Source: Thermoplasmatales archaeon (GTDB lineage Archaea > Thermoplasmatota > Thermoplasmata > Methanomassiliicoccales > Methanomethylophilaceae). From it: a stretch of 64,000 bases of DNA. Position numbers and translations under genes: made by a program. The notes under the pieces were generated by a model. The model had not been told where the DNA came from and made no database searches. It saw nothing but the letters and a program-made list of their open reading frames with translations. Positions 1 to 64,000 of the stretch are shown here, piece after piece. The stretch is taken from positions 1 to 64,000 of the forward strand of contig JAAYZC010000003.1 in the NCBI GenBank assembly GCA_012515075.1, read 5' to 3'. Each line of letters starts with the position of its first letter. Position 1 is the first letter of the stretch.

Positions 1-452
1 ATCAGGGAGTGGGGACCATTACTCTAAACTCATATTGTTCTGCCAAGATCGTTCTCACTCTACACGAGAGGCCTTTGTCGGAGGGCGCCCCTGTCTCTTG
101 CAATCGATTATCTTGATCTGACACATGTGGTATGAGAACATTTTGTCGAACTCTCTCGGATGTGTTTTTTCAAGGATAGCCCCTCTGTCCAATCGATCTC
201 GCCGTTGAAGGCCTTTGGATTTTGAACGTACACGTGATCGATGACGGTTGCCGGATTCCGATGCTTACAATGAGTCTTTCGAACGTGCCCGTATCCGGAT
301 GGGTCCGTTGACGATGCGTGAGAGTACATCTGTCGTTATCATCGTTCTAGAAAGCATTGTGGACAGCTTGATATAATTTGAAATGTCCTTTTATAAAGGG
401 CGGGGGCGGCGACACCGAGTCCCGTGCCGACGTATGCATAGGAGGAGATCGT

Positions 453-716
453 ATGGAGGAGAAGTATTGTCAGAGCTGCAGCATGCCGATGACCGGAGCG
501 GAGGACATGTACGGCACGAATGCCGACGGCAGCAGGAGCGAGGACTATTGCCTGTATTGTTACGAGAACGGGGCGTTCACATGCGACTGTACGATGAACG
601 AGATGCTGGAGCACAGCCTCCCGTACATGGTGGAGGCCAATCCCGACCTCGATGAGGACAGTGCCCGCAAGATCCTGCTGGATTATTTCCCGATGATGAA
701 GCGTTGGAAGCAGTGA
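453..716 (+). CDS. Zinc-ribbon domain protein (putative zinc ribbon family)
   Basis: ORF with Cys pairs CQSC, CLYC, CDC; RBS ggaggag just upstream of ATG at 453 (internal to the listed 378..716 ORF). Confidence 0.75.
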   Translation: MEEKYCQSCSMPMTGAEDMYGTNADGSRSEDYCLYCYENGAFTCDCTMNEMLEHSLPYMVEANPDLDEDSARKILLDYFPMMKRWKQ

Positions 717-801
717 ACGCCTAGGCGATCGGCCGCGCCTACGGGAGCATGGAACATATATAACGTACGCAGACCGATACAGAGAGACAGGTGTTCTCGA
801 A

Positions 802-2574
802 ATGACGAAATGGATCTGTACGGTGTGCGGGCACATACACGAAGGAGACGGGCCTCCGGACACATGTCCGGTCTGCGGGAACCCCTCCGAGGTGTTCGTG
901 CCCTTGGAGAAGGTCTCGGAAAGCAGGAAGAGCGGGACCCCCTACCCGGAGATGGAATCATCCGCGGACCTTGTGGTCGTGGGAAGCGGTGCCGCGGGCC
1001 TTTCCGCCGCCGTCACCGCGATCGATAGGGGCGCCTCGGTGATGATCGTGGAGAAGGCGGCCCGCACGGGCGGGACCACCGCACGCTCGGGCGGGGGATA
1101 CTGGATACCCGGGAACCCCTATCAGAGGGAGATGGGGTACGCCGATGACAGGGGGGACTGCATCAGGTACATGGCGCGCTGCTCTTATCCCGAGCGCTAC
1201 GACCCGGAGGATCCGAATCTGGGACTTTCAGATAGGGAATACTCCCTGATAACAGTCTACTTCGACAGCGCCTCCGAGACGATCGAGCATTACGACCGCA
1301 TCGGCGCCCTGCACTCCACCGTGCGGATCAACTGGACAGGGAAACCCGACGTGGACTACATGGACCACCTGCCCGAGAACGGAGGCGTCCGCGGCCGTAC
1401 CCTCTTCCCGAAGAAGGATGACGGGAAGCAGGGCTGGGGAGTCGACATGATCGCTCACATGGAGAGGTGGGTCAGGTCCCGTGGGGCGAAGATCTTCACG
1501 GGATACCGCGCATCTTCGTTGATAATGGAGGACAGTGGGAGGGTGGCAGGCGTGACGGCCAGATCGGGAGACTACGAGATGCGCCTGAGGGCTCGCATGG
1601 GGGTCGTCTTCTGCAGCGGGGGCTACACCCACAATCCGGAATTCCTGCGGAACTTCCAGCCGGGCCCTGTGCTTGGCGGTTGCGCCACACCCACGAACAC
1701 CGGGGACTTCATACCCCTGGCGTGCTCCGCCGGAGCCAAGCTGGGCAACATGAACGGCGCCTTCCGCTCCCAGATAATCTTCGAGAAGGCTCTGGCCGAA
1801 CCGGAGGTCCCGGCCAACATCTTCTACATACCCGGGGACAGCGCGATCCTGGTGGACAGGCACGGGCAGAGGATCATGGACGAGAAGCGCAACTACAACG
1901 ACCGCGCCAGAATGCACTTCGAATGGGATGCGCAGAACGCCGAATGGAGGAATCTGCTCACATTCATGCTGTTCGACCAGAGGTGCGCCGACCTCTGGCA
2001 GGGGTCGCCCCCGTTCCCCAAGCAGGGGAAGGATGCCCCTCTGCCGGGATATCTGATGAAGGCCGACACCTGGGAGGGCCTGTGCTCGGAGATCTCCGGA
2101 CGCCTCGGGATGCTCTCCCGCAACACCGGCGGATTCTCCCTGGACCGGGACTTCCCGGACAACCTGAAGCGCACGGTGGACGAGTTCAACGCCTATGCCG
2201 GGGCGGGCAAGGATTCCATGTTCCACCGCGGGGACTACACGTACGACCGCGAATGGACCACCTTCCCGCCCAGGAACCCCGATGCCGTCTGGCCTCCGGA
2301 GGGCTCCAAGAACCCCACCATGCATCCGCTGGGCGAGGGGCCGTTCTACGCCATCATACTGGCATCCGGCACCCTGGACACCAACGGCGGCCCGGTCATA
2401 GACGGCAACGGTCGCGTGCTGGGTTGGGACGACATCCCCATAGAGGGGCTCTATGGTGCGGGCAACTGCATAGCGTCCCCAACCGCCGGCGCATACTGGG
2501 GCGGAGGGAGCACGATAGGCCCCGCGCTGACGTTCGGGCGCCTGGCAGCTCTGCATGCAACCCGCGGCATGTGA
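802..2574 (+). CDS. Rubredoxin-like domain fused to FAD-dependent oxidoreductase (fumarate reductase/3-ketosteroid dehydrogenase-like)
   Basis: N-terminal CTVCG...CPVCG rubredoxin knuckles followed by GSGAAGLSAA FAD-binding motif and C-terminal GAGNCIASPTAGAYWGGGSTIGPALTFG. Confidence 0.85.
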   Translation: MTKWICTVCGHIHEGDGPPDTCPVCGNPSEVFVPLEKVSESRKSGTPYPEMESSADLVVVGSGAAGLSAAVTAIDRGASVMIVEKAARTGGTTARSGGGYWIPGNPYQREMGYADDRGDCIRYMARCSYPERYDPEDPNLGLSDREYSLITVYFDSASETIEHYDRIGALHSTVRINWTGKPDVDYMDHLPENGGVRGRTLFPKKDDGKQGWGVDMIAHMERWVRSRGAKIFTGYRASSLIMEDSGRVAGVTARSGDYEMRLRARMGVVFCSGGYTHNPEFLRNFQPGPVLGGCATPTNTGDFIPLACSAGAKLGNMNGAFRSQIIFEKALAEPEVPANIFYIPGDSAILVDRHGQRIMDEKRNYNDRARMHFEWDAQNAEWRNLLTFMLFDQRCADLWQGSPPFPKQGKDAPLPGYLMKADTWEGLCSEISGRLGMLSRNTGGFSLDRDFPDNLKRTVDEFNAYAGAGKDSMFHRGDYTYDREWTTFPPRNPDAVWPPEGSKNPTMHPLGEGPFYAIILASGTLDTNGGPVIDGNGRVLGWDDIPIEGLYGAGNCIASPTAGAYWGGGSTIGPALTFGRLAALHATRGM

Positions 2575-2663
2575 TCTCGGGCCGCAGACCGCTGCGGGAT
2601 GATGGATGAAGAAGACGCGGCATCGGGTCATGCGATCCGATGCCGCGTAATTGGTTTTCGCCT

Positions 2664-4253
2664 TCAGGCCTCTATCCTGAGGATCCTCATGTCGCTTCCG
2701 ACCTCGCCGTTGGCCTTGAGGCCGAAGGTCCCCACCAGGACGTCCAGTATCGCCGGGGTGACGAACTCGGGCAGGCGGGGGCCCAGCATGATGTCCTTTA
2801 TGCCCAGGTGGAGCAGCGAGAGCAGCACAAGGCATGCCTTCTGCTCGAACCATGCTATGTTGAAGGACAGCGGGAGCTCGTTGATGCTCACACCAAAGGC
2901 CTTGGACAGCGCATCGGCTATGACCACGAGAGAGTAGCAGTCGTTGCACTGACCGGCGTCTATGACGCGGGGTATGCCTCCGATGTCTCCGAGACCCAAC
3001 TTGTTGTAGCGGTACTTGGCGCATCCCGCGGTCAATATGACCGTGTCCGCAGGAAGGGCCTTCGCGAACTCGGTGTAGTAGGTCCTGCCCTTCTCCCTGC
3101 CATCGCAGCCGGCCATGACGACGAACCTCTTGATCGCGCCCGTCTTCACGGCATCCACCACCTTGTCCGCCAGGGACAGCACCGTTCCGTGGGCCAATCC
3201 TATCACCAGCTCCATGTCGTCTATCTTCTCCGGGGGCTTGCACCCCTTGGCCATCATGATGATCTCGGAGAAGTCCTTGTCGCCGTTCACGTCCGCAGGT
3301 ATGTACTTCACCCCGGAGACCCCTGCGACACCGGTGGTGAACAGCCTGTCCTTGTACTCGTCGGTGGGTATGAGAACGCAGTTGGTGGTCAGCAGTATGG
3401 GTCCGTTGAAGGAGGCGAACTCCTTCTTCTGCTCGTACCAGGCACCGCCGTAGTTGCCCACCAGATTGTCGTACCTCTTGAGCTCGGGGTATGCGTTGGC
3501 CGGGAGCATCTCGCCGTGGGTGTAGACATCGATGCCCGTGCCCCTGGTCTGCTCCAGGAGCATCCTGAGGTCCTTCAGGTCGTGGCCGGAGATCAGGATG
3601 CCGGGGTTCTTGCCGACACCTGTCTTCACCACGGTTATCTCGGGGGTGCCGAAGGTGTCGGTGTTGGCCTTGTCCAGGAGGGCCATGCACGTGACTCCCG
3701 CCTCGCCGCATTCCATGTTGAGTGCGACCAGTTCATCGGCCGACAGGTCCTTCCTTATGGCTGCCAGGCCCTTCCTGAGGAACGCCTCCACCTCTTCGTC
3801 GGTCCTTCCGAGGACCACGGCATGGTGGTAGTAGGCTGCCAGTCCCTTTAGTCCGGCCAGCAGGAGCTCCTTCAGGGAGCGCAGGTCGGCGTTCCTGTCG
3901 AAGGATTCGATGCCCACTCCCTCGGGGGGATGGGAGGTCCCGCAGAAGTGGCATGCCGCATCCAGCTCCTTTATCAGAGCCTTGTTCTCCCTGAAACAGC
4001 TCTGGATGGTATCCAGATCGAAGTTGGTGTTGGTAAGTGTCATGAACAGCCCGTCCGCCACTCTGGCGTCTATATCGGCCAGGACGTCCGCGGGCAGATC
4101 CTTCTCCTCTGCGGCCTTGGACAGGACCATGAGCGACTGTATCAGGAGGTCCTGGGCATCCGCTACTTCCGGTGTCTTGCCGCAGACCCCTATCTTCGTG
4201 CATCCTCCGTTCTTTATCGTCTCTTCACATTGTCTGCATCTCATATGATTCAC
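2664..4253 (-). CDS. hcp: Hydroxylamine reductase / hybrid cluster protein
   Basis: N-terminal CRQCEE...GGCTKIGVCGKTPEVADAQDLL Hcp signature and full-length prismane-type sequence (529 aa). Confidence 0.93.
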   Translation of the reverse strand: MNHMRCRQCEETIKNGGCTKIGVCGKTPEVADAQDLLIQSLMVLSKAAEEKDLPADVLADIDARVADGLFMTLTNTNFDLDTIQSCFRENKALIKELDAACHFCGTSHPPEGVGIESFDRNADLRSLKELLLAGLKGLAAYYHHAVVLGRTDEEVEAFLRKGLAAIRKDLSADELVALNMECGEAGVTCMALLDKANTDTFGTPEITVVKTGVGKNPGILISGHDLKDLRMLLEQTRGTGIDVYTHGEMLPANAYPELKRYDNLVGNYGGAWYEQKKEFASFNGPILLTTNCVLIPTDEYKDRLFTTGVAGVSGVKYIPADVNGDKDFSEIIMMAKGCKPPEKIDDMELVIGLAHGTVLSLADKVVDAVKTGAIKRFVVMAGCDGREKGRTYYTEFAKALPADTVILTAGCAKYRYNKLGLGDIGGIPRVIDAGQCNDCYSLVVIADALSKAFGVSINELPLSFNIAWFEQKACLVLLSLLHLGIKDIMLGPRLPEFVTPAILDVLVGTFGLKANGEVGSDMRILRIEA

Positions 4254-4325
4254 CTTTCACGGTTCCCTGTGTAATCCGATAAGAGGTCCGCATTGACATG
4301 CATCTCTCGGATATCGACAGTATGC

Positions 4326-4346
4326 TAGGTATCTAATGTATACCTA
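4326..4346. promoter_or_regulatory. Candidate operator upstream of hcp
   Basis: Perfect 7-bp inverted repeat TAGGTAT-CTAATGT-ATACCTA abutting a TATA-like TTTATACG on the minus strand. Confidence 0.45.
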
Positions 4347-4446
4347 CGTATAAATGGTAGAGGGTTTCCCCGCGTATACCCTATGAATCGAGTCTCCTAG
4401 GGGCGGACCCGCAGATAACAGGAGCCGTGCAGGCAGGGGGCGGGGA

Positions 4447-5526
4447 TCACCTTCCGTCGTCCGAGTTGCCCGGGGAGAAGTATCTCCTCCCACGGGACAT
4501 CAGGTCCGCGAATTCCGAGGGGTCCTCGCTGAGGGATGCCCTGCGGAGGTCCTCCACCGCCCCGCTGAACATCCCCCACATCCCCTGGCTGTTCGAATTG
4601 AGACGCTGTATCTCGTAGTAAAGCATGGGGTCCTCGAGCGCCACCGAACGGTTAGCCTCGAGGTTCTTGTTGAAGGTGGTGCTGGCCACGGACATCATGT
4701 CCTCGAAGGATATGCCCGACCTCTCCAGGACCGTGAAGAACGCGATGTTCACGGCGTGGCTCAGACCAAGGACGTAGGACATGTACGCGTCGTGATCCTC
4801 CACCGGCATCCTCCTTATGTGCGCCCCGTATCCCCCGAACAGCTCGAGTGCCGCCTCCGATGCACGGGGGCAGCCGCAGTCGCAGATTATAAGGTTGCGG
4901 CCGTACATCGACGCCGCGGAGGGTCCGAACATGGGGTGCAGCGAACAGACCTCCCTCCTGGATGCCATCTCCCTGATGGTGTCGCAGAACGGGGACTTCA
5001 GAGAGGACACGTCCATTATCAGCGTGTCCGGTCCGCATATACCGTCGAGCTCCGAGAGGACCCCTTCCACCGCATGTATGGGTGTGGAGATGATAACCAC
5101 GTCCGCGAGGGCGGCATCACGGATGCCCAGACCGTTGTCCGAGCCCGGATCGACGATGTCCAGACGGTGACCTGACGCCCCCAGCAGATGGGCGAACCAT
5201 GCGCCCATCCTCCCGCCTCCTCCGACTATGCATATCCTCAGGGATGATCCTCTCCGGGGCATGCGGGACAGCAGCTCGGCGGATTCCTTGACCAGAGCGC
5301 GGCATACCGACTCCGCTGTGTCCGGATCCGTCCCGTTATCGGAAGCCATCCTGCTGTACCTCTCCAGAGCTGCCTTCTCGGCGGAAGGGTCCACGGCGGG
5401 AAGCCCCGCATCGGTTCTGAGGGAGCCTTCCCTCAGGGCCGCATCCCTGCGCATGCGTATCAGCTCCATTATGCGGGCGTCTATCTCCGCCGTGCCGGCG
5501 GGCCCCGATGCCTCCTCGGAGCTCAT
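4447..5526 (-). CDS. tyrA: Prephenate dehydrogenase with N-terminal chorismate mutase-like helical domain
   Basis: IVGGGGRMGAWFAHLL Rossmann motif, SLHPMFGPSA motif; N-terminal AroQ-like region; ATGA overlap with upstream gene. Confidence 0.8.
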   Translation of the reverse strand: MSSEEASGPAGTAEIDARIMELIRMRRDAALREGSLRTDAGLPAVDPSAEKAALERYSRMASDNGTDPDTAESVCRALVKESAELLSRMPRRGSSLRICIVGGGGRMGAWFAHLLGASGHRLDIVDPGSDNGLGIRDAALADVVIISTPIHAVEGVLSELDGICGPDTLIMDVSSLKSPFCDTIREMASRREVCSLHPMFGPSAASMYGRNLIICDCGCPRASEAALELFGGYGAHIRRMPVEDHDAYMSYVLGLSHAVNIAFFTVLERSGISFEDMMSVASTTFNKNLEANRSVALEDPMLYYEIQRLNSNSQGMWGMFSGAVEDLRRASLSEDPSEFADLMSRGRRYFSPGNSDDGR

Positions 5527-6314
5527 CCCAGCAACCTCATGGCCTCTTCCACGTCCGCTCCGTGGAGGACCATCTCGGAGATGGCCGCGGCCATCCCCCG
5601 CACGTCCGAATGCTGGAACACGTTGCGCCCGATGGAGACACCTTTTCCTCCCGCCTCCAGAGAATCGTGGACCATGTTCAGGATGTCCCTGACCGAGCCC
5701 ATCTTCGGCCCTCCGGCTATCAGAACGGGGATCAGGGCCCCCCTGACTACCTCCCTGAACGAATCGATGTCCCCCGTGTAGCTGACCTTAACCAGGTCGG
5801 CGCCGATCTCGCAGCCGACCCTCGCCGCGTGGGCCACAAGCTCGGGGTCGAAAGGGTCCTTTATGCCCGGGCCGCGGGGGTATGCCATGACGATCAACGG
5901 AATCCCCCACTCCATGCACTTGGAGGACACCCCGCCTATGTCCGAAAGCATCCTGGCCTCGTCCTCGCTGCCGAGGTTTATATGCACGGACACCGCGTCG
6001 GCGCCCATCTTGATGGCGTCCTCCACCGTCGCCACGAGCACCTTGCTGTTCGAAGCGGAGCCGAAGTCCGTGGAAGCCGAAAGATGCAGTATCAGGCCCA
6101 CATCGTGACCGCTGCTCCTATGCCCCTGGGGAACTATGCCGCGCTGCATCAGAACCGCCGTGGCGCCCCCGTCCACCACCGAGCTGACCGTGTGCTTCAT
6201 GTCTATCAGTCCGGGTATGGGGCCGATGGACATGCCATGGTCGAGAGGCACTATGACGGCATTCCCGCTGTTCCTGTCCATTATCCTCTCCATCCTTATG
6301 CTCTTTCCGAACAT
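5523..6314 (-). CDS. 2-amino-3,7-dideoxy-D-threo-hept-6-ulosonate synthase (archaeal ADH synthase)
   Basis: VIVPLDHGMSIGPIPGL ... LIAGGPKMGS; adjacent to tyrA; start at MFGKSIRMERI. Confidence 0.9.
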   Translation of the reverse strand: MFGKSIRMERIMDRNSGNAVIVPLDHGMSIGPIPGLIDMKHTVSSVVDGGATAVLMQRGIVPQGHRSSGHDVGLILHLSASTDFGSASNSKVLVATVEDAIKMGADAVSVHINLGSEDEARMLSDIGGVSSKCMEWGIPLIVMAYPRGPGIKDPFDPELVAHAARVGCEIGADLVKVSYTGDIDSFREVVRGALIPVLIAGGPKMGSVRDILNMVHDSLEAGGKGVSIGRNVFQHSDVRGMAAAISEMVLHGADVEEAMRLLG

Positions 6315-6322
6315 GTCTGTCA

Positions 6323-6343
6323 CCGTGCTACGTGTTAGCACGG
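6323..6343. promoter_or_regulatory. Candidate operator or leader hairpin upstream of ADH synthase/tyrA
   Basis: Perfect 8-bp inverted repeat CCGTGCTA-CGTGT-TAGCACGG between a TATA-like element and the start codon at 6314. Confidence 0.5.
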
Positions 6344-6438
6344 CACACTATATCAATGTTTTGCAGAGGCCGTGCCGTACGTCTGATCCTGGAACAAACG
6401 CTTAAAGGACCATCATCATATTGTACATAGGTGAAGAT

Positions 6439-7773
6439 GTGAACAGGGGCTTCTTGCTCATAGTAGCGGCGGTGGCCGCAATGGTCGCCGTGGGAGGTGT
6501 GCTGGCATCGGGTGTGCTCCATCAGGGAACGGACTACGAGGGGAGGACTGTCACCCTCATAGACCATCTGGACAGAGGAGAATACGATGAGGTCTTTGAA
6601 ATGTTCGACGACACCATGAAAGAGGACCCCTCCGCCAAAAACCTGCAGGCCACCTGGGAAGAGCATATACTAAGCAATTACGGACAGTTCGGCACGATAG
6701 AGGAGATCGATTACACCGATCAAACGCCCTACAGAATCGCCCAGGCATACTGCCATTTCATGTACGGCGGCTTGTGCATAACCGTTGTTTACAACATAGG
6801 GGGAACCGTGGCAGGACTGTTCTTCGGACCCTGGAACACAGATGATGACATGAATCTGCCCGAAGGTCTGAAGGAATCCGACGTCCTGATTAACAAAGGG
6901 ACGGAATGGGAGCTTGCCGGAAAGCTGACCGGACTCACTGGAGGGATTACAGGGACGGCCGCCGTGCTCGTACACGGCTCGGGACCCAGCGACATGGACG
7001 AGACGATCTACACCAACAAGCCCTTTCGCGACCTGGCATGGGGGCTCGCGGAGAGCGGCATCGATGTCCTGAGGTACGACAAGAGGACGTATGCGCACGG
7101 GGCGGCCATGGCCTCCATGGACAAGCTGACCGTGGAGGAGGAGACCATCCAGGACGCCATCGCCGCGGGGGTTATGCTCAGGGAGATGGGATACGAGAAC
7201 GTGTATCTGATCGGACACAGCATGGGCGGCATGCTGGCCCCCCGCATCCTCGAGGAGTGCCCCGGGACGTTCGACGGATTCGTCTCGATGGCCGGGAGCC
7301 CGCGCACCCTGACCGAGATAATCATCGACCAGAACCGGGCCGCCATAGAGGAGCTGGAGGGAGAGCAGAGGGAGTACTACGAGGGATTGATAGAAGCGGA
7401 GATCGGGAAGCTGGACCTCATGGACCGGTGGACGGAGCAGGAGCTTCTGTCGAACACCGTGTTCAGCCTGCCGGCCTACTACGTGAAGGAGATGAACTCC
7501 CATGACGCCGCGGAGGCGGCCAGGGGGCTTGACGTCCCCATGCTGTTCGTCCAGGGTTCGGCGGACTTCCAGGTCTCCGTCGAGAAGGACTACGAAGCGT
7601 GGCGCGACGCGATGAAGGGAGAGTCTTCGGCGGGGTTCATACTGTACCCCGGGCTCAATCATCTGTTCATGGTGTCCCAGGGCGACGACGCGGGCACGCT
7701 GAGGGAATACGCCCAGAAGGGCACCGTCAGCAACACGGTGATCGAGGACATCGCGGAGTTCATACTGGGATGA
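6439..7773 (+). CDS. Exported alpha/beta hydrolase with N-terminal DUF3887-like domain
   Basis: N-terminal hydrophobic signal, LIGHSMGG nucleophile elbow, C-terminal NHLF His. Confidence 0.8.
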   Translation: MNRGFLLIVAAVAAMVAVGGVLASGVLHQGTDYEGRTVTLIDHLDRGEYDEVFEMFDDTMKEDPSAKNLQATWEEHILSNYGQFGTIEEIDYTDQTPYRIAQAYCHFMYGGLCITVVYNIGGTVAGLFFGPWNTDDDMNLPEGLKESDVLINKGTEWELAGKLTGLTGGITGTAAVLVHGSGPSDMDETIYTNKPFRDLAWGLAESGIDVLRYDKRTYAHGAAMASMDKLTVEEETIQDAIAAGVMLREMGYENVYLIGHSMGGMLAPRILEECPGTFDGFVSMAGSPRTLTEIIIDQNRAAIEELEGEQREYYEGLIEAEIGKLDLMDRWTEQELLSNTVFSLPAYYVKEMNSHDAAEAARGLDVPMLFVQGSADFQVSVEKDYEAWRDAMKGESSAGFILYPGLNHLFMVSQGDDAGTLREYAQKGTVSNTVIEDIAEFILG

Positions 7774-7838
7774 TCCGAGCATGCGTCGGACATTTCGGGC
7801 AGGATAATATAGACGTCTGGAGATGAAGGGAGGATACC

Positions 7839-8363
7839 ATGAAAACCATCAAAGACTTCGTCACGGACATACCGAACTTCCCGAAAGAGGGGATAATCTT
7901 CAGGGACGTCACCACGATCCTGAAAGACCCGGAGGGACTGAGGCTGGCGATAGACGGGCTCTCGGACATGCTGAAGGACGTGGAGTTCGACATGGTGGCC
8001 GGATCGGAGTCCAGGGGATTCATATTCGGGGCGCCGATAGCGTACAATTTCAACAAGGGCTTGGTGATCGTCCGCAAGAAGGGGAAGCTTCCCAGGGAGC
8101 ACATAGCCCAGGAGTACGACCTGGAGTACGGCACGGCCACCCTCGAGATGCACACAGACTCCATAGAGCCGGGGCAGAAGGTCGTCATCATCGACGACCT
8201 GATAGCCACGGGCGGGACGACGGAGGCCATGATAAAGATGATCGAGAAGCTCGGCGGCGAGGTCGTGAAGATCTGCTTCGTCATAGAACTCGAGGGCCTG
8301 GATGGTAGGAAGAGGCTCGCCGGATACGATGTGGAGTCGCTTGCGATCTACGAAGGCAGATGA
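7839..8363 (+). CDS. apt: Adenine phosphoribosyltransferase
   Basis: VVIIDDLIATGGT PRPP-binding motif, GSESRGFIFGAPIA, RKKGKLP. Confidence 0.92.
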   Translation: MKTIKDFVTDIPNFPKEGIIFRDVTTILKDPEGLRLAIDGLSDMLKDVEFDMVAGSESRGFIFGAPIAYNFNKGLVIVRKKGKLPREHIAQEYDLEYGTATLEMHTDSIEPGQKVVIIDDLIATGGTTEAMIKMIEKLGGEVVKICFVIELEGLDGRKRLAGYDVESLAIYEGR

Positions 8364-8417
8364 CCCCGGGCGCGGGCATTCAGCAGACAGATATAGTCGC
8401 ACGGCGATGATATAAAC

Positions 8418-9872
8418 GTGGGCATCCTGGACGTGTTGATAGCTGACATAGGCGTCACCATTGTGATAGTTGACGCTGTGCTCATAATCATGATGATGTT
8501 CTGGGAACGCTCGGATCCCAGATCCGTCCTGGTATGGGCCGTGGTTATGCTCTTCCTTCCGCTGGTCGGGTTCGTGGCCTACCTGGTGGTAGGCCAGACC
8601 TTCTACACAAAATGGAGCTTCAAATCCAAGAGAGTCTCCGACGCCCATGCGGTGCGCGCGTTGTCCAGACAGCTCGAGGCCGTGCGCCGTGAGATGGACG
8701 CCGACCCCCGCTTCTGCGAACGCCTGAGGTTCGCCGGCACATTGACCGGATCGGGCGCCGGTGCGTACTCCAACCGGAACCGGGTCACCCTTTTCACGGA
8801 CGGGCGCGAGAAGTTCGATTCCCTCTTCGAGGACCTCAGGAACGCCAAGGAGCACATAAACTTCGAATACTACATAATAAGGAACGATGAGCTGGCCGAC
8901 GAGCTGATGGACATACTGTCGGAGAGGGCGGCGGCGGGTGTCGAGGTCCGGCTGATGGTTGATGCCATCGGGAGCAACAGTCCCAAGAACAGAATCAGGG
9001 AGTTCAAGGAGGCCGGGGGGAAGTACACGCTCTTCCACAGCACCCTCACGGTGCTCCTGAGCCCGCGCAAGAACAACCGCAACCACCGCAAGGTGGCCGT
9101 GATAGACGGGAAGGTGGCGTACATAGGCGGGTTCAACGTCGGCACGGAGTATCTGGGCCTGGGGCCCCTGGGTTACTGGAGGGACTCCGCTGTCAGGATC
9201 GAGGGGGACTGCATACTGCACATCCAGAGCAAGTTCCTGTCCGATTGGAGGTACGCCACCAGGGAGGACATCGTCACCGAGGAGAGATTCTATAGAAACA
9301 TCGGACCCGCCCCGGGCGGCGATGACGGTGTCCAGATGGTGTCGGGAGGGCCGGACTGCGCGGATCTAAACCCCATACACATACAGTATCTTAATATGAT
9401 AACGAAGGCCGAGAGCACCCTGTACATACACACGCCCTATCTGTCCCTGGATCCCTCGCTGATAGACGCGCTGAGGATATCCGCCATGTCCGGAACGGAT
9501 GTAAGGATAATGATCCCGGACAAGCCGGACCACCCCTTCGTGTTCTGGAACAACCGCTACAACGCCGACCTGCTGATGAGATGCGGGGTGAGGGTCTTCC
9601 AGTATCGGAAGGGATTCGTCCATTCGAAGACCGTGGTAGCCGACGGTAGGTACTGCTCGGTCGGGTCCGCCAACTTCGACATAAGGAGCATGAAGCTGAA
9701 CTTCGAGACCAACGCGATGATCTACTCCGAGAGGGTGGGCAGTATGATGAAGGAGGCGTTCGAAACGGACCTGGAGGATTGCGTGGAATACACCCGTGAG
9801 GACTATGCGGGGAGGACCACCGTCGAGAGATTCAGGACGGGCGTCTCACGTATGTTCAGCGGACAGGTCTGA
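8418..9872 (+). CDS. cls: Cardiolipin synthase / phospholipase D family protein
   Basis: Two HKD motifs (NHRKVAVIDGKVAYIGGFN; HSKTVVADGRYCSVGSANFD), N-terminal transmembrane helices; GTG start. Confidence 0.9.
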   Translation: MGILDVLIADIGVTIVIVDAVLIIMMMFWERSDPRSVLVWAVVMLFLPLVGFVAYLVVGQTFYTKWSFKSKRVSDAHAVRALSRQLEAVRREMDADPRFCERLRFAGTLTGSGAGAYSNRNRVTLFTDGREKFDSLFEDLRNAKEHINFEYYIIRNDELADELMDILSERAAAGVEVRLMVDAIGSNSPKNRIREFKEAGGKYTLFHSTLTVLLSPRKNNRNHRKVAVIDGKVAYIGGFNVGTEYLGLGPLGYWRDSAVRIEGDCILHIQSKFLSDWRYATREDIVTEERFYRNIGPAPGGDDGVQMVSGGPDCADLNPIHIQYLNMITKAESTLYIHTPYLSLDPSLIDALRISAMSGTDVRIMIPDKPDHPFVFWNNRYNADLLMRCGVRVFQYRKGFVHSKTVVADGRYCSVGSANFDIRSMKLNFETNAMIYSERVGSMMKEAFETDLEDCVEYTREDYAGRTTVERFRTGVSRMFSGQV

Positions 9873-9881
9873 GCTCCTGGA

Positions 9882-10760
9882 TCATCTGATCCTTTTCCTC
9901 ATGCTGGAGACCCTGCGGGCGGCCTGCACTCCCTGAACGTATACCGAGGAGGGGGCATGGGCCATGAACCTGGAGAGCGATGCGGAGCCCATGGCGACCT
10001 TCCGAGGTATGCTCTTCTCGAGGCCGATGACTCCGTTGCGCCCTCTCCTTATGCTGTCCAGCAGCCCGTCCGTGTCGGACTCGTCGGACACGGTGAGCAC
10101 GTTGCCCAGTTCGCTCAGCATATGGCCGTCGGTCCCCCCCGTGTATCCGAGCCCCATGTCGCGTGCGCACTCCAGAGACCTTAGGTTGCCGGCCCTGGTC
10201 ATCCCGCTGCATATCACCTCGTAGGCGTCCAGGCGCCCCCCCGTCTCCTTGGGCAGGTATCCCTTGTCGATGCACACCTGGAGCCCTTTGTTGGTACCCA
10301 GATATCCCATGGGGTGGGCCGCGGAAACTATGCAGTTCAGGCCATCCTCCTCCACCTTGTCAAGGAGCCAGCCGACCTCACCTCCCTTCCTGAGCCCCAG
10401 CCATGGATTGGCCTGCAGCTTGGGCCTTATCTCCTCGGCCCAGAAGGAGTAGAGGTCCTCCGCGTCGTAGAAGTACATCAGGATATGGGGGCCGTCGGCC
10501 GTGCTCACCTCTATGCCGGGGACGACCGTGACGCCGGTGTCGTAACCGTACGCCTCCCGGACACCGCCGATGAGATTGTGGTCGGTGATGGCCAGAGAAA
10601 CGTTCCTCCTCTCGGCCAATCTCAGGGCCTGCCTGATGTCGGTGTAGGAGTCGGAGTAGCGGGTGTGGTAGTGCATGTCCGCACATATCCCGTGCTCCTC
10701 AGCCAGAGCATCCCAGTCCGGATGCCGGAAGGACACCCTGTCGTCCATCACCTCATGCAT
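9882..10760 (-). CDS. PHP domain metal-dependent phosphoesterase
   Basis: DMHYHTRYSDS, TDHN, AAHPMG motifs; start codon choice uncertain. Confidence 0.8.
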   Translation of the reverse strand: MHEVMDDRVSFRHPDWDALAEEHGICADMHYHTRYSDSYTDIRQALRLAERRNVSLAITDHNLIGGVREAYGYDTGVTVVPGIEVSTADGPHILMYFYDAEDLYSFWAEEIRPKLQANPWLGLRKGGEVGWLLDKVEEDGLNCIVSAAHPMGYLGTNKGLQVCIDKGYLPKETGGRLDAYEVICSGMTRAGNLRSLECARDMGLGYTGGTDGHMLSELGNVLTVSDESDTDGLLDSIRRGRNGVIGLEKSIPRKVAMGSASLSRFMAHAPSSVYVQGVQAARRVSSMRKRIR

Positions 10761-12037
10761 AGCTCTCTCCATATTTCCTCGGAGGCATCCATGACCTCGT
10801 CCGCGTCCAGCGTCTGCACGGCACCATCCCGGACCACGGCGTCGCCCTGGCACAGGACCGTTCTGACGTTCAGGCTGGAGGCAGAGTAGACTATGTTCGC
10901 TATGATGTTCTCGGGCACCAGAGGGCGCATGTTAGGCGCGTGACCGTCCAGTATGACGAGATCGGCGTACTTGCCAGGCTCTATGGAACCCAGGACATCA
11001 CCCATGCCGACGGCCTCGGCGCCGTTGACCGTCGCGAAGTCCAGGAGAGTCTGGGCGGGGGCGACCGTGGCGTCCCACCTGCTTGATTTCTGCAGAAGTC
11101 CCAGGATCTTCATCTCCGAGAACATGTCCAGACTGTTGTTGGTAGTGCTGCCGTCGGTACCTATTGACACATTTACGCCTTCCCTCAGGAACTCGGGCAC
11201 CGGCGCGACACCGCCTGTGGCCAGCTTCATGTTGGATACCGGGCACATGGACACGGACATGCCGGCCGCCCCCATTAGCCTGACCTCGTTCATAGTGAGC
11301 CATGCCGAGTGGGCGGCTATCGCCCTTCTGCTCAGCGCGCCTATGCTGTTCAGCCACTCAGCAGGTCTCATTCCGGTAGCCTTCTTCATGTTGTTGACCT
11401 CCTCCCTGGTCTCCGAAAGATGGAGGTTCATGGGGGCGTCAACGGCATCCGAGAACTCCTTGGCTCCCAGACAGGTCTCCTCTCCGCACACGTACACGCC
11501 CTGCAGACCGACGCCGGGGACTATCTTCCTCTCCCTCTTGAAGCGGGAGTGGAAGCTCCTGCAGTTCTGCAGGGGGTTCCCCTTCTGTGTGGTGTACCTC
11601 TCATCCAGACAGCACCAGCAGAGTACACCTCTTATTCCGGCGGCCTTGGTCGCCTCAGCTATCACGTCCTCGGAGTAGTAGAGGTCCACAAAGGTCGTGG
11701 TGCCTCCCCGCATCATCTCCATGCATCCCAGTTTGGTGCCCACGTCCAGGTCGCGATCGGTCCTGTCGGAGTCTATCCGGAAGACCTTGTCCAGGAAGTC
11801 CGGGAAGAGCAGATCGTCCACTACGCCTTTCATCACGGACATGGCCACGTGCGTGTGGGTGTTTATCATCCCGGGCATGACTATGTCCCCGGAGGCCTCG
11901 ATGACCTCATCGGCGTCTCCAGTGTACTCGGGGCCGACGGAGACGATCCGTTCGCCTTCGACTACGACATCCCCCCTCAATACCCTCCGGGAAGGGTCCT
12001 GTGTCACAATCCAAGCATCACGGATCACCGTCAACAT
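10748..12037 (-). CDS. Amidohydrolase, SAH/MTA/5'-deoxyadenosine deaminase family
   Basis: PGMINTHTHVAMSVMKG, HLSET, SIGTDGSTTNN; full-length 429 aa. Confidence 0.87.
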   Translation of the reverse strand: MLTVIRDAWIVTQDPSRRVLRGDVVVEGERIVSVGPEYTGDADEVIEASGDIVMPGMINTHTHVAMSVMKGVVDDLLFPDFLDKVFRIDSDRTDRDLDVGTKLGCMEMMRGGTTTFVDLYYSEDVIAEATKAAGIRGVLCWCCLDERYTTQKGNPLQNCRSFHSRFKRERKIVPGVGLQGVYVCGEETCLGAKEFSDAVDAPMNLHLSETREEVNNMKKATGMRPAEWLNSIGALSRRAIAAHSAWLTMNEVRLMGAAGMSVSMCPVSNMKLATGGVAPVPEFLREGVNVSIGTDGSTTNNSLDMFSEMKILGLLQKSSRWDATVAPAQTLLDFATVNGAEAVGMGDVLGSIEPGKYADLVILDGHAPNMRPLVPENIIANIVYSASSLNVRTVLCQGDAVVRDGAVQTLDADEVMDASEEIWRELCMR

Positions 12038-12111
12038 GGGGCCTTGATTTTCATGCTGTTTATTAACGCTTTCGTAGTTTCATAAAAGGGATATACATCC
12101 ATCCCCTTGAG

Positions 12112-12951
12112 GTGGCAATGGCCACTGGCATAATCTTCCTAGGATCGGGAGGGGGCAGGCACTCCACCATATATCAGACCCGCAGCACGGGAGGGTTTCT
12201 CATGCGCCATGGCGGATCCATGCTCCATGTGGACCCGGGGCCGGGCGCGCTTTCCAATATGAACCGCATAAGATACGATCCCGCCCTCACCGAATCGTTG
12301 ATCGTATCCCACTGCCACCCGGACCACTATTCCGATGCGGAGGTGGTCATAGAGGGCATGTGCAAAGGAGGGTGCGTCCACAGGGGGAGCGTGTACGGCA
12401 GCCCAACCGTCATAGAGGGATCCGGAGGCCTGGGGCCCTGCCTGTCCGAGTACCACAGAGGGCTGCCCGGCAAGGTGGCCGTCTTCCGTCCCGGGGACAT
12501 CCTGGACATCGACGGGATGCGCACCGACATCATGCAGGCGAAGCACAGCGACCCTACGAACGTGGGATTCATGTTCCACACCCCGGACGGTGCGGTATCC
12601 TACGTCAGCGACACGGAGTACAGCGACGAGATAGCCGACCAGTACTTGGGCTCCAGGGTCCTGATACTGCCCGTGACGACGCCGGACGAGAACAGGATCC
12701 GTTTCCATCTCTGCACCGAGGACGCGATACGCTTCTCGGAGAGGGTTGAACCTGAGGTCGCAGTTTTCACCCATCTCGGCATGGTCATGATAAGGGTGGG
12801 ACCCGAAAGACAGGCCGCCCTGGCCGAGAGCCGCACGGGCATACGTACGGTGGCGGCCGACGACCTGATGACCTTGGAGATCGGCAGGGAGATCGTCTTC
12901 GGAGCGATGGAGCCGTACCCCGGAAGATGGCTTCCGGACAACGTCCCGTGA
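12112..12951 (+). CDS. MBL-fold metallo-hydrolase
   Basis: VSHCHPDHYSD metal-binding motif, VDPGPGALSN. Confidence 0.8.
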   Translation: MAMATGIIFLGSGGGRHSTIYQTRSTGGFLMRHGGSMLHVDPGPGALSNMNRIRYDPALTESLIVSHCHPDHYSDAEVVIEGMCKGGCVHRGSVYGSPTVIEGSGGLGPCLSEYHRGLPGKVAVFRPGDILDIDGMRTDIMQAKHSDPTNVGFMFHTPDGAVSYVSDTEYSDEIADQYLGSRVLILPVTTPDENRIRFHLCTEDAIRFSERVEPEVAVFTHLGMVMIRVGPERQAALAESRTGIRTVAADDLMTLEIGREIVFGAMEPYPGRWLPDNVP

Positions 12952-13989
12952 TCAGCAGTCGTACACTCTTACATCCCCGCAGGTGTCGGGAGTGTAGGAT
13001 CCGCTGACCGTGCCGTTCGGCCTCTGTCCCATGCTGAGATATGTGTCCACGGTGGTCTCGCAAACGTAATAGCGCTCGTCACCGCCGGGATCGACCAGGA
13101 TTGCGCTCCTGTTGTACACCAGAGGGTCGACCGCTTCAAATGGGTATACGCCGGCCAGCCTGACGCCTGTCATCACGTGGCCGTCCACGGGACTGTTGAA
13201 ATATATCAGCGCGGACGCGAGACCGCGGGCCTTCATGATGGATGCGCAGAGGATCGATGTGTCCTCGCAGTCGCCGGCCCCGAAGTAAAGCGTCTCGGCC
13301 GGATACGCCCAATAATCTCCTTTCAATCCTCCGGGGGGCTTCTCCGCCTTTGCACCGTAGATCCTGTCATCGTCATCGTACTTGAAGCCCAGCTGCACGA
13401 ACGCCAGTATGAAGTCGGCCAGGTAGAAGTCCCGTTCTTCGGCGGCGTATGCGCCGGAATACCTTTCCTCGAAAAGGTCTGACAGCTTCTCCGCTATCGC
13501 GGCTACGACACCTTCGGTGACGACGAAACCCGTTATGCTGGAGGGCTGGTCACCGGCGTGCCGGGACACCGACGAATCGGAATAATACGTATACTCCTGC
13601 TGCGGAACATGGTATGAGAGCTCATAGTCCTCTCCGTCATAATCCCAGGCGACCGTCCAATCGTTGTGCCCGATGTACCCATCGTAGTTCTTGGGTATCA
13701 CCACCATAACCGATGTCAGAACCACGGACAGGGCCACCAGGACGACCAGGGTTGTCTTCGTGTCCATGCTCCGGCTACGGGCCTTATCGCATCCGCGGGA
13801 CTTAGCGGCCTCGAATGTCTCCTCCGCTATACGGGGCACCTCGTATTCGCCCCAGGGGCAGCAGTCCCCCGTGATGTCGATATCCGATACCTCCGCTGGA
13901 AGTGGAGGTTCGTGGGACAGAATCGCCCCGCATTCCGGGCACAGAGTCTCAGAAAAGGACACTTTGCCGCATCTCGGACATGTAGTCAT
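12952..13989 (-). CDS. Zinc-ribbon, single-TM, transglutaminase-like domain protein
   Basis: N-terminal CPRCG...CPEC, TM segment, GAGDCEDTSILCASIMKARG transglutaminase-core Cys motif. Confidence 0.75.
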   Translation of the reverse strand: MTTCPRCGKVSFSETLCPECGAILSHEPPLPAEVSDIDITGDCCPWGEYEVPRIAEETFEAAKSRGCDKARSRSMDTKTTLVVLVALSVVLTSVMVVIPKNYDGYIGHNDWTVAWDYDGEDYELSYHVPQQEYTYYSDSSVSRHAGDQPSSITGFVVTEGVVAAIAEKLSDLFEERYSGAYAAEERDFYLADFILAFVQLGFKYDDDDRIYGAKAEKPPGGLKGDYWAYPAETLYFGAGDCEDTSILCASIMKARGLASALIYFNSPVDGHVMTGVRLAGVYPFEAVDPLVYNRSAILVDPGGDERYYVCETTVDTYLSMGQRPNGTVSGSYTPDTCGDVRVYDC

Positions 13990-14138
13990 ATCCTACGTAA
14001 CATGATTCAGATGGACCGTATATAAAATTAACTAATAAACCTGAGAAAATACTGCGAAATGGATATATATTTGGTCAGTTAGGGAAAAGAACATTTTTAT
14101 ATAGGCACTGTCGAAACCCGGAAAGCCGCGGCCACGGA

Positions 14139-15326
14139 TCATGATTCCAGGAGATGGATTGAAACCTTCTCCGGGGATCCGAGAGACAACCTGCCCACGG
14201 GAACGGGGGTGTCCTCGGTGGTCTCGCATCCGTAGTACATCAGACCGTCGGAGGCCCCTGTCCAACACGCCACACCAGGCATCTGCGGGCCCTCCAGGGC
14301 CACCAGCGTGAAGGCGTGGGAGAACGGTATCAGTCCTATGCCCGTGGGAAAACCGCAGGCATCGAACAGTGCCGCGCACAGTATGGACGTGTCCTCGCAG
14401 TCACCCATCCCGTGGTGAAGAGTCTGGAGAGGATATGCCCAATACTCCGACTGACCGTACACGTATCCATCGGTCCCGATGGATGAATCGGAAGGCGGAT
14501 AGGATATGCATACCTGCACGAACCCCAGCACGAAATCGGCAAGGTCCCTGTCCTCGGAAAGCTCCGGGAAGGCGTTCCGGAACGTTGCACGCAGCTCCGC
14601 TGCCATTGCCTCCATGGATCCGTCGGTCCTCACCAGCGCCACGGGGTCCCCCGACGTACGGGAGATGCCGCTGTCGTAGCAGTGACGGAGATCCGACAAG
14701 GGGAAGACCGCCCTGACCTCGAAATCCCTGCCCTCGTACACCCAGGAGAACGTCCTTTCCACGGTCCCGTCCAGGAGGACGTAATCTATGAAGGTGCCTC
14801 TGTCGGATATGAGCTCGATCCTGTAGTACCCCGGGCTCAGGCCCAGAGACAGCGGGCCCTCGGCGAACACCACTCCGTCGTAAGGGGTGAAGGATCCCCT
14901 CTCCCCCTCATAGGCCGTGTGGTAGAGGTCCGTCACCTTCCATTCGTAACCGGATGCCCCGACGTTCTGCGTCACCAGCACCCCCCCTTCGGAGAGGGTT
15001 ACATCGAATCCGCTCCATATGCTCCAGCTGTTCACGGCTATCCAGTCCAGGTACCGGAGGGTGTTGCCCTCCCCGTCGGATACGCAGTGTGCTATCTCGT
15101 ACGTCCCGGGGTCCAGATGCAGGGTGAAGGACCTCTCTCCCCTGACAGGGGACTGGGAGGTGCCGTCGGAACCCACGACGGTCCAGCCGTATTCCTCGGA
15201 TTCGAAGGGAGAGGTCATGGTGTACGTCCCGTCCCCGTTATATCTGTATGCCTCCCGGGCATCATCGGAATCAGAAATCAGCACGGCGGCGGCCGAAACG
15301 GAGAGCAGCAGGATCAATACGGCCAT
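14139..15326 (-). CDS. Exported transglutaminase-like domain protein (paralog of preceding gene)
   Basis: N-terminal signal/anchor; GMGDCEDTSILCAALFDACG motif shared with 12952..13989. Confidence 0.75.
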   Translation of the reverse strand: MAVLILLLSVSAAAVLISDSDDAREAYRYNGDGTYTMTSPFESEEYGWTVVGSDGTSQSPVRGERSFTLHLDPGTYEIAHCVSDGEGNTLRYLDWIAVNSWSIWSGFDVTLSEGGVLVTQNVGASGYEWKVTDLYHTAYEGERGSFTPYDGVVFAEGPLSLGLSPGYYRIELISDRGTFIDYVLLDGTVERTFSWVYEGRDFEVRAVFPLSDLRHCYDSGISRTSGDPVALVRTDGSMEAMAAELRATFRNAFPELSEDRDLADFVLGFVQVCISYPPSDSSIGTDGYVYGQSEYWAYPLQTLHHGMGDCEDTSILCAALFDACGFPTGIGLIPFSHAFTLVALEGPQMPGVACWTGASDGLMYYGCETTEDTPVPVGRLSLGSPEKVSIHLLES

Positions 15327-15459
15327 GATGTGATATCGGGACGCGGCGTTGCCCTCCTCCCCCGTTCACGGGGTGATTCGACGTATCGCCCTGCAGGGGT
15401 ATAAGTGATTGTCTGCGGCGCATAGTAATAAATTGGAAAAGACCCATAGCACGCCCCCG

Positions 15460-16782
15460 ATGAGCATCGAATCTTCCGTTCTGAGAAGGATAAAACCCAA
15501 CGAAGATGAGATCTCTCGCATACAGAGGTCGGCCGAGAGACTGAGGGCCCTGGCCTCCGATTACGCCCTGAGGAACGGCATCGAGGCGGAGATCAAACTG
15601 GTCGGCTCCGTGGCGAAGGGCACCTTCCTGTCGGACCCGGACCTCGACCTGTTCATGATGTTCCCGGAGGGCGTTCCGCGCTCGGAGGTCAACCGCATAG
15701 GCCTCCTGGCGGGCGAGGACCTCCTCCACGGACAGCGCCTGTTCTCCGAGCACCCCTACACCCGGGGGGTATTCGAGGGGATGGATGTGGATCTGGTCCC
15801 CTGCTACCGCCTCAGAACGACCGAGAGGCTGCAGACCGCCGTGGACAGGACGCCCTTCCACACGGATTTCGTGAGGTCCAGGATGGACGACGACATGAGG
15901 GACGAGGTCCGCCTGCTGAAGAAGTTCATGAAGGGCATAGAGGCCTACGGGGCGGAGCCGAACACCAGAGGCTTCTCCGGATACGCCTGCGAGCTGCTTG
16001 TGATTCACTACGGCGGATTCCGCAAGGTGCTGGAGGCCGCCGCGGGATGGAAGGAGGGGATGACCATAGCCATAGACGGGAAGGGGCCCGCGATGATCGG
16101 CCCCATTGTCATGTACGACCCCGTGGACCCCAAGAGGAACGTCACCTCCGCAGTGCACATCGACACGTTCGCCACATTGATAACCGCCGCCAAGGCCTAT
16201 CTGAGGGAACCGGACGAGAGGTTCTTCTTCCCCAACGAAAGGGAGCCCATGGAGCAGGGCGGGCTGTCCAGGCTTGCGGAGATCCATGGATCCCGCCTCA
16301 TAACCGTCATCTTCGACAGACCGGACATAATCGAGGACAACCTCTGCTCCCAGCTGTGGAAGACCCGGTATGCGCTGGCGAAGAAGCTCAACGAATACTC
16401 GTTCAACGTCCTGAGGGCCGTCCATAGGATGAATCCGGAGGAGCTTGTCATAGTTTTCGAGCTGGAGCGCGACGTCCTCTCGAAAACGTACAAGCATCAC
16501 GGCCCCCCTGTCTGGGTGAGGACGTCGGAGGCTTTCCTCGAGAAATGGAGGGACAACGAGTTCGGCGAACCGTTCATAGAGGACGGCAACTGGAACGTGA
16601 TAGCGGAAAGATTCTACTCCACAGCGGCCGAGATGATATCGGACGAGATATCGATGTCGGGGATAGGCAGGGAGATCGACCCCAGGACAATGTCCATAAG
16701 GAATCACGGCGAGACCCTGTGCATGACCGACCGTCGCCTGCTGACCGAGCTTCTGGATCCCCGGCACAGCTGGGTGATCTGA
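15460..16782 (+). CDS. cca: Archaeal CCA-adding enzyme (tRNA nucleotidyltransferase)
   Basis: GSVAKGTFLSDPDLDLFMMFP class I nucleotidyltransferase motif; ATG at 15460. Confidence 0.92.
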   Translation: MSIESSVLRRIKPNEDEISRIQRSAERLRALASDYALRNGIEAEIKLVGSVAKGTFLSDPDLDLFMMFPEGVPRSEVNRIGLLAGEDLLHGQRLFSEHPYTRGVFEGMDVDLVPCYRLRTTERLQTAVDRTPFHTDFVRSRMDDDMRDEVRLLKKFMKGIEAYGAEPNTRGFSGYACELLVIHYGGFRKVLEAAAGWKEGMTIAIDGKGPAMIGPIVMYDPVDPKRNVTSAVHIDTFATLITAAKAYLREPDERFFFPNEREPMEQGGLSRLAEIHGSRLITVIFDRPDIIEDNLCSQLWKTRYALAKKLNEYSFNVLRAVHRMNPEELVIVFELERDVLSKTYKHHGPPVWVRTSEAFLEKWRDNEFGEPFIEDGNWNVIAERFYSTAAEMISDEISMSGIGREIDPRTMSIRNHGETLCMTDRRLLTELLDPRHSWVI

Positions 16783-16806
16783 GACCGGGGCCGCTGCCGT
16801 CGCCGT

Positions 16807-17166
16807 TCACACGAACGGCGGGTTTATGAAAAGTATCCACAGACCAAGGGTCAGCAGGAGGAACAGTGCGTAGTTCCCCAGCATGGTCTTGGTCTCCAGC
16901 ATGTCGACCCTGAACTTCATCCTTAGCAGGAGGGGCTTCATGCCGGCTGTGAGAAGAATCATGAGGATGACGCCCACGTACCAAAGGTCTGCACTCCAAA
17001 GCAGAGCGCAGACCACGGACAGGACCACCGACATGAGCACGACCACCAGGAGCACCTTCGTGCCGTATATGTCCCTGAGGATGAATTCCTTCTCGTCGAA
17101 CTTAGTGGCGACGAACTCGTATTCTTCCTTGGGCTCGTCAGAAGTCCGTTTCTTCTTCTTTGCCAT
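16807..17166 (-). CDS. Small membrane protein, unknown function
   Basis: MAKKKKRTSDEPKEEYEF start with downstream TM helices; true start inside the longer ORF. Confidence 0.6.
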   Translation of the reverse strand: MAKKKKRTSDEPKEEYEFVATKFDEKEFILRDIYGTKVLLVVVLMSVVLSVVCALLWSADLWYVGVILMILLTAGMKPLLLRMKFRVDMLETKTMLGNYALFLLLTLGLWILFINPPFV

Positions 17167-17290
17167 CGCGGTTACAACACGGTTACCAATATAAAGTTTT
17201 ACACGGGCTCTTTCCGCATCGGGTAGTTTCGGCCCACTCCCCTGCGCCCGGTTAAATATCCGCGAAGCGGTGGGAGTGGAGGTGATACCA

Positions 17291-18232
17291 ATGGTCGTAA
17301 AAACCCTTGAAGACATACCAGGAGTAGGACCAGCCATATCAGAGAAACTCCGCGAAGCAGGATACAACGATCTGATGGCCATTGCCGTAGCATCTCCCAA
17401 GGACCTCGCAGAGACATGCGAGATAGGCGAGAAGAAAGCGATGGACATAATAGAGGGTGCCAAGCTCTGCGCTGACATTGGCGGTTTCGAAACCGGCGAC
17501 GAGATACTGGAGAGACGCAAGAAGGTCGTCAAGCTCACCACCGGGTCGAAGGCCTTCGACGAGCTGATGGGGGGCGGCCTCGAAAGCCAGTCCATAGTCG
17601 AATTCTTCGGCGAGTTCGGAAGCTGCAAGACACAGGTCTGTTTCCAGCTGGCCGTCAACGCCACGCTTCCGGAGGAGCAGGGAGGACTGGATTCCGATGT
17701 GGTGATGATAGACACCGAGAACACCTTCAGACCCGAGAGGGTCATACAGATGGCTAACTACCTCGGGGTCGATCCGGAGGAGACGCTGAAGAGGATACAC
17801 GTCGCCCGCGCATTCAACTCCCAGCATCAGGTGCTGCTTGTGGACAAGGCACTCGAACTGGCGAGGGAGAAGAAGATCCGGCTCATGATAGTCGACTCGC
17901 TGACCTCCCATTTCAGGGCGGAGTACGTCGGCAGGGGGGCCTTGGCTGAAAGGCAGCAGATACTCAACCGCCACATGCACGACCTCCTCAACTTTGCAAC
18001 CCTGAACAACGCCGTCATCGCTGTCACCAATCAGGTCTCCGCGAAACCGGACGCGTTCTTCGGGGACCCCACACGTCCCATCGGAGGGCACATAGTGGGA
18101 CACACCGCAACATTCCGCGTGTACCTTCGGAAGGGCAAAGCCGGAAAGAGGATCGCGAGACTCATAGACTCTCCCAATCTGCCAGAGGGGGAGGCCGTCT
18201 TCATGGTAACCGAAGATGGTATTAAGGACTGA
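17291..18232 (+). CDS. radA: DNA repair and recombination protein RadA
   Basis: Helix-hairpin-helix N-terminus, GEFGSCKTQ Walker [34 protein letters not shown]. Confidence 0.96.
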
Positions 18233-18246
18233 AACCTAGAGGGGGT

Positions 18247-19251
18247 GTGAACCCCTTCTTCTTTGAACTGTCCGGGGAGCTGAAGAACATGCCTCTTGCC
18301 GAGGCATGCAGATGCATAGAGGCGGAGACGGGGGGTCTGGAGGTTTGCTCCCACGGGCCGGGGTATCTTGTGGCTTCATTCGACGGAACCCGCCTGGACG
18401 GCATATCGGACCGCATCGCCCTCACCCGCCGTATCGGAAGGTATCTGGGGTCCTTCGACCCCTCGGATCCGTCCGCGGCCGAGTCCGTGATCCTGCCCGA
18501 AGGCAGCTTCGCAATACGTGCGAAGAGGTTCGAGGGCATGATGAAGGACGTGGACTCCCAGGACCTGATAAGGAAGGTGGGGGGAGCGCTCTCCCGCCGT
18601 AACGACGTGAACCTCAAAGAACCGGATACAGTGGTGAGGATGCATATGTCGGACAGGGTGCATCTCTTCTTGGAGGAGAGGGCCGTGGACAGGGACCTCA
18701 TGGAGACCAGGAAGGTAGGTGAGAGGCCTTTCTTCTCCCCTATATCCCTTCATCCGAAATATGCCAGAGCCCTGATCAACCTCACGGGCGTCAAACGCGG
18801 AGGCACGGTTCTGGATCCTTTCTGCGGTACCGGGGGCATCCTGATCGAGGCCGCGGAGATGGGTATGAAGGCCGTTGCCTCGGATTTCGACGAGGAGATG
18901 ATAATCGGCTGCCAGGAGAACATGGAATTCTACAACCTGGAACTGTCCGACATGGAGGTCGTCGACATAGGGGACATACCGGGAAGGTTCTCCGACATCG
19001 ATGCCGTGGCCACGGATCCCCCCTACGGCAGATCCACCAGGACCGGAGGCGAGGACATAGGCCGCATCTACAGACGCGCCATGGACGCGATACCCGCTGT
19101 CCTGAAGGACGGGGCAAGGGCCGGGATAGTGCTACCCGACGAGATATCCTGCAACGGGATGGACCTGGAGTCGGTGTACGTTCAGAGGGTCCACGGTTCG
19201 CTTTCCAGGCACTATCACGTGTTCCGCAAACGGAACGGACAAGTATTTTAA
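18247..19251 (+). CDS. tRNA (guanine10-N2)-methyltransferase (Trm-G10/Trm11 family)
   Basis: DPFCGTGGILIEA and DPPYGRSTRTGG motifs, THUMP-like N-terminus. Confidence 0.85.
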   Translation: MNPFFFELSGELKNMPLAEACRCIEAETGGLEVCSHGPGYLVASFDGTRLDGISDRIALTRRIGRYLGSFDPSDPSAAESVILPEGSFAIRAKRFEGMMKDVDSQDLIRKVGGALSRRNDVNLKEPDTVVRMHMSDRVHLFLEERAVDRDLMETRKVGERPFFSPISLHPKYARALINLTGVKRGGTVLDPFCGTGGILIEAAEMGMKAVASDFDEEMIIGCQENMEFYNLELSDMEVVDIGDIPGRFSDIDAVATDPPYGRSTRTGGEDIGRIYRRAMDAIPAVLKDGARAGIVLPDEISCNGMDLESVYVQRVHGSLSRHYHVFRKRNGQVF

Positions 19252-19272
19252 GAGAGGCAACTTCACCGGTGC

Positions 19273-20088
19273 GTGAACAGATTCCTCCAATTGTTCCGCC
19301 TGGGTAACGGCCTGATGGGCATAGCCGGAGTGCTGGCCTCTGCTGTTATAGCTTCCGGGCTCGGAATCGGAGACCATGTCCAGGCGCTGCTTCTCTCCTT
19401 CCTGGTCGTCATAGCCTTCATAGCGGGGGGCAACTCGATCAACGATTACGTGGACAGGGACATAGACGTTGCCGCCCATCCTGAACGCCCGATACCTTCC
19501 GGACGCATGAAGCCGGAGACCGCTCTGTACGTCGGCTGCTCTGCGCTCGGCCTTTCGTTGGCACTGTCCCTTCTGCTCTGGGACGTGCTTTCGACCTCCA
19601 TCGTCATAGCGGCCTGCACACTGATGCTGGCTTACGAGCTGGTACTTAAGCAGAGAGGCTTCGTGGGCAATCTGACCATAGGTCTGCTTACCGGCATGGT
19701 CTTCCTCCTGGGAGGGGCTGTGGTCGGCAATGTCGAGGGCAACTACATCGTGGCCGCGATGGCATTCCTCGTCAGCGTGGGAAGGGAGATATCGAAGGAT
19801 ATCGAGGACATGGACTCGGACAGAGGCAGGAGCACCCTTCCCATGAGGGTGGGCAAGGGCCGGGCGGGAGCCCTGGCGGCCGCCTTCTTCGTATCCGGAC
19901 CCGTCCTCAGCCTGTGGCCGATGTACGTCGGGACGTTCGGATACCTGTACTTCACAGTCCTCATCGCCGATGCAATCTTTATATATGCGGCTTTAATTCT
20001 TTTCAAAGACCCCCATAGGGCCCAAAAATACGCCAAGTATGCGATGCTGGTCGCTCTTGCGGCGTTCATACTCGGAGCGATCTCATGA
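19273..20088 (+). CDS. UbiA-family prenyltransferase, probable digeranylgeranylglyceryl phosphate synthase
   Basis: NSINDYVDRDID and KDIEDMDSDRGRSTLPMRVG Asp-rich motifs; adjacent to GGGP synthase. Confidence 0.88.
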   Translation: MNRFLQLFRLGNGLMGIAGVLASAVIASGLGIGDHVQALLLSFLVVIAFIAGGNSINDYVDRDIDVAAHPERPIPSGRMKPETALYVGCSALGLSLALSLLLWDVLSTSIVIAACTLMLAYELVLKQRGFVGNLTIGLLTGMVFLLGGAVVGNVEGNYIVAAMAFLVSVGREISKDIEDMDSDRGRSTLPMRVGKGRAGALAAAFFVSGPVLSLWPMYVGTFGYLYFTVLIADAIFIYAALILFKDPHRAQKYAKYAMLVALAAFILGAIS

Positions 20089-20822
20089 CGGTAAAACAGT
20101 ATCTTTTGGACATGATCGAGAACGGCACTGTCCATTTCGCCTTGATAGACCCCGATAAGCAGACTGCCGAAAAAGCCGCCGAGATAGCAGTTAAGGTAAA
20201 GGAAGCCGGCACGGATGCCGTGATGATCGGCGGATCCACCGGCGTTACCCAGGAGAATCTGGATGCCACCGCCAAGGCCATAAAGGATGCCACCGGGCTT
20301 CCAGTGATCTACTTCCCCGGCGGACCCAACGCCCTTTCGCGGCATGTCGACGCCATATTCTTCATGAGCATGGTCAACAGCAAGGACCTGAATATGGTTA
20401 TAGGCGCACAAAAATATGCGGCCCTGGCGATCAGGGACCTGGGGACAGAGCCCATATCTATGGGGTACATAATCGTGGAGCCCGGCATGAAGGTGGGCGA
20501 GGTGGGCAAGGCCGACCTGATCAGGCGCGACGACCTGGAAGGCGCCGCCAGCTACGCTCTGGCCTGCGAGTACCTGGGCATGAGCTTCGTGTATCTGGAG
20601 GCGGGCAGCGGCGCGGATGTGCCGGTGCCGCCCGAGATGATCGCCGCCGTGAAGGAGACGATAAGCATCCCTCTTATAGTAGGAGGGGGAATCAGAACGC
20701 CCGAAGCCGCAGAGGCGGCAAGGCTCGCCGGGGCGGACGCCATCGTAACCGGCACGTTCCTGGAGAGATGCTCGGACGGGTCCCGTCTCAACACTGTTAT
20801 AAGATCGGCCAAGGGGATATGA
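20085..20822 (+). CDS. Geranylgeranylglyceryl phosphate synthase
   Basis: LIDPDKQ, GGSTGVT, YFPGGPNALS, VGGGIRTPEAA; TIM-barrel PcrB/GGGPS family. Confidence 0.93.
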   Translation: MTVKQYLLDMIENGTVHFALIDPDKQTAEKAAEIAVKVKEAGTDAVMIGGSTGVTQENLDATAKAIKDATGLPVIYFPGGPNALSRHVDAIFFMSMVNSKDLNMVIGAQKYAALAIRDLGTEPISMGYIIVEPGMKVGEVGKADLIRRDDLEGAASYALACEYLGMSFVYLEAGSGADVPVPPEMIAAVKETISIPLIVGGGIRTPEAAEAARLAGADAIVTGTFLERCSDGSRLNTVIRSAKGI

Positions 20823-20829
20823 GAAAGAG

Positions 20830-21180
20830 GTGACAGAAATGGTATCATACAACACGCCCGTGTCCTACAACACGCCCATGTCGTTCACGCCCGAGGAGCT
20901 CGCGGTGGGCATAGACGCCGACCTGAAGGTAGCTGCCCGCAGGTTCCTCTGTCCGAAATGCGGCAGGGAGTTCAGTCTCTTCCAGTCCAGGGCCGTGGCC
21001 TGCAAGGCCTGTCCCAAAGCCAACCAGAGATGCCCCAACGTCAGATGCCCGCATTGTGACTCCGAGTTCCCCATCAACGGGTTCGTGGTCCAGTCCAAGG
21101 AAGAGGCCAGACGCATGAACGACTATTCGGATGGAGTCTTCAACAACTGGCAGAACGCCTACGGCAACAACCGCAGGTGA
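20830..21180 (+). CDS. Zinc-ribbon protein, unknown function
   Basis: CPKCG, CKAC, CPNVRCPHC motifs; GTG 20830 or ATG 20839 start. Confidence 0.55.
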   Translation: MTEMVSYNTPVSYNTPMSFTPEELAVGIDADLKVAARRFLCPKCGREFSLFQSRAVACKACPKANQRCPNVRCPHCDSEFPINGFVVQSKEEARRMNDYSDGVFNNWQNAYGNNRR

Positions 21181-21210
21181 TTCCACCGAGGGCGGTCCGA
21201 AAGATAATCA

Positions 21211-21615
21211 TTACGCTTCCCGATCTGAGCATTCCGTCAGGGCTTCCTCCTTCATTGTCCTTATCGTGAGTATGTGCACGGTTACGCAAAGCCCGACGAC
21301 CAGCAACAGCATGGGCATCCATCCTGAAAACGACAGGGCTACCGCCGAGATGGCCAGCACAGACCAGAGGAAGGTGAGCGATACGGCCTTCACCCGCAGG
21401 GGGACACCCACCTTGTCCTTGTAATTCCTGATGTAATGACCGAAATAGGGAGTAATCTCCAGCCATGCGCGAAGACGCGGGCTGCCTGTGGAGAAGCAGG
21501 CCGCCGCCAGCAGGACCAGAGGGGTCGTGGGGAGTATCGGGACCACTATCCCGACGGCCCCCACGGCAAGAGAGATACCCCCGGCGACCACCAGGAGCCT
21601 GTTCCTCAGGTGCAT
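21211..21615 (-). CDS. DUF454 (YbaN-like) inner membrane protein
   Basis: [31 protein letters not shown] signature. Confidence 0.85.
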
Positions 21616-23114
21616 TTGGTGGCTTCCTCTAGCTCTGCATGGCTCATCTTAGACAGCTCTATCACCCGAGGGAGGTCCAGGCCAAGAGCCTCGGTCATGC
21701 GCTCCCCGTACTCCCTGTCCGCCAGGTAGCAGTGAGCCGCATGGCGGTACTTCACATTCTGGGTGACCGGCGCTATGTCCGCCGCCGTGTTCGATATCAA
21801 CAGCCGCTTCTCGTTCTCGGGTATGAGCCTCCAGAGGTCCCCCGCCTGATAGAAGCAATCGTCCGTCGGATCGTCCTTGGGGTCGTAATGGTATATGTCC
21901 CCGTCGACCGAGAGAGGAGGCTCGCGGTAGGAGACCTGTTCCTTCCACTCGTCCATGCAGTTGGGCTCGTATCCTTTTGTGGATCCGTAGTTTCCATCCA
22001 CCCTCATCTTTCCATCACGGTGGTAGCTGTGTACTCTGCACTTCGCAGAGTTTACCGGGATCTGGTCGGCGTTGACCCCCAGGCGGTACCTCTGGGCATC
22101 CCCGTATGAGAAGAGCCTCCCCTGCAGGAGCTTGTCCGGCGACAGTCCTATGCCCGGGACAACGTGGGAGGGGTTGAACGCCGCCTGTTCCACATCCGCG
22201 AAGTAGTTGTCGGGATTCCTGTTTAGCTCCATGACGCCCACCTCTATCAGCGGGTACTCCTTCTTGCTCCAGACCTTGGTCACGTCGAACGGGTTCTCCC
22301 TGTGGTTGCGGGCCTGCTCCTCAGTCATTATCTGGAAGTACATGGTCCAGCGGGGGTAGTCCCCGCGTTCTATGGCCTCGTAGAGGTCCCTCTGGTGGCT
22401 CTCACGGTCAATCGAGACTGTATTGGCGGCCTCTTCGTTGGTCATGTTCTTTATGCCCTGCTGAGTCCTCATATGGAACTTCACCCAGAAGCGCTCGTTG
22501 TCCTCGTTGTACAGTGAGAATGTGTGGCTTCCGAAACCGTGCATGTGCCTGTAAGATGCGGGTATCCCGCGGTCGGACATCACGATGGTGACCTGGTGGA
22601 AGGCCTCCGGGAGCAGCGTCCAGAAGTCCCAGTTGTTCTGGGGGGAGCGGAGATTCGTCCTGGGATCGCGTTTAACCGCATGATTTAAATCGGGGAATCT
22701 GAGCGGGTCGCGCAGGAAGAAAACGGGGGTGTTGTTGCCCACCAGATCCCAATTACCCTCCTCGGTGTAGAACTTGACGGCGAAACCGCGTATGTCCCTC
22801 TCGGCATCCGCGGCCCCTCTCTCCCCCGCCACCGTGGAGAACCTGACGAATATGTCCGTCTCGTTCCCCTTCGCGAAAACCTTGGCCTTGGTGTAAGCGG
22901 ATACGTCGTGGGTGGCGGTGAACCTCCCGAATGCGCCGCTGCCTTTCGCGTGCATCCTCCTCTCCGGTATGACCTCCCGGTCGAAATGGGCAAGCTTCTC
23001 CATGAACCATAGGTCCTGGAGCATCATGGGTCCTCTCTGTCCTGCAGTCAGGGCGTTGGTGTTGTCGGACACCGGTGCTCCGACCTCGTTCGTGAGTTTC
23101 TTCTTCTCGTCCAT
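21606..23114 (-). CDS. katA: Heme catalase (small-subunit clade)
   Basis: [59 protein letters not shown]. Confidence 0.95.
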
Positions 23115-23175
23115 AGGATACCTCTCCTGATGCATCGACTCGACGTCGACCCTGAAGATATCGCATCCAGTGGTT

Positions 23176-24837
23176 TTATAGCTGTTCACGCCGGGATCGC
23201 TTGCGTATGGCCACCAACCGGGGCGTCCTGTTCAGGACGGCCGCGAGATCCTCGGGTCTTGCGTAGGCCGCATCCGGTCCCGATTCGCAGGAAACCGCCC
23301 TGGCGATCGCACCTGACACCGCTTCTTCGACCAACGACCTCAGGGTCCGCGAACCGTCCGCCATCTCCCTGCAGGCCGACAGGGCATCGGCCAGAAGGGC
23401 CGTCTGCGCAGTGTCGAACAAGGCTGCCGACGGCACCCGGACCGAATCCGTGCCCACCTCCAGGGACCTGGTGCCCGACGGGCATACATGGACCTCCTTG
23501 CGCCCTTTGGAGAAGACGATGTTGTGCGCCATGGGATACCTGTCCGGTACAGACGGCTTGGACGGCGGGGAGTCCCTCTCCCTCTCTTGCACTCCCGCTG
23601 CGACGAAACCGTCGATCACGATGACCCTGTCGGCGGACTCTATGGCCTCCGTTGAGGAGGTTACGGCTATCGCGGAAGGCCCGCCGGATGAGGGTATGCT
23701 CTGGATTATCGGTATGAACGGTTCACTGCCTGCCGGTATCAGAAGCGACTTTGCGGATCCGGACGCTATTACGGAGGGTTCGGAGGTGTTCTCATCCAGT
23801 AGCAGAAGCCCCGAACCCGACTCGATCGCCTCCGAGGCCGCCACGGCCTGGGACATCGCCGAGGAAGTCCTCTCGGCGGTGAAAGACGAGGGATCGGGGC
23901 ATTCGCGACATCTTCTCACGAACCGGGACACGTCCACTCCTGATGCTGACCGTCCCTCCTCCCTGCGGATCATCACCGCGTCCGGACGGGTTATGACGAA
24001 CTCCCTCCCGTCCTCGGGTATGTGATCGTAGACTCCCGCGAGGATCGCTTCCAGGAACGAGGATTTGCCGTGGCCGGACCCCCCGCATACGATGGTGAGG
24101 CCCTCCGGTATCCCCAGGCCCCTTACGGGCTCCCCGTTCGGCACATCGATCGATATGACTGTATCCGCGGGGGCGTCGAATGGCACCGCGCCGGAGAGCG
24201 GCGCGAGACCGTCCTCCCTGCGGGGGAGGATTGAACCGCATGCCACGAAGGACACCAGCCCCATGCCTCCGAGGCGCGAGCGTATGCTGTCGGCGTTCTC
24301 GGCTGTAATTACGTGGCCGTAGACCTTCGACTGCTTGTACGCCCCGAAGAACATGGACTCGCGCACTATGGATGCGAGTCTCCCGAATATCATCTCCTCG
24401 GCAGCCCTGAAAGGTACGGTCTTACCGGCTGACGGAAGCACCGCTCTGAACCTCACCTCGATGTAATACGGTGTCAGTACCGCGGTGCCCCTGTCCAGGA
24501 TCTCCTGCCCAGGACGGGGGACCGATATCTCGCCTCCGGACGCTCCGGGCACGGGGGACTTGGCGTGCACCCTCGTGGACTCCCAGAACCGCCTGGCGAT
24601 CAGATCCCTCAGGGCTGTCTTCCGGGGGGCGCAGGAGTAAGCGTCCTGCGGGAACCCGGAACGGGAGAGCGGGACCCTCACCCTCATCCTGCTGTATCCT
24701 GAGGGATCGTTCTGGATGTCATCGAAAAACAAGGTGAAATCATCCAGGTCGAAGAATCCCTCGAGGGCCCTGTACTTCTGGAAGGACTTCCCGTCCGCGT
24801 TCCTGAGGGTCTTCACCAGGACCTCTTTGGAAGCCAT
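23176..24837 (-). CDS. Predicted ABC-class ATPase (DUF-type ABC_ATPase family)
   Basis: [14 protein letters not shown] Walker [10 protein letters not shown]; family-level similarity to ABC_ATPase proteins. Confidence 0.75.
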
Positions 24838-24839
24838 CC

Positions 24840-25286
24840 TCAGCCCTCTATGTCCAGCACTTTGAATCCGTTCTCGTCCGGAAGTCTGCGGGCGGCACCG
24901 CCTACAAGCTCCGTGACGGTAACCTCCATCACAAGCCAGACCACGATCCCGGACCGGAAGCACCCTGTGACGGACCGGCCCTCGCGGCCGCATGAACCGT
25001 GCATATGCATTAACGGCACACCCTCCTCATCCTCGAAGAGGGTGCCGGTCCCCGTAAGCTCGTGAGGTGCCTCGAGAACGTGATGCAGGGGTTCGACGGC
25101 GTGTCCCACGGGGACCTTGGGGCCCACTGTTATGACGGATCCCGTGTCGGCGCCGCCGACCGCTGTAAGCAGCGCGGATTTTATCCCCCGCTCGGCGGCG
25201 AAACGCTCAATCTCCACGTGCAGGATCTCGCCGGGCATAAGCCTCAGAATGAAAAACCTGCCTGCCGCGGCCTCCGTGGACCTCAT
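24840..25286 (-). CDS. PPC/DUF296 domain DNA-binding-like protein
   Basis: RFFILRLMPGEILHVEIERFAAERGIKSALLTAVGG; HMHGSCGREG. Confidence 0.75.
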   Translation of the reverse strand: MRSTEAAAGRFFILRLMPGEILHVEIERFAAERGIKSALLTAVGGADTGSVITVGPKVPVGHAVEPLHHVLEAPHELTGTGTLFEDEEGVPLMHMHGSCGREGRSVTGCFRSGIVVWLVMEVTVTELVGGAARRLPDENGFKVLDIEG

Positions 25287-25295
25287 GTGAATACC

Positions 25296-25760
25296 TCAGC
25301 GATACTTGCTGTACTTATCCAAAAGCCTGGAGATCCTGTCGGTCTCCTCTTTGGTCAGGTCGCCGCTGTCCAGGAACGTCCTGACGAACTCCTTTGCCTC
25401 CCTGGTCGACTGGCGTGATGCCTTGGCGATTACGGAGGCGAGGAACGAGGATGCCTTGGCCTCATCCATGGCTGAAGAGTCCAGTATCTCGTTCATGTCG
25501 TATTTGAAGGGGGCTAGCCTGTGCGTGTTGAGCATCGACTGCCTCTTAGCGGTCACTTTGACCTTCGGCCTAGGTTTCCTTACCGGTTTCTGGCCGTCCT
25601 TGTTTGCCGCAGGCGGGGGCGGAGAATGCCTGCGCGTGCTGTTAGAATAGTTGATACCCAAGTTTATAACTCCAATCCGTACAGGACACTTTTTTAAAGT
25701 ACTTAAATGTGATTGGCGTCCGCCACCGGACCCCCGTGAGGGCTGAGGCCCTCTTAACAA
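25296..25760 (-). CDS. Small conserved-type hypothetical protein (true start uncertain)
   Basis: Charged helical C-terminus with plausible codon usage; upstream part probably non-coding. Confidence 0.4.
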   Translation of the reverse strand: MLRGPQPSRGSGGGRQSHLSTLKKCPVRIGVINLGINYSNSTRRHSPPPPAANKDGQKPVRKPRPKVKVTAKRQSMLNTHRLAPFKYDMNEILDSSAMDEAKASSFLASVIAKASRQSTREAKEFVRTFLDSGDLTKEETDRISRLLDKYSKYR

Positions 25761-25778
25761 CTAAATACGAATGCCCCG

Positions 25779-26951
25779 ATGCTCCCGGTGATGGATGAGA
25801 CGTCCGCACCGGCCCCCGCCGGAAAGGGGGACAGGGCAATGACCGGCAGGACGATGGCGTTTTACTTCGTGATGCTCGCCGCCGCGGCCGCGCTCTTCGT
25901 TGTGAGCATATTCGTAGGGTCCGTCGGCGACACCATTGTCGCCGTCCCGGTGATGGTTATAATCGTCTCCACCATGGTCCTCGACAAGCGTGTCATACAC
26001 ATACCTCCGGTAATGATAGCCTTCCTCATATCCCTCATGTTCCTGGGAGTTGCCGGGAAGGTTCTGGGCGGAGGGACGCTGCTGAACCTGGCAGGGGATC
26101 TGATTGTCGGAGTGGCGCTGGGCCTCTGCGGCATAATGACGGTGTACATATTCACGAAGTCCCTTCCGGGGGCCCGCAATGAGACCCCGGCGCTTGTGTC
26201 AGCATTCTCCTTCTGCTTCGGGTTAGCCGCGTTCGCCTTATGGAAAGCCACGGAATTCTACATGAACCGCGCTTTCGGCCTCTTCGAAACGGAATCGTAC
26301 GAATCCATGATGTCGGAGATCGTGCTGGTGGGCGTCGGTGCGGCCTTCGTCTCCATCCTTTACTACGAGAACAAGCACATGGGCCTCTTCCAGCATACCG
26401 TGGACAGGTTCCTGGAGTCGAACTACGACACGATAGGGATGAAGAGAACGGACCAGGAGGAGGTCCTCACGCTTGCGAGGGAGGGGGAGAGCGACAGGCT
26501 TGAGTTCAAGTCCACCCTGCGCACCAACCTTCAGACGGGAGATAGGGACAAACGCATGGAGAAGGCTGTCCTCAAGACCGTCGTGGCATTCCTCAACACA
26601 GACGGAGGGACGCTGCTGGTGGGTGTATCCGACGACGGCACCGTGACAGGTGTGGACGAACACGATTTCGACAGCAGGGACAGACTCAACCTGCACTTCA
26701 CCAACCTGATATCCAGCCAGATAGGTAACGAGTTCCTGCCCTGCATAGGTTTCGACCTGGTCGACTTCGGCGAGAAGGCGGTCCTGAGGGTCGAATGCGG
26801 GAGGTGCGACCGTCCCGTGTTCCTGAAGGAGGGGGGCAACGAGATCTTCTTCGTTCGCTCTGGACCCTCCAGCGTGGAGCTTACCGGCATGGACCTGATA
26901 AACTACGTGAACAACAGGAGAAGGAACGGAAGATGGTTGAAAAGGGTTTGA
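25779..26951 (+). CDS. Multi-TM membrane protein fused to Schlafen AlbA_2-type domain
   Basis: N-terminal hydrophobic helices; ESDRLEFKSTLRTN ... VVAFLNTDGGTLLVGVSDDGTVTGVD AlbA_2 signature. Confidence 0.8.
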   Translation: MLPVMDETSAPAPAGKGDRAMTGRTMAFYFVMLAAAAALFVVSIFVGSVGDTIVAVPVMVIIVSTMVLDKRVIHIPPVMIAFLISLMFLGVAGKVLGGGTLLNLAGDLIVGVALGLCGIMTVYIFTKSLPGARNETPALVSAFSFCFGLAAFALWKATEFYMNRAFGLFETESYESMMSEIVLVGVGAAFVSILYYENKHMGLFQHTVDRFLESNYDTIGMKRTDQEEVLTLAREGESDRLEFKSTLRTNLQTGDRDKRMEKAVLKTVVAFLNTDGGTLLVGVSDDGTVTGVDEHDFDSRDRLNLHFTNLISSQIGNEFLPCIGFDLVDFGEKAVLRVECGRCDRPVFLKEGGNEIFFVRSGPSSVELTGMDLINYVNNRRRNGRWLKRV

Positions 26952-26964
26952 TGATGTATCGGAC

Positions 26965-27222
26965 TCAGTCCCCTTCCTCTCCCAGAGCCTTCTTGGCCTT
27001 GCTGAGGGACCTCGCGATGAGCAGCGTCGCCACCACGGCGATGATGGTCACCAACGTGGCATAGACGAAAAGCCCTATCAACTCGCCCCCCGTGTCGGGG
27101 AATACGGATTTTATGAGAGCCTTTATTGCATCGTTCCATGCCAGTGCCGCCACCAGACCGAACGCGGCGGTTATCAGGGCCACGGTCGTCTCCAAAAGCT
27201 GTACTTTGAATTTATTGCTCAT
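26965..27222 (-). CDS. DUF5654-like small membrane protein
   Basis: LLETTVALITAAFGLVAALAWNDAIKAL; two TM helices. Confidence 0.75.
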   Translation of the reverse strand: MSNKFKVQLLETTVALITAAFGLVAALAWNDAIKALIKSVFPDTGGELIGLFVYATLVTIIAVVATLLIARSLSKAKKALGEEGD

Positions 27223-27346
27223 TGGTTCACCTGTATAGGTAACCCCGTTACCAGGTATTAATCCCTTCGAGCAGCGGAGGGGGGAGGGGAGCCTGTGAAA
27301 CCGTTATTACCCGGCAGATGCGTGACGTGTTCCGGAGGCATCCGCT

Positions 27347-28183
27347 TTGGACATGGATTTCATAAAGGAGAACTGGAAAGAGAGCTGCAACGAGTCCTTC
27401 GTGTCCGGAGGGGCCCTGTGGGATTCCAGATCGTCGACTTTCGGGACGACGCCCGTGCCGGACCCCGCCACGGACGTCTTCGCCGGTCTGCTCGAAGAGG
27501 TATGCGGTCTGGATCCCGATAGCACGGAGTGCCTGGACATAGGTTGCGGCGCGGGGCAGTACTCCGTGTTCCTTGCAGGCCGCTCCCGGCGGGTTGTAGG
27601 AGTGGACGTCTCGCCCGGCATGATCTCCCGGGCGGAGAGGCTGGCCTCGGACAACGGGATCCCCAACGCCAGGTTCAGGGTCGCCGACTGGCTCAGGGAC
27701 CCTCCGGAAGCAGGCGACGGGCAGGTTTACGACGTGGTTATCGCCCGCATGACCCCCGCAGTATCCTCCTACGGCTCTTTCTCCAAGATGGTATCGTCCT
27801 GCAGAGGCCACGGATTCCTGACCAAGTATCTTAGGAGGGACGACATAAGATCCAGGGTATACGGTATGATGGGGCCCGTTCCGGTGGATCAGAAGGATGA
27901 TGTATCCTTCGCGGTGAACATGCTTTGGAACATGGGATACGACCCCCAGCTGCGCTACGAGAGGAGAAGGCACCGCTCCGAGCATGACGCGGGGGCGCTG
28001 ATCTCCGCTTACATGCTCGAGGCGGAGTCCGTAGGATCCGACCCCGAAACGGCGGCCAGCATAAGGAGCTTCCTCGAGTCCCTTTCCGAAGGAGGGGTGA
28101 TAGAGGAGGATTACCGCGCGGACCTGGTAACGGTCTACTGGGAGGGTCGTATCCCGGACGTCTTCCCGACGCGGGCACGATGA
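27347..28183 (+). CDS. Class I SAM-dependent methyltransferase
   Basis: CLDIGCGAGQYSVFLAGRSRRVVGVDVSPGMI motif I and II. Confidence 0.85.
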   Translation: MDMDFIKENWKESCNESFVSGGALWDSRSSTFGTTPVPDPATDVFAGLLEEVCGLDPDSTECLDIGCGAGQYSVFLAGRSRRVVGVDVSPGMISRAERLASDNGIPNARFRVADWLRDPPEAGDGQVYDVVIARMTPAVSSYGSFSKMVSSCRGHGFLTKYLRRDDIRSRVYGMMGPVPVDQKDDVSFAVNMLWNMGYDPQLRYERRRHRSEHDAGALISAYMLEAESVGSDPETAASIRSFLESLSEGGVIEEDYRADLVTVYWEGRIPDVFPTRAR

Positions 28184-28258
28184 TCCCCGAAGGAGACCTT
28201 CGATATTGCGGCATCCCGGAGATCTCAAGACCGGAGAGGCGCGCCTACGGGGGAGGTA

Positions 28259-28344
28259 TGGTGCGGGGGAAGGGATTCGAACCCCTGAATCACTAAGAAC
28301 AGAATCTTAAGTCCTGCGCCTTTGGCCAACTCGGCTACCCCCGC
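28259..28344 (-). tRNA. tRNA-Leu (UAA), CCA encoded
   Basis: Class II fold: acceptor GCGGGGG/CCCCCGC, anticodon loop CTTAAGA, variable arm, T-arm GGGGTTCGAATCCC. Confidence 0.93.
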
Positions 28345-28430
28345 TCGGCCCGTCCCCCCATCAACGGACCATTCTTTAATCTATTCTCTCCCGAGAACAC
28401 TATAATAACGGGTACGTCTTACGTCCAACC

Positions 28431-28829
28431 ATGTCGTACAGCGTGCCTGACGAGGACACCGTCGCGGATGCTATACTGATAGTCATGCACAAGAACCCCC
28501 AGATAGGGTCCCAGAACGAGATGCTGGAACTCGTCAGAAGAGAACTGAACAGACAGGGAGGGGACCACCGCATTAGCGGCGAGCGCATGAGGAGGATCGC
28601 CCTCAACAGGAAGATGGTCTCTCTGAGGATAGATTACCACGAGACCGACGACCCCGAGCTTCCCGAGAGGTGCCCCGTCTGTCAGAACCCCATGAGCCCT
28701 GTGACCAACCGCACTCTCGACGGCAGCATCACCGAGGTTAGAAGGAAATGCACGATGTGCCCGTACTCCGTGGGTTCCAGGAAGAGGATTCCGGGAAGGT
28801 ACGCCTTCAGCAAGAGGGGCCGGACGTGA
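28431..28829 (+). CDS. Archaeal conserved hypothetical protein with C-terminal zinc ribbon
   Basis: CPVCQNPM...CTMCPY motifs. Confidence 0.65.
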   Translation: MSYSVPDEDTVADAILIVMHKNPQIGSQNEMLELVRRELNRQGGDHRISGERMRRIALNRKMVSLRIDYHETDDPELPERCPVCQNPMSPVTNRTLDGSITEVRRKCTMCPYSVGSRKRIPGRYAFSKRGRT

Positions 28830-28833
28830 TACC

Positions 28834-29103
28834 ATGGACAGAGAGGATCGCATGTGTATGCTGGACAGGGCCTCCGGGATGCTTCTGGAGGCTGCCGATC
28901 TCATCGACGCCGCCATGCGCATGACCGGCTACACCGAATACGCGGGCACGGCCCGGACCATCAGGGAAAAGGCGCTGTCCGAAGAGGATGCCGGAAGCAT
29001 CCGCAACATGAGGAGATATCTGGAGGACGGACTCGACGGCGAAGACCCCGGATGGACCTGCCCACTCGACTCCGTTAAGAACCGCGACCTAAAAGATATA
29101 TGA
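28834..29103 (+). CDS. Small hypothetical protein
   Basis: Tightly spaced downstream of 28431..28829, plausible composition. Confidence 0.5.
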   Translation: MDREDRMCMLDRASGMLLEAADLIDAAMRMTGYTEYAGTARTIREKALSEEDAGSIRNMRRYLEDGLDGEDPGWTCPLDSVKNRDLKDI

Positions 29104-29138
29104 GCAAAGAGGATTGACACCGAGGAAGAGGGAATGCC

Positions 29139-30050
29139 ATGAAGATATGGGAGTTCGCTAAGGTCGAAGGGTCCAGCATTAAGGTGGACAAATGGGTCTC
29201 GGACACTATGGGGCTCATAGAAGGCGGGTGCGTGTACAGCACGCTCTTCAAGTACCCCATGAAGGGTCCGAAGATGTACGAGCTCATACTGTCGATGTTC
29301 CCCCAGGAGAACTACCGCACCCTGACCAAGGTCACCATGTACCTGCAGGACGTGCCCGGGGCCAGCGCTCAGGCCGCCCGCTTCCTGGCCGACAGGGGGA
29401 TCAACATCCTCAACTCGATATCCCTGAACGGCATATCGGACACCATAATCGTGTGGAAGATCCTGGCTGACCTCAACTTCACCGGAGAGGGCGACATAAT
29501 CAAGGAGAGGCTCGCGGAGCTCAAGGCCGCCAGGGACCCCTCGGTGGACAAGATCGACCACATAAGCGTCAAGGCCACGGACATCGGACGTGTGTTCCGC
29601 ACCGAGACCGCCCAGGCCCAGGACAAGATAGAGGTCAGGAAGGGTGCCCCCCAGACCCTCAAGGACGGCGCCTTCGACACGTCCAGGGAGTACGGTGACG
29701 TGCTTTCGGGGGTCGGGGACAGCAACGTCCTGATAACCATGGACTCCGAATCCTGGATACTGTCCATCACATTCTTCAGACCGGGCACCAGACTCGTGAG
29801 GCTTGGTCTGGACATACCCGACTGCCCCGGCGCGATCACTCAGGCCCTGGAGCTTCTGGCCTCCAAGGGGCTAAACCTGATCTCCATATTCAGCAAGGTG
29901 AAGATAGCCTATCAGACCATGTCACTGGAGCTTGTGGCCGACATCGGGGGCACGGACCTGACCGTCAGGGGGCTCGGGGACAGCCTGCCGGAAGAGATGA
30001 GCGGATTCAACGGAATATTCGAACTCACCGAATGCAGCGAACTTGAATGA
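29139..30050 (+). CDS. Double ACT-domain protein, putative regulator
   Basis: Two ACT-like segments (VTMYLQDVPGASAQAARFLADRGINILNS; LVRLGLDIPDCPGAITQALELLASKGLNLISI); ATGA overlap with acsB. Confidence 0.75.
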   Translation: MKIWEFAKVEGSSIKVDKWVSDTMGLIEGGCVYSTLFKYPMKGPKMYELILSMFPQENYRTLTKVTMYLQDVPGASAQAARFLADRGINILNSISLNGISDTIIVWKILADLNFTGEGDIIKERLAELKAARDPSVDKIDHISVKATDIGRVFRTETAQAQDKIEVRKGAPQTLKDGAFDTSREYGDVLSGVGDSNVLITMDSESWILSITFFRPGTRLVRLGLDIPDCPGAITQALELLASKGLNLISIFSKVKIAYQTMSLELVADIGGTDLTVRGLGDSLPEEMSGFNGIFELTECSELE

Positions 30051-32215
30051 GGGGCGGGATGCGCTGGCAGGATTCGACGGGGAGATTCGGGGCGAAGGAC
30101 GCTGGGACGCTTGCCGCCCTCGTGTCCCCGACCGAGGGGGAGAGCTTCCTCTCCGCAGCCTCCGAGGGGGCCATGCTCCTTGCGGATCTGGCCGCCGAGG
30201 CCGTTGCCCGGGCGATATCCGAACACGGCGACGGCGCCCTCCTCTCCCTCCCCGGCACCGAGTACGGCCTGCCGTGCCTTTACGGATGGAAGGGGGTGCG
30301 GACGCTCGCCCTCGGGGAAGCGGAGACGTTCCTGCAGACCATGGCGATACCTGAGCCCTCATCCCCAGATTGCCTCCGGACCATCGGCGAGAACTCCCTC
30401 CTGGCCGCGGAGATCGCGGAGGCCGCCGCCTGCATATCGGGGAGCGGGGCCTGCATCGGATTCATACCCGACAGCGAGGTCGCCGTGCACGGGCTTTCAG
30501 TGGTGGACGGCACCATACCCGGAGCGGCAGTCCTTCTGGCTGACAGCGGACACCGGGAGACCGCCGAGGGTATGGCCGCCGAATGCCTTTCCAGGGGCAT
30601 GTTGGCAATGGTCTGCTGGGATTCCGGGGCGGGTGCCCCCGCTTGCGACCGGAAACACTTCTTGGGAGAGGCTGCTGGGGCCTTCCGTTCTCTCAGCTTC
30701 GCGGTCAGGGTCGCCCTGTCCATGGGCGGGGTGAGGCCCGGCGACCGGAAGGGGCTCAGCTCATACCTGGACAAGAGGTTCAGGGTCGCCGTGATAGGGA
30801 CGGGCGCCTTCAGCAGGCTCGATGCGGCGTTCTTCTCCGCCGCGCTGCTCCACGGAGCTTCGGTGGTGACGGACCGCGACATCCCGGGCGCCCCGGAAGG
30901 CGTGTCATGCTGCGAAGACGGACGCAGGATGGTCATCCGGGCCATCGAGGAGCGTGGCATCGAGGCCTTGGACGCCTTCCCCGACATTCCGGTCAGATAC
31001 GGTCCGGAGTTCGAAGGGGAGCTGGTGAAGGGGGAGCACGTACGCCTGGTGGCCGGAGGGGATGGGGCGATGTGCTTCGAACTCCTGACATCGGCCGACG
31101 GCGATGCGGTGGAGGACGGCAGGGTGCACCTCATAGGTAGGGACATCGGCTCTTTCGGGGAGGGGGACCGTGTCCCGCTCGCTCTGGTCGTGGAGGTGTA
31201 CGGCAGGGAGATGCATGCGGACCTGGAGTCCGTGATGGAGCGCCGTATCCATCGCTGGATCAATTTCGCAGAGGGGGTGTGGCATTCCGGACAGCGTGAC
31301 TCCGTGGAGATCAGGGTCAGCGGAGGAGCCCATGCCGCGGGATTCGTCCTGAAGGACCTCGGGAGGATCGTTGTGAGCATGGTTAAGCGGGAGTTCGGAA
31401 GGACCGTCACCCGCGTCCAGTGCACCGTGGTCACGGACCCTTTGGAGGTCGGGGCGCGCCACCCCGGGGCTTTGGCAGCGTATCGCCGGAGGGACTTGCG
31501 CACGGAGGGTCTGAAGGACCCTTCGGTGGATGATTTCTACTCGTGCTCGATGTGCCGTTCCCGCACCCCGGACCATCTTTGCATAATATCCCCCGAGAGG
31601 CCGGGTCTGTGCGGATCCGTGAGCTGGCTGGACGCGAAGGCGGGAAAAGAGATTTCCCCCTGCGGACCCTATCGTCCCGTCGCCAAAGGCATCGAGAAGG
31701 ACCCGGTAAGAGGAGAATGGACCGGAGTGAACGAGGCTGTGCGCTCCGCCACCGCCGGGGCCGTGCCCCGTGTATGCATGTACAGCATAATGGATGCGCC
31801 GATGACCTCGTGCGGATGCATGGAAGCCGTGGTGGCCGTGACCGCGGATGCCCGGGCGTTCATCATAGCGGACCGGGACTACAGGGGGATGACCCCCGCC
31901 GGCGTGGACTTCCCCGGTCTGGCGGCCCATGCGGGCAGCGGCATTCAGACGCCGGGCTTCATGGGCATAGGCAAGAGTTATATTGCAAGCGAAAGGTTCA
32001 TCTCCGCCGAAGGCGGCCTGCCGAGGGTCGCCTGGATGACCTCACGTCTGAAGGCCCTGATAGGGCCGGAACTGAGAAGGAGATGTGAGGAGCTTGGCAT
32101 GCCGGACCTCCTGTGCAGGATCGCCGACGAGACTGTGACGGAGGATGCGGAAGGGCTGGCGGCATGGATGGAGAAGGTGGACCATCCTGCCCTGCACATG
32201 GATCCCCTTCTGTGA
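30047..32215 (+). CDS. acsB: Acetyl-CoA synthase, bacterial-type full length
   Basis: 722 aa; A-cluster ligands CSMC...LCIISPERPGLCGSVSWLD and CGC motif (MTSCGCMEAVV). Confidence 0.93.
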   Translation: MRGGMRWQDSTGRFGAKDAGTLAALVSPTEGESFLSAASEGAMLLADLAAEAVARAISEHGDGALLSLPGTEYGLPCLYGWKGVRTLALGEAETFLQTMAIPEPSSPDCLRTIGENSLLAAEIAEAAACISGSGACIGFIPDSEVAVHGLSVVDGTIPGAAVLLADSGHRETAEGMAAECLSRGMLAMVCWDSGAGAPACDRKHFLGEAAGAFRSLSFAVRVALSMGGVRPGDRKGLSSYLDKRFRVAVIGTGAFSRLDAAFFSAALLHGASVVTDRDIPGAPEGVSCCEDGRRMVIRAIEERGIEALDAFPDIPVRYGPEFEGELVKGEHVRLVAGGDGAMCFELLTSADGDAVEDGRVHLIGRDIGSFGEGDRVPLALVVEVYGREMHADLESVMERRIHRWINFAEGVWHSGQRDSVEIRVSGGAHAAGFVLKDLGRIVVSMVKREFGRTVTRVQCTVVTDPLEVGARHPGALAAYRRRDLRTEGLKDPSVDDFYSCSMCRSRTPDHLCIISPERPGLCGSVSWLDAKAGKEISPCGPYRPVAKGIEKDPVRGEWTGVNEAVRSATAGAVPRVCMYSIMDAPMTSCGCMEAVVAVTADARAFIIADRDYRGMTPAGVDFPGLAAHAGSGIQTPGFMGIGKSYIASERFISAEGGLPRVAWMTSRLKALIGPELRRRCEELGMPDLLCRIADETVTEDAEGLAAWMEKVDHPALHMDPLL

Positions 32216-32225
32216 GAGTGATAAA

Positions 32226-33155
32226 ATGAACGATATTCCGCAGGTCGCAGAGAAGTACAAGGGTGAGATCGCAGAGATTGTCCTGGGCAAAGGGGACTAT
32301 GTCGCGGGGGGCGCGAAGGGCATGCCCTTCCTTTCCTTCGAGAACCCTTCGAAGAGGAGGCCCATGATAGCAGGAGAGGTCGTGGACGACCTGGAGGGGT
32401 ATCCTGAGATGGCCGCCCGCATGTTCGACGGCCGTCAGAACGACCCCGTGGAATGGGCGGTGATGTGGAAGGAGCTGGGCATGGATGCCGTATGCGTGCG
32501 TCTGCTGAGCACCGACCCGGCCCGCCGGGGCGCATCACCCGAGGATGCGGCCGAGACCGTGAGGAGGATCGCAGACAGGACCGGGCTGCCAGTGATCGTA
32601 TGCGGATGCGGCGACCGTGCCGTCGACGGCAGGACCATGGCCGCCGTCAGCGGGGCCGTGAAGGACAGCCGGCTCATACTGGCCAAGGCCGAGGAGGAGG
32701 ATTACAAGACCGTCTCCGCCGCCGCCATGGCGAACGGGCACGTGGTCCTCGGTTTCTCCAACCTGGATATAAATCTCGCCAAGCAGATGAACATTCTCCT
32801 GTCCGATTTCGGGATAGACGGAGACAGCATCATCATGGACCCGCTCATGGCTCCGCTGGGCATGGGGCTCGACTATTCGTACTCCGTCAACGAGAGGATA
32901 AGACTGGCCGCGCTTTCCGGCGACGGCATGCTGCAACAACCGATGCTGTGCGATACGACCTCCGCCTGGGACGTGGGGGACGCGACGAGCCAAGACGACC
33001 CCGCCCTCGGGGACCCTGTGCACAGGGCCACCTGGTGGGAGGTGATGAGCGCATTGGCCGCAATGATGTCCGGCGCGGATATCCTGGTCATGCGCGGACC
33101 GGCTGCTGCGGACATGGTGAAGGTCTATGCGGCGGAACTCACGGAGGCGGACTGA
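32226..33155 (+). CDS. acsD: Corrinoid iron-sulfur protein small subunit
   Basis: TIM-barrel CdhD/AcsD family (AGGAKGMPFLSFENPSKRRPMIAGEVVDD; LSDFGID..IIMDPLMAPLGMGLDYSYSVNERIRLAAL). Confidence 0.92.
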   Translation: MNDIPQVAEKYKGEIAEIVLGKGDYVAGGAKGMPFLSFENPSKRRPMIAGEVVDDLEGYPEMAARMFDGRQNDPVEWAVMWKELGMDAVCVRLLSTDPARRGASPEDAAETVRRIADRTGLPVIVCGCGDRAVDGRTMAAVSGAVKDSRLILAKAEEEDYKTVSAAAMANGHVVLGFSNLDINLAKQMNILLSDFGIDGDSIIMDPLMAPLGMGLDYSYSVNERIRLAALSGDGMLQQPMLCDTTSAWDVGDATSQDDPALGDPVHRATWWEVMSALAAMMSGADILVMRGPAAADMVKVYAAELTEAD

Positions 33156-34483
33156 TGGCGACCGCGATGGAATTCTTCAAGCTCCTGCCCAAGACCAACT
33201 GCAAGGACTGCGGGCACCCCACATGCCTGGCCTTCGCCATGCAGCTTGCCAATGGAAAGGCCTCGCTGGAGGACTGCCCCCACATCAGCGAGGAATCGAG
33301 GAAAACACTGAACGAGTCGTCGGCCCCGCCCATGCGCACCGTGAGAATAGGTACGGGTGACAGGGCTGCGGTGATGGGGGGTGAAACGGTGCTCTATCGT
33401 CACGAACGCCGTTTCGTGAACCCGACCGTGTACGCGGTGACCGTGTCCGACGGACTGAGCGACGAGGAGATCGTTTCCAGGGTGGGATACGCCGCCTCGC
33501 TGAGGTTCGAGCGCGTCGGGACAGTGTTCAGGTTGGACTGCATATCGGTCCGCAACGATTCGGGGGATGCGGAGAGGTTCTCCGCGGCCGCCTCGATGGC
33601 CGCGGGATCCTGGGATTCCCCCCTCATCCTGGAGTCGGAGAGCCCTTCGGCGATGTCTGCCGCGCTGGACGCCGTTAAGGGACGCCGTCCGCTGATATGC
33701 GGGGCGTACCCCGGCAACATGGACCGCATGATGGAACTGGCCAAAGAGCACGGATGCCCCCTGGCTCTCAGAGGCGGAACGCTGGAGGAGACTGCATCCA
33801 TGGCCGCCCGGGCGAAGGCCGCCGGAATCGAGGACATGGTTCTGGACACGGGGGCGGTGACCCTCAAGCAGTGCCTTGAGAGGCAGACGGCGGCGAGGCG
33901 CGCGGCGGTCAGGAAGAAGTTCCGGGCTCTCGGGTACCCTCTGATGAACCGCGTGGGCTCCGGCGAATACGCTGTGGCCCTGGCGTCCGTATCAACCATG
34001 AAGTATGGCAGCCTTGTCATATTCGACGATCTTAAGCCTTACGAGGCTCTGCCCCTGTTCACCCTGAGGAACAACATCTACACGGACCCCCAGGTCCCGA
34101 TACAGGTCAAGCAGGGGGTGTATCCGATAGGCTCACCCGACTCCCATTCCCCGATAATGTTCACAACGAACTTCTCCCTCACATACTTCACCGTGAGAGC
34201 GGACATAGAGAAATCCAAGATACCGGTCTGGCTCCAGGTTGTTAACACCGAGGGCCTGTCGGTACTCACCGCATACGCCGCAGGAAAGTTCGATCCTGAG
34301 CACGTGGCCGAGGCCTTCCGGGAATCAGGGATACTGGATAAGAGCGATTCCGCCGTCATAGTGCCCGGACTGGTCGCCCGCATGTCGGGGAAGCTCGAGG
34401 AGATCATCGGCAGGAGGGCCGTTGTGGGCACCAATGAGTCCAAGAACATCCCCAAGCACCTCAGGGAATTCATGTCCGGATGA
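33155..34483 (+). CDS. acsC: Corrinoid iron-sulfur protein large subunit
   Basis: N-terminal KTNCKDCGHPTCLAFAMQLANGKASLEDCP [4Fe-4S] motif; TGATG overlap with acsD. Confidence 0.92.
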   Translation: MATAMEFFKLLPKTNCKDCGHPTCLAFAMQLANGKASLEDCPHISEESRKTLNESSAPPMRTVRIGTGDRAAVMGGETVLYRHERRFVNPTVYAVTVSDGLSDEEIVSRVGYAASLRFERVGTVFRLDCISVRNDSGDAERFSAAASMAAGSWDSPLILESESPSAMSAALDAVKGRRPLICGAYPGNMDRMMELAKEHGCPLALRGGTLEETASMAARAKAAGIEDMVLDTGAVTLKQCLERQTAARRAAVRKKFRALGYPLMNRVGSGEYAVALASVSTMKYGSLVIFDDLKPYEALPLFTLRNNIYTDPQVPIQVKQGVYPIGSPDSHSPIMFTTNFSLTYFTVRADIEKSKIPVWLQVVNTEGLSVLTAYAAGKFDPEHVAEAFRESGILDKSDSAVIVPGLVARMSGKLEEIIGRRAVVGTNESKNIPKHLREFMSG

Positions 34484-34517
34484 TGCGACGGCGGCAGGGT
34501 GCGCGCACTCCGGCCGA

Positions 34518-35531
34518 TCAGTCGAACCCGTACCTCGACCTCATCAGCTCGGACACCTGTCCGGTGAGGGCTATAACCCTGTCCGCCGTGGACTCCTCCG
34601 CGCCCCCCAGTCCGCACTGCGGGGTGATCATGGATTGCTCGGCGACCTTATCGCCGTCGATCCCTTTGGCCTCCAGAAGGCCTATTTGGGACTCGAGCAT
34701 GTCCGCCAGAGCTTCCGCCGAGACATCCGTCCCGTCGCTGTTCGGCACTATGCCCCATGATACCACCCCTCCCCTGTCCAGGAAGGACGATAGTTCCGAG
34801 GGGAAGAGCGCCAGGGTGCGGCCGTAACCGTAAGCGTCGAAACTGAGGATGTCCAGATCCGTGCTCAGAACCATCCCCCAATCCGTATTGCCGCAGCAGT
34901 GCACGGCCCTGTGGCATCCGATGCCCTCCATGGACTCGTTCATCCATCTGACGGCGTCTTCGGGGGATACCGATGCGAACGGGGACCCCAGAAGGGTCAG
35001 GGAAGGTTCGTCGAAGAACAGTATCACGTTGGGGTTCCTCTCGGAGAGTTCACGGGCCTGCCATCTGGCAGTCATGTTGACGGTCTTCCTGACAATCTCG
35101 CAGTAGGATTCGTCGTATATCACCGAACGTCCGGTCAGGTCCTGGACCTGGAGCCCTTCGCTGACGGGGCCGGTAACCTGCCCCTTGACCGCAGGGAATC
35201 CGGAGAGGTCCCTGTCCATGAGCTCATAGAGGCCCGCGTTGCATTCCCTCGGGTTCTCGAAATGGTCGACGTCGTCCGAGAGTATCGCGGTGTACGCATC
35301 CGTGGGATCGTATCCTCCGAGGTCCACCGTGATCTTCTGCTCCTCCTCGCTGAACACCACACCCGGAAGGCGCAGCCCCGTCTGGACGTACATGCTCTCC
35401 CTGTATCCTCTGGCCGGCAGCTGTGGCCAGGAAGGGAATGTAATGCCTCCATCCAGTATCCTGTCCACGGCCTTGACCGGATCGGCGTAGGGGAGCGAGC
35501 CTATCAGTGTGGTTGCGAACCTCCATTCCAT
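34518..35531 (-). CDS. Core (C-terminal-only) cobalamin-independent methionine synthase-like protein
   Basis: 337 aa MetE C-terminal fold; FDEPSL, HRAVHCCGNTDW and MITPQCGLGG candidate Zn ligands; no N-terminal MetE half. Confidence 0.87.
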   Translation of the reverse strand: MEWRFATTLIGSLPYADPVKAVDRILDGGITFPSWPQLPARGYRESMYVQTGLRLPGVVFSEEEQKITVDLGGYDPTDAYTAILSDDVDHFENPRECNAGLYELMDRDLSGFPAVKGQVTGPVSEGLQVQDLTGRSVIYDESYCEIVRKTVNMTARWQARELSERNPNVILFFDEPSLTLLGSPFASVSPEDAVRWMNESMEGIGCHRAVHCCGNTDWGMVLSTDLDILSFDAYGYGRTLALFPSELSSFLDRGGVVSWGIVPNSDGTDVSAEALADMLESQIGLLEAKGIDGDKVAEQSMITPQCGLGGAEESTADRVIALTGQVSELMRSRYGFD

Positions 35532-35555
35532 GATACAAGCAACGCCGAGTCCCTA

Positions 35556-37130
35556 TTAAACCCTCTTGCCCGGTCCGAACAAGGAGGGGAATTGCTGCGA
35601 ATCGGTGTGCGGCAGGAACTGGGCCGACGAGTATTCGTCGAAGAACACGGGATCGGAACCCAGATCCCTGTATGTCATCCGCCGGAATGCCTCGGTCGTC
35701 CTTGTGCGGAAACCCTCGGAAACCAGGTACTGCCTGGCTCCGCCCAGGGACGCGTTCCCGAGGTACTGGTACCGGTCCCTGTCCACATCTGGGAAGAGAC
35801 CGATGGCGATGGCGGAGTCAGTGTCTATGAACTTGCCGAACCCGCCGGCAATGTATATCCTGTCGAGGTCTGAGAACTCCGTCCCCAGACCTTTCGCCAT
35901 GGACCTGGCCGCCGAGTATATGGCAGCCTTGGTCATGATTATGTGCTTTATCTCGGATTCTGATATGTTTATCCCGTCTGCCACCGTCAGAAGCCTTTCC
36001 CCGTCCTCTTCGGTGTATGGCGCTTCCCCTGTCATGTTGCCCTTCTTGTCTATCATCCCCGCCAGGAAGAGCTGGGCCACCAGATCCACTATTCCCGATC
36101 CGCATATGCCCTCTGGCTTCGAACCCCCGATCACGGTGTACGTTATCCTGCCGTCCTCTATCCTGACACTGTCTATGGCCCCCGGGTTTGCCATCATCCC
36201 GGAGGCTATGTTTCCTCCTTCGAACGCCGGGCCCGCCGACGACGAGCACACCAGCATCATCTCCGCGTTTCCAAGGGCCACCTCCCCGTTGGTGCCCACG
36301 TCCATGAGCAGGCAGAGGTCTTCCGAGCGGTCCATCCCGGAGAAGACTATGTCGGAGGCTATGTCACCGCCGACATAGGAGGCTGAGCAGGGCATGCATA
36401 CGACCCTTGCGTCCGCTGATACGCCACGGATTCCGCTCTCGGAGCCCTTTATCTCGGACTCCCTGAACTCGGGCACATAGGGGGGAAGCCTCAGAGGGGC
36501 CGGGTCCCTGCCCAGGAAGAGATATGTCATCACGGTGTTCCCTGAGATGCAGACCGAATCGATCTCCGCCGGGGCCTCGAACCATTCCAGAAGGCCGTTG
36601 ATGGTGCCTAACAGCAGATCCCTGAGCTCCCCGGTCCCGTTGTCCTCGGAGTACTGTATCCTGGAGAGCACGTCCTCGCCGCGGATCCTCTGCATGTTCT
36701 CCCCGACGGCCGTGTAAAGCTCCACTCCCTTATCGAGATCCAACACGCTCACGCCCACGGTCGTGGTGCCTATGTCCACCGCGAGACCCAGCCCCCCGGA
36801 CAGAGGCGTGAGGTCCTCGGCGTCCACCCTCCTGCGGTCCGATGCGGCGATGGTGGAATCGCTCTCCTTCCTTATTACCTGGATTACGGCATCGTACGAA
36901 ACGGGCGTCTGGCATGCCAGCACCCGATCCATCCCGCATCCGTCGAAGGGAACATCGCTCTCCGGCGCTATGCGCACGCCGCATTTCCCGCATCTGCCCC
37001 TCCCCCCGCACGGGAGCCTGATGGGCACCCCCGCCTGCTTGGCCGCTTCGGAGATGAGCGTCCCCTCTTCGACCTCCGTCGTCTTTCCGTCCGGATGGAA
37101 TCTGACAGTGAATCCTGACATGCACATCAA
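35556..37130 (-). CDS. acsV: RACo-type reductive activator of corrinoid proteins ([2Fe-2S] + ASKHA)
   Basis: Plant-type ferredoxin motif LPCGGRGRCGKCGVRI...ACQT then ASKHA domain (AVDIGTTTVGVSVLD, LMDVGTNGEVALG, YIAGGFG). Confidence 0.9.
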   Translation of the reverse strand: MMCMSGFTVRFHPDGKTTEVEEGTLISEAAKQAGVPIRLPCGGRGRCGKCGVRIAPESDVPFDGCGMDRVLACQTPVSYDAVIQVIRKESDSTIAASDRRRVDAEDLTPLSGGLGLAVDIGTTTVGVSVLDLDKGVELYTAVGENMQRIRGEDVLSRIQYSEDNGTGELRDLLLGTINGLLEWFEAPAEIDSVCISGNTVMTYLFLGRDPAPLRLPPYVPEFRESEIKGSESGIRGVSADARVVCMPCSASYVGGDIASDIVFSGMDRSEDLCLLMDVGTNGEVALGNAEMMLVCSSSAGPAFEGGNIASGMMANPGAIDSVRIEDGRITYTVIGGSKPEGICGSGIVDLVAQLFLAGMIDKKGNMTGEAPYTEEDGERLLTVADGINISESEIKHIIMTKAAIYSAARSMAKGLGTEFSDLDRIYIAGGFGKFIDTDSAIAIGLFPDVDRDRYQYLGNASLGGARQYLVSEGFRTRTTEAFRRMTYRDLGSDPVFFDEYSSAQFLPHTDSQQFPSLFGPGKRV

Positions 37131-37257
37131 ATCCCACGGTGCGTTAATATTACTATGTTCGGCACCTTGACCTAGAATCTATTTAACGGCGTTAGACTTT
37201 AATATCCGCCACAGCGATACTGTAAACCTGGTCCTCACAGGACAGGAGATTTAAAAA

Positions 37258-37938
37258 ATGTGCGAAGAACAGCAGTACAACAAGCTGCCTCTCATAGGCG
37301 ACAAAGCCCCGGAGTTCGAAGCGGTTACCACCCAGGGCACCATAAGCTTCCCCAGTGACTACAAGGGAAAGTGGGTGATACTCTTCTCCCACCCCGCGGA
37401 CTTCACCCCGGTGTGCACCACGGAATTCATGACTTTCGCCCACAGGTCCAAGGAGCTCGAGGAGCTCAACTGCGAGCTGGTGGGGCTCTCCATCGACTCC
37501 CTCTACGCCCACATCGCATGGCTCAGGAAGATCCAGGACATCGAGTGGAACGGAATGAAGAACGTGGAGGTAAAATTCCCGCTCATCGAGGATATAAAGA
37601 TGGACATCGCCAGACTCTACGGGATGCTCCAGCCTGGCGCCTCGAACACCCAGGCCGTCAGATGCGTGTACTTCATCGACCCCAAGGGCATCATAAGGTG
37701 CATAATGTATTACCCCATGTCCACCGGAAGGAACTTCGACGAGATGAAGAGGGTCGTCATAGCCCTCCAGAAGGCGGACAGGGACGGAGTGGCCACACCT
37801 GCCAACTGGCAACCCGGGGACGACACCATAATACCCACGGCCGGATCCTGCGGCACCGCCAAGGAGAGGATGGAGTCCAAGGACGAGAGCAAGTACTGTC
37901 TCGACTGGTTCCTCTGCTTCAATAAAGAGAAGAAGTGA
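37258..37938 (+). CDS. Peroxiredoxin (Prx6/AhpC-TSA type)
   Basis: FSHPADFTPVCTTE active site; 226 aa with extra C-terminal Cys residues. Confidence 0.93.
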   Translation: MCEEQQYNKLPLIGDKAPEFEAVTTQGTISFPSDYKGKWVILFSHPADFTPVCTTEFMTFAHRSKELEELNCELVGLSIDSLYAHIAWLRKIQDIEWNGMKNVEVKFPLIEDIKMDIARLYGMLQPGASNTQAVRCVYFIDPKGIIRCIMYYPMSTGRNFDEMKRVVIALQKADRDGVATPANWQPGDDTIIPTAGSCGTAKERMESKDESKYCLDWFLCFNKEKK

Positions 37939-38026
37939 GCTGCCTCCGGCATCTCCTCGACTCGCCGGCCTTTTGGCCGGACCAAACCGATTAACACCCA
38001 ATCTTTTATTCCGAGACACGATTCGG

Positions 38027-38734
38027 ATGGCCATGAAGATAGCGGGATTCCTGAGGACGACACTTTTGGACTGGGACGGCAAGGTAGCCTGCACGGTTTA
38101 TCTCGCGGGATGCAACTTCAGATGCCCGTACTGTCACAACCGGGACCTGGTCCTGCATCCCGAAGCGGTGCAGGGTCTCGATCAGGAAGCCGTGCTGGGC
38201 TACATAGGCGAGCATTCGGATTTCCTCGACGGAGCGGTGATATCGGGCGGAGAGCCCACACTTGACCCGGGTCTGCTGGATCTGATCAAGAGGATAAGGG
38301 GCAAAGGGCTGTCCATAAAGCTGGACACGAACGGCAGCCGCCCCGAGGTACTCGACGACCTCATAGGCGCAGGACTGGTGGACATGGTCGCCATGGACAT
38401 CAAAGCGCCCTTGAACGCAGACCGCTACTCCTCCGTGGCCGGGGTCCCGGCGGACGTGGAAGCTCTCAGAAGGAGCATAAGGATCATCATGGAGTCGGGA
38501 GTGGACTACGAGTTCAGGACCACTGTGGCACCCATACTCGTCAAGGAGCGGGACATAGAGGAGATCTGCCGGGAGATAAGAGGCGCCAAGTGCTACTGCC
38601 TGCACCAGTTCCGCCCCGACGTCACCCTGGACGACAAGCTGGAGGTTCTGGATCCCTACCCTGAATCGAAGGTGCTCGGCATGGCCGAGGCCGCCAGACC
38701 CTACGTAAGGCGCGTGAAGGTCAGAGGGATCTGA
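38027..38734 (+). CDS. Anaerobic ribonucleotide reductase-activating protein-like radical SAM enzyme
   Basis: CNFRCPYCHN radical SAM motif; GGEPTLDPGL; NrdG2 family. Confidence 0.85.
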   Translation: MAMKIAGFLRTTLLDWDGKVACTVYLAGCNFRCPYCHNRDLVLHPEAVQGLDQEAVLGYIGEHSDFLDGAVISGGEPTLDPGLLDLIKRIRGKGLSIKLDTNGSRPEVLDDLIGAGLVDMVAMDIKAPLNADRYSSVAGVPADVEALRRSIRIIMESGVDYEFRTTVAPILVKERDIEEICREIRGAKCYCLHQFRPDVTLDDKLEVLDPYPESKVLGMAEAARPYVRRVKVRGI

Positions 38735-40141
38735 TCATACCAGGAAGCTCTCCATCCTGGCCTCCTGGGCGGGCCTCATCCCTGCCGTCCCCTCGTTGAC
38801 GGAATGCCTGACGGCCGGGACCGATGCCTTGAAGAGCTCTATGGCCGCAGGGTCCCTGCTGAATATGCCCGCGGAAAGTCCGCACTCCGTCTGGAACATC
38901 TTCTCTATCGCGTCATCCAGGTCCTTCGCGAGCTGTATGACCAATATGGGAAGGCCCGTATCCATGTAGTTCAGGTCATCCTCCTCGTTGAGGCCCATCA
39001 TTATAGCGGGGATCACGTAGAAACCTTCGGCCGTTGTCTCCTTCCTGACCCTGGTGCCACCGAACACTACCTTGTCGCGACGGCTCTCGACCGTTTTGAG
39101 GAATTTCTCCATCGCGCTTTCAGATATGAGCGGTCCGGCGAAGGCCCCCTTCTCAGAGGGGTCATCTATCACCATGCCCTTGGCCGACTCCAGCAACGCG
39201 TCCAGGAGTTCCTTCTGCTCCTCCGCGGTGACAACCACCTTGGAACAGGAGTGGAGGCGCTGGCCGCTGTAAATGAACGCCGATTCCAGTATCTCCCTGG
39301 CCGCCTCGCGGGCGTTCGGTGCCTTGTACAGCATAATCGGGTTCATTCCTTTCGGTTCGTTCACGAACATCAGCTCGTCGTCGACCTGCAGGAACATCAG
39401 ATCATCCATCTGACTCCCGGATCCGGATGCCACGACCCCCGCGAGCCTGTCGTCGTTCGCCAGTTCCTGCATGGTCCCCCGCCTTCTGTCCACCAGCACG
39501 TTCATTACTCCGGGGGGCAGTCCCGCCTCCTCGAATACACGGTACAGGGAATAGACCGGCACGGGGCAGAACACGGAGGGCATCACCACGACGGTGTTCC
39601 CGGCCAGCATGGCGGCGGCGGCGAACCCCACAGGAGACGCGAGAGGAGAGTTGTGGGTGGATATCACCGCCCACACGCCCTTCGGTTTCCCGGGCGGCGC
39701 GGCGGATGAGGCCCTGGACGTCTCAGATTCCAGTATCTCCGTCAGCCTGTCCACCTCGGACAGGGCCTCCTCCCTCGTCATCCCCGAACTGACCACGACG
39801 GTGGCGGCGAGCCTGTACCTCAGCGACTTGACATTCTCCAGGGCCTTAGCGAATATCGAGGCCCTCTCGCCTGACCCCATGGAGGCCCATCCCCCGAAAG
39901 CTCTGGATGCGGCGGACACGCACTCGCGGGCGATGCCGGCCTCTGGCTCCTGGAACATGCCGAACCTTATGCTCTTGTCGATCGGGCTCCAGACAGGGAA
40001 CTCGTTGCCGGAGGCCACGTTGAAACCTCCCATCACGGTGGGGTAATCCCTCTTCTCCTGCTGGAGAACCGAGAGCAGCGCCCCCTCGAACTTCTTATCA
40101 TCTTCCGAAGGCTTCTGTCCCGATGCGGTCCTGTCAAACAT
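38735..40141 (-). CDS. Aldehyde dehydrogenase superfamily protein with atypical active site
   Basis: ALDH fold motifs throughout; canonical GQxC region reads YSGQRLHSCSK. Confidence 0.82.
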   Translation of the reverse strand: MFDRTASGQKPSEDDKKFEGALLSVLQQEKRDYPTVMGGFNVASGNEFPVWSPIDKSIRFGMFQEPEAGIARECVSAASRAFGGWASMGSGERASIFAKALENVKSLRYRLAATVVVSSGMTREEALSEVDRLTEILESETSRASSAAPPGKPKGVWAVISTHNSPLASPVGFAAAAMLAGNTVVVMPSVFCPVPVYSLYRVFEEAGLPPGVMNVLVDRRRGTMQELANDDRLAGVVASGSGSQMDDLMFLQVDDELMFVNEPKGMNPIMLYKAPNAREAAREILESAFIYSGQRLHSCSKVVVTAEEQKELLDALLESAKGMVIDDPSEKGAFAGPLISESAMEKFLKTVESRRDKVVFGGTRVRKETTAEGFYVIPAIMMGLNEEDDLNYMDTGLPILVIQLAKDLDDAIEKMFQTECGLSAGIFSRDPAAIELFKASVPAVRHSVNEGTAGMRPAQEARMESFLV

Positions 40142-40227
40142 GGACGATGTATCACAGGGTGTTATCTTAACCTTTTTAGCCCGACAGCGTCAACGATTAT
40201 ATACAAAAAAGGCTTAATCCGGAGCAA

Positions 40228-40303
40228 GGGCCCGTGGTCTAGGGGTTATGACGTTGCCTTCACACGGCAAAGGTCGCCGGTTCAAATCCGGCCGAGCCCA
40301 CCA
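40228..40303 (+). tRNA. tRNA-Val (CAC), CCA encoded
   Basis: Cloverleaf with anticodon loop TTCACAC; T-arm GCCGGTTCAAATCCGGC. Confidence 0.93.
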
Positions 40304-40482
40304 TCTTCTACATTGCATCCTCTTCGGATAGCCTGCATGCTTCGTCCGGAGAGGTTCTCGGCATGCCCTTCGCATCATGCGACGCAAAGGGTAAAGACTC
40401 CGCCGGCTCATTCTCCGTCGATGTCGCCGGATGGTTGCTGTTCGCATACCTTCCATTACGGACGACGGATTCGGAGGCTTGA

Positions 40483-40950
40483 ATGCAGAAAGGACCCAAG
40501 ATAAGTCTGACGGACGACGGACCGCTGAGGACGGAGATACACAGGATCTGCGAGACGACGGACCGCAGGGGTCTGGCAAGATGGTCCATCCTTCTGGCGG
40601 GACGCGCATTGCACTCCGCAGGCTTGGACCCCGATTCCATAGAATGCGTCCGGGAAGGTTTCGCCGTGAACGGGAGATGGCAGGAAGGCCTTGCGACCGT
40701 GGGGGATGTCAGACGGGCGGCTTTCGTCATACACAGGATCGCCCGCGCATGCGAAAGCGAGACTGAGAGGGCTGCGTTGAGGGCTGCCGGACATGCGGTG
40801 GCCAGCGGACATGTCGGAGAACATGCCTTGGTGGCATCGGATTACGCTGTGAGGACGGCCTGCCTCGCCGATCTCGGCGATATCGGGGCCGCGACCCGAG
40901 AAAGACTGTTACAGCTTGAAGAGCTCAGAGGGGCCTCCGAACACACCTAG
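40483..40950 (+). CDS. Putative Imm-5-like immunity protein / hypothetical
   Basis: Ala/His-rich helical repeats (AALRAAGHAVASGHVGEHALVASDYAVRTA) resembling Imm-5 family; ends in TAG. Confidence 0.55.
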   Translation: MQKGPKISLTDDGPLRTEIHRICETTDRRGLARWSILLAGRALHSAGLDPDSIECVREGFAVNGRWQEGLATVGDVRRAAFVIHRIARACESETERAALRAAGHAVASGHVGEHALVASDYAVRTACLADLGDIGAATRERLLQLEELRGASEHT

Positions 40951-41020
40951 CCGAACTCGTGGCATGCAGGTGGGTCCGGGCCCGTCAGCGGGCCATCCTC
41001 TTCACAGACCCGGATCGTTT

Positions 41021-41088
41021 GGGCCGAGGGAATCCAAAAAGGAGGAAGAACCGCTCGACGGTGAATGGCAGACGGGTTCCCTCGGCCC
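41021..41088. repeat. Inverted repeat / potential RNA hairpin
   Basis: Perfect 12-bp arms gggccgagggaa (41021-41032) and ttccctcggccc (41077-41088), extendable by about 3 pairs including one G-U. Confidence 0.7.
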
Positions 41089-41183
41089 TCATCCATATGG
41101 ATGGATGCATAATCCATATACAAGCATGCAGATATATAAAACTTCTCAGAACCCGGAGAAGAATATGTGTTCATGCAAGAAGA

Positions 41184-41259
41184 TGGTGGGCCCGGCCGGA
41201 TTTGAACCGGCGACCTTTGCCTTGTAAGGGCAACGTCATAACCCCTAGACCACGGGCCC
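41184..41259 (-). tRNA. tRNA-Val (UAC), CCA encoded
   Basis: Cloverleaf with anticodon loop CTTACAA; nearly identical to tRNA-Val(CAC). Confidence 0.94.
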
Positions 41260-41361
41260 GACAGACCGTGATAATGAAGCATTATTAAAAACCATTTGCC
41301 TTCGAGCGTTATCCTAATCAGTCATAATGAAATAGTAAGAATATATTGGGATTCACCGAAA

Positions 41362-41433
41362 GCGGCTGTAGTCTAGTGGTTAGGACGGAAGCTTCCCAAG
41401 CTTCTAACTCGGGTTCGAATCCCGGCAGCCGCA
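41362..41433 (+). tRNA. tRNA-Gly (CCC)
   Basis: GCGGCTG/CAGCCGC acceptor, anticodon loop TTCCCAA, T-arm CGGGTTCGAATCCCG; CCA not encoded. Confidence 0.93.
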
Positions 41434-41524
41434 CCTCCCGTCCTTCTTGCCTCCGAGCCCGATCGATTCCGTCAGACGCCTCGGGGCAGTGCCGGTTATC
41501 TACCTTCAAAACGTTCTGAACCCT

Positions 41525-42898
41525 ATGAAAGCGACCGGCAGGACCGGATCGGAATCCTCCGCGGTGCTTCTGGCCGTCTGCGCCGGGTCCGTTCTCACCC
41601 CTCTGATGGGTACGATGATGAGCCTGGCACTGCCGCATATAGCCGCCGACTTCGATGCCGGGGCGCGCTCTCTGGCCATGGTCAACACCGCCTTCCTGAT
41701 AGCCTCGGTGGTCTTCATGGTGCCTGCGGCACGCCTTGCCAGCATATACGGCATGAAGCGCGCGTCCTTGGCGGGACTCGCCGCGGTCATAGCAACCGCC
41801 GTCCTTTCCGCATACAGCCCCTCCATGGAGTTCCTCCTTGCGATGAGGTTTCTAATGGGAGCCGGCTCATCCGTTCTGGCGGTGACGGGGATAGCCATGC
41901 TGTCCACGGTGTATCCTCTGAACAGACGCGGTTGGGCCATAGGCGTCTACACCGCGGTGATGTATACGGGATTCGCATTGGGCCCGGCCCTCGGAGGGGC
42001 GGTATCGGACCTTGCGGGATGGAGGGTGCTCTTCCTGCTGACCGTACCCGTCTCCGTCATCTCCGTTTTTTTCTTCCTGAGATTCCGCGGGGAGATTAAC
42101 CCGATGAAGGGGGAAGATTCGGACCTCCGCGGGGCCGTGCTTTGGATGACATCGATACTGGTGCTGATGTGCGGAGTGGCCAACGCGACCGATCTCTTGG
42201 GGGCGGCTCTGATACCGATCGGGTCGGTAATGCTTACCGTCACCGTCTTCATCCTCAGGAGGACTGAGCATCCCGTCCTGGAAATCGATATGTTCCGCAC
42301 GGTCATGTTCAGACGCTCCTCCCTGGCTGCCCTTCTGTACTATGCGTCCGTCTCTTCCGTCACATTCTTCATGGCATTGTATCTGCAGAGCATAGGGGGA
42401 CTCACGGCAACCGAGGCGGGCATCCTGATGATGTTGCAACCGATGGTCCAGGTCCTGCTTACCACTTCCGTGGGGTCCGTGTCGGACAGGATGAGGGACA
42501 GACGGATACTGCCCACGGCCGGGGTGGCGTTGACCGCTGTCGGTTCTGCGATGATGATGTCCATCGGAACGGGGTCCTCCTTGCCCTACACGGCGTCCGT
42601 CCTTCTCATCTTCGGCCTGGGCATGGCCCTCTTCTCCGCTCCGAACACATCGACCATCATGTCCTCGGTCCCGGACAGGTACCAAGGGGAGGCTTCAGGC
42701 ACGGTTTGCCTGGTCCGGCAGGCTGGTATGATGGCCTCCATGGGGATCGCCACTGTGTTCGTTTCCGCTTTCATGGGGTCCATGGACACCCTGGACCCTT
42801 CGAACTACGGGGAGTTCCTCGGCGCCCTGCACGCGACCTTCGCAGTATGCCTGGCCATGTGCATCGCCGCGGCCACCTTCTCCTGGTTCAGAGAATGA
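41525..42898 (+). CDS. MFS transporter (DHA2/EmrB-QacA-like)
   Basis: Multiple TM helices; SLALPHIAADF, RFLMGAGSS, GPALGGAVSD. Confidence 0.88.
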   Translation: MKATGRTGSESSAVLLAVCAGSVLTPLMGTMMSLALPHIAADFDAGARSLAMVNTAFLIASVVFMVPAARLASIYGMKRASLAGLAAVIATAVLSAYSPSMEFLLAMRFLMGAGSSVLAVTGIAMLSTVYPLNRRGWAIGVYTAVMYTGFALGPALGGAVSDLAGWRVLFLLTVPVSVISVFFFLRFRGEINPMKGEDSDLRGAVLWMTSILVLMCGVANATDLLGAALIPIGSVMLTVTVFILRRTEHPVLEIDMFRTVMFRRSSLAALLYYASVSSVTFFMALYLQSIGGLTATEAGILMMLQPMVQVLLTTSVGSVSDRMRDRRILPTAGVALTAVGSAMMMSIGTGSSLPYTASVLLIFGLGMALFSAPNTSTIMSSVPDRYQGEASGTVCLVRQAGMMASMGIATVFVSAFMGSMDTLDPSNYGEFLGALHATFAVCLAMCIAAATFSWFRE

Positions 42899-42997
42899 GC
42901 GCCGAAGGGCCCCCTGCACCCCCGAGATGCCTTCCGCATCCAGAGATTTATTCACACAGTTTATATCAGGCATTACCGATGAGGTAAGCGATTTGAT

Positions 42998-44029
42998 ATG
43001 CTGGAGATAGACAGTTCTAGAGGAGAAGGTGGCGGACAGATGGTCCGCACGTCGATCGCTTTGGCTGCTCTTACCGGCACAGAGACCAGACTGATGAGGA
43101 TACGGGAGAACCGACCGACCAACGGCCTCTCCAAGCAGCATTGCACCGCAGTCTCGGCGGTGGCGGAGATGACCGGATCGGAGGTCACGGGTAACTACCC
43201 CGGATCCAGGGAGCTGATTTTCAAACCTGGATCCGTACAAAAGACCCGCATCGAGATGGATATCGGGACCGCCGGCAGCATAAGCCTGGTCCTCCAGGCC
43301 GTGCTCCTTGCCGCCAGGAACACCAAGGAGCCTTTGGAGCTGGACATACGCGGCGGCACCAACGTCATGTGGGCGCCGCCCATAGATTCCTACCAGCAGA
43401 TACTGTTCCCCCTGATGCGCCGGATGGGCATAAACGCCAGCCTGGAGATACTGAACAGAGGGTTCTACCCGGAGGGGGGAGGACGTGTGAAGGTCCGTCT
43501 TGAGCCCATAGGGGACATAGAGCCCATGGAGGTTTTCGATATCGGGGAGTTCAGATCGGTCAAGGGGCTGTGCTACATACAGAACCTTCCGGATTGGATG
43601 GCCGAGCAGATGATATCCTCATGCACGGCCAAGCTCCCGCGGGACTATGATGCAGACATCGAGATCCAGCGCACCGAGGGGAGCTCGAAGGGCGCAGGCA
43701 TATCCCTGGTGGCCAAATACGATAACAGCATGCTCGGAAGCAACGTGCTGACCTCCAGGGGGCACCCGGCCAAACAGGCGGGGGAGGATGTCGCCAACGA
43801 CCTCCTCCAGGAGATGAGGGCGGGATCCACCATGGACGTCCATACTGCCGACCAGCTGCTCCCCTATATGGCCATGGCCAAGGGCAGAAGCGGATTCGTG
43901 GTGTCCAGGATAAGCAAGCACTTGCTGAGCCAGATGGATACATTGGAGTCGTTCCTGGATGTGCGGTTCGGAGTGGTAAGGAAGGACGACGGGTATCATT
44001 TCTCCGTGTCCCCGGGGGGCTACAATTGA
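42998..44029 (+). CDS. rtcA: RNA 3'-terminal phosphate cyclase
   Basis: SSRGEGGGQMVRTSIALAALTG, ADQLLPYMAMA, SKHLLSQ motif. Confidence 0.95.
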   Translation: MLEIDSSRGEGGGQMVRTSIALAALTGTETRLMRIRENRPTNGLSKQHCTAVSAVAEMTGSEVTGNYPGSRELIFKPGSVQKTRIEMDIGTAGSISLVLQAVLLAARNTKEPLELDIRGGTNVMWAPPIDSYQQILFPLMRRMGINASLEILNRGFYPEGGGRVKVRLEPIGDIEPMEVFDIGEFRSVKGLCYIQNLPDWMAEQMISSCTAKLPRDYDADIEIQRTEGSSKGAGISLVAKYDNSMLGSNVLTSRGHPAKQAGEDVANDLLQEMRAGSTMDVHTADQLLPYMAMAKGRSGFVVSRISKHLLSQMDTLESFLDVRFGVVRKDDGYHFSVSPGGYN

Positions 44030-44664
44030 GACCTTTCATACATGTCAACTGCGCCATGTCCGCAGACGGGAAGATAGCCGGGTCCGACAGGAGGCAGGTG
44101 CGCATATCCTCTGAGGAGGATATGAACCGCGTGAGACTCCTCAGGAAGAAGTACGACGCCATATTGGTGGGCGTGGGCACTGTGATCTCCGACGATCCGC
44201 ATCTCACGGTGAAAGGGCTGGGCTACGACGAGAATCCCATAAGGATCGTCCTGGACCCGAAAGGCAGGACACCGGACGACGCCCGCGTGCTGGATGAGAC
44301 GGCTCCCACTGTGATCGTCACCTCCAGGGACTGCCGGCGCGAATGGGATTGCGAGGAGACCATAAGGTCGGGCGAGGATATCGACCTGGAGGAGGTGCTG
44401 GGCATCCTTGCCGAGGACATAGGCGTAGAGAGTGTCCTGGTGGAGGGGGGAGGGGAGACCATCGCCTCTTTCTTCAGGGCGGGCCTGGTCGACCGCTACA
44501 CAGTGTTCGTGGGAAGCATGATCATAGGGGGCCGCACCGCCCCCACGCCCGCCGACGGCGACGGATGGGTAGCGGAAGGCGGACTCAGACTGGTCCTGAA
44601 GGGCTCGGAGGTCCTGGGCGAGGGGGTGCTTCTGACCTTCGACATCAAGGGGCGAGCTCTATGA
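44026..44664 (+). CDS. 2,5-diamino-6-ribosylaminopyrimidinone 5'-phosphate reductase (RibD C-terminal family)
   Basis: NCAMSADGKIA, GVGTVISDDPHLTV, LVEGGGETIASF; TTG start overlapping rtcA. Confidence 0.88.
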   Translation: MRPFIHVNCAMSADGKIAGSDRRQVRISSEEDMNRVRLLRKKYDAILVGVGTVISDDPHLTVKGLGYDENPIRIVLDPKGRTPDDARVLDETAPTVIVTSRDCRREWDCEETIRSGEDIDLEEVLGILAEDIGVESVLVEGGGETIASFFRAGLVDRYTVFVGSMIIGGRTAPTPADGDGWVAEGGLRLVLKGSEVLGEGVLLTFDIKGRAL

Positions 44665-45406
44665 CGAACTTGTAATAGTCGTTCTCGGTGCCGAAGATCT
44701 CGCTCCTCGTGACCTCGTACTTCTTACCCATCAGCTTGCTCAGCACCGCCCTGAAAAGACCCTGGCAGAAATAAGAGTTCGAGGGAACGACGAAACCGGG
44801 GCTCTTGGCATTGTCCTTTATTATTATGGTCAGCGGCAGGAAGGTGTAGATGCAGACCTCTCCGATGTTGTTGATCTCGTAGAAGTCCTGCACATGTCTT
44901 ATTATGTCCTCGATCTTGTTGCTGTTTATCTCTTCGGCCATGTACTCCCCGACGCTGTACCCCATGAGTTCCATCATGGGGGCTATGTCGAGACCCGAGG
45001 CCGCCACAGCCACTGAGAACGCCCTGACCATGTGCTCGTGGTAATCGCCCCTCGCGCCCGCCATTTCCCGGAAGACCGACTTCGAAAGTTCCAGGCCGGC
45101 AGGGCTGGGCTCCTGCGAGGATGCGACCAGCGTCGCGAGGAGAGAGTATATCTTCCTGCGGCTGTCGTTGGGATCGTATTCCGAGGAGATCAGCTTCTCG
45201 TTGACCATCTGATCCAGATGGACGGAGAGGGTGGATTGGGCCTTCCCCGTGAGTCCAGATATCTCTGTGGTGGACATGGGGCGGTTGCCGAGTCCTTTCA
45301 GAATCTGCAGGTGCAGAGGGTCAGACACCTGCACTAGCCCCTTACCCCCCGCTTCGGAAGTAGAATATATGTGGAAACCTACATAATTCATATCCTCTGG
45401 GGTCAT
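44645..45406 (-). CDS. Winged-helix transcriptional regulator with C-terminal sensor (V4R-like) domain
   Basis: ArsR-like HTH (LQILKGLGNRPMSTTEISGLTGKAQSTLSVHLDQMV) plus about 150 aa sensor. Confidence 0.75.
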   Translation of the reverse strand: MTPEDMNYVGFHIYSTSEAGGKGLVQVSDPLHLQILKGLGNRPMSTTEISGLTGKAQSTLSVHLDQMVNEKLISSEYDPNDSRRKIYSLLATLVASSQEPSPAGLELSKSVFREMAGARGDYHEHMVRAFSVAVAASGLDIAPMMELMGYSVGEYMAEEINSNKIEDIIRHVQDFYEINNIGEVCIYTFLPLTIIIKDNAKSPGFVVPSNSYFCQGLFRAVLSKLMGKKYEVTRSEIFGTENDYYKFVIELAP

Positions 45407-45432
45407 GAAGACCAGATATTCTCCAATAATAT

Positions 45433-46296
45433 TTATACTACACTGAAAGCGATATTATATTGGATTCGGACCCGCCGTCCGGGGACCTGCTCCAGCGTGA
45501 ATCTGTGGTAGTTGTTTCCCGCCCCGAAAACCTCCGACGAAACCGCCCTGAACTCCTTACCCGTGAGGTTACCCATAGCCCTGGAGAAGAATCCCTGGGT
45601 GAACCGCCCCATGGCCTCCGCCGCGCGGAAAGTCGTCTCGCACCGGGTGTGGGTTATGACGGACACCGGAGAGTACGAGAATATGCTCGCTTCCCCTATC
45701 CCCGCGTATTCGTAGAAATCCCTTAGGCTTGACAGAACGTCCTCGGTCCTGCCGTTCCTGTATTCGTCCGCCAGGGAATCTGCCAGACCGGACCCCAGGT
45801 TCTCCATGACGGGTGCCAGGTTTATACCCTCGGCCGTTATGGCCACCGTCAAAGCGTTCAGCAGTAAACCAGGGGCCCGGACCGGATTGGCCGCGAGCCG
45901 CTCCAATATCCCGAGATACGATGCACGGGCTCCCTCGTCCCTGCCGACCGAGGCCGCCACAGGGCGGGCCGCCAGGCTGTACACCCGCCTCCTGCCGTCG
46001 TCCGGGTCCGGCACGCAGACCACCAGTCCATCGTCGAGCATCGTCTTCAGATGGGACGACACCGTGGACATCGCCCTTCCGGTGGAGACGCACATGTCCT
46101 TCGGAGACATTGGCGACTGCGAAAGCTCCTTCAGTATGAGCAGACGGACCTCGTTGGACACCTGTATGAGTCCTTTCTCCGTCGAGTATATCTCTAAACC
46201 CCTCAAACTATCGGCCGGGTATGGTCGGGGGCAGTAATAAAAGGGCGCACGGGAACGGGATAGGTTAATTACACGGAATCCGTTAGGAAGCGTCAA
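45433..46296 (-). CDS. Winged-helix transcriptional regulator, paralog of 44645..45406 (true start probably about 46205)
   Basis: LEIYSTEKGLIQVSNEVRLLILKELSQSPMSPKDMCVSTGRAMSTVSSHLKTML; same architecture as neighbour. Confidence 0.72.
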   Translation of the reverse strand: MTLPNGFRVINLSRSRAPFYYCPRPYPADSLRGLEIYSTEKGLIQVSNEVRLLILKELSQSPMSPKDMCVSTGRAMSTVSSHLKTMLDDGLVVCVPDPDDGRRRVYSLAARPVAASVGRDEGARASYLGILERLAANPVRAPGLLLNALTVAITAEGINLAPVMENLGSGLADSLADEYRNGRTEDVLSSLRDFYEYAGIGEASIFSYSPVSVITHTRCETTFRAAEAMGRFTQGFFSRAMGNLTGKEFRAVSSEVFGAGNNYHRFTLEQVPGRRVRIQYNIAFSVV

Positions 46297-46307
46297 GGTG
46301 AAGGATT

Positions 46308-47306
46308 TTGAAAATCTGTTTCAACGGAACGGCAAGAGACATGAGAGCCGTCTGGTTCGAGAACGGCAGAGTCATGATGATAGATCAGAGACGCCTTCCC
46401 CACGAGGTCAGTATCGTCGGACTCGACAATCACGTCCAGGTCGCGGAGGCGATCAGGAACATGACCACCCGCGGGGCGCCCTCCATTGGGGCTGCCGCGG
46501 CGTACGGGATGTGCCTTGCCGGACTTTCCGGGGCCGACATCGGTGCGGCCGCCGGCACGTTGAAGGCCGCTCGGCCCACGGCTAACGACCTTTTTTACGC
46601 CGTCGACCATATGGTCCGGGAGATCGGTTCGGGATCGGACCCGGTTGCCGCCGCCGATGGGTACGCGCAGATGATCGTTGACAAATGCATGCTAATAGGC
46701 GGGCACGGTTCCTCTCTAATAGAAGACGGCATGAAGGTCATGACCCACTGCAACGCGGGAGCTCTTGCCACCGTCGACGTGGGCACCGCGCTGGCACCCA
46801 TCAGGAGAGCCAGGGATCAGGGGAAGGGTGTTTTCGTGTACGTCTCGGAGACCCGGCCCCGCCTCCAGGGGATGCAGCTGACGGCCTGGGAGCTGAATCA
46901 GGAGGGGATACCGCATGCCATCATCTCCGACGGGGCCTCCGCGCATTTCATGTCCAAAGGCGTCGGCCTGATTATAACGGGAGCAGACAGGATAGCCGCC
47001 AACGGGGACTTCGCCAACAAGATAGGTACCTTCGACAAGGCCCTGGCGGCCCGCGCGCTGGGGATACCTTTCTACGTGGCCGCACCTGTGTCCACGTTCG
47101 ACTTCGGCACCCCCACGGGCGAAGAAATCGTTATCGAGGAGCGTTCGGAAGATGAAGTCACCGTCCTCAACGGGGTCCGCATAGCTCCTGAGGGGTCCCC
47201 GGCCCTGAATCCCGCTTTCGACGTGACCCCCGCGGATTATGTCACGGGATTCATAACGGAGGAGGGGATACTGGGGCCCGGAGAGATCTGGAAGGTGAAG
47301 GGATGA
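46308..47306 (+). CDS. mtnA: Methylthioribose-1-phosphate isomerase
   Basis: MTTRGAPSIGAAAAYG, TGADRIAANGDFANKIGT, PEGSPALNPAFDVTP; TTG start. Confidence 0.93.
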   Translation: MKICFNGTARDMRAVWFENGRVMMIDQRRLPHEVSIVGLDNHVQVAEAIRNMTTRGAPSIGAAAAYGMCLAGLSGADIGAAAGTLKAARPTANDLFYAVDHMVREIGSGSDPVAAADGYAQMIVDKCMLIGGHGSSLIEDGMKVMTHCNAGALATVDVGTALAPIRRARDQGKGVFVYVSETRPRLQGMQLTAWELNQEGIPHAIISDGASAHFMSKGVGLIITGADRIAANGDFANKIGTFDKALAARALGIPFYVAAPVSTFDFGTPTGEEIVIEERSEDEVTVLNGVRIAPEGSPALNPAFDVTPADYVTGFITEEGILGPGEIWKVKG

Positions 47307-47908
47307 ACGAGACATTCGCCCGCAGATCCCTCGCAGACATATGCTCCAGGCTTTACGATCGCGGCCTCACGGTCTCCGCAGGCGGGAACATGAGCGTGCG
47401 GACGGGGCCGGAGGAGATCCTGATAACCCCGTCCGGTGTGAACAAAGGCATGCTTTCACCCGAAGACATGGTGAGAATGGATATCGAAGGAGAGGTCCTC
47501 TCGGGAGGGAAGCCGTCCATAGAACACGGATTCCATCTCGCCCTCTACAGGAGGAACCCGAGAACGAACGCCGTAGTGCATTGCCATCCCCTGTATTGCA
47601 CCGCCCTTGCGGTGATGAACAGGAAGATAAGATCGGGCCTGACCCCGGAGGGCGTCATACTGCTAGGTGACGTCCCCATGGTCGATTACGAGACCCCGGG
47701 ATCGGAGGAGCTGATAAGGGCGGTGGAGATGCATTCGGACGCACGCGCCATGCTGATGCGCAGACACGGCGCGCTGACCCAGGGAAAGGACCTGATAGAA
47801 GCCTACAACAGGATGGAAGAGCTGGAGTTCCAGGCGAAGCTGCAGATGCTGGTGGGCCGCACGGGGAACCTCCCCCGGTCGGAGATTGAGAAACTCGTCA
47901 GGTTGTGA
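47303..47908 (+). CDS. Class II aldolase (fuculose-1-phosphate aldolase-like)
   Basis: SAGGNMSVR, VVHCHPLYCTAL, RRHGALTQGKDL; 4-nt overlap with mtnA. Confidence 0.87.
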   Translation: MNETFARRSLADICSRLYDRGLTVSAGGNMSVRTGPEEILITPSGVNKGMLSPEDMVRMDIEGEVLSGGKPSIEHGFHLALYRRNPRTNAVVHCHPLYCTALAVMNRKIRSGLTPEGVILLGDVPMVDYETPGSEELIRAVEMHSDARAMLMRRHGALTQGKDLIEAYNRMEELEFQAKLQMLVGRTGNLPRSEIEKLVRL

Positions 47909-49004
47909 TACTCTGTTCCTTGTAACGAAATGGTTCGGTGTTTTCCTATGCGAGGAGAACAGGATAGTTGACAAGAGGCTTATGCCCAATGACCCCGAGG
48001 CCGTCGCGGACAAGCTGGCCTCGCTGCAGAGGGGGAACATTCTGCCCGAGGAGAGGGAGCTTGCGGAGGGGAGGACCAAACTGAACGTATCGGAGAGAAG
48101 ACAGGCGGAGCTGGGCAAGCCTGCTTTCTTCGACTCCTCATTCATAAAGGCCTCCTCCTTCGGATTCAGCGACACCATGATGCATGAGGTCATGGTCAGA
48201 CTGGGCAGACTTAGAACTTCCGAACCGATACCCAAGGACAGGAACCTTGTTCAAGCCATAAGGAGCCTGGACGATATGATCGAGACGGTCAATCTCCTCA
48301 ACGAGCGCCTTCACGAATGGTACGGCATGCACTTCCCGGAACTGGGGGACTACGCACGCGACAGAAGGTACGCCGAGCTAGTAGCCAAGCACGGTGAAAG
48401 AGCAGGGGCGGCCAAGGAGCTGGGACTTGACATAGAATCCATGGGGTCGGACATGGAGCCCGAGGATATGGCCGCGGTGATGTCCCTGGCTGAAACCCTT
48501 TGCAGGGTGTACGACGACAAGGAACGGACCGAAAGATACATCTCGGAGACAGTGACCGGGGTGTGCCCCAACATGTGCGCCCTGCTGGGCGGCCCGCTTT
48601 CCGCCAGACTGATATCCCTGGCGGGCGGCCTCGACAGACTGGCCACGCTTCCGTCTTCGACGGTGCAGCTCCTAGGGGCGGAGAAGGCCATGTTCAGACA
48701 TCTCAAGTCCGGCAAGAAAGGACCGAAGCATGGCGTGATATATCAGAACCCAGAGGTCCACAGGGCCCCCTACTGGCAACGCGGTAACATAGCAAGGGCC
48801 CTGGCGGGCAAGGTCCTGATCGCCGCCAAGATAGACAGCTACGGAGGGGAGTACCGCGGGGACATCCTTGTGGAGGAGTTCACAGGAAGGGTGGGGGACA
48901 TAAAACGCAGATATCCGGATCCGCCCAAGAAGCCCCGCAAACCGGGACAGGGCCGGGGGGGCAGGAAGGGTGGGCGCGGGGGGGCGGGCCCCGGGCGGAC
49001 CTGA
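47886..49004 (+). CDS. Nop5/Nop56-family C/D box RNP protein
   Basis: VTKWFGVFL N-terminus, Nop domain SAGLIS-type stretch PNMCALLGGPLSARLISLAGGLDRLATLPSSTVQLLGAEKAMFRHL; start codon unclear. Confidence 0.92.
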   Translation: MRNSSGCDTLFLVTKWFGVFLCEENRIVDKRLMPNDPEAVADKLASLQRGNILPEERELAEGRTKLNVSERRQAELGKPAFFDSSFIKASSFGFSDTMMHEVMVRLGRLRTSEPIPKDRNLVQAIRSLDDMIETVNLLNERLHEWYGMHFPELGDYARDRRYAELVAKHGERAGAAKELGLDIESMGSDMEPEDMAAVMSLAETLCRVYDDKERTERYISETVTGVCPNMCALLGGPLSARLISLAGGLDRLATLPSSTVQLLGAEKAMFRHLKSGKKGPKHGVIYQNPEVHRAPYWQRGNIARALAGKVLIAAKIDSYGGEYRGDILVEEFTGRVGDIKRRYPDPPKKPRKPGQGRGGRKGGRGGAGPGRT

Positions 49005-49144
49005 CAACAAATATTTAAGTGTAATGAGGATAGGGTAGAGTATGACTATGCGGGTCAACACTATGCTTGGATCGTTCGTGCCATCCTTTGAAAGGGAGAT
49101 CGACCGCAGGCCTCGCATGGATTGAGATTCAGAGGTGTGTAATC

Positions 49145-49522
49145 ATGTGGGAAATGAAAGAGGTCAGAGAGCTCAAGGTCGGAAGATACGTCAACATAGA
49201 TGACGAACCCTGCAAGATCATATCGATAAGCACTTCCAAACCCGGCAAGCACGGATCGGCGAAGGCCAGCCTAGACGCCGCGAGTATATTCACGGGCTCC
49301 AAGAAATCGCTCAACTGCCCCGTAAGCACCAAGGTGCCCGTTCCGGTCATCGACAAGAGGAAGGGACAGGTACTTTCCCTGCAGGGAGATGAGGTCCAGA
49401 TCATGGATCTCGAGACCTTCGAGACGTTCTCCATGAAGATCAACGAGGATCACGAGAGCGTCCTGGAGGACGGCGCCGAGATAATGTATCTCGTGGCCAT
49501 GGGAAGACAGAAACTGATGTGA
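49145..49522 (+). CDS. Translation initiation factor 5A (aIF5A)
   Basis: STSKPGKHGSAKASLDA hypusination loop; ATG at 49145. Confidence 0.96.
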   Translation: MWEMKEVRELKVGRYVNIDDEPCKIISISTSKPGKHGSAKASLDAASIFTGSKKSLNCPVSTKVPVPVIDKRKGQVLSLQGDEVQIMDLETFETFSMKINEDHESVLEDGAEIMYLVAMGRQKLM

Positions 49523-49531
49523 GGCCGGCCG

Positions 49532-50395
49532 ATGCCTTACGGGACCTCCTACGCTGGAGCGGACTCCGACTACGACGATGCGGACATCGTCATAGTCGGG
49601 GTGCCCTATGATCACACATCCTGCTTCAGAGCTGGATCCAGAGAAGCCCCTGCCGCGATAAGAAGGGCTTCGTACAACTTCGAAGAGACTCATTTCGAGC
49701 ATGGTGTCGGACAGACAAGACCCCGTGTACACGATTATGGCAACTGCGACGAGTATTTCCTGCCAGAGGACATGTTCGACGACGTGAACTTCGCCCTGGG
49801 CCCTGCCATAAGGGACGGGAAGTTCACTATAGCCATAGGCGGGGAGCATTCAGTCAACATACCCATAATAAGGAACTTCGACAAGGATGACATCTCACTG
49901 ATTTCCATCGACGCCCATCTGGACTCCAGGGACGAGTACATGGGTAGCCCCAACAGCCACGCCTGCATAACCAGAAGGGCCGCCGAGCACCTTGGAATGG
50001 AGAACGTCTTCGTCCTCGGCGTGAGATCCATATCCGAGGAGGAGCTGGACAGGGACGATGTTATCCCCTACATAGATTCCTACACGATGATGGAGAAGGG
50101 CGTGGAGTGGGCGTTCGGACAGGCCCTGGAACATGTCCATAACGAGCGGATATACCTCACTCTCGATATAGACGGCATAGATCCCGCCTTCGCACCGGGC
50201 ACGGGGACCCAGGAGCCTTTCGGTCTGATGCCCATCGACGTGAAGAAGATCATAAACATGGCGGGAAAGCGCCTTGCGGGTTTCGATGTGGTCGAGGTGT
50301 GCCCTCCCGCGGACCCTTCAGGCATAACAGCCAACCTTGCTGCCAGATACATCAACGAGGTCATTGCCGTACACGGCAAGAACCTCGCCAGATGA
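49532..50395 (+). CDS. speB: Agmatinase
   Basis: GGEHSVNIP, SIDAHLDSRDEY, LTLDIDGIDPAFAPGTGT metal-binding motifs. Confidence 0.93.
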   Translation: MPYGTSYAGADSDYDDADIVIVGVPYDHTSCFRAGSREAPAAIRRASYNFEETHFEHGVGQTRPRVHDYGNCDEYFLPEDMFDDVNFALGPAIRDGKFTIAIGGEHSVNIPIIRNFDKDDISLISIDAHLDSRDEYMGSPNSHACITRRAAEHLGMENVFVLGVRSISEEELDRDDVIPYIDSYTMMEKGVEWAFGQALEHVHNERIYLTLDIDGIDPAFAPGTGTQEPFGLMPIDVKKIINMAGKRLAGFDVVEVCPPADPSGITANLAARYINEVIAVHGKNLAR

Positions 50396-51808
50396 TCATT
50401 TCTTCACAGGCGCGCGGCGTTTCTTGACCACCGGGGCGATCTCCTCGGCGGGGACGCCCGCCTTCAACAGGAACCCCCTGGCCGTATCCTCGAACTCCGC
50501 GGCCCGGGCCTTCGCCTGCTCCTCATCCTTGGATTCGGAGAATATCCTGAATATGGTCTCCGTGCCGGAAGGCCGTGCCAGCACCCATCCGTTGTCGAAG
50601 AGGACTTTGAGCCCGTCCGTTATGTCCGTCCTGTAATCCGGGCTGTATTTCGTCTTTATATGGTCCATGAGGGGCTGCTTGTGCTCGTTGGGGCAGTATA
50701 TCTTCCTCTTGTCCGTATAGTAAACCGGGAAAGAGGACAGCTGCGTGTGCAGGGGGCCGTTCTTGGCGACGCACTCAAGCATCTTGGCGGCTGCCAGAGC
50801 CCCGTCGCGGCAGTACTGATGTTCTGCGAAGATCAGCCCGCCGTTCTCCTCGCCGCCGAACCCTGCTTCGTACTCCATCATCTTCCTGGCGACAATCGGC
50901 GATCCGACCGCCGTGTACTTTATTATTCCTCCGGCCTCGTTCACCACATCCTCCACCAGCGAGGAGGAGCTCACCGGAGTGACCACCTTCCCCTTCTTCT
51001 TGGAGAGCTCGAACTTGGCTATGAGGGCGAGGCTCTTGTCCCCGCTCACGTACCTTCCCTGCGAGGTGACGAAGACGCAACGGTCCGCGTCCCCGTCATG
51101 CGCTATGCCAAGATTGGATTTGGTGGCCTTGGTCAGGGACATGAGGTTCTTGAGATTCTCCTCCGTTGGCTCGCTGAGATGTCCCGGGAACTCCCCCTGC
51201 GCGTTGGCGTTGAGGGTGGTCACCCCCACCCCCAGCTTCTTCATGAGAAGCGGGGAGGTCTCATAGGAGGCTCCGTTTGCGCAATCGAGGCATACACGGA
51301 GCCTGGCGTTGCGTATGGCCTCGGAATCGACGCATCCTATCACTGCATCGATGTACACGTCGCCTGCGGAGTAGACCCTCTCCATCCCCCCCGTCTGATT
51401 CCAGGGCCTGTTGGGGATTTCCGAGAAGAAGAACTCCTCTATCCTCTCCTCGTCCCGCCGGCTGGCCTCGGTGCCGTCCGCGGCTATGCACTTTATGCCG
51501 TTGTATTCGGGAGGATTGTGGGATGCGGTTATCATCACGCCGCCCATTATGCCCTCATGTGTCTTGACGAAGTACTGTATGGCGGGGGTCGGCAGGACGC
51601 CCAGGTCCAGCACGTCGCATCCCACAGCCATCATCCCGGACATCACTGCTGTTTTCACCATCTCGGCGGACGTCCGGGTGTCGGTGGCTATAGCCACTGC
51701 GCCTCCCATGTGAGTGCCTATGGCCTTGCCCATCTGAAGCGCCAGCTGGGAGGTCATGTCTTTGTTTATGACTCCGCGCACCCCGTTGGTGCCGAAAAGC
51801 CGTGTCAC
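50396..51808 (-). CDS. glmM: Phosphoglucosamine mutase / phosphomannomutase
   Basis: RLFGTNGVRGV, MITASHNPPEYNG, AHDGDADRCVFV, RPSGTETIFRIF; GTG start at 51808. Confidence 0.93.
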   Translation of the reverse strand: MTRLFGTNGVRGVINKDMTSQLALQMGKAIGTHMGGAVAIATDTRTSAEMVKTAVMSGMMAVGCDVLDLGVLPTPAIQYFVKTHEGIMGGVMITASHNPPEYNGIKCIAADGTEASRRDEERIEEFFFSEIPNRPWNQTGGMERVYSAGDVYIDAVIGCVDSEAIRNARLRVCLDCANGASYETSPLLMKKLGVGVTTLNANAQGEFPGHLSEPTEENLKNLMSLTKATKSNLGIAHDGDADRCVFVTSQGRYVSGDKSLALIAKFELSKKKGKVVTPVSSSSLVEDVVNEAGGIIKYTAVGSPIVARKMMEYEAGFGGEENGGLIFAEHQYCRDGALAAAKMLECVAKNGPLHTQLSSFPVYYTDKRKIYCPNEHKQPLMDHIKTKYSPDYRTDITDGLKVLFDNGWVLARPSGTETIFRIFSESKDEEQAKARAAEFEDTARGFLLKAGVPAEEIAPVVKKRRAPVKK

Positions 51809-51809
51809 C

Positions 51810-52487
51810 TCACGACCTCCTTGATACGATGAGGATCGATATAGTATCCGCACACTGCTTGCAGGTGTCGGCGGCCATCTCCAGGGCCTCTATTATGCTG
51901 CGCGTCAGGACTATGCCCTTGGTGTCCATGTCGGAAGTCAGGATGCATTTGAGCACTTTGAAGTAGAGGCCGTCTATGATCCTCTCCTGGTCCTTTATCG
52001 CATCCACCAGCCTGAGGGTCTCGTTGCGTTCCCCGCCCATGGACTCTATGGCCTTCAGTAGCATCTTGACCTGCACCACCAGTTCCGCCGTGGCCTTGTT
52101 TATGTTCTCCCAGACCTCCCGAGGTACTTCGGCATCGATGTCGCATATCATCTGCACGTAGAGCCCCGCCTCCTTCGCCCAATCCGCTATCGTATCGGAC
52201 TTCTTGACGAAGTGCAGCAGGTCCTCCCGCTCCTGGGGAGGGAGCTCCCCGGTGGACATCTCGGCGCAGAGGCGGTCCTCTATGCGGTCGGCCTCCCTTT
52301 CGCTGACGATCAGACGTTCAACGCATTTGGATGCCTCGGCCCTGTTCCCGTTGGCCATGGCCGAGATCGCCTTATCCACCTCGGTCACCACGTCCGAAAT
52401 AACGAGGGCGTGCCCCCTGGTGCCGCTCTGCACTAGGTCCCCCTTCCTCCTGGAGAACCAATCCAACATGTTCTTCATATCACTCAA
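51810..52487 (-). CDS. DUF47/PhoU-like protein
   Basis: All-helical TIGR00153-like sequence (ERLIVSEREADRIEDRLCAEM). Confidence 0.85.
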   Translation of the reverse strand: MSDMKNMLDWFSRRKGDLVQSGTRGHALVISDVVTEVDKAISAMANGNRAEASKCVERLIVSEREADRIEDRLCAEMSTGELPPQEREDLLHFVKKSDTIADWAKEAGLYVQMICDIDAEVPREVWENINKATAELVVQVKMLLKAIESMGGERNETLRLVDAIKDQERIIDGLYFKVLKCILTSDMDTKGIVLTRSIIEALEMAADTCKQCADTISILIVSRRS

Positions 52488-53562
52488 GCCTAATCGCCTC
52501 CTCTAGACCCTCCGAAGGCCTTGCGAACACCAATGTCGCTTTCTTGTTGAAAACGAGGAAGACCTCGTCTCCCAACTCGGGGATGTCATCGTCCGCCGGA
52601 ATATTATACTCTATGTAATCATCAGTGGCCGACAGGGTGCGTATCCTCCAATACGTGCCCATGAAAACCACGTTCCTGACCGTCGCCGGCAGGCCGTCGC
52701 TGGCGGTGTAGACGTGCTCGGGGCGCACCGATATCACGACGGGGTCCCCCACGTTGAATTTGGATTTTGCGACCCTCACTATCGTGTCGTTCCTCAGACG
52801 CACGGTGGTCTTGCCGGTCTTGGTCTTGCCCACCACGGTACATTCCAGGAAGTTCGTCTCTCCCACGAAGTACGCGGAGAATATGGTCTCGGGGCGCCTG
52901 TACATGTCGAGGGGAGTTGATGTCTCGGCTATACCGCCGTTCCTCATGAGTATCATCCTGTCGGACACGGACATGGCCTCCTCCTGGTCGTGGGTCACAT
53001 GGAGGACCGTTATGCCCAGCTTCTTCACGAGCCTCCTGATCTCATATCTGAGCTCCATCCGGACCCTGGCATCAAGCGCGGACAGGGGTTCGTCCAGCAT
53101 CAGCATCTTGGATCCCGAGGCCAGGGCCCTGGCTATCGCCACCTTCTGCTGCTCCCCCCCGGAGATCTCGTTCGGCATCATGCCTGCGCGTTCCAGCATA
53201 TTCACCAGCTCCAGGTATTGCCTGGAGGTCCCGGTCACGGCCTCCGAGTCCAGGTCCCTCACCCTTGGACCGTAACCCACGTTGTCGGATATCGTCATGT
53301 GCGGGAACAGGGCTATGTTCTGGAACACGTATCCGGTGTCGCGGTCCTCGATGGGTACATCCGTCACATCCTCCCCGTCCACGAAGACCCTGCCCTCTGT
53401 GGGCCTCAGTATGCCCGAGACGATCTTTATAAGAGTGGTCTTGCCACAACCGGACGGACCCAGGATGGTCACGTACTCCCCCTTGTCTATCGTCATGCTT
53501 ATGTCTTTCACGGCGTAGAGGTCACCGAACTTGACGGAAACATGGTCCAGTTTGATCTTCAT
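52480..53562 (-). CDS. ABC transporter ATP-binding protein
   Basis: GPSGCGKTT, ISGGEQQKVAIARALA, LMLDEPLSALD, C-terminal TOBE region. Confidence 0.93.
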   Translation of the reverse strand: MKIKLDHVSVKFGDLYAVKDISMTIDKGEYVTILGPSGCGKTTLIKIVSGILRPTEGRVFVDGEDVTDVPIEDRDTGYVFQNIALFPHMTISDNVGYGPRVRDLDSEAVTGTSRQYLELVNMLERAGMMPNEISGGEQQKVAIARALASGSKMLMLDEPLSALDARVRMELRYEIRRLVKKLGITVLHVTHDQEEAMSVSDRMILMRNGGIAETSTPLDMYRRPETIFSAYFVGETNFLECTVVGKTKTGKTTVRLRNDTIVRVAKSKFNVGDPVVISVRPEHVYTASDGLPATVRNVVFMGTYWRIRTLSATDDYIEYNIPADDDIPELGDEVFLVFNKKATLVFARPSEGLEEAIRLE

Positions 53563-53563
53563 T

Positions 53564-54733
53564 TCAATCCAACCTCAGCTCGTCCTTGATTCCGTTCTCC
53601 GGGTAGGGGAACACCGAGGCCTTGGAGGGGCTCCATGTTACCTCCACCTCCTCCCCTACATCGTAATCGTCGTATTTCCTGTTGGGAAGCTTCGACGATA
53701 TCAGTCCCAGGCCCGGGACGTCGATCTCCACGGTTATGGTCGCCCCCTCGTACAGTATACGGTCTATCCTCCCTCTGAAGGAGAAATCCAACACGGGCTT
53801 TGGTTTGGGGATCTTCTGTATCGGCTCTATCCTCTTCGCCTCTGGTTCCGGAGGCTTCTCCGCTTTCACGTGGCTTATCTTGGTGTTGCCTATCTTCACG
53901 GCCACCAGCACCTTCGTCCCCGGCTCGTATCCCGGATCCCTGGCCAGAACCGTTATGCCTTCTCCGGCGGATATCCTGGAGGTGCCGTTACCGGCGTAAA
54001 CCAAGGTACCCTCGAATATGTTGGACCTTCCCACGAAATTGGCCACGAAAGGCGTGGCAGGATTCTCGAAGACCTCCTGCGGGGCCCCTATCTGCACGAA
54101 CCGCCCATCCCTGATCACGGCTATCCTGTCGGCCATCTCCAGGGCCTCGTCCTGATCGTGGGTGACGTGGATGGAGGTCAGCCCCATGGATTTGGCCAAG
54201 GATTTGAGCTCCTTGCGCAGCTCGAGCCTCAGCCTCGCATCGAGCGCCCTTAGGGGCTCGTCCAGAAGGAGCACTTTGGAGCCTGACGCCAGGGCCCTGG
54301 CGAGGGCCACCCTCTGCTGCTGCCCACCGCTGAGCTCGTTGGGCAGCCTGGACCCCCGGCCCTCCATATGGGTCATGCCCAGCATGTTCCTTACAAGCTG
54401 CTGGCAGCTCTCCTCGTCCCACCCTTTCAGCCTGGGCCCGAACAGAACGTTGTCCTCGACGTTGACCCTTGGGAAGAGAGAATAGCTCTGCGTGAGCATG
54501 GTGGCCTCTCTTTCATCCACCGGCATATCGGTCACATCCTTCCCGTCGAAGTATATGCGTCCTTCGTCCGGCGAGGTCAGGCCGCAGATGATCCTCATGC
54601 AGGTCGTCTTCCCTGCTCCCGTGGGGCCCAGTATGCACAGGTATTCCCCATCCGCTATATCGAGGGTCAGACCGTTGGCGCCGACGGTGTCGCCGAACAT
54701 CTTGGATATGTTCTCTAGGCGTATCTCAGGCAC
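53564..54733 (-). CDS. ABC transporter ATP-binding protein (second, distinct)
   Basis: GPTGAGKTT, LSGGQQQRVALARALA, LLLDEPLRALD, extended C-terminus. Confidence 0.93.
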   Translation of the reverse strand: MPEIRLENISKMFGDTVGANGLTLDIADGEYLCILGPTGAGKTTCMRIICGLTSPDEGRIYFDGKDVTDMPVDEREATMLTQSYSLFPRVNVEDNVLFGPRLKGWDEESCQQLVRNMLGMTHMEGRGSRLPNELSGGQQQRVALARALASGSKVLLLDEPLRALDARLRLELRKELKSLAKSMGLTSIHVTHDQDEALEMADRIAVIRDGRFVQIGAPQEVFENPATPFVANFVGRSNIFEGTLVYAGNGTSRISAGEGITVLARDPGYEPGTKVLVAVKIGNTKISHVKAEKPPEPEAKRIEPIQKIPKPKPVLDFSFRGRIDRILYEGATITVEIDVPGLGLISSKLPNRKYDDYDVGEEVEVTWSPSKASVFPYPENGIKDELRLD

Positions 54734-56357
54734 CTTGCTTCCTCCTCCCTGTAAGATACCTCACACCGAACATCAGGATGAAACAGATCACGATCAGAAT
54801 CATTGCCGCCACCGCCCCCTGGTAGTATTGACCCTGCTCAATGAGGTCCATTATGTAGACGGGGACGGTGACTACATCCTTGGATATGGATATGGTCGCG
54901 CCGGTCTCGCCCAGGCTCCGCGTGAAGGCCAATATGGCCCCCGCTATGACGGAGGACTGCACTATCGGCAGCAGGACCTTGGAGAAGGCCCTGAAAGGTT
55001 TGGCTCCCAGTGTCCTGGCCACCTCCTCGTAGGATGGATCCACCTCCGATATGGCGCCGGTTATGTTCCTTACCACAAGAGGGTACGTGAAAGATATGTG
55101 GCCCAGGGTGACCAGGAAGAAGGCGGCGCCCGCCGGCAGATTGAAACTTCCCCAGAACATGCTTAGAGAGAGTCCCAGCACCGTGGTGGGTATTATCAGC
55201 GGTATGTTGACAAGGTTGTCCAGAAGAACGCCCAGGCGGGTGTTCCCGTTCCGGGCTATGTAAATCGCCATCGGTATACCGAAGACTATGTTGAAAACGA
55301 CAGCGATTCCAGCTATCGCGAAGGATATGCCTATGGCGCCGAAAAGGGAGTTCAGGTCCGCCACGCCAGATGGTGCGGTCAGGTACGCGAATATGTAGAA
55401 AGAGGGCAGTATGACGATGACGAAGAGGAAGACGAAGGTGAGTATGTCCTTCGAGCGGGCCGCCAGCCCTTTGCTGAGCCTCCTCTCCCATACGGGCCAT
55501 ACCTTGGTCCAGGGCAGCCTGAGCCTGTTCATCATGTATTTCGCTACCAGGAGGAGTGCCACGGCCAACACTATCATTATCACGCTCACGACTATCAGCG
55601 CGCCCGTGGGATCCGCCCCTGGGAGGTCCTTCATGTACTTTATGAAGGTCGGGCCCGTGAAGAAGGAGGAGCTCACGCCCAGCATCTGCAACGCTATGTA
55701 CGTGCCCCCGGTCTCGCTCAGGGACCTGGCGAAACAGAGGATGAACCCAGTGACCAGCCCCGCCCTGAAGAGCGGGAGCGTTATCGTCCTGACGGCAGTC
55801 AGACGCGAGGCCCCCAGGGTCATGCCGGCGGTCTCGAAGCTGGGGTCTATCTGGTCCAATATGCCTGCCAGCGAACGGACCATGTACGGGAACGTGAATA
55901 CCGTGTGGAGCAGTATCACGATGAGATAGGGGCTCATCACGAGCCCGAGCCCGGGTATTGCCACGCCCTCGGGGGCGCCCCAGAACATCACCACGGATAT
56001 GCCCACCGCAGCCGTGGGGAACGCCAGAGGCATGTCTATAAGGGTGTCCAGGTACCTCTTCCCCCTGAAGCTCCTCCTGACGAGTATCCACGCCATTGGC
56101 AGGCCCACCACGATGTCCAGGATAGTCACTATCAGGGCTATGCTGAAGGAGTTGGACACCGCCCCCCATATCATGCCAGTCATGGTGGGGTCCCCGAGCA
56201 CCTCCGAGACGGACTCCCACTCTATGACGGCCTCCAGCAGGACGAAGACGGCCGGTATTATTATCAGAGTTAGGAATATTATAAGAGCGGCGGAGAACCA
56301 TCCCTTCCTTATCCTGGGACTGCTGGATAAATCATCTATCCTTTTGAAGATGGACAT
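54726..56357 (-). CDS. ABC transporter permease, two fused binding-protein-dependent permease domains
   Basis: Two internal repeats with EAA-loop-like segments (ETAGMTLGASRLTAVRTITLPL; EEVARTLGAKPFRAFSKVLLPI). Confidence 0.9.
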   Translation of the reverse strand: MSIFKRIDDLSSSPRIRKGWFSAALIIFLTLIIIPAVFVLLEAVIEWESVSEVLGDPTMTGMIWGAVSNSFSIALIVTILDIVVGLPMAWILVRRSFRGKRYLDTLIDMPLAFPTAAVGISVVMFWGAPEGVAIPGLGLVMSPYLIVILLHTVFTFPYMVRSLAGILDQIDPSFETAGMTLGASRLTAVRTITLPLFRAGLVTGFILCFARSLSETGGTYIALQMLGVSSSFFTGPTFIKYMKDLPGADPTGALIVVSVIMIVLAVALLLVAKYMMNRLRLPWTKVWPVWERRLSKGLAARSKDILTFVFLFVIVILPSFYIFAYLTAPSGVADLNSLFGAIGISFAIAGIAVVFNIVFGIPMAIYIARNGNTRLGVLLDNLVNIPLIIPTTVLGLSLSMFWGSFNLPAGAAFFLVTLGHISFTYPLVVRNITGAISEVDPSYEEVARTLGAKPFRAFSKVLLPIVQSSVIAGAILAFTRSLGETGATISISKDVVTVPVYIMDLIEQGQYYQGAVAAMILIVICFILMFGVRYLTGRRKQGA

Positions 56358-56445
56358 GATCAGGCCGCCTGAAAGTGTTACGGCGCGACCCTATAAAACC
56401 GTTTAGGGACGCGCCGGTGGATCGATCACAGAAGTGAAGGCTCGA

Positions 56446-56664
56446 TCAGATTATCGATATGCTGACCACGTTGTTGCCGCGGAGGACCACCGAGCCGAGA
56501 CGCCTCTGCTCCTGGTTGGCCGTGCGCTCCTCGGTGTCCTCCAGGACCATGTTCATGTACTCATCGAATCCGGCGAGCTTTCCCTCAAGGACCCTGTTGT
56601 CCTTGAGGAGGAGCGACACGCGCTTGTCTATTGACTTTTCCAGTAAAGCGATGGGCATGACCAT
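56446..56664 (-). CDS. LSm/Sm-like archaeal protein (SmAP)
   Basis: VSLLLKDNRVLEGKLAGFDEYMNMVLEDTEE (Sm1) and LGSVVLRGNNVVSISI (Sm2). Confidence 0.95.
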   Translation of the reverse strand: MVMPIALLEKSIDKRVSLLLKDNRVLEGKLAGFDEYMNMVLEDTEERTANQEQRRLGSVVLRGNNVVSISII

Positions 56665-56727
56665 ATAAATCAGGACTGCTAACCGCGGTGGACGATATAA
56701 ATGTTGGTATAAGCGCGGATTGCGGGG

Positions 56728-57228
56728 TCATCCATCCCGGGAGTTCCTCTCGATCCAGGTGCGGATGTCCTCTTTCCTTGTGCTGCCTATGCCGAAATAC
56801 TCCGCGAACTTCTTCGTGGTGGTCAGCTCAAGGGTCTGGCCGGACCTCTTCCCGGAGACGAACCCCGACTCCATGAGGGCCTTAACATCGTCATACGTCC
56901 TGGATCCCCTGGTGCGGAACAGATCCGACTGCAACACGGGCTGGTTGTACGCTATGGTGCTTAAGGTCTTCCGGAGCGCCGCCGGGAGCTCGGACTCGCC
57001 GAACCTGTCCGCATATTCCGCGTATTCGGGACGGAGCATCATCCTGTAATCCCGGCCCAGTTTGGCGATCATGATCGCGGAGTCCCTCTGCCCGTACGCC
57101 CTGATTAGATCGAACAGGGCCAGCCTGACCTCCTCCACCGGCGAATCCAGCTTTCCCGCGATGTCCTGGATGCTGAGGCTCTCGGCGCTGGAATACAGCA
57201 ATGCCTCCACAGCGCCTTTGACGGACAC
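56728..57228 (-). CDS. scpB: Segregation and condensation protein B
   Basis: Tandem WHD protein; LRKTLSTIAYNQPVLQSDLFRTRG; adjacent to scpA and smc. Confidence 0.9.
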   Translation of the reverse strand: MSVKGAVEALLYSSAESLSIQDIAGKLDSPVEEVRLALFDLIRAYGQRDSAIMIAKLGRDYRMMLRPEYAEYADRFGESELPAALRKTLSTIAYNQPVLQSDLFRTRGSRTYDDVKALMESGFVSGKRSGQTLELTTTKKFAEYFGIGSTRKEDIRTWIERNSRDG

Positions 57229-57229
57229 C

Positions 57230-58105
57230 TCAGATCACCGCCTCGGTGACCCTCTGCCCGGGGGATGTATCCTCCACCTTGCCGGACATCCAGTCGAGCT
57301 TTATCTCAACGAAGATCTCCCCGTAAGGGAGCACGTCCTGCCAGACCGCGAGCTTGCCGTTCCTGACCAAATGGAGCACGGATACGAACGTCCTTATATT
57401 CTCAGTGATGTCCCCGGTGTAGAGGTCGGACATGGTTATCGCCCCGGTGCCGAGCTTCTGTATCCTGGACCAGACGCCTTCCACGACCTTCTCGTCGTCC
57501 TCGTCGTGGGCCTTGTTGTCGAACCTCCTGTCCGCGGGCCGGGGCGCTGCCCTCTGCCTCTCCCTCTCCTCCCGGACCGCGATCTCCTCCCTTGCCTCCT
57601 CGAACGCGTTCAGGAGTTCTATCATCGTGACGGGGCGGGTCGGTTCCCTGCGGTAGGTCTCCCTGAGCTCGACCTCCGGCACGAAGAGCCTCTCCCCGGG
57701 ATCCTCCCACTCGGGGGCCTCCTCGAAGGGGGCGGGCTCCGGACCCTCGACCTTCGTGAGCGTGCGGTCTGACTGCATCCTGAGTACCTTCCAAGCCATC
57801 AGTATCAGCTTACCCGCCACTATCATGTCGAACGTGTTCTCCTCGACCTTCGTGCCGTACAGGCGCACGAACTCGCGGATGTCTATCTCCCAGGGATCGA
57901 GTTCGTTCTCCAGTACAAGACTGAAAACCGACCTAACGGCCTCATCCACAGGGTCCTGGAGCCTTTCCCCGGACCTCTCCTCCCTGAGTATGCCAAGGTA
58001 CCTGTCGATCCTGCCGCTGTCCGCGGAGTCATCGATCAGCGCCTTGTGGAACAGCAGATGCTGCTCCATGTCATTCACCGTCATAGTGTTCCCATCCATT
58101 TTCAT
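57230..58105 (-). CDS. scpA: Segregation and condensation protein A
   Basis: LDPWEIDIREFVRLY kleisin motif, C-terminal WHD. Confidence 0.9.
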   Translation of the reverse strand: MKMDGNTMTVNDMEQHLLFHKALIDDSADSGRIDRYLGILREERSGERLQDPVDEAVRSVFSLVLENELDPWEIDIREFVRLYGTKVEENTFDMIVAGKLILMAWKVLRMQSDRTLTKVEGPEPAPFEEAPEWEDPGERLFVPEVELRETYRREPTRPVTMIELLNAFEEAREEIAVREERERQRAAPRPADRRFDNKAHDEDDEKVVEGVWSRIQKLGTGAITMSDLYTGDITENIRTFVSVLHLVRNGKLAVWQDVLPYGEIFVEIKLDWMSGKVEDTSPGQRVTEAVI

Positions 58106-61100
58106 CCCTTCCCTGTATCTTCGACCTTGTTCTGTTTCCTTAGTGATTCGGACTCGTACTTGGATACCTCTGTCAGGTCGGGCTGCATTATGACCTTGCT
58201 TATGCCCGAGGGGGGCCTGGAGACACCTATCAGATGCTCCGCGATCGCCAGCGTCACCTTCCTGAGGGACACCTGTATGAACTGTGCGCTGGAAGAGCTC
58301 TCCTTGACCCTGGCCGCAACCATCTCCGCGTTGACCGAATCCAGGAACATGTCCACCTCGTCCAGCACGTAGAACGGGGACGGTTGATACTCCTGTATCG
58401 CGAATATGAACGCCAGGGCCGTGAGGGACTTCTCGCCTCCGGAGAGGGCCTCCAGCCTCAGCAGCTTGCCGTTCTTCGGCTTGGCGTTTATCATCAGGCC
58501 GCCGATGAACGGATCCTCTTCGTATTCCAGCTTCATGAAGGCTTCGCCTCCGCCGGAAAGCTGTGCGTAGACCTCTTTGAAGTTGGTGTTTATCGCATCG
58601 TAGGCCTTCATGAAAAGGCCCTTCTTCTGCGAGTTCAGGGACTCCGTGAGGTCCGTGAGGTCCTTGATCTGGTTACGGAGCTTATCGCAGTCCCCGGAGA
58701 GGCTGTCGTACCTGGACTTCCTCTCGTCGTAATCCTCTATGGCCCGGAGGTTGACGTTCCCCATCCTCGTGATGACGCTCTCGCAGGACCTGATCGTCCG
58801 CCTTATCTCCTCCTCCGAAGGCAGAGGCGCGACCACCTCCGCCCTGACCGTCAGCACCTCGGCCTCCAGGCCCTCCACCTTCGCGCGGGATATCTCCAGG
58901 CTAGCCTGGGTCCCGGCCTTTATGCCCTCCAGGGTCTCGATCCTGTCCGCCGTGTTGGACTTCTCGCTCTCCGCCTGGTACTTCCTGCCCCTGACGGAGT
59001 CCAGGTCGTCCCTGAGGCCCTGTATGCCCTTCTCCATCTCCCTCTCGATCAGCCTGAGCGCGTCCAGCTCCACCTGGGCCTCTCTGCAGGATGATTCGTA
59101 CCTCTTGATGTCCGCCTCATCGGCGTCCATCCTCTTCTGCACGGACGCCGCCTGCCTTTCCAGGGATTCGCGCTGGGCCTCGATCCCTTTCCTCTCGGCC
59201 TTCAGGTCGTACATCTGCCGTGAAAGCTCGTTCACCTCGTTGTTAATTTCGAATACCGCTTCCCTCGCCTTCGACATCCTCTCCTGCATGCCTGCCGGAG
59301 CTATCTCGTTTATGCGGTCCCGCACGGCCCTCCTCTCGGTTCTGAGGTCCTCGAGTCTGGACGATGCCTCGGCGAGCGCCGACCTCGTCGCGGCGAGTTC
59401 TACCGATGCCTCTTCGAACCGGCCGCGTTTGGCTTCCAGCTCCTTCGAGAGGCGTTCCCTGTTGCCTCTGAGCTCCCTGATCTGTGCCTCCAGCCTCCCC
59501 AGCTTGGAGGAGGCTTCCACGGAGCCCACCGAAGCCGCCCTCATCTCGTTGTCCGCGGTGCGTATTTCCTCTCTGATGTCCCTCAGCCTCAGGTTGACGG
59601 ATTCCAAGGCCTCGTTGGCCGCCCTGAGCTCCGATCCCACCCTGTCCAACTGGGATTCGGAGGCGGTGCCGAATTTCATGATGTTCTGGGGGCTTATCGT
59701 CCCTCCCACCATCGCACCGGATGCCTCCAGCAGCTCTCCTCCCTTGGTGACGATCCTTATTCCGCCCATTATGCGACGGGCATCCGCCAGCGATTCGGCC
59801 ACCAGGGTGTCCCCGAAGACGTACCAGAATGCGTTGGCGTACCTCTGATCGTAGTCCATCAGGTCCGTGGCGTAGCCCAGGGTCTCCTTCAGCACCATTA
59901 TGGCCTTTGCCCTGGGCTTCCCGCCCATCATCTTGGAGAGCGGGAGGAATGTCACCCTCCCGAGCTTCTCCTTCTTGAGGAACGCTATGCCGTCTGCGGC
60001 CACGTCGTCATTGTCCACGACCACCGCCTGCATCTTGGATCCTGCGGCCACCGCCAGGGCGGTCTCGTACCCCGGATCCACCGTGGCCAGCTCCTGTATG
60101 GTCCCGTGTATCCCCTTCATGGCCCCCTTGTCCCGCAGCTCCAGTATCGCTGCCACGGCGGCGCTGCCCCTGTTGAACCTGTCCGCCGCCTTCTTCTCGG
60201 CGGACAGGGCGTTGTACTCGTTGCTGAGCCTGCGGACGGCGGAATCGAGTTCCTCCTTCTGCCTCTCCAGCTCGGCCTCCCTGCCCTTATCCTCGAGTAT
60301 CCTCTGCGAGATTGCCGCTACACCGCCCGCCGGACCGGCTTCCTTCTTCACCTGCTGATAGTTCCATTCCGCATCCTTTATCTCGAAATCCGCGGATTGC
60401 ACCTGTTCGTCCAGAGAGGCCATCGAGCGGCTGGCGTCGTCCTCTGAGGCCTCGGCCCGAGATACCTTGACCTGGGCCTCGTGCTCCTCCCTCTCCGCTT
60501 CGTCTATCTCGGAGTCCAGCTCCTGAAGCCTGTTCTGGAGGATCGTGTGCTCGCCGCCCCTGTCCTTCATCTCGTCGCCTATGCGATCGTTCTCGTCCTT
60601 CGCGGCGTCCAGTCTTTCCTGGACCGATGCCAGGGACCTCTCGGTCTCCGCAATCGCGTTTATGCATGTCTGAAGGGCGGCGCCGTTCTCCCCTAGGGAC
60701 TCCTTGAACGATGCAAGGAAGCTCTCCTGCTCCCCCCTTTCGTCGCGGGCCCTCTCGATGCGGTCGCTCATGGTCGCCAATCTGATCTTCACGCCGTCTA
60801 TACTCTCTTTGAGCTCCCTGTACTCGGGGCCGACCTTCCCCTCTATCTCGGCCTCCTTTGAACGAATCTCCTCTTCGAGGCGAACGATCTGGGCGGCCAG
60901 ATCCTCTTTCCTCTTCCTCAGGGAGAGCATGGCCTCGTCGTGCCTTGCGATCTGCTCCCTGAAGTGCTCGGCCTCGGCCCTGGCCGTCTCCAGCTGCCGG
61001 TGCACGAGCTGTGCCTTGGCCAGATCCAGCTGGTCCTGGGCGGCCAGATATTTCCTGGCCGCCTCGCGGTCCTTCTCCAGCTGTTCGAGCTGCGCCCTCA

Positions 61101-61710
61101 GCTCGTTCATTATTATGCCTATCCTCTCGAGGTTGGACACCGCCTCCTCCCTCTCCTCCTTCGCCTTTCCGATATCCTGGTCGTAGGAGGCTATCCCGGA
61201 TATCCCGTCTATTATGCGACGCCTCTCGAGGTTGCCTATCTGGACGATGTTTGTGACGTCGCCCTGCTGCACCATGTTGTATCCTTCCGCGGAGATCCTG
61301 GCCTTGGTCAGCAGGCTGTCGAACTCCGACATGGAGGACTTCCTGTCGTTGATGTAGAAATATGAGCTGTAGTCTTCGCTGTTCGTCCTGGAGACCCGGA
61401 CGTGGCGGGTGAGCCGGACCGTGTCGGAATCCCAGGGTATCATCCTGTCGGTGTTGTCGAAGACCAGTGAGACTCTGGTGAAATCCGACCTGTTCTTTGT
61501 CTTCCCACCGTCGAATATGAGATCTGTCAGCCTGCCGGCCCTTATGGCCTTCGAGCTCTTGGGCCCGAGGACGAAAAGTATGGCATCGGTTATGTTGGAC
61601 TTCCCCGATCCGTTCGGACCGGTGATCGCCGTGTATCCCTCAAGTAGAGGGATCGTCAGTTTCCCACCGAAGGATTTGAAGTTCTCCAACTCAATCTGCT
61701 TTAAGTACAC
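58102..61710 (-). CDS. smc: Chromosome segregation protein SMC
   Basis: TGPNGSGKSNITDAI Walker A, long coiled coils, hinge, LSGGEKSLTALAFIFAIQ signature, YVLDEVDMFLD Walker B. Confidence 0.97.
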   Translation of the reverse strand: MYLKQIELENFKSFGGKLTIPLLEGYTAITGPNGSGKSNITDAILFVLGPKSSKAIRAGRLTDLIFDGGKTKNRSDFTRVSLVFDNTDRMIPWDSDTVRLTRHVRVSRTNSEDYSSYFYINDRKSSMSEFDSLLTKARISAEGYNMVQQGDVTNIVQIGNLERRRIIDGISGIASYDQDIGKAKEEREEAVSNLERIGIIMNELRAQLEQLEKDREAARKYLAAQDQLDLAKAQLVHRQLETARAEAEHFREQIARHDEAMLSLRKRKEDLAAQIVRLEEEIRSKEAEIEGKVGPEYRELKESIDGVKIRLATMSDRIERARDERGEQESFLASFKESLGENGAALQTCINAIAETERSLASVQERLDAAKDENDRIGDEMKDRGGEHTILQNRLQELDSEIDEAEREEHEAQVKVSRAEASEDDASRSMASLDEQVQSADFEIKDAEWNYQQVKKEAGPAGGVAAISQRILEDKGREAELERQKEELDSAVRRLSNEYNALSAEKKAADRFNRGSAAVAAILELRDKGAMKGIHGTIQELATVDPGYETALAVAAGSKMQAVVVDNDDVAADGIAFLKKEKLGRVTFLPLSKMMGGKPRAKAIMVLKETLGYATDLMDYDQRYANAFWYVFGDTLVAESLADARRIMGGIRIVTKGGELLEASGAMVGGTISPQNIMKFGTASESQLDRVGSELRAANEALESVNLRLRDIREEIRTADNEMRAASVGSVEASSKLGRLEAQIRELRGNRERLSKELEAKRGRFEEASVELAATRSALAEASSRLEDLRTERRAVRDRINEIAPAGMQERMSKAREAVFEINNEVNELSRQMYDLKAERKGIEAQRESLERQAASVQKRMDADEADIKRYESSCREAQVELDALRLIEREMEKGIQGLRDDLDSVRGRKYQAESEKSNTADRIETLEGIKAGTQASLEISRAKVEGLEAEVLTVRAEVVAPLPSEEEIRRTIRSCESVITRMGNVNLRAIEDYDERKSRYDSLSGDCDKLRNQIKDLTDLTESLNSQKKGLFMKAYDAINTNFKEVYAQLSGGGEAFMKLEYEEDPFIGGLMINAKPKNGKLLRLEALSGGEKSLTALAFIFAIQEYQPSPFYVLDEVDMFLDSVNAEMVAARVKESSSSAQFIQVSLRKVTLAIAEHLIGVSRPPSGISKVIMQPDLTEVSKYESESLRKQNKVEDTGKG

Positions 61711-61845
61711 GCTGCACCCCGCTCAGGAGGCCGACCCGGGGCGCGTCCGCGCCCCCAACTGCATCCCCGTCCGTGGTCACGGACACACTATACATCGCGT
61801 GCATACGTATAAATACGTTTTTCGCAAGAACACTTCTGTGGCACG

Positions 61846-62619
61846 TCAGAGAAGCCCCGGTATCTCGCCTACTGACCCGACGACGTAAGTGGGACGCATT
61901 GAAGATCCCCGGAGGTCCTCCTCCGTCGTCTCCCCCGAAAGAACCAGTATCGACCTGATACCGCAGTCCTGAGCCATCCTCATGTCCGTATACAGACGGT
62001 CGCCGACCATCACCGTGCTTTCCCTCTCCGCACCCATCTCGGCAGCCGCCATGTCCAGCATCAGGGGGTTGGGTTTCCCGACCACCGTGGCCTTCCTGCC
62101 CGTCAGGTACTCGAACATGCATATGAACGCTCCGATGTCCACATCGTAACCTCCCTCCGTCGGACAGAGGTCATCCGGATGGGTTGCGACGAGCTCCGCT
62201 CCGGCCATGATGAAGCTGTAGGCCTTGTTTATCTTGTCGAAGGTTATCGTCCTGTCGAAAGTCAGCAGAACTATGTCTGGGTCTTCTTCCGTGAGAGGTA
62301 TCCCTGCTTCCCTCATCTCGTCCTGCACCTCCGGGGTGGCCAAGACATAGACCCTCTTCCCCGGGCGCTGATCGAGAAGGAACCTCTCGGTAGCCACCGC
62401 CGATGTGAGTATGTTCTCGATGGATGCATCTAACCCCATGTCCCTGACCTTCTCCAGATAATAGCCGCGGGAGCGGGAGGAGTTGTTGGTGAGGAACACG
62501 AAAGGTATGCCCTTCGACCTGAGGAAACCGATGAACTCGGTGGCCCCGGGTATGACCTCCCCTCCGATGTACACGGTCCCGTCCATGTCGATGACGAAAC
62601 CGGAAACATCTTCGATCAT
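61846..62619 (-). CDS. HAD-IIA family hydrolase
   Basis: FVIDMDGTVYIGGEVIPGA, FLTNNSSRS, GKPNPLMLD, VGDRLYTDM; start at MIEDVSG. Confidence 0.92.
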   Translation of the reverse strand: MIEDVSGFVIDMDGTVYIGGEVIPGATEFIGFLRSKGIPFVFLTNNSSRSRGYYLEKVRDMGLDASIENILTSAVATERFLLDQRPGKRVYVLATPEVQDEMREAGIPLTEEDPDIVLLTFDRTITFDKINKAYSFIMAGAELVATHPDDLCPTEGGYDVDIGAFICMFEYLTGRKATVVGKPNPLMLDMAAAEMGAERESTVMVGDRLYTDMRMAQDCGIRSILVLSGETTEEDLRGSSMRPTYVVGSVGEIPGLL

Positions 62620-63146
62620 AGGAACTCCCGCTTTATCATTCTGATCGTCATCCTGAACGCCTCCCTTGATTCGCGACTGTATATGCAGGCCGCAGGATGG
62701 AATGTGGGTATGAATGCTATGTCCCTTCCGCCCGCCTTTATGGTCATCCTGGTGTTCACGATGTCCTTCATCCTTCCCTCGTATCCCGCCAGGTCCCTGC
62801 AGGCGGACCTCCCGAGACCGACCACCACCCTGCTGCCGCATATCTCAGAATCCAGGAAGGGCCTGCATGCGACCATCTCCTCCGGCGTCGGGTCGCGGTT
62901 GCCCGGAGGACGGCACTTCACTGTGTTCGTTATGAGCACGTCGGAGCGGCTGACACCCTCTTCGGACATCATGCGTTCCATGAGTTTTCCGGACCTTCCC
63001 ACGAACGGCCTCCCCGTGAGGTCCTCGGTCTCCCCCGGGGCCTCCCCCACGAACACCACCCCGGAGGATGGATCCCCGTCGGGCAGCACTATGCGGGTGC
63101 GTTCCCTGCACAGGGAACAAAGCGAACAGTCAGGCGACGGCCTCAT
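62616..63146 (-). CDS. Uracil-DNA glycosylase (family 4-like)
   Basis: Fe-S Cys CSLCSLC, FVGEAPGETEDLTGRPFVGRSGKLL-like motif, NTVKCRPPGNRDPTPEE. Confidence 0.92.
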   Translation of the reverse strand: MRPSPDCSLCSLCRERTRIVLPDGDPSSGVVFVGEAPGETEDLTGRPFVGRSGKLMERMMSEEGVSRSDVLITNTVKCRPPGNRDPTPEEMVACRPFLDSEICGSRVVVGLGRSACRDLAGYEGRMKDIVNTRMTIKAGGRDIAFIPTFHPAACIYSRESREAFRMTIRMIKREFL

Positions 63147-63679
63147 ATCCTGCCCTTCAGAAGCTCGGAGGAAGTGACCAGGGGAGAGAGCACCACACCT
63201 ATCTGGTACAGCGCCTCCGGGCCTCCTGACTCACGGTCTATGACCGATATCACGTCCCCCACGACTGCTCCTCCGTCCCTCAGCGTGCGTATGGCGGATA
63301 TGCTGGAGCCCGCCGTGGTTATCACATCCTCGGTGACCAGCACCCTGTCCCCCTCTTCCAGTATGCCCTCGATGAGCTTCCCGGTACCGTGGTCCTTCTT
63401 CTCCTTCCTGACCATCACGAAAGGTATCCCGGTTTCCAGGGAAAGGGCCGCGGCCAAGGGCACGGACCCGAGGACCACACCGGCTATCTTGTCAGCCACT
63501 ATGCCCTTCTCCTTCATCTTTTCGGCCATCAGCTCGGCTATCAGCCGGAGCATGCGCGGCTCGGTGCTGGCCCTCTTTATGTCTATGTAATAAGGGCTCT
63601 TGACCCCGGAGGCCAATATGAACTCTCCGAACTGCAGTGCCCCGCATTCGGCAAGCGCGTCTCCCAGATCCTTTCTCAT
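63143..63679 (-). CDS. pyrE: Orotate phosphoribosyltransferase
   Basis: GEFILASGVKSPYYIDIKR and VLVTEDVITTAGSSISAI PRPP motif; ATG at 63679. Confidence 0.93.
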   Translation of the reverse strand: MRKDLGDALAECGALQFGEFILASGVKSPYYIDIKRASTEPRMLRLIAELMAEKMKEKGIVADKIAGVVLGSVPLAAALSLETGIPFVMVRKEKKDHGTGKLIEGILEEGDRVLVTEDVITTAGSSISAIRTLRDGGAVVGDVISVIDRESGGPEALYQIGVVLSPLVTSSELLKGRI

Positions 63680-63683
63680 ATGA

Positions 63684-64000
63684 TCACCACGGTTCATCCT
63701 TGAGGCCCCACCTGTAGGCGACGTTATTGGCCACACGGTGCACGCCGAACATTATCGCCAGAAGGAACAACAGGGCCAAGATGTTCCATCCCTCTATATA
63801 ATTGCCGTAAACCCAGTGGGGGAAGAGAACCCCGGTGACGATGAACGCCCCTATCACGAAGTCGTACTGGTCCATTACCGGGAACTTCTCGCCCCTCCCT
63901 ATGCCCAATCTCCTCTTGAGGAAGGAACCGAGCATATCGCCGAAAAGGGCTCCAAAAGACAGACACAGCAGTATCCCCACGTTCGACCAGAACGGTCCGT
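63684..64000 (-). CDS. carS: CDP-archaeol synthase (CarS), 5' part beyond window
   Basis: GPFWSNVGILLCLSFGALFGDMLGSFLKRRLGIGRGEKFPVMDQYDFVIGAFI; frame open to window edge. Confidence 0.85.
   Translation of the reverse strand, partial: GPFWSNVGILLCLSFGALFGDMLGSFLKRRLGIGRGEKFPVMDQYDFVIGAFIVTGVLFPHWVYGNYIEGWNILALLFLLAIMFGVHRVANNVAYRWGLKDEPW

Follow-up and report, generated by a model that had tools for sequence, protein, structure and literature searches.

An acetyl-CoA synthase locus with a MesB-type methionine synthase in Methanomethylophilaceae, a family in which CODH is often not detected

A bacterial-type acetyl-CoA synthase (AcsB, or ACS), both subunits of the corrinoid iron-sulfur protein (CFeSP), a MesB-type core methionine synthase and a RACo-type activase are encoded side by side in the window, the 64,000-nucleotide stretch of contig JAAYZC010000003.1 that we analyzed (Table 1). 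All five frames are open and contiguous, and their order is kept in relatives, which rules out a chance arrangement. Profile matches, open frames and conserved order thus confirm the preliminary description of acsB, acsD and acsC on the plus strand, contiguous with a core MetE-like gene and RACo on the minus strand. A start of acsB at 29139 was rejected, since the frame beginning there encodes an ACT-domain protein (PF01842) and AcsB begins at 30047. Gene-order comparison shows that the ACT gene keeps its place directly upstream of AcsB in relatives; its product is a possible amino-acid sensor. Pfam domains and the cysteine motif place 2Fe-2S, RACo middle and ASKHA domains in RACo, at a score under the curated AcsV cut-off.

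Table 1. Features of the locus, in window coordinates.
Feature	Position	Strand	Evidence
Small conserved protein	28431..28829	+	upstream of ACT gene in relatives; no Pfam/NCBIfam match
ACT-domain protein, two ACT-like stretches	29139..30050	+	PF01842 at 66-93; weaker TTHA0829-like ACT at 220-253
AcsB, bacterial-type acetyl-CoA synthase	30047..32215	+	NF040764, E 4e-194; N-terminal CODH_A_N domain
AcsD, CFeSP small subunit	32226..33155	+	E 3e-89
AcsC, CFeSP large subunit	33155..34483	+	E 7e-162; FeS domain, motif Cx2Cx4Cx16C
MesB-type core methionine synthase	34518..35531	-	zinc ligands H211, C213, D232, C306
RACo/AcsV-like corrinoid reductive activase	35556..37130	-	Pfam domains, cysteine motif

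Relatives share a larger cassette. The small protein, the ACT protein, AcsB, AcsD and AcsC face an AcsF/CooC-type ATPase, MesB and RACo, after which the cassette continues with an NrdG2-type radical SAM protein and an aldehyde dehydrogenase. The ATPase is closest in likeness to CooC of the CODH/ACS system. It is missing from the window, where 34 bases separate AcsC from MesB (34483-34518), and was not found elsewhere in the window genome. Several relatives also encode URO-D family proteins close to their ACS or CODH loci (L045:1328-2452, L036, L049, L062-L064 and L066); this family includes corrinoid methyltransferases.

The window MesB has the catalytic residues of a methionine synthase. It is a protein of 337 amino acids with a single MetE-like catalytic domain and no folate-binding domain. 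Its zinc ligands follow the H-x-C...D...C pattern at the positions given in Table 1, against 214, 216, 235 and 311 in the published DET0516, and the homocysteine-binding serine and aspartate are present as S12 and D174 (15 and 177 in DET0516), so that the spacing nearly equals that of the published D. mccartyi MesB. Sequence searches of Pfam, NCBIfam and PDB gave nothing notable, the PDB search returning a weak match to 3RPD and repeat-protein noise, and a structure model was used instead. The 17 best fold matches of this model, which is of moderate confidence (pLDDT 67), are all methionine synthases (MetE, and 3RPD). Residues and fold together bear out the core MetE-type synthase first proposed. 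We know of no biochemistry on an archaeal MesB. In a scan of named genomes, in which only MesB was sought outside the family, the named relatives of the protein were MAGs of the Methanomassiliicoccales and Methanomethylophilaceae, 60-63% identical to it. A published study reports that MesB proteins occur with CFeSP, that mesB adjoins acsC/acsD in some methanogens and that Methanomassiliicoccales have MesB only (PMC7857596).

The McrA gene in the genome marks the host as a methanogen, and the relatives of its MesB place it with the Methanomassiliicoccales (Methanomethylophilaceae); an archaeon had rightly been suspected. The assembly (GCA_012515075.1) comprises 988 kb in 61 contigs. At 78.6% completeness, it may have missed CODH, AcsF or FTHFS. 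The window of this methanogen also carries a catalase gene (21606-23189) and a hydroxylamine reductase gene (2664-4253, minus strand). The product of the latter, the genome's one Prismane-family protein, was rejected as a CODH.

No CODH catalytic subunit (TIGR01702) was detected in this 78.6% complete genome, and on that point the earlier expectation stands. With no detectable CODH, the module does not appear to be a carbon-fixing Wood-Ljungdahl pathway. MetH and MetE were likewise not detected in the genome, which has no PF01717 match; this profile was also silent in the control M. acetivorans, although M. acetivorans has MesC, so a MesC in the window genome is possible. A second Pterin_bind protein was rejected as MetH, since it begins like dihydropteroate synthase. 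FTHFS was not found in the genome either, although most family genomes have it.

A methyl-pterin branch is nevertheless encoded outside the window. Contig C49 of the same genome carries FolD, MetV, MetF and, converging on MetF, AcsE. The AcsE matches Moorella AcsE (2E7F) from end to end (E 5e-71) and scores above the NF005719 cut-off; MetV was identified by its MetV C-terminal domain, beside MetF and FolD. The preliminary description had the organism lacking both AcsE and a methyl-pterin branch. The absence of AcsE holds for the window but not for the genome, and the lack of a methyl-pterin branch is contradicted; among the genes sought across the 78.6% complete genome, CODH, MetH and MetE were not detected, and AcsE and MetF were. 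It follows that the methionine methyl need not derive from acetyl-CoA. The genome also differs from the D. mccartyi type, in which CODH, AcsE and MetF are all lacking.

The window ACS is divergent. Its 722-residue open frame can be aligned with the ACS of Moorella and Carboxydothermus throughout, and the cluster-A cysteines, CGC included, are intact (C500, C503, C512, C522, C589 and C591). The NF040764 match is full-length, at 646.7 bits against a curated cut-off of 800. At the CO-alcove positions G145, I146, V149, F229 and F512 (Moorella numbering), the window has G, L, V, M and R, whereas CFeSP-linked relatives have G, L, V, F and F wherever these residues are covered. The two changes, F229 to M and F512 to R (window M226 and R506), thus fall at positions that are Phe in every other covering CFeSP-linked ACS of the family. 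In Moorella ACS, the F229A change reduces CO affinity about thirty-fold without impairing methylation, and C. autoethanogenum with the equivalent change no longer grows autotrophically (PMC11321310). The altered alcove reduces our confidence in CO-dependent synthesis and leaves the homology to AcsB unaffected.

The window ACS has also changed faster than the CFeSP beside it. Relative to CFeSP, the AcsB N-domain distance is 1.94-2.60 for the window and 1.37 ± 0.15 for other inter-genus pairs, and the C-domain distance is 1.07-1.49 and 0.88 ± 0.09, respectively. Since CODH-less relatives show neither the raised ACS rate nor the alcove change, the trait belongs to the window lineage. On the AcsB tree, the window branch is long and its position therefore unsure. 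Judged from its sequence, the window ACS may be inactive; its divergence reflects either specialization for cleavage or decay, between which the data do not separate.

Across Methanomethylophilaceae, many of which are gut-associated, ACS and CFeSP strictly accompany the methionine synthase, and CODH and AcsE vary. Among 90 family genomes, each at least 70% complete, ACS, CFeSP and MesB occur together in 24; this count and those that follow are not phylogenetically independent. MesB is present in all 25 genomes with CFeSP, and CFeSP in 25 of the 26 with MesB. In the one exception (G002), the contig ends about 850 bases from MesB, and the neighbors of the gene are probably cut off. CODH is present in 8 of the 24 and was not detected in 16. 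Half of these 16 are at least 90% complete, and these eight genomes (90-99%) lead us to reject mere incompleteness as the cause of CODH absence in the family, although in the window genome it may be the cause.

CODH, AcsE and MetF are all missing from 10 of the 24 genomes, as in D. mccartyi, and genus g11, up to 99% complete, is the cleanest such case. By gene content, these ten genomes, and not that of the window, would be the true archaeal counterparts of D. mccartyi. MetF and AcsE co-occur in exactly the same 10 of the 90 genomes, the window's included, and four of these have CooS. Three genomes with the AcsE/MetF/ACS set of the window genome (G001, 94% complete; G051, 95%; G052, 91%) have no detected CODH. 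CODH presence changes at least four times on the AcsB tree, a loss count made uncertain by three genomes scored as CODH-less that are less than 85% complete.

Other variants occur in the family. In genus g12 (G059-G063; L052-L056), near-complete genomes lack exactly AcsD, AcsC and MesB from the cassette and keep ACT, ACS, the AcsF-like ATPase and RACo; neither CFeSP nor CODH was found in them. Their ACS is divergent (34-37% identical): CSC replaces CGC, and Tyr occupies the position of F512. The retained RACo suggests another corrinoid protein as methyl partner of this ACS. In genera g6 and g7, a CooS-type CODH adjoins an iron-sulfur protein and a CCG-domain protein that resemble HdrC and HdrB (L058, L059, L061, L066 and L071), and some of the genomes with this CODH have no ACS at all. 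The CODH of these genera may supply heterodisulfide-reductase-like electron transfer. Partial PF03599 matches (profile positions ~265-386) in frames of 200-360 amino acids (G003, G016, G023, G075, G076 and G089) possibly represent HgcA-type mercury-methylation proteins.

On balance, we lean toward reading the locus as a CFeSP-to-MesB methionine module that is charged from methyl-THF via AcsE, from acetyl-CoA via ACS, or from both. Gene content and order, catalytic residues, co-occurrence, AcsE, MetV/MetF and FolD elsewhere in the genome, and no detectable CODH, MetH or MetE form its observed basis; from these we infer the substrates, the direction, the release of CO and the contact between MesB and CFeSP. 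Methyl-CFeSP (AcsCD) would be the hub, from which MesB would transfer the methyl group to homocysteine to give methionine, and RACo would re-reduce CFeSP upon cobalt oxidation. One charging route would lead from methyl-THF through FolD, MetV/MetF and AcsE of contig C49; the other, if ACS is active, would cleave acetyl-CoA and release CO. As far as gene content can tell, such cleavage is plausible in the window genome and would be more compelling in relatives without AcsE and MetF. We are doubtful of a further step, in which Methanomethylophilaceae ACS, uncoupled from CODH, would work in one direction only, decarbonylating acetyl-CoA to feed methionine synthesis with release of CO, the remodeled alcove of the window lineage making CO binding, and hence acetyl-CoA synthesis, weak.

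The original proposal, in which this organism would draw its methionine methyl solely from acetyl-CoA cleaved by ACS and give off CO, now seems improbable. AcsE, MetF, MetV and FolD are in the genome, and the window ACS departs from its relatives in both alcove residues and rate, with no AcsF-like gene adjoining it. In favor of the proposal are the missing CODH, the intact cluster-A cysteines and the ten CODH/AcsE/MetF-less relatives, which keep a canonical ACS, CFeSP and MesB, the gene set of D. mccartyi; for that organism, PMC7857596 cites labeling of methionine from the acetate methyl. Methyl-THF via AcsE could instead be the sole source, ACS being a relict or serving in another role. The MetV-MetF-AcsE cluster, the two alcove substitutions, the raised distance of ACS relative to CFeSP and the missing AcsF-like gene would fit, but dead genes do not usually keep an open frame of 722 residues and all six cluster-A cysteines, and ACS continues to head the acs operon; we hold this to be improbable too.

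That a complete Wood-Ljungdahl pathway makes acetyl-CoA, its CODH being encoded in sequence missing from the assembly, strikes us as quite improbable. Incomplete assembly, CooS in 4 of the 10 genomes with AcsE and MetF, and FTHFS in most of the family would allow it; against it stand the three analogous genomes of 91-95% completeness that also have no detected CODH, the altered CO alcove and the FTHFS not found here. It is very improbable that CFeSP and ACS build acetyl-CoA from environmental CO without a CODH of their own, since, despite an AcsE route to methyl-CFeSP, there is no gene for a CO source and alcove changes of this kind are known to make the Moorella enzyme bind CO less well (F229A, PMC11321310).

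ACS is usually regarded as the partner of CODH. If acetyl-CoA cleavage holds true, these methanogens would form methionine from acetate and emit CO. The published idea that CFeSP donates its methyl directly to MesB becomes testable by comparing genera, since some show only ACS as methyl source and others also AcsE and MetF. In the literature searched, with most subscription journals outside it, we found no description of the pathway's CODH-free distribution across a family of methanogens, some having AcsE and MetF and others lacking them.

The pathway idea itself is not new, and neither is MesB in Methanomassiliicoccales. An acetate-to-methionine route through an incomplete Wood-Ljungdahl pathway is already published for D. 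mccartyi (Deobald 2020, PMC7005905; Price 2021, PMC7857596). The latter takes the Wood-Ljungdahl pathway as present in Methanomassiliicoccales; here CODH is often absent, a point that the sections consulted do not discuss. D. mccartyi resembles the window in having ACS, CFeSP and MesB without CODH, and its MesB is proposed to accept the CFeSP methyl. The window differs in its archaeal methanogen host, in a compact cassette that also encodes RACo and an ACT protein, and in a genome that has AcsE and MetF, both of which D. mccartyi lacks. Moorella thermoacetica shares the bacterial-type AcsB, CFeSP, AcsE and RACo-type activator families; compared with it, the window has no detectable CODH, two changed ACS alcove residues and an added MesB. 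The Methanosarcina ACDS complex (CdhABCDE) has a homologous ACS core and CFeSP; no CdhA was found in the window genome, and the bacterial N-terminal domain, missing from CdhC, is retained in the window AcsB.

Follow-up and report, generated by a model that had tools for sequence, protein, structure and literature searches.

In bacteria, CODH and acetyl-CoA synthase (ACS) normally operate as one complex, with a gas tunnel linking the two; the N-terminal domain of the bacterial ACS contacts CODH and houses the CO tunnel along with four residues of the alcove. In the Moorella ACS, CO is cradled by five residues, and the substitution F229A abolishes productive CO binding and autotrophic growth while methylation survives; in the archaeal enzyme CdhC, mutation at the F512 equivalent weakens affinity for methyl and makes CO more inhibitory (PMC11321310). 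An AcsB without CODH has been described in Dehalococcoides as cleaving acetyl-CoA, with the CO leaving the cell, and the methyl group of methionine derives there from acetate, the core methionine synthase MesB being proposed to take it from a corrinoid protein (PMC7005905, PMC7857596). H4F-type Wood-Ljungdahl genes and CODH/ACS have been reported in the archaeal order Methanomassiliicoccales (PMC10804542, PMC6147122); the order, the H4F branch genes, and ACS are common to these reports and to the present case, and the passages of them searched do not describe a CODH-AcsB fusion, its decay, a linkage to MesB, or a CODH-less ACS.

The locus described here lies in a 64,000-nucleotide stretch of DNA (the window) from a methane-forming, gut-type member of the Methanomassiliicoccales whose genome (G000) encodes mcrA, and the named relatives found through its AcsB belong to the same order. 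As in Dehalococcoides mccartyi, AcsB, CFeSP, and MesB are present and no CODH or MetE was found; the host, in contrast, is an archaeon that has the MetF and AcsE missing from D. mccartyi, its relatives carry CODH fused to AcsB, and its own AcsB has lost alcove residues.

A bacterial-type AcsB in an order-typical cluster

As read from sequence, the genes stand in the order ACT-acsB-acsD-acsC, with mesB-acsV convergent to them (Table 1), an arrangement that recurs in most of the relatives examined; of 147 genomes from this order, 71 have AcsB, and a search of plasmids returned Acetoanaerobium only. The ACT protein has two ACT-like regions, is kept even where AcsCD and MesB have been lost, and is possibly a regulator or ligand sensor. 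In most of the family f1 genomes examined, g14 included, the acs cluster is linked to an aldehyde dehydrogenase family gene, as in the window.

Table 1. Positions of the features discussed, in the window and in related loci
Feature	Sequence	Positions	Strand	Basis or remark
Hydroxylamine reductase/Hcp	window	2667-4253		734 bits; CODH relative, open to confusion with CODH
ACT-domain protein, 303 aa	window	29139..30050	+	4-base overlap with acsB; conserved ahead of acsB in most of the sampled genomes
acsB, bacterial-architecture acetyl-CoA synthase, 722 aa	window	30047..32215	+	ORF, Pfam, NCBIfam, phmmer
AcsB N-terminal domain, residues about 40-312	window	30164..30982	+	PF18537 and alignment to Moorella 27-312
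A-cluster C500, C503, C512, C522; R506 in place of alcove F512 (Moorella numbering)	window	31544..31612	+	Alignment
CGC nickel motif C589-G590-C591, then M592 (= F598 in Moorella)	window	31811..31822	+	Alignment
acsD/cdhD, CFeSP small subunit, 309 aa	window	32226..33155	+	Exceeds NF003376 cut-off by 299 bits
acsC/cdhE, CFeSP large subunit with 4Fe-4S motif, 442 aa	window	33155..34483	+	Exceeds NF003195 cut-off by 539 bits; PF04060
mesB-type core methionine synthase, 337 aa, Zn ligands H211, C213, D232, C306	window	34518..35531	-	Residues, predicted fold; adjoins acsC across the order
AcsV/RACo corrinoid-protein reductive activator, 524 aa	window	35556..37130	-	Fer2, Raco_middle, RACo_C_ter
Aldehyde dehydrogenase family gene	window	38735-40141		
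FolD, MetV, MetF, AcsE	L203 (G000:C49)	7138-11317		
CODH-AcsB fusion	L084	4984-9084		
CODH-AcsB fusion	L085	4891-8964		
CODH-AcsB fusion	L086	4912-8985		
CODH-AcsB fusion	L094, L095, L096, L098, L204, L207, L208			
CODH half with most metal ligands gone, before normal AcsB	L212 (G126)	7955-12046		
CODH remnant on AcsB N-terminus	L067, L068, L069, L077, L087, L100, L101			
AcsB split by apparent frameshift	L090 (G015)	6700-10489		
Divergent CODH, 628 aa	L217 (g7)	6388-8271		

The preliminary description of the window had proposed a full-length AcsB of bacterial architecture together with AcsD and AcsC of bacterial size, and both points hold. The AcsB frame is uninterrupted, its Pfam domains follow the order CODH_A_N, CdhC, ACS_CODH_B_C, and residues 40-722 align by phmmer to residues 27-729 of the Moorella ACS with 490 bits, near end-to-end; AcsD and AcsC have the lengths claimed. 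The best NCBIfam family is the bacterial alpha/beta equivalog NF040764, and since the score of 646.7 bits lies below the cut-off of 800, the protein is divergent. Compared with the AcsB of the Moorella and Carboxydothermus CODH/ACS, it is alike in three-domain architecture, in A-cluster ligands, and at about 38% identity, but lacks a CODH partner and carries F229M, F512R, and F598M. With CdhC, the beta subunit of the archaeal ACDS complex, it has in common the homologous C-terminal part and the A-cluster; CdhC, however, lacks the N-terminal domain, and the C-terminal part of the present protein, compared over almost identical spans, gives 418 bits with Moorella (3git) against 276 with CdhC (9c0s). 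In an AcsB tree (a short, unrooted search read with the bacteria outside and built on AcsB sequences without archaeal CdhC), the Thermoplasmatota form one block adjoining the bacteria. Domain content, scores, and tree thus support assignment to the bacterial type, as had been claimed.

The further suggestion of lateral transfer into this organism does not survive comparison with its relatives. Bacterial architecture is what would speak for a recently acquired bacterial acs module, or for a mis-binned bacterial contig, but the nearest AcsB sequences are those of Methanomassiliicoccales (up to 50% identity, against 35-40% for bacteria), the gene order is common to the relatives, and the tree places G000 AcsB inside family f1. 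A recent arrival is thus exceedingly improbable, and we treat it, with mis-binning, as ruled out by the common gene order and the trees. Because the operon is conserved in the order and fused CODH-AcsB already occurs in other Thermoplasmatota lineages, any transfer must have been ancient.

CODH absence and a one-chain CODH-AcsB in relatives

The preliminary description had noted that no CODH adjoins acsB, and none does at the locus. Across the whole genome, which is 78.55% complete, the sole PF03063 match is the Hcp in Table 1 and the CODH profile finds nothing else; the Hcp, being a hydroxylamine reductase, was rejected as a CODH encoded elsewhere. Given that completeness, absence from G000 alone is no proof of CODH loss. 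Among 41 AcsB-bearing genomes with completeness of 90% or more and contamination of no more than 5%, 18 are without a CODH match of at least 100 bits, and none was found in the AcsB-bearing relatives G117 (99% complete), G110 and G116 (95%), and G024 (94%). A divergent CODH in g7 differs at several conserved His/Cys columns, and strong TIGR01702 matches also occur in g8 genomes without AcsB.

Among the genomes with retrieved loci, seven Methanomassiliicoccales (G001, G004, G005, G125, G130, G132, G134) encode CODH and AcsB as one chain of about 1357-1374 aa, as do three other Thermoplasmatota families. The CODH half keeps all 20 conserved Cys/His columns in six of the seven and 19 in G130. In an eighth, G126, the CODH half is a dead domain, full-length but with most of its metal ligands gone, and the AcsB behind it is normal. 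In f4, g10, g13, and g30, AcsB begins with an extension of 260-330 aa that lacks consistent metal ligands and aligns by hhalign to the CODH C-terminal region (E 3.6e-12 for f4 with g30; 2.9e-6 for g10 with g13); E stayed above 0.08 in all ten column shuffles run for each group, and other operon-protein profiles gave 9e-4 or worse. A duplicated AcsB domain was not favoured as the source, the AcsB N-terminal profile giving E of 0.16 and 9e-4 in the same two groups. The remaining AcsB proteins, that of G000 included, have no such extension. In G015 an apparent frameshift breaks AcsB in two.

The fused CODHs group beside clostridial AcsA, in a clade other than that of the order's separate CooS genes; the relatives' separate 645-aa CooS was on this ground rejected as the cognate partner of AcsB. 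With bacteria taken as the outside of the unrooted AcsB tree, fused forms are the early branches and remnant and unfused forms are nested, so that the ancestral partner was probably a CODH in the same chain. The retention of a CODH-contact domain without CODH, to which the preliminary description had drawn attention, is thereby accounted for, since the partner was fused to that domain in relatives, where it is now intact, dead, a remnant, or gone. Within the open-access literature, to which our search was confined, we found no account of CODH-ACS fusion or decay, and the novelty of the fusion is accordingly provisional.

Loss of alcove aromatics

The A-cluster had been described as intact, and for the ligands it is: all six cysteines (C500, C503, C512, C522, C589, C591) and the CGC motif are kept. 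The same cannot be said of the alcove, in which F229 and F512 have become M and R; F598 is M as well. The five CO-cradling positions of Moorella (G145, I146, V149, F229, F512) read G, L, V, M, R, M226 standing in place of F229. Among 116 AcsB rows, G000 is the only one without an aromatic at 229 and the only one without an aromatic at 512, and F598M is confined to G000 and g14. The end branch of G000 AcsB in the tree is 1.6 long, against 0.05-0.6 in relatives, while the identities of its AcsC, AcsD, AcsV, and MesB to relatives are about those of other genera. The long branch and lost alcove aromatics beside these normal partners indicate that constraint on AcsB specifically has changed, and the acceleration together with the loss of F229, F512, and F598 makes the activity of the enzyme uncertain. 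The altered constraint may reflect either decay or adaptation to cleavage.

A changed role for the N-terminal domain, also proposed earlier, fares less well. The domain is only 40-45% identical to that of close relatives, compared with 48-61% for the rest of the protein, but it is the least conserved part in other genera too and the whole of G000 AcsB is accelerated; any change of role would appear to be visible in the active site, not in the N-terminal domain alone.

Possible roles for an ACS without CODH

The MesB-type protein found no match among Pfam families, NCBIfam families, or PDB sequences. Its S12, D174, H211, C213, D232, and C306 are invariant and coincide with the published homocysteine (S, D) and Zn (H-C-D-C) positions of MesB, which in Dehalococcoides are residues 15, 177, 214, 216, 235, and 311 (PMC7857596), with near-identical spacing. 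A model predicted from a 17-row alignment has a pLDDT of 92.8 and methionine synthases as its top PDB folds; MesB membership entails a predicted MetE-like fold and AcsC/AcsD encoded in the genome, and both are found here. Homologs close to bacterial acs genes share 32-40% identity with it, and G000 yielded no further gene of the MetE type. Of the 147 genomes, 63 have both AcsB and MesB, eight AcsB only, nine MesB only, and 67 neither (Fisher p 1.5e-22, in a test that ignores kinship).

On balance, we think it probable that the cluster is an order-typical, bacterial-type ACS module left after CODH loss, most likely running acetyl-CoA decarbonylation to CFeSP and MesB. The ancestor would have been a single CODH-ACS chain whose CODH half decayed and then disappeared in the G000 lineage. 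AcsB would cleave acetyl-CoA, the CO leaving; the methyl group would pass to the AcsCD corrinoid, with AcsV as activator, and MesB would transfer it from there to homocysteine. The direction of the ACS reaction, the release of CO, and the CFeSP-to-MesB transfer are proposed by analogy with D. mccartyi, for which acetyl-CoA cleavage to methionine with CO release has been put forward.

Against this reading, G000 has MetF and AcsE, by which methyl-H4F could supply the methyl group of CFeSP with no part for ACS. AcsB would then be dispensable, vestigial or drifting, while CFeSP so methylated served MesB, an account we judge rather unlikely. The clustering of FolD, MetV, MetF, and AcsE on one contig, the long AcsB branch beside normally conserved partners, and the lost alcove aromatics all suit it; yet the frame is fully open, the six A-cluster cysteines and the overlap with the ACT gene persist, FTHFS was not found in the incomplete genome, and g2 and g11 have MetF but an AcsB with all alcove aromatics. 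The g12 genomes are without MetF and have one PF00809 match each. The same H4F methyl branch and AcsE would allow acetyl-CoA synthesis from methyl-H4F and CFeSP, with CO supplied externally or by a CODH encoded in the fifth of the genome not recovered, and a route from formate through the H4F branch to acetyl-CoA figures in a report on the order (PMC10804542). This is less likely still, since the near-complete AcsB-bearing relatives G024, G110, G116, and G117 (94-99%) have no CODH, FTHFS is among the genes not found in G000, and F229, without which the Moorella enzyme does not bind CO productively (PMC11321310), is M here.

Six g14 genomes have AcsB and no MesB match, and at the five g14 loci read (L079-L083) AcsB stands with AcsV, ACT, and ALDH genes and without AcsD, AcsC, or MesB; AcsB can therefore persist without an acetyl-CoA-to-methionine pathway. 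The g14 enzyme, which has CSC instead of CGC, keeps the A-cluster cysteines and is under purifying selection (dN/dS 0.12-0.21), and G000 AcsB, with which F598M is held in common, joins it in the tree with support of 92/93. Recruitment of G000 AcsB to a different, CO-independent reaction is nonetheless very unlikely: AcsCD and MesB are still in its cluster, and the join is a meeting of long branches, possibly a case of long-branch attraction; with g14 removed G000 stays within f1 beside g2, g11, and g12. We put forward only tentatively, as doubtful but conceivable, that once the fused CODH was gone AcsB in this lineage gave up the alcove that holds CO and turned into an acetyl-CoA decarbonylase working in one direction, or into some other A-cluster enzyme independent of CO, for biosynthetic methyl transfer, a step towards the g14 relatives that keep AcsB without CFeSP.

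Every stage is on display in the Methanomassiliicoccales: CODH and ACS fused in one chain, a chain whose CODH domain is dead, ACS with a CODH remnant, and ACS by itself. The role of ACS without CODH, the use of acetyl-CoA as a biosynthetic methyl source in archaea, and whether tunnel and alcove are needed only for CO retention are therefore testable within one order, and a natural one-chain CODH-ACS may be useful in biochemistry.
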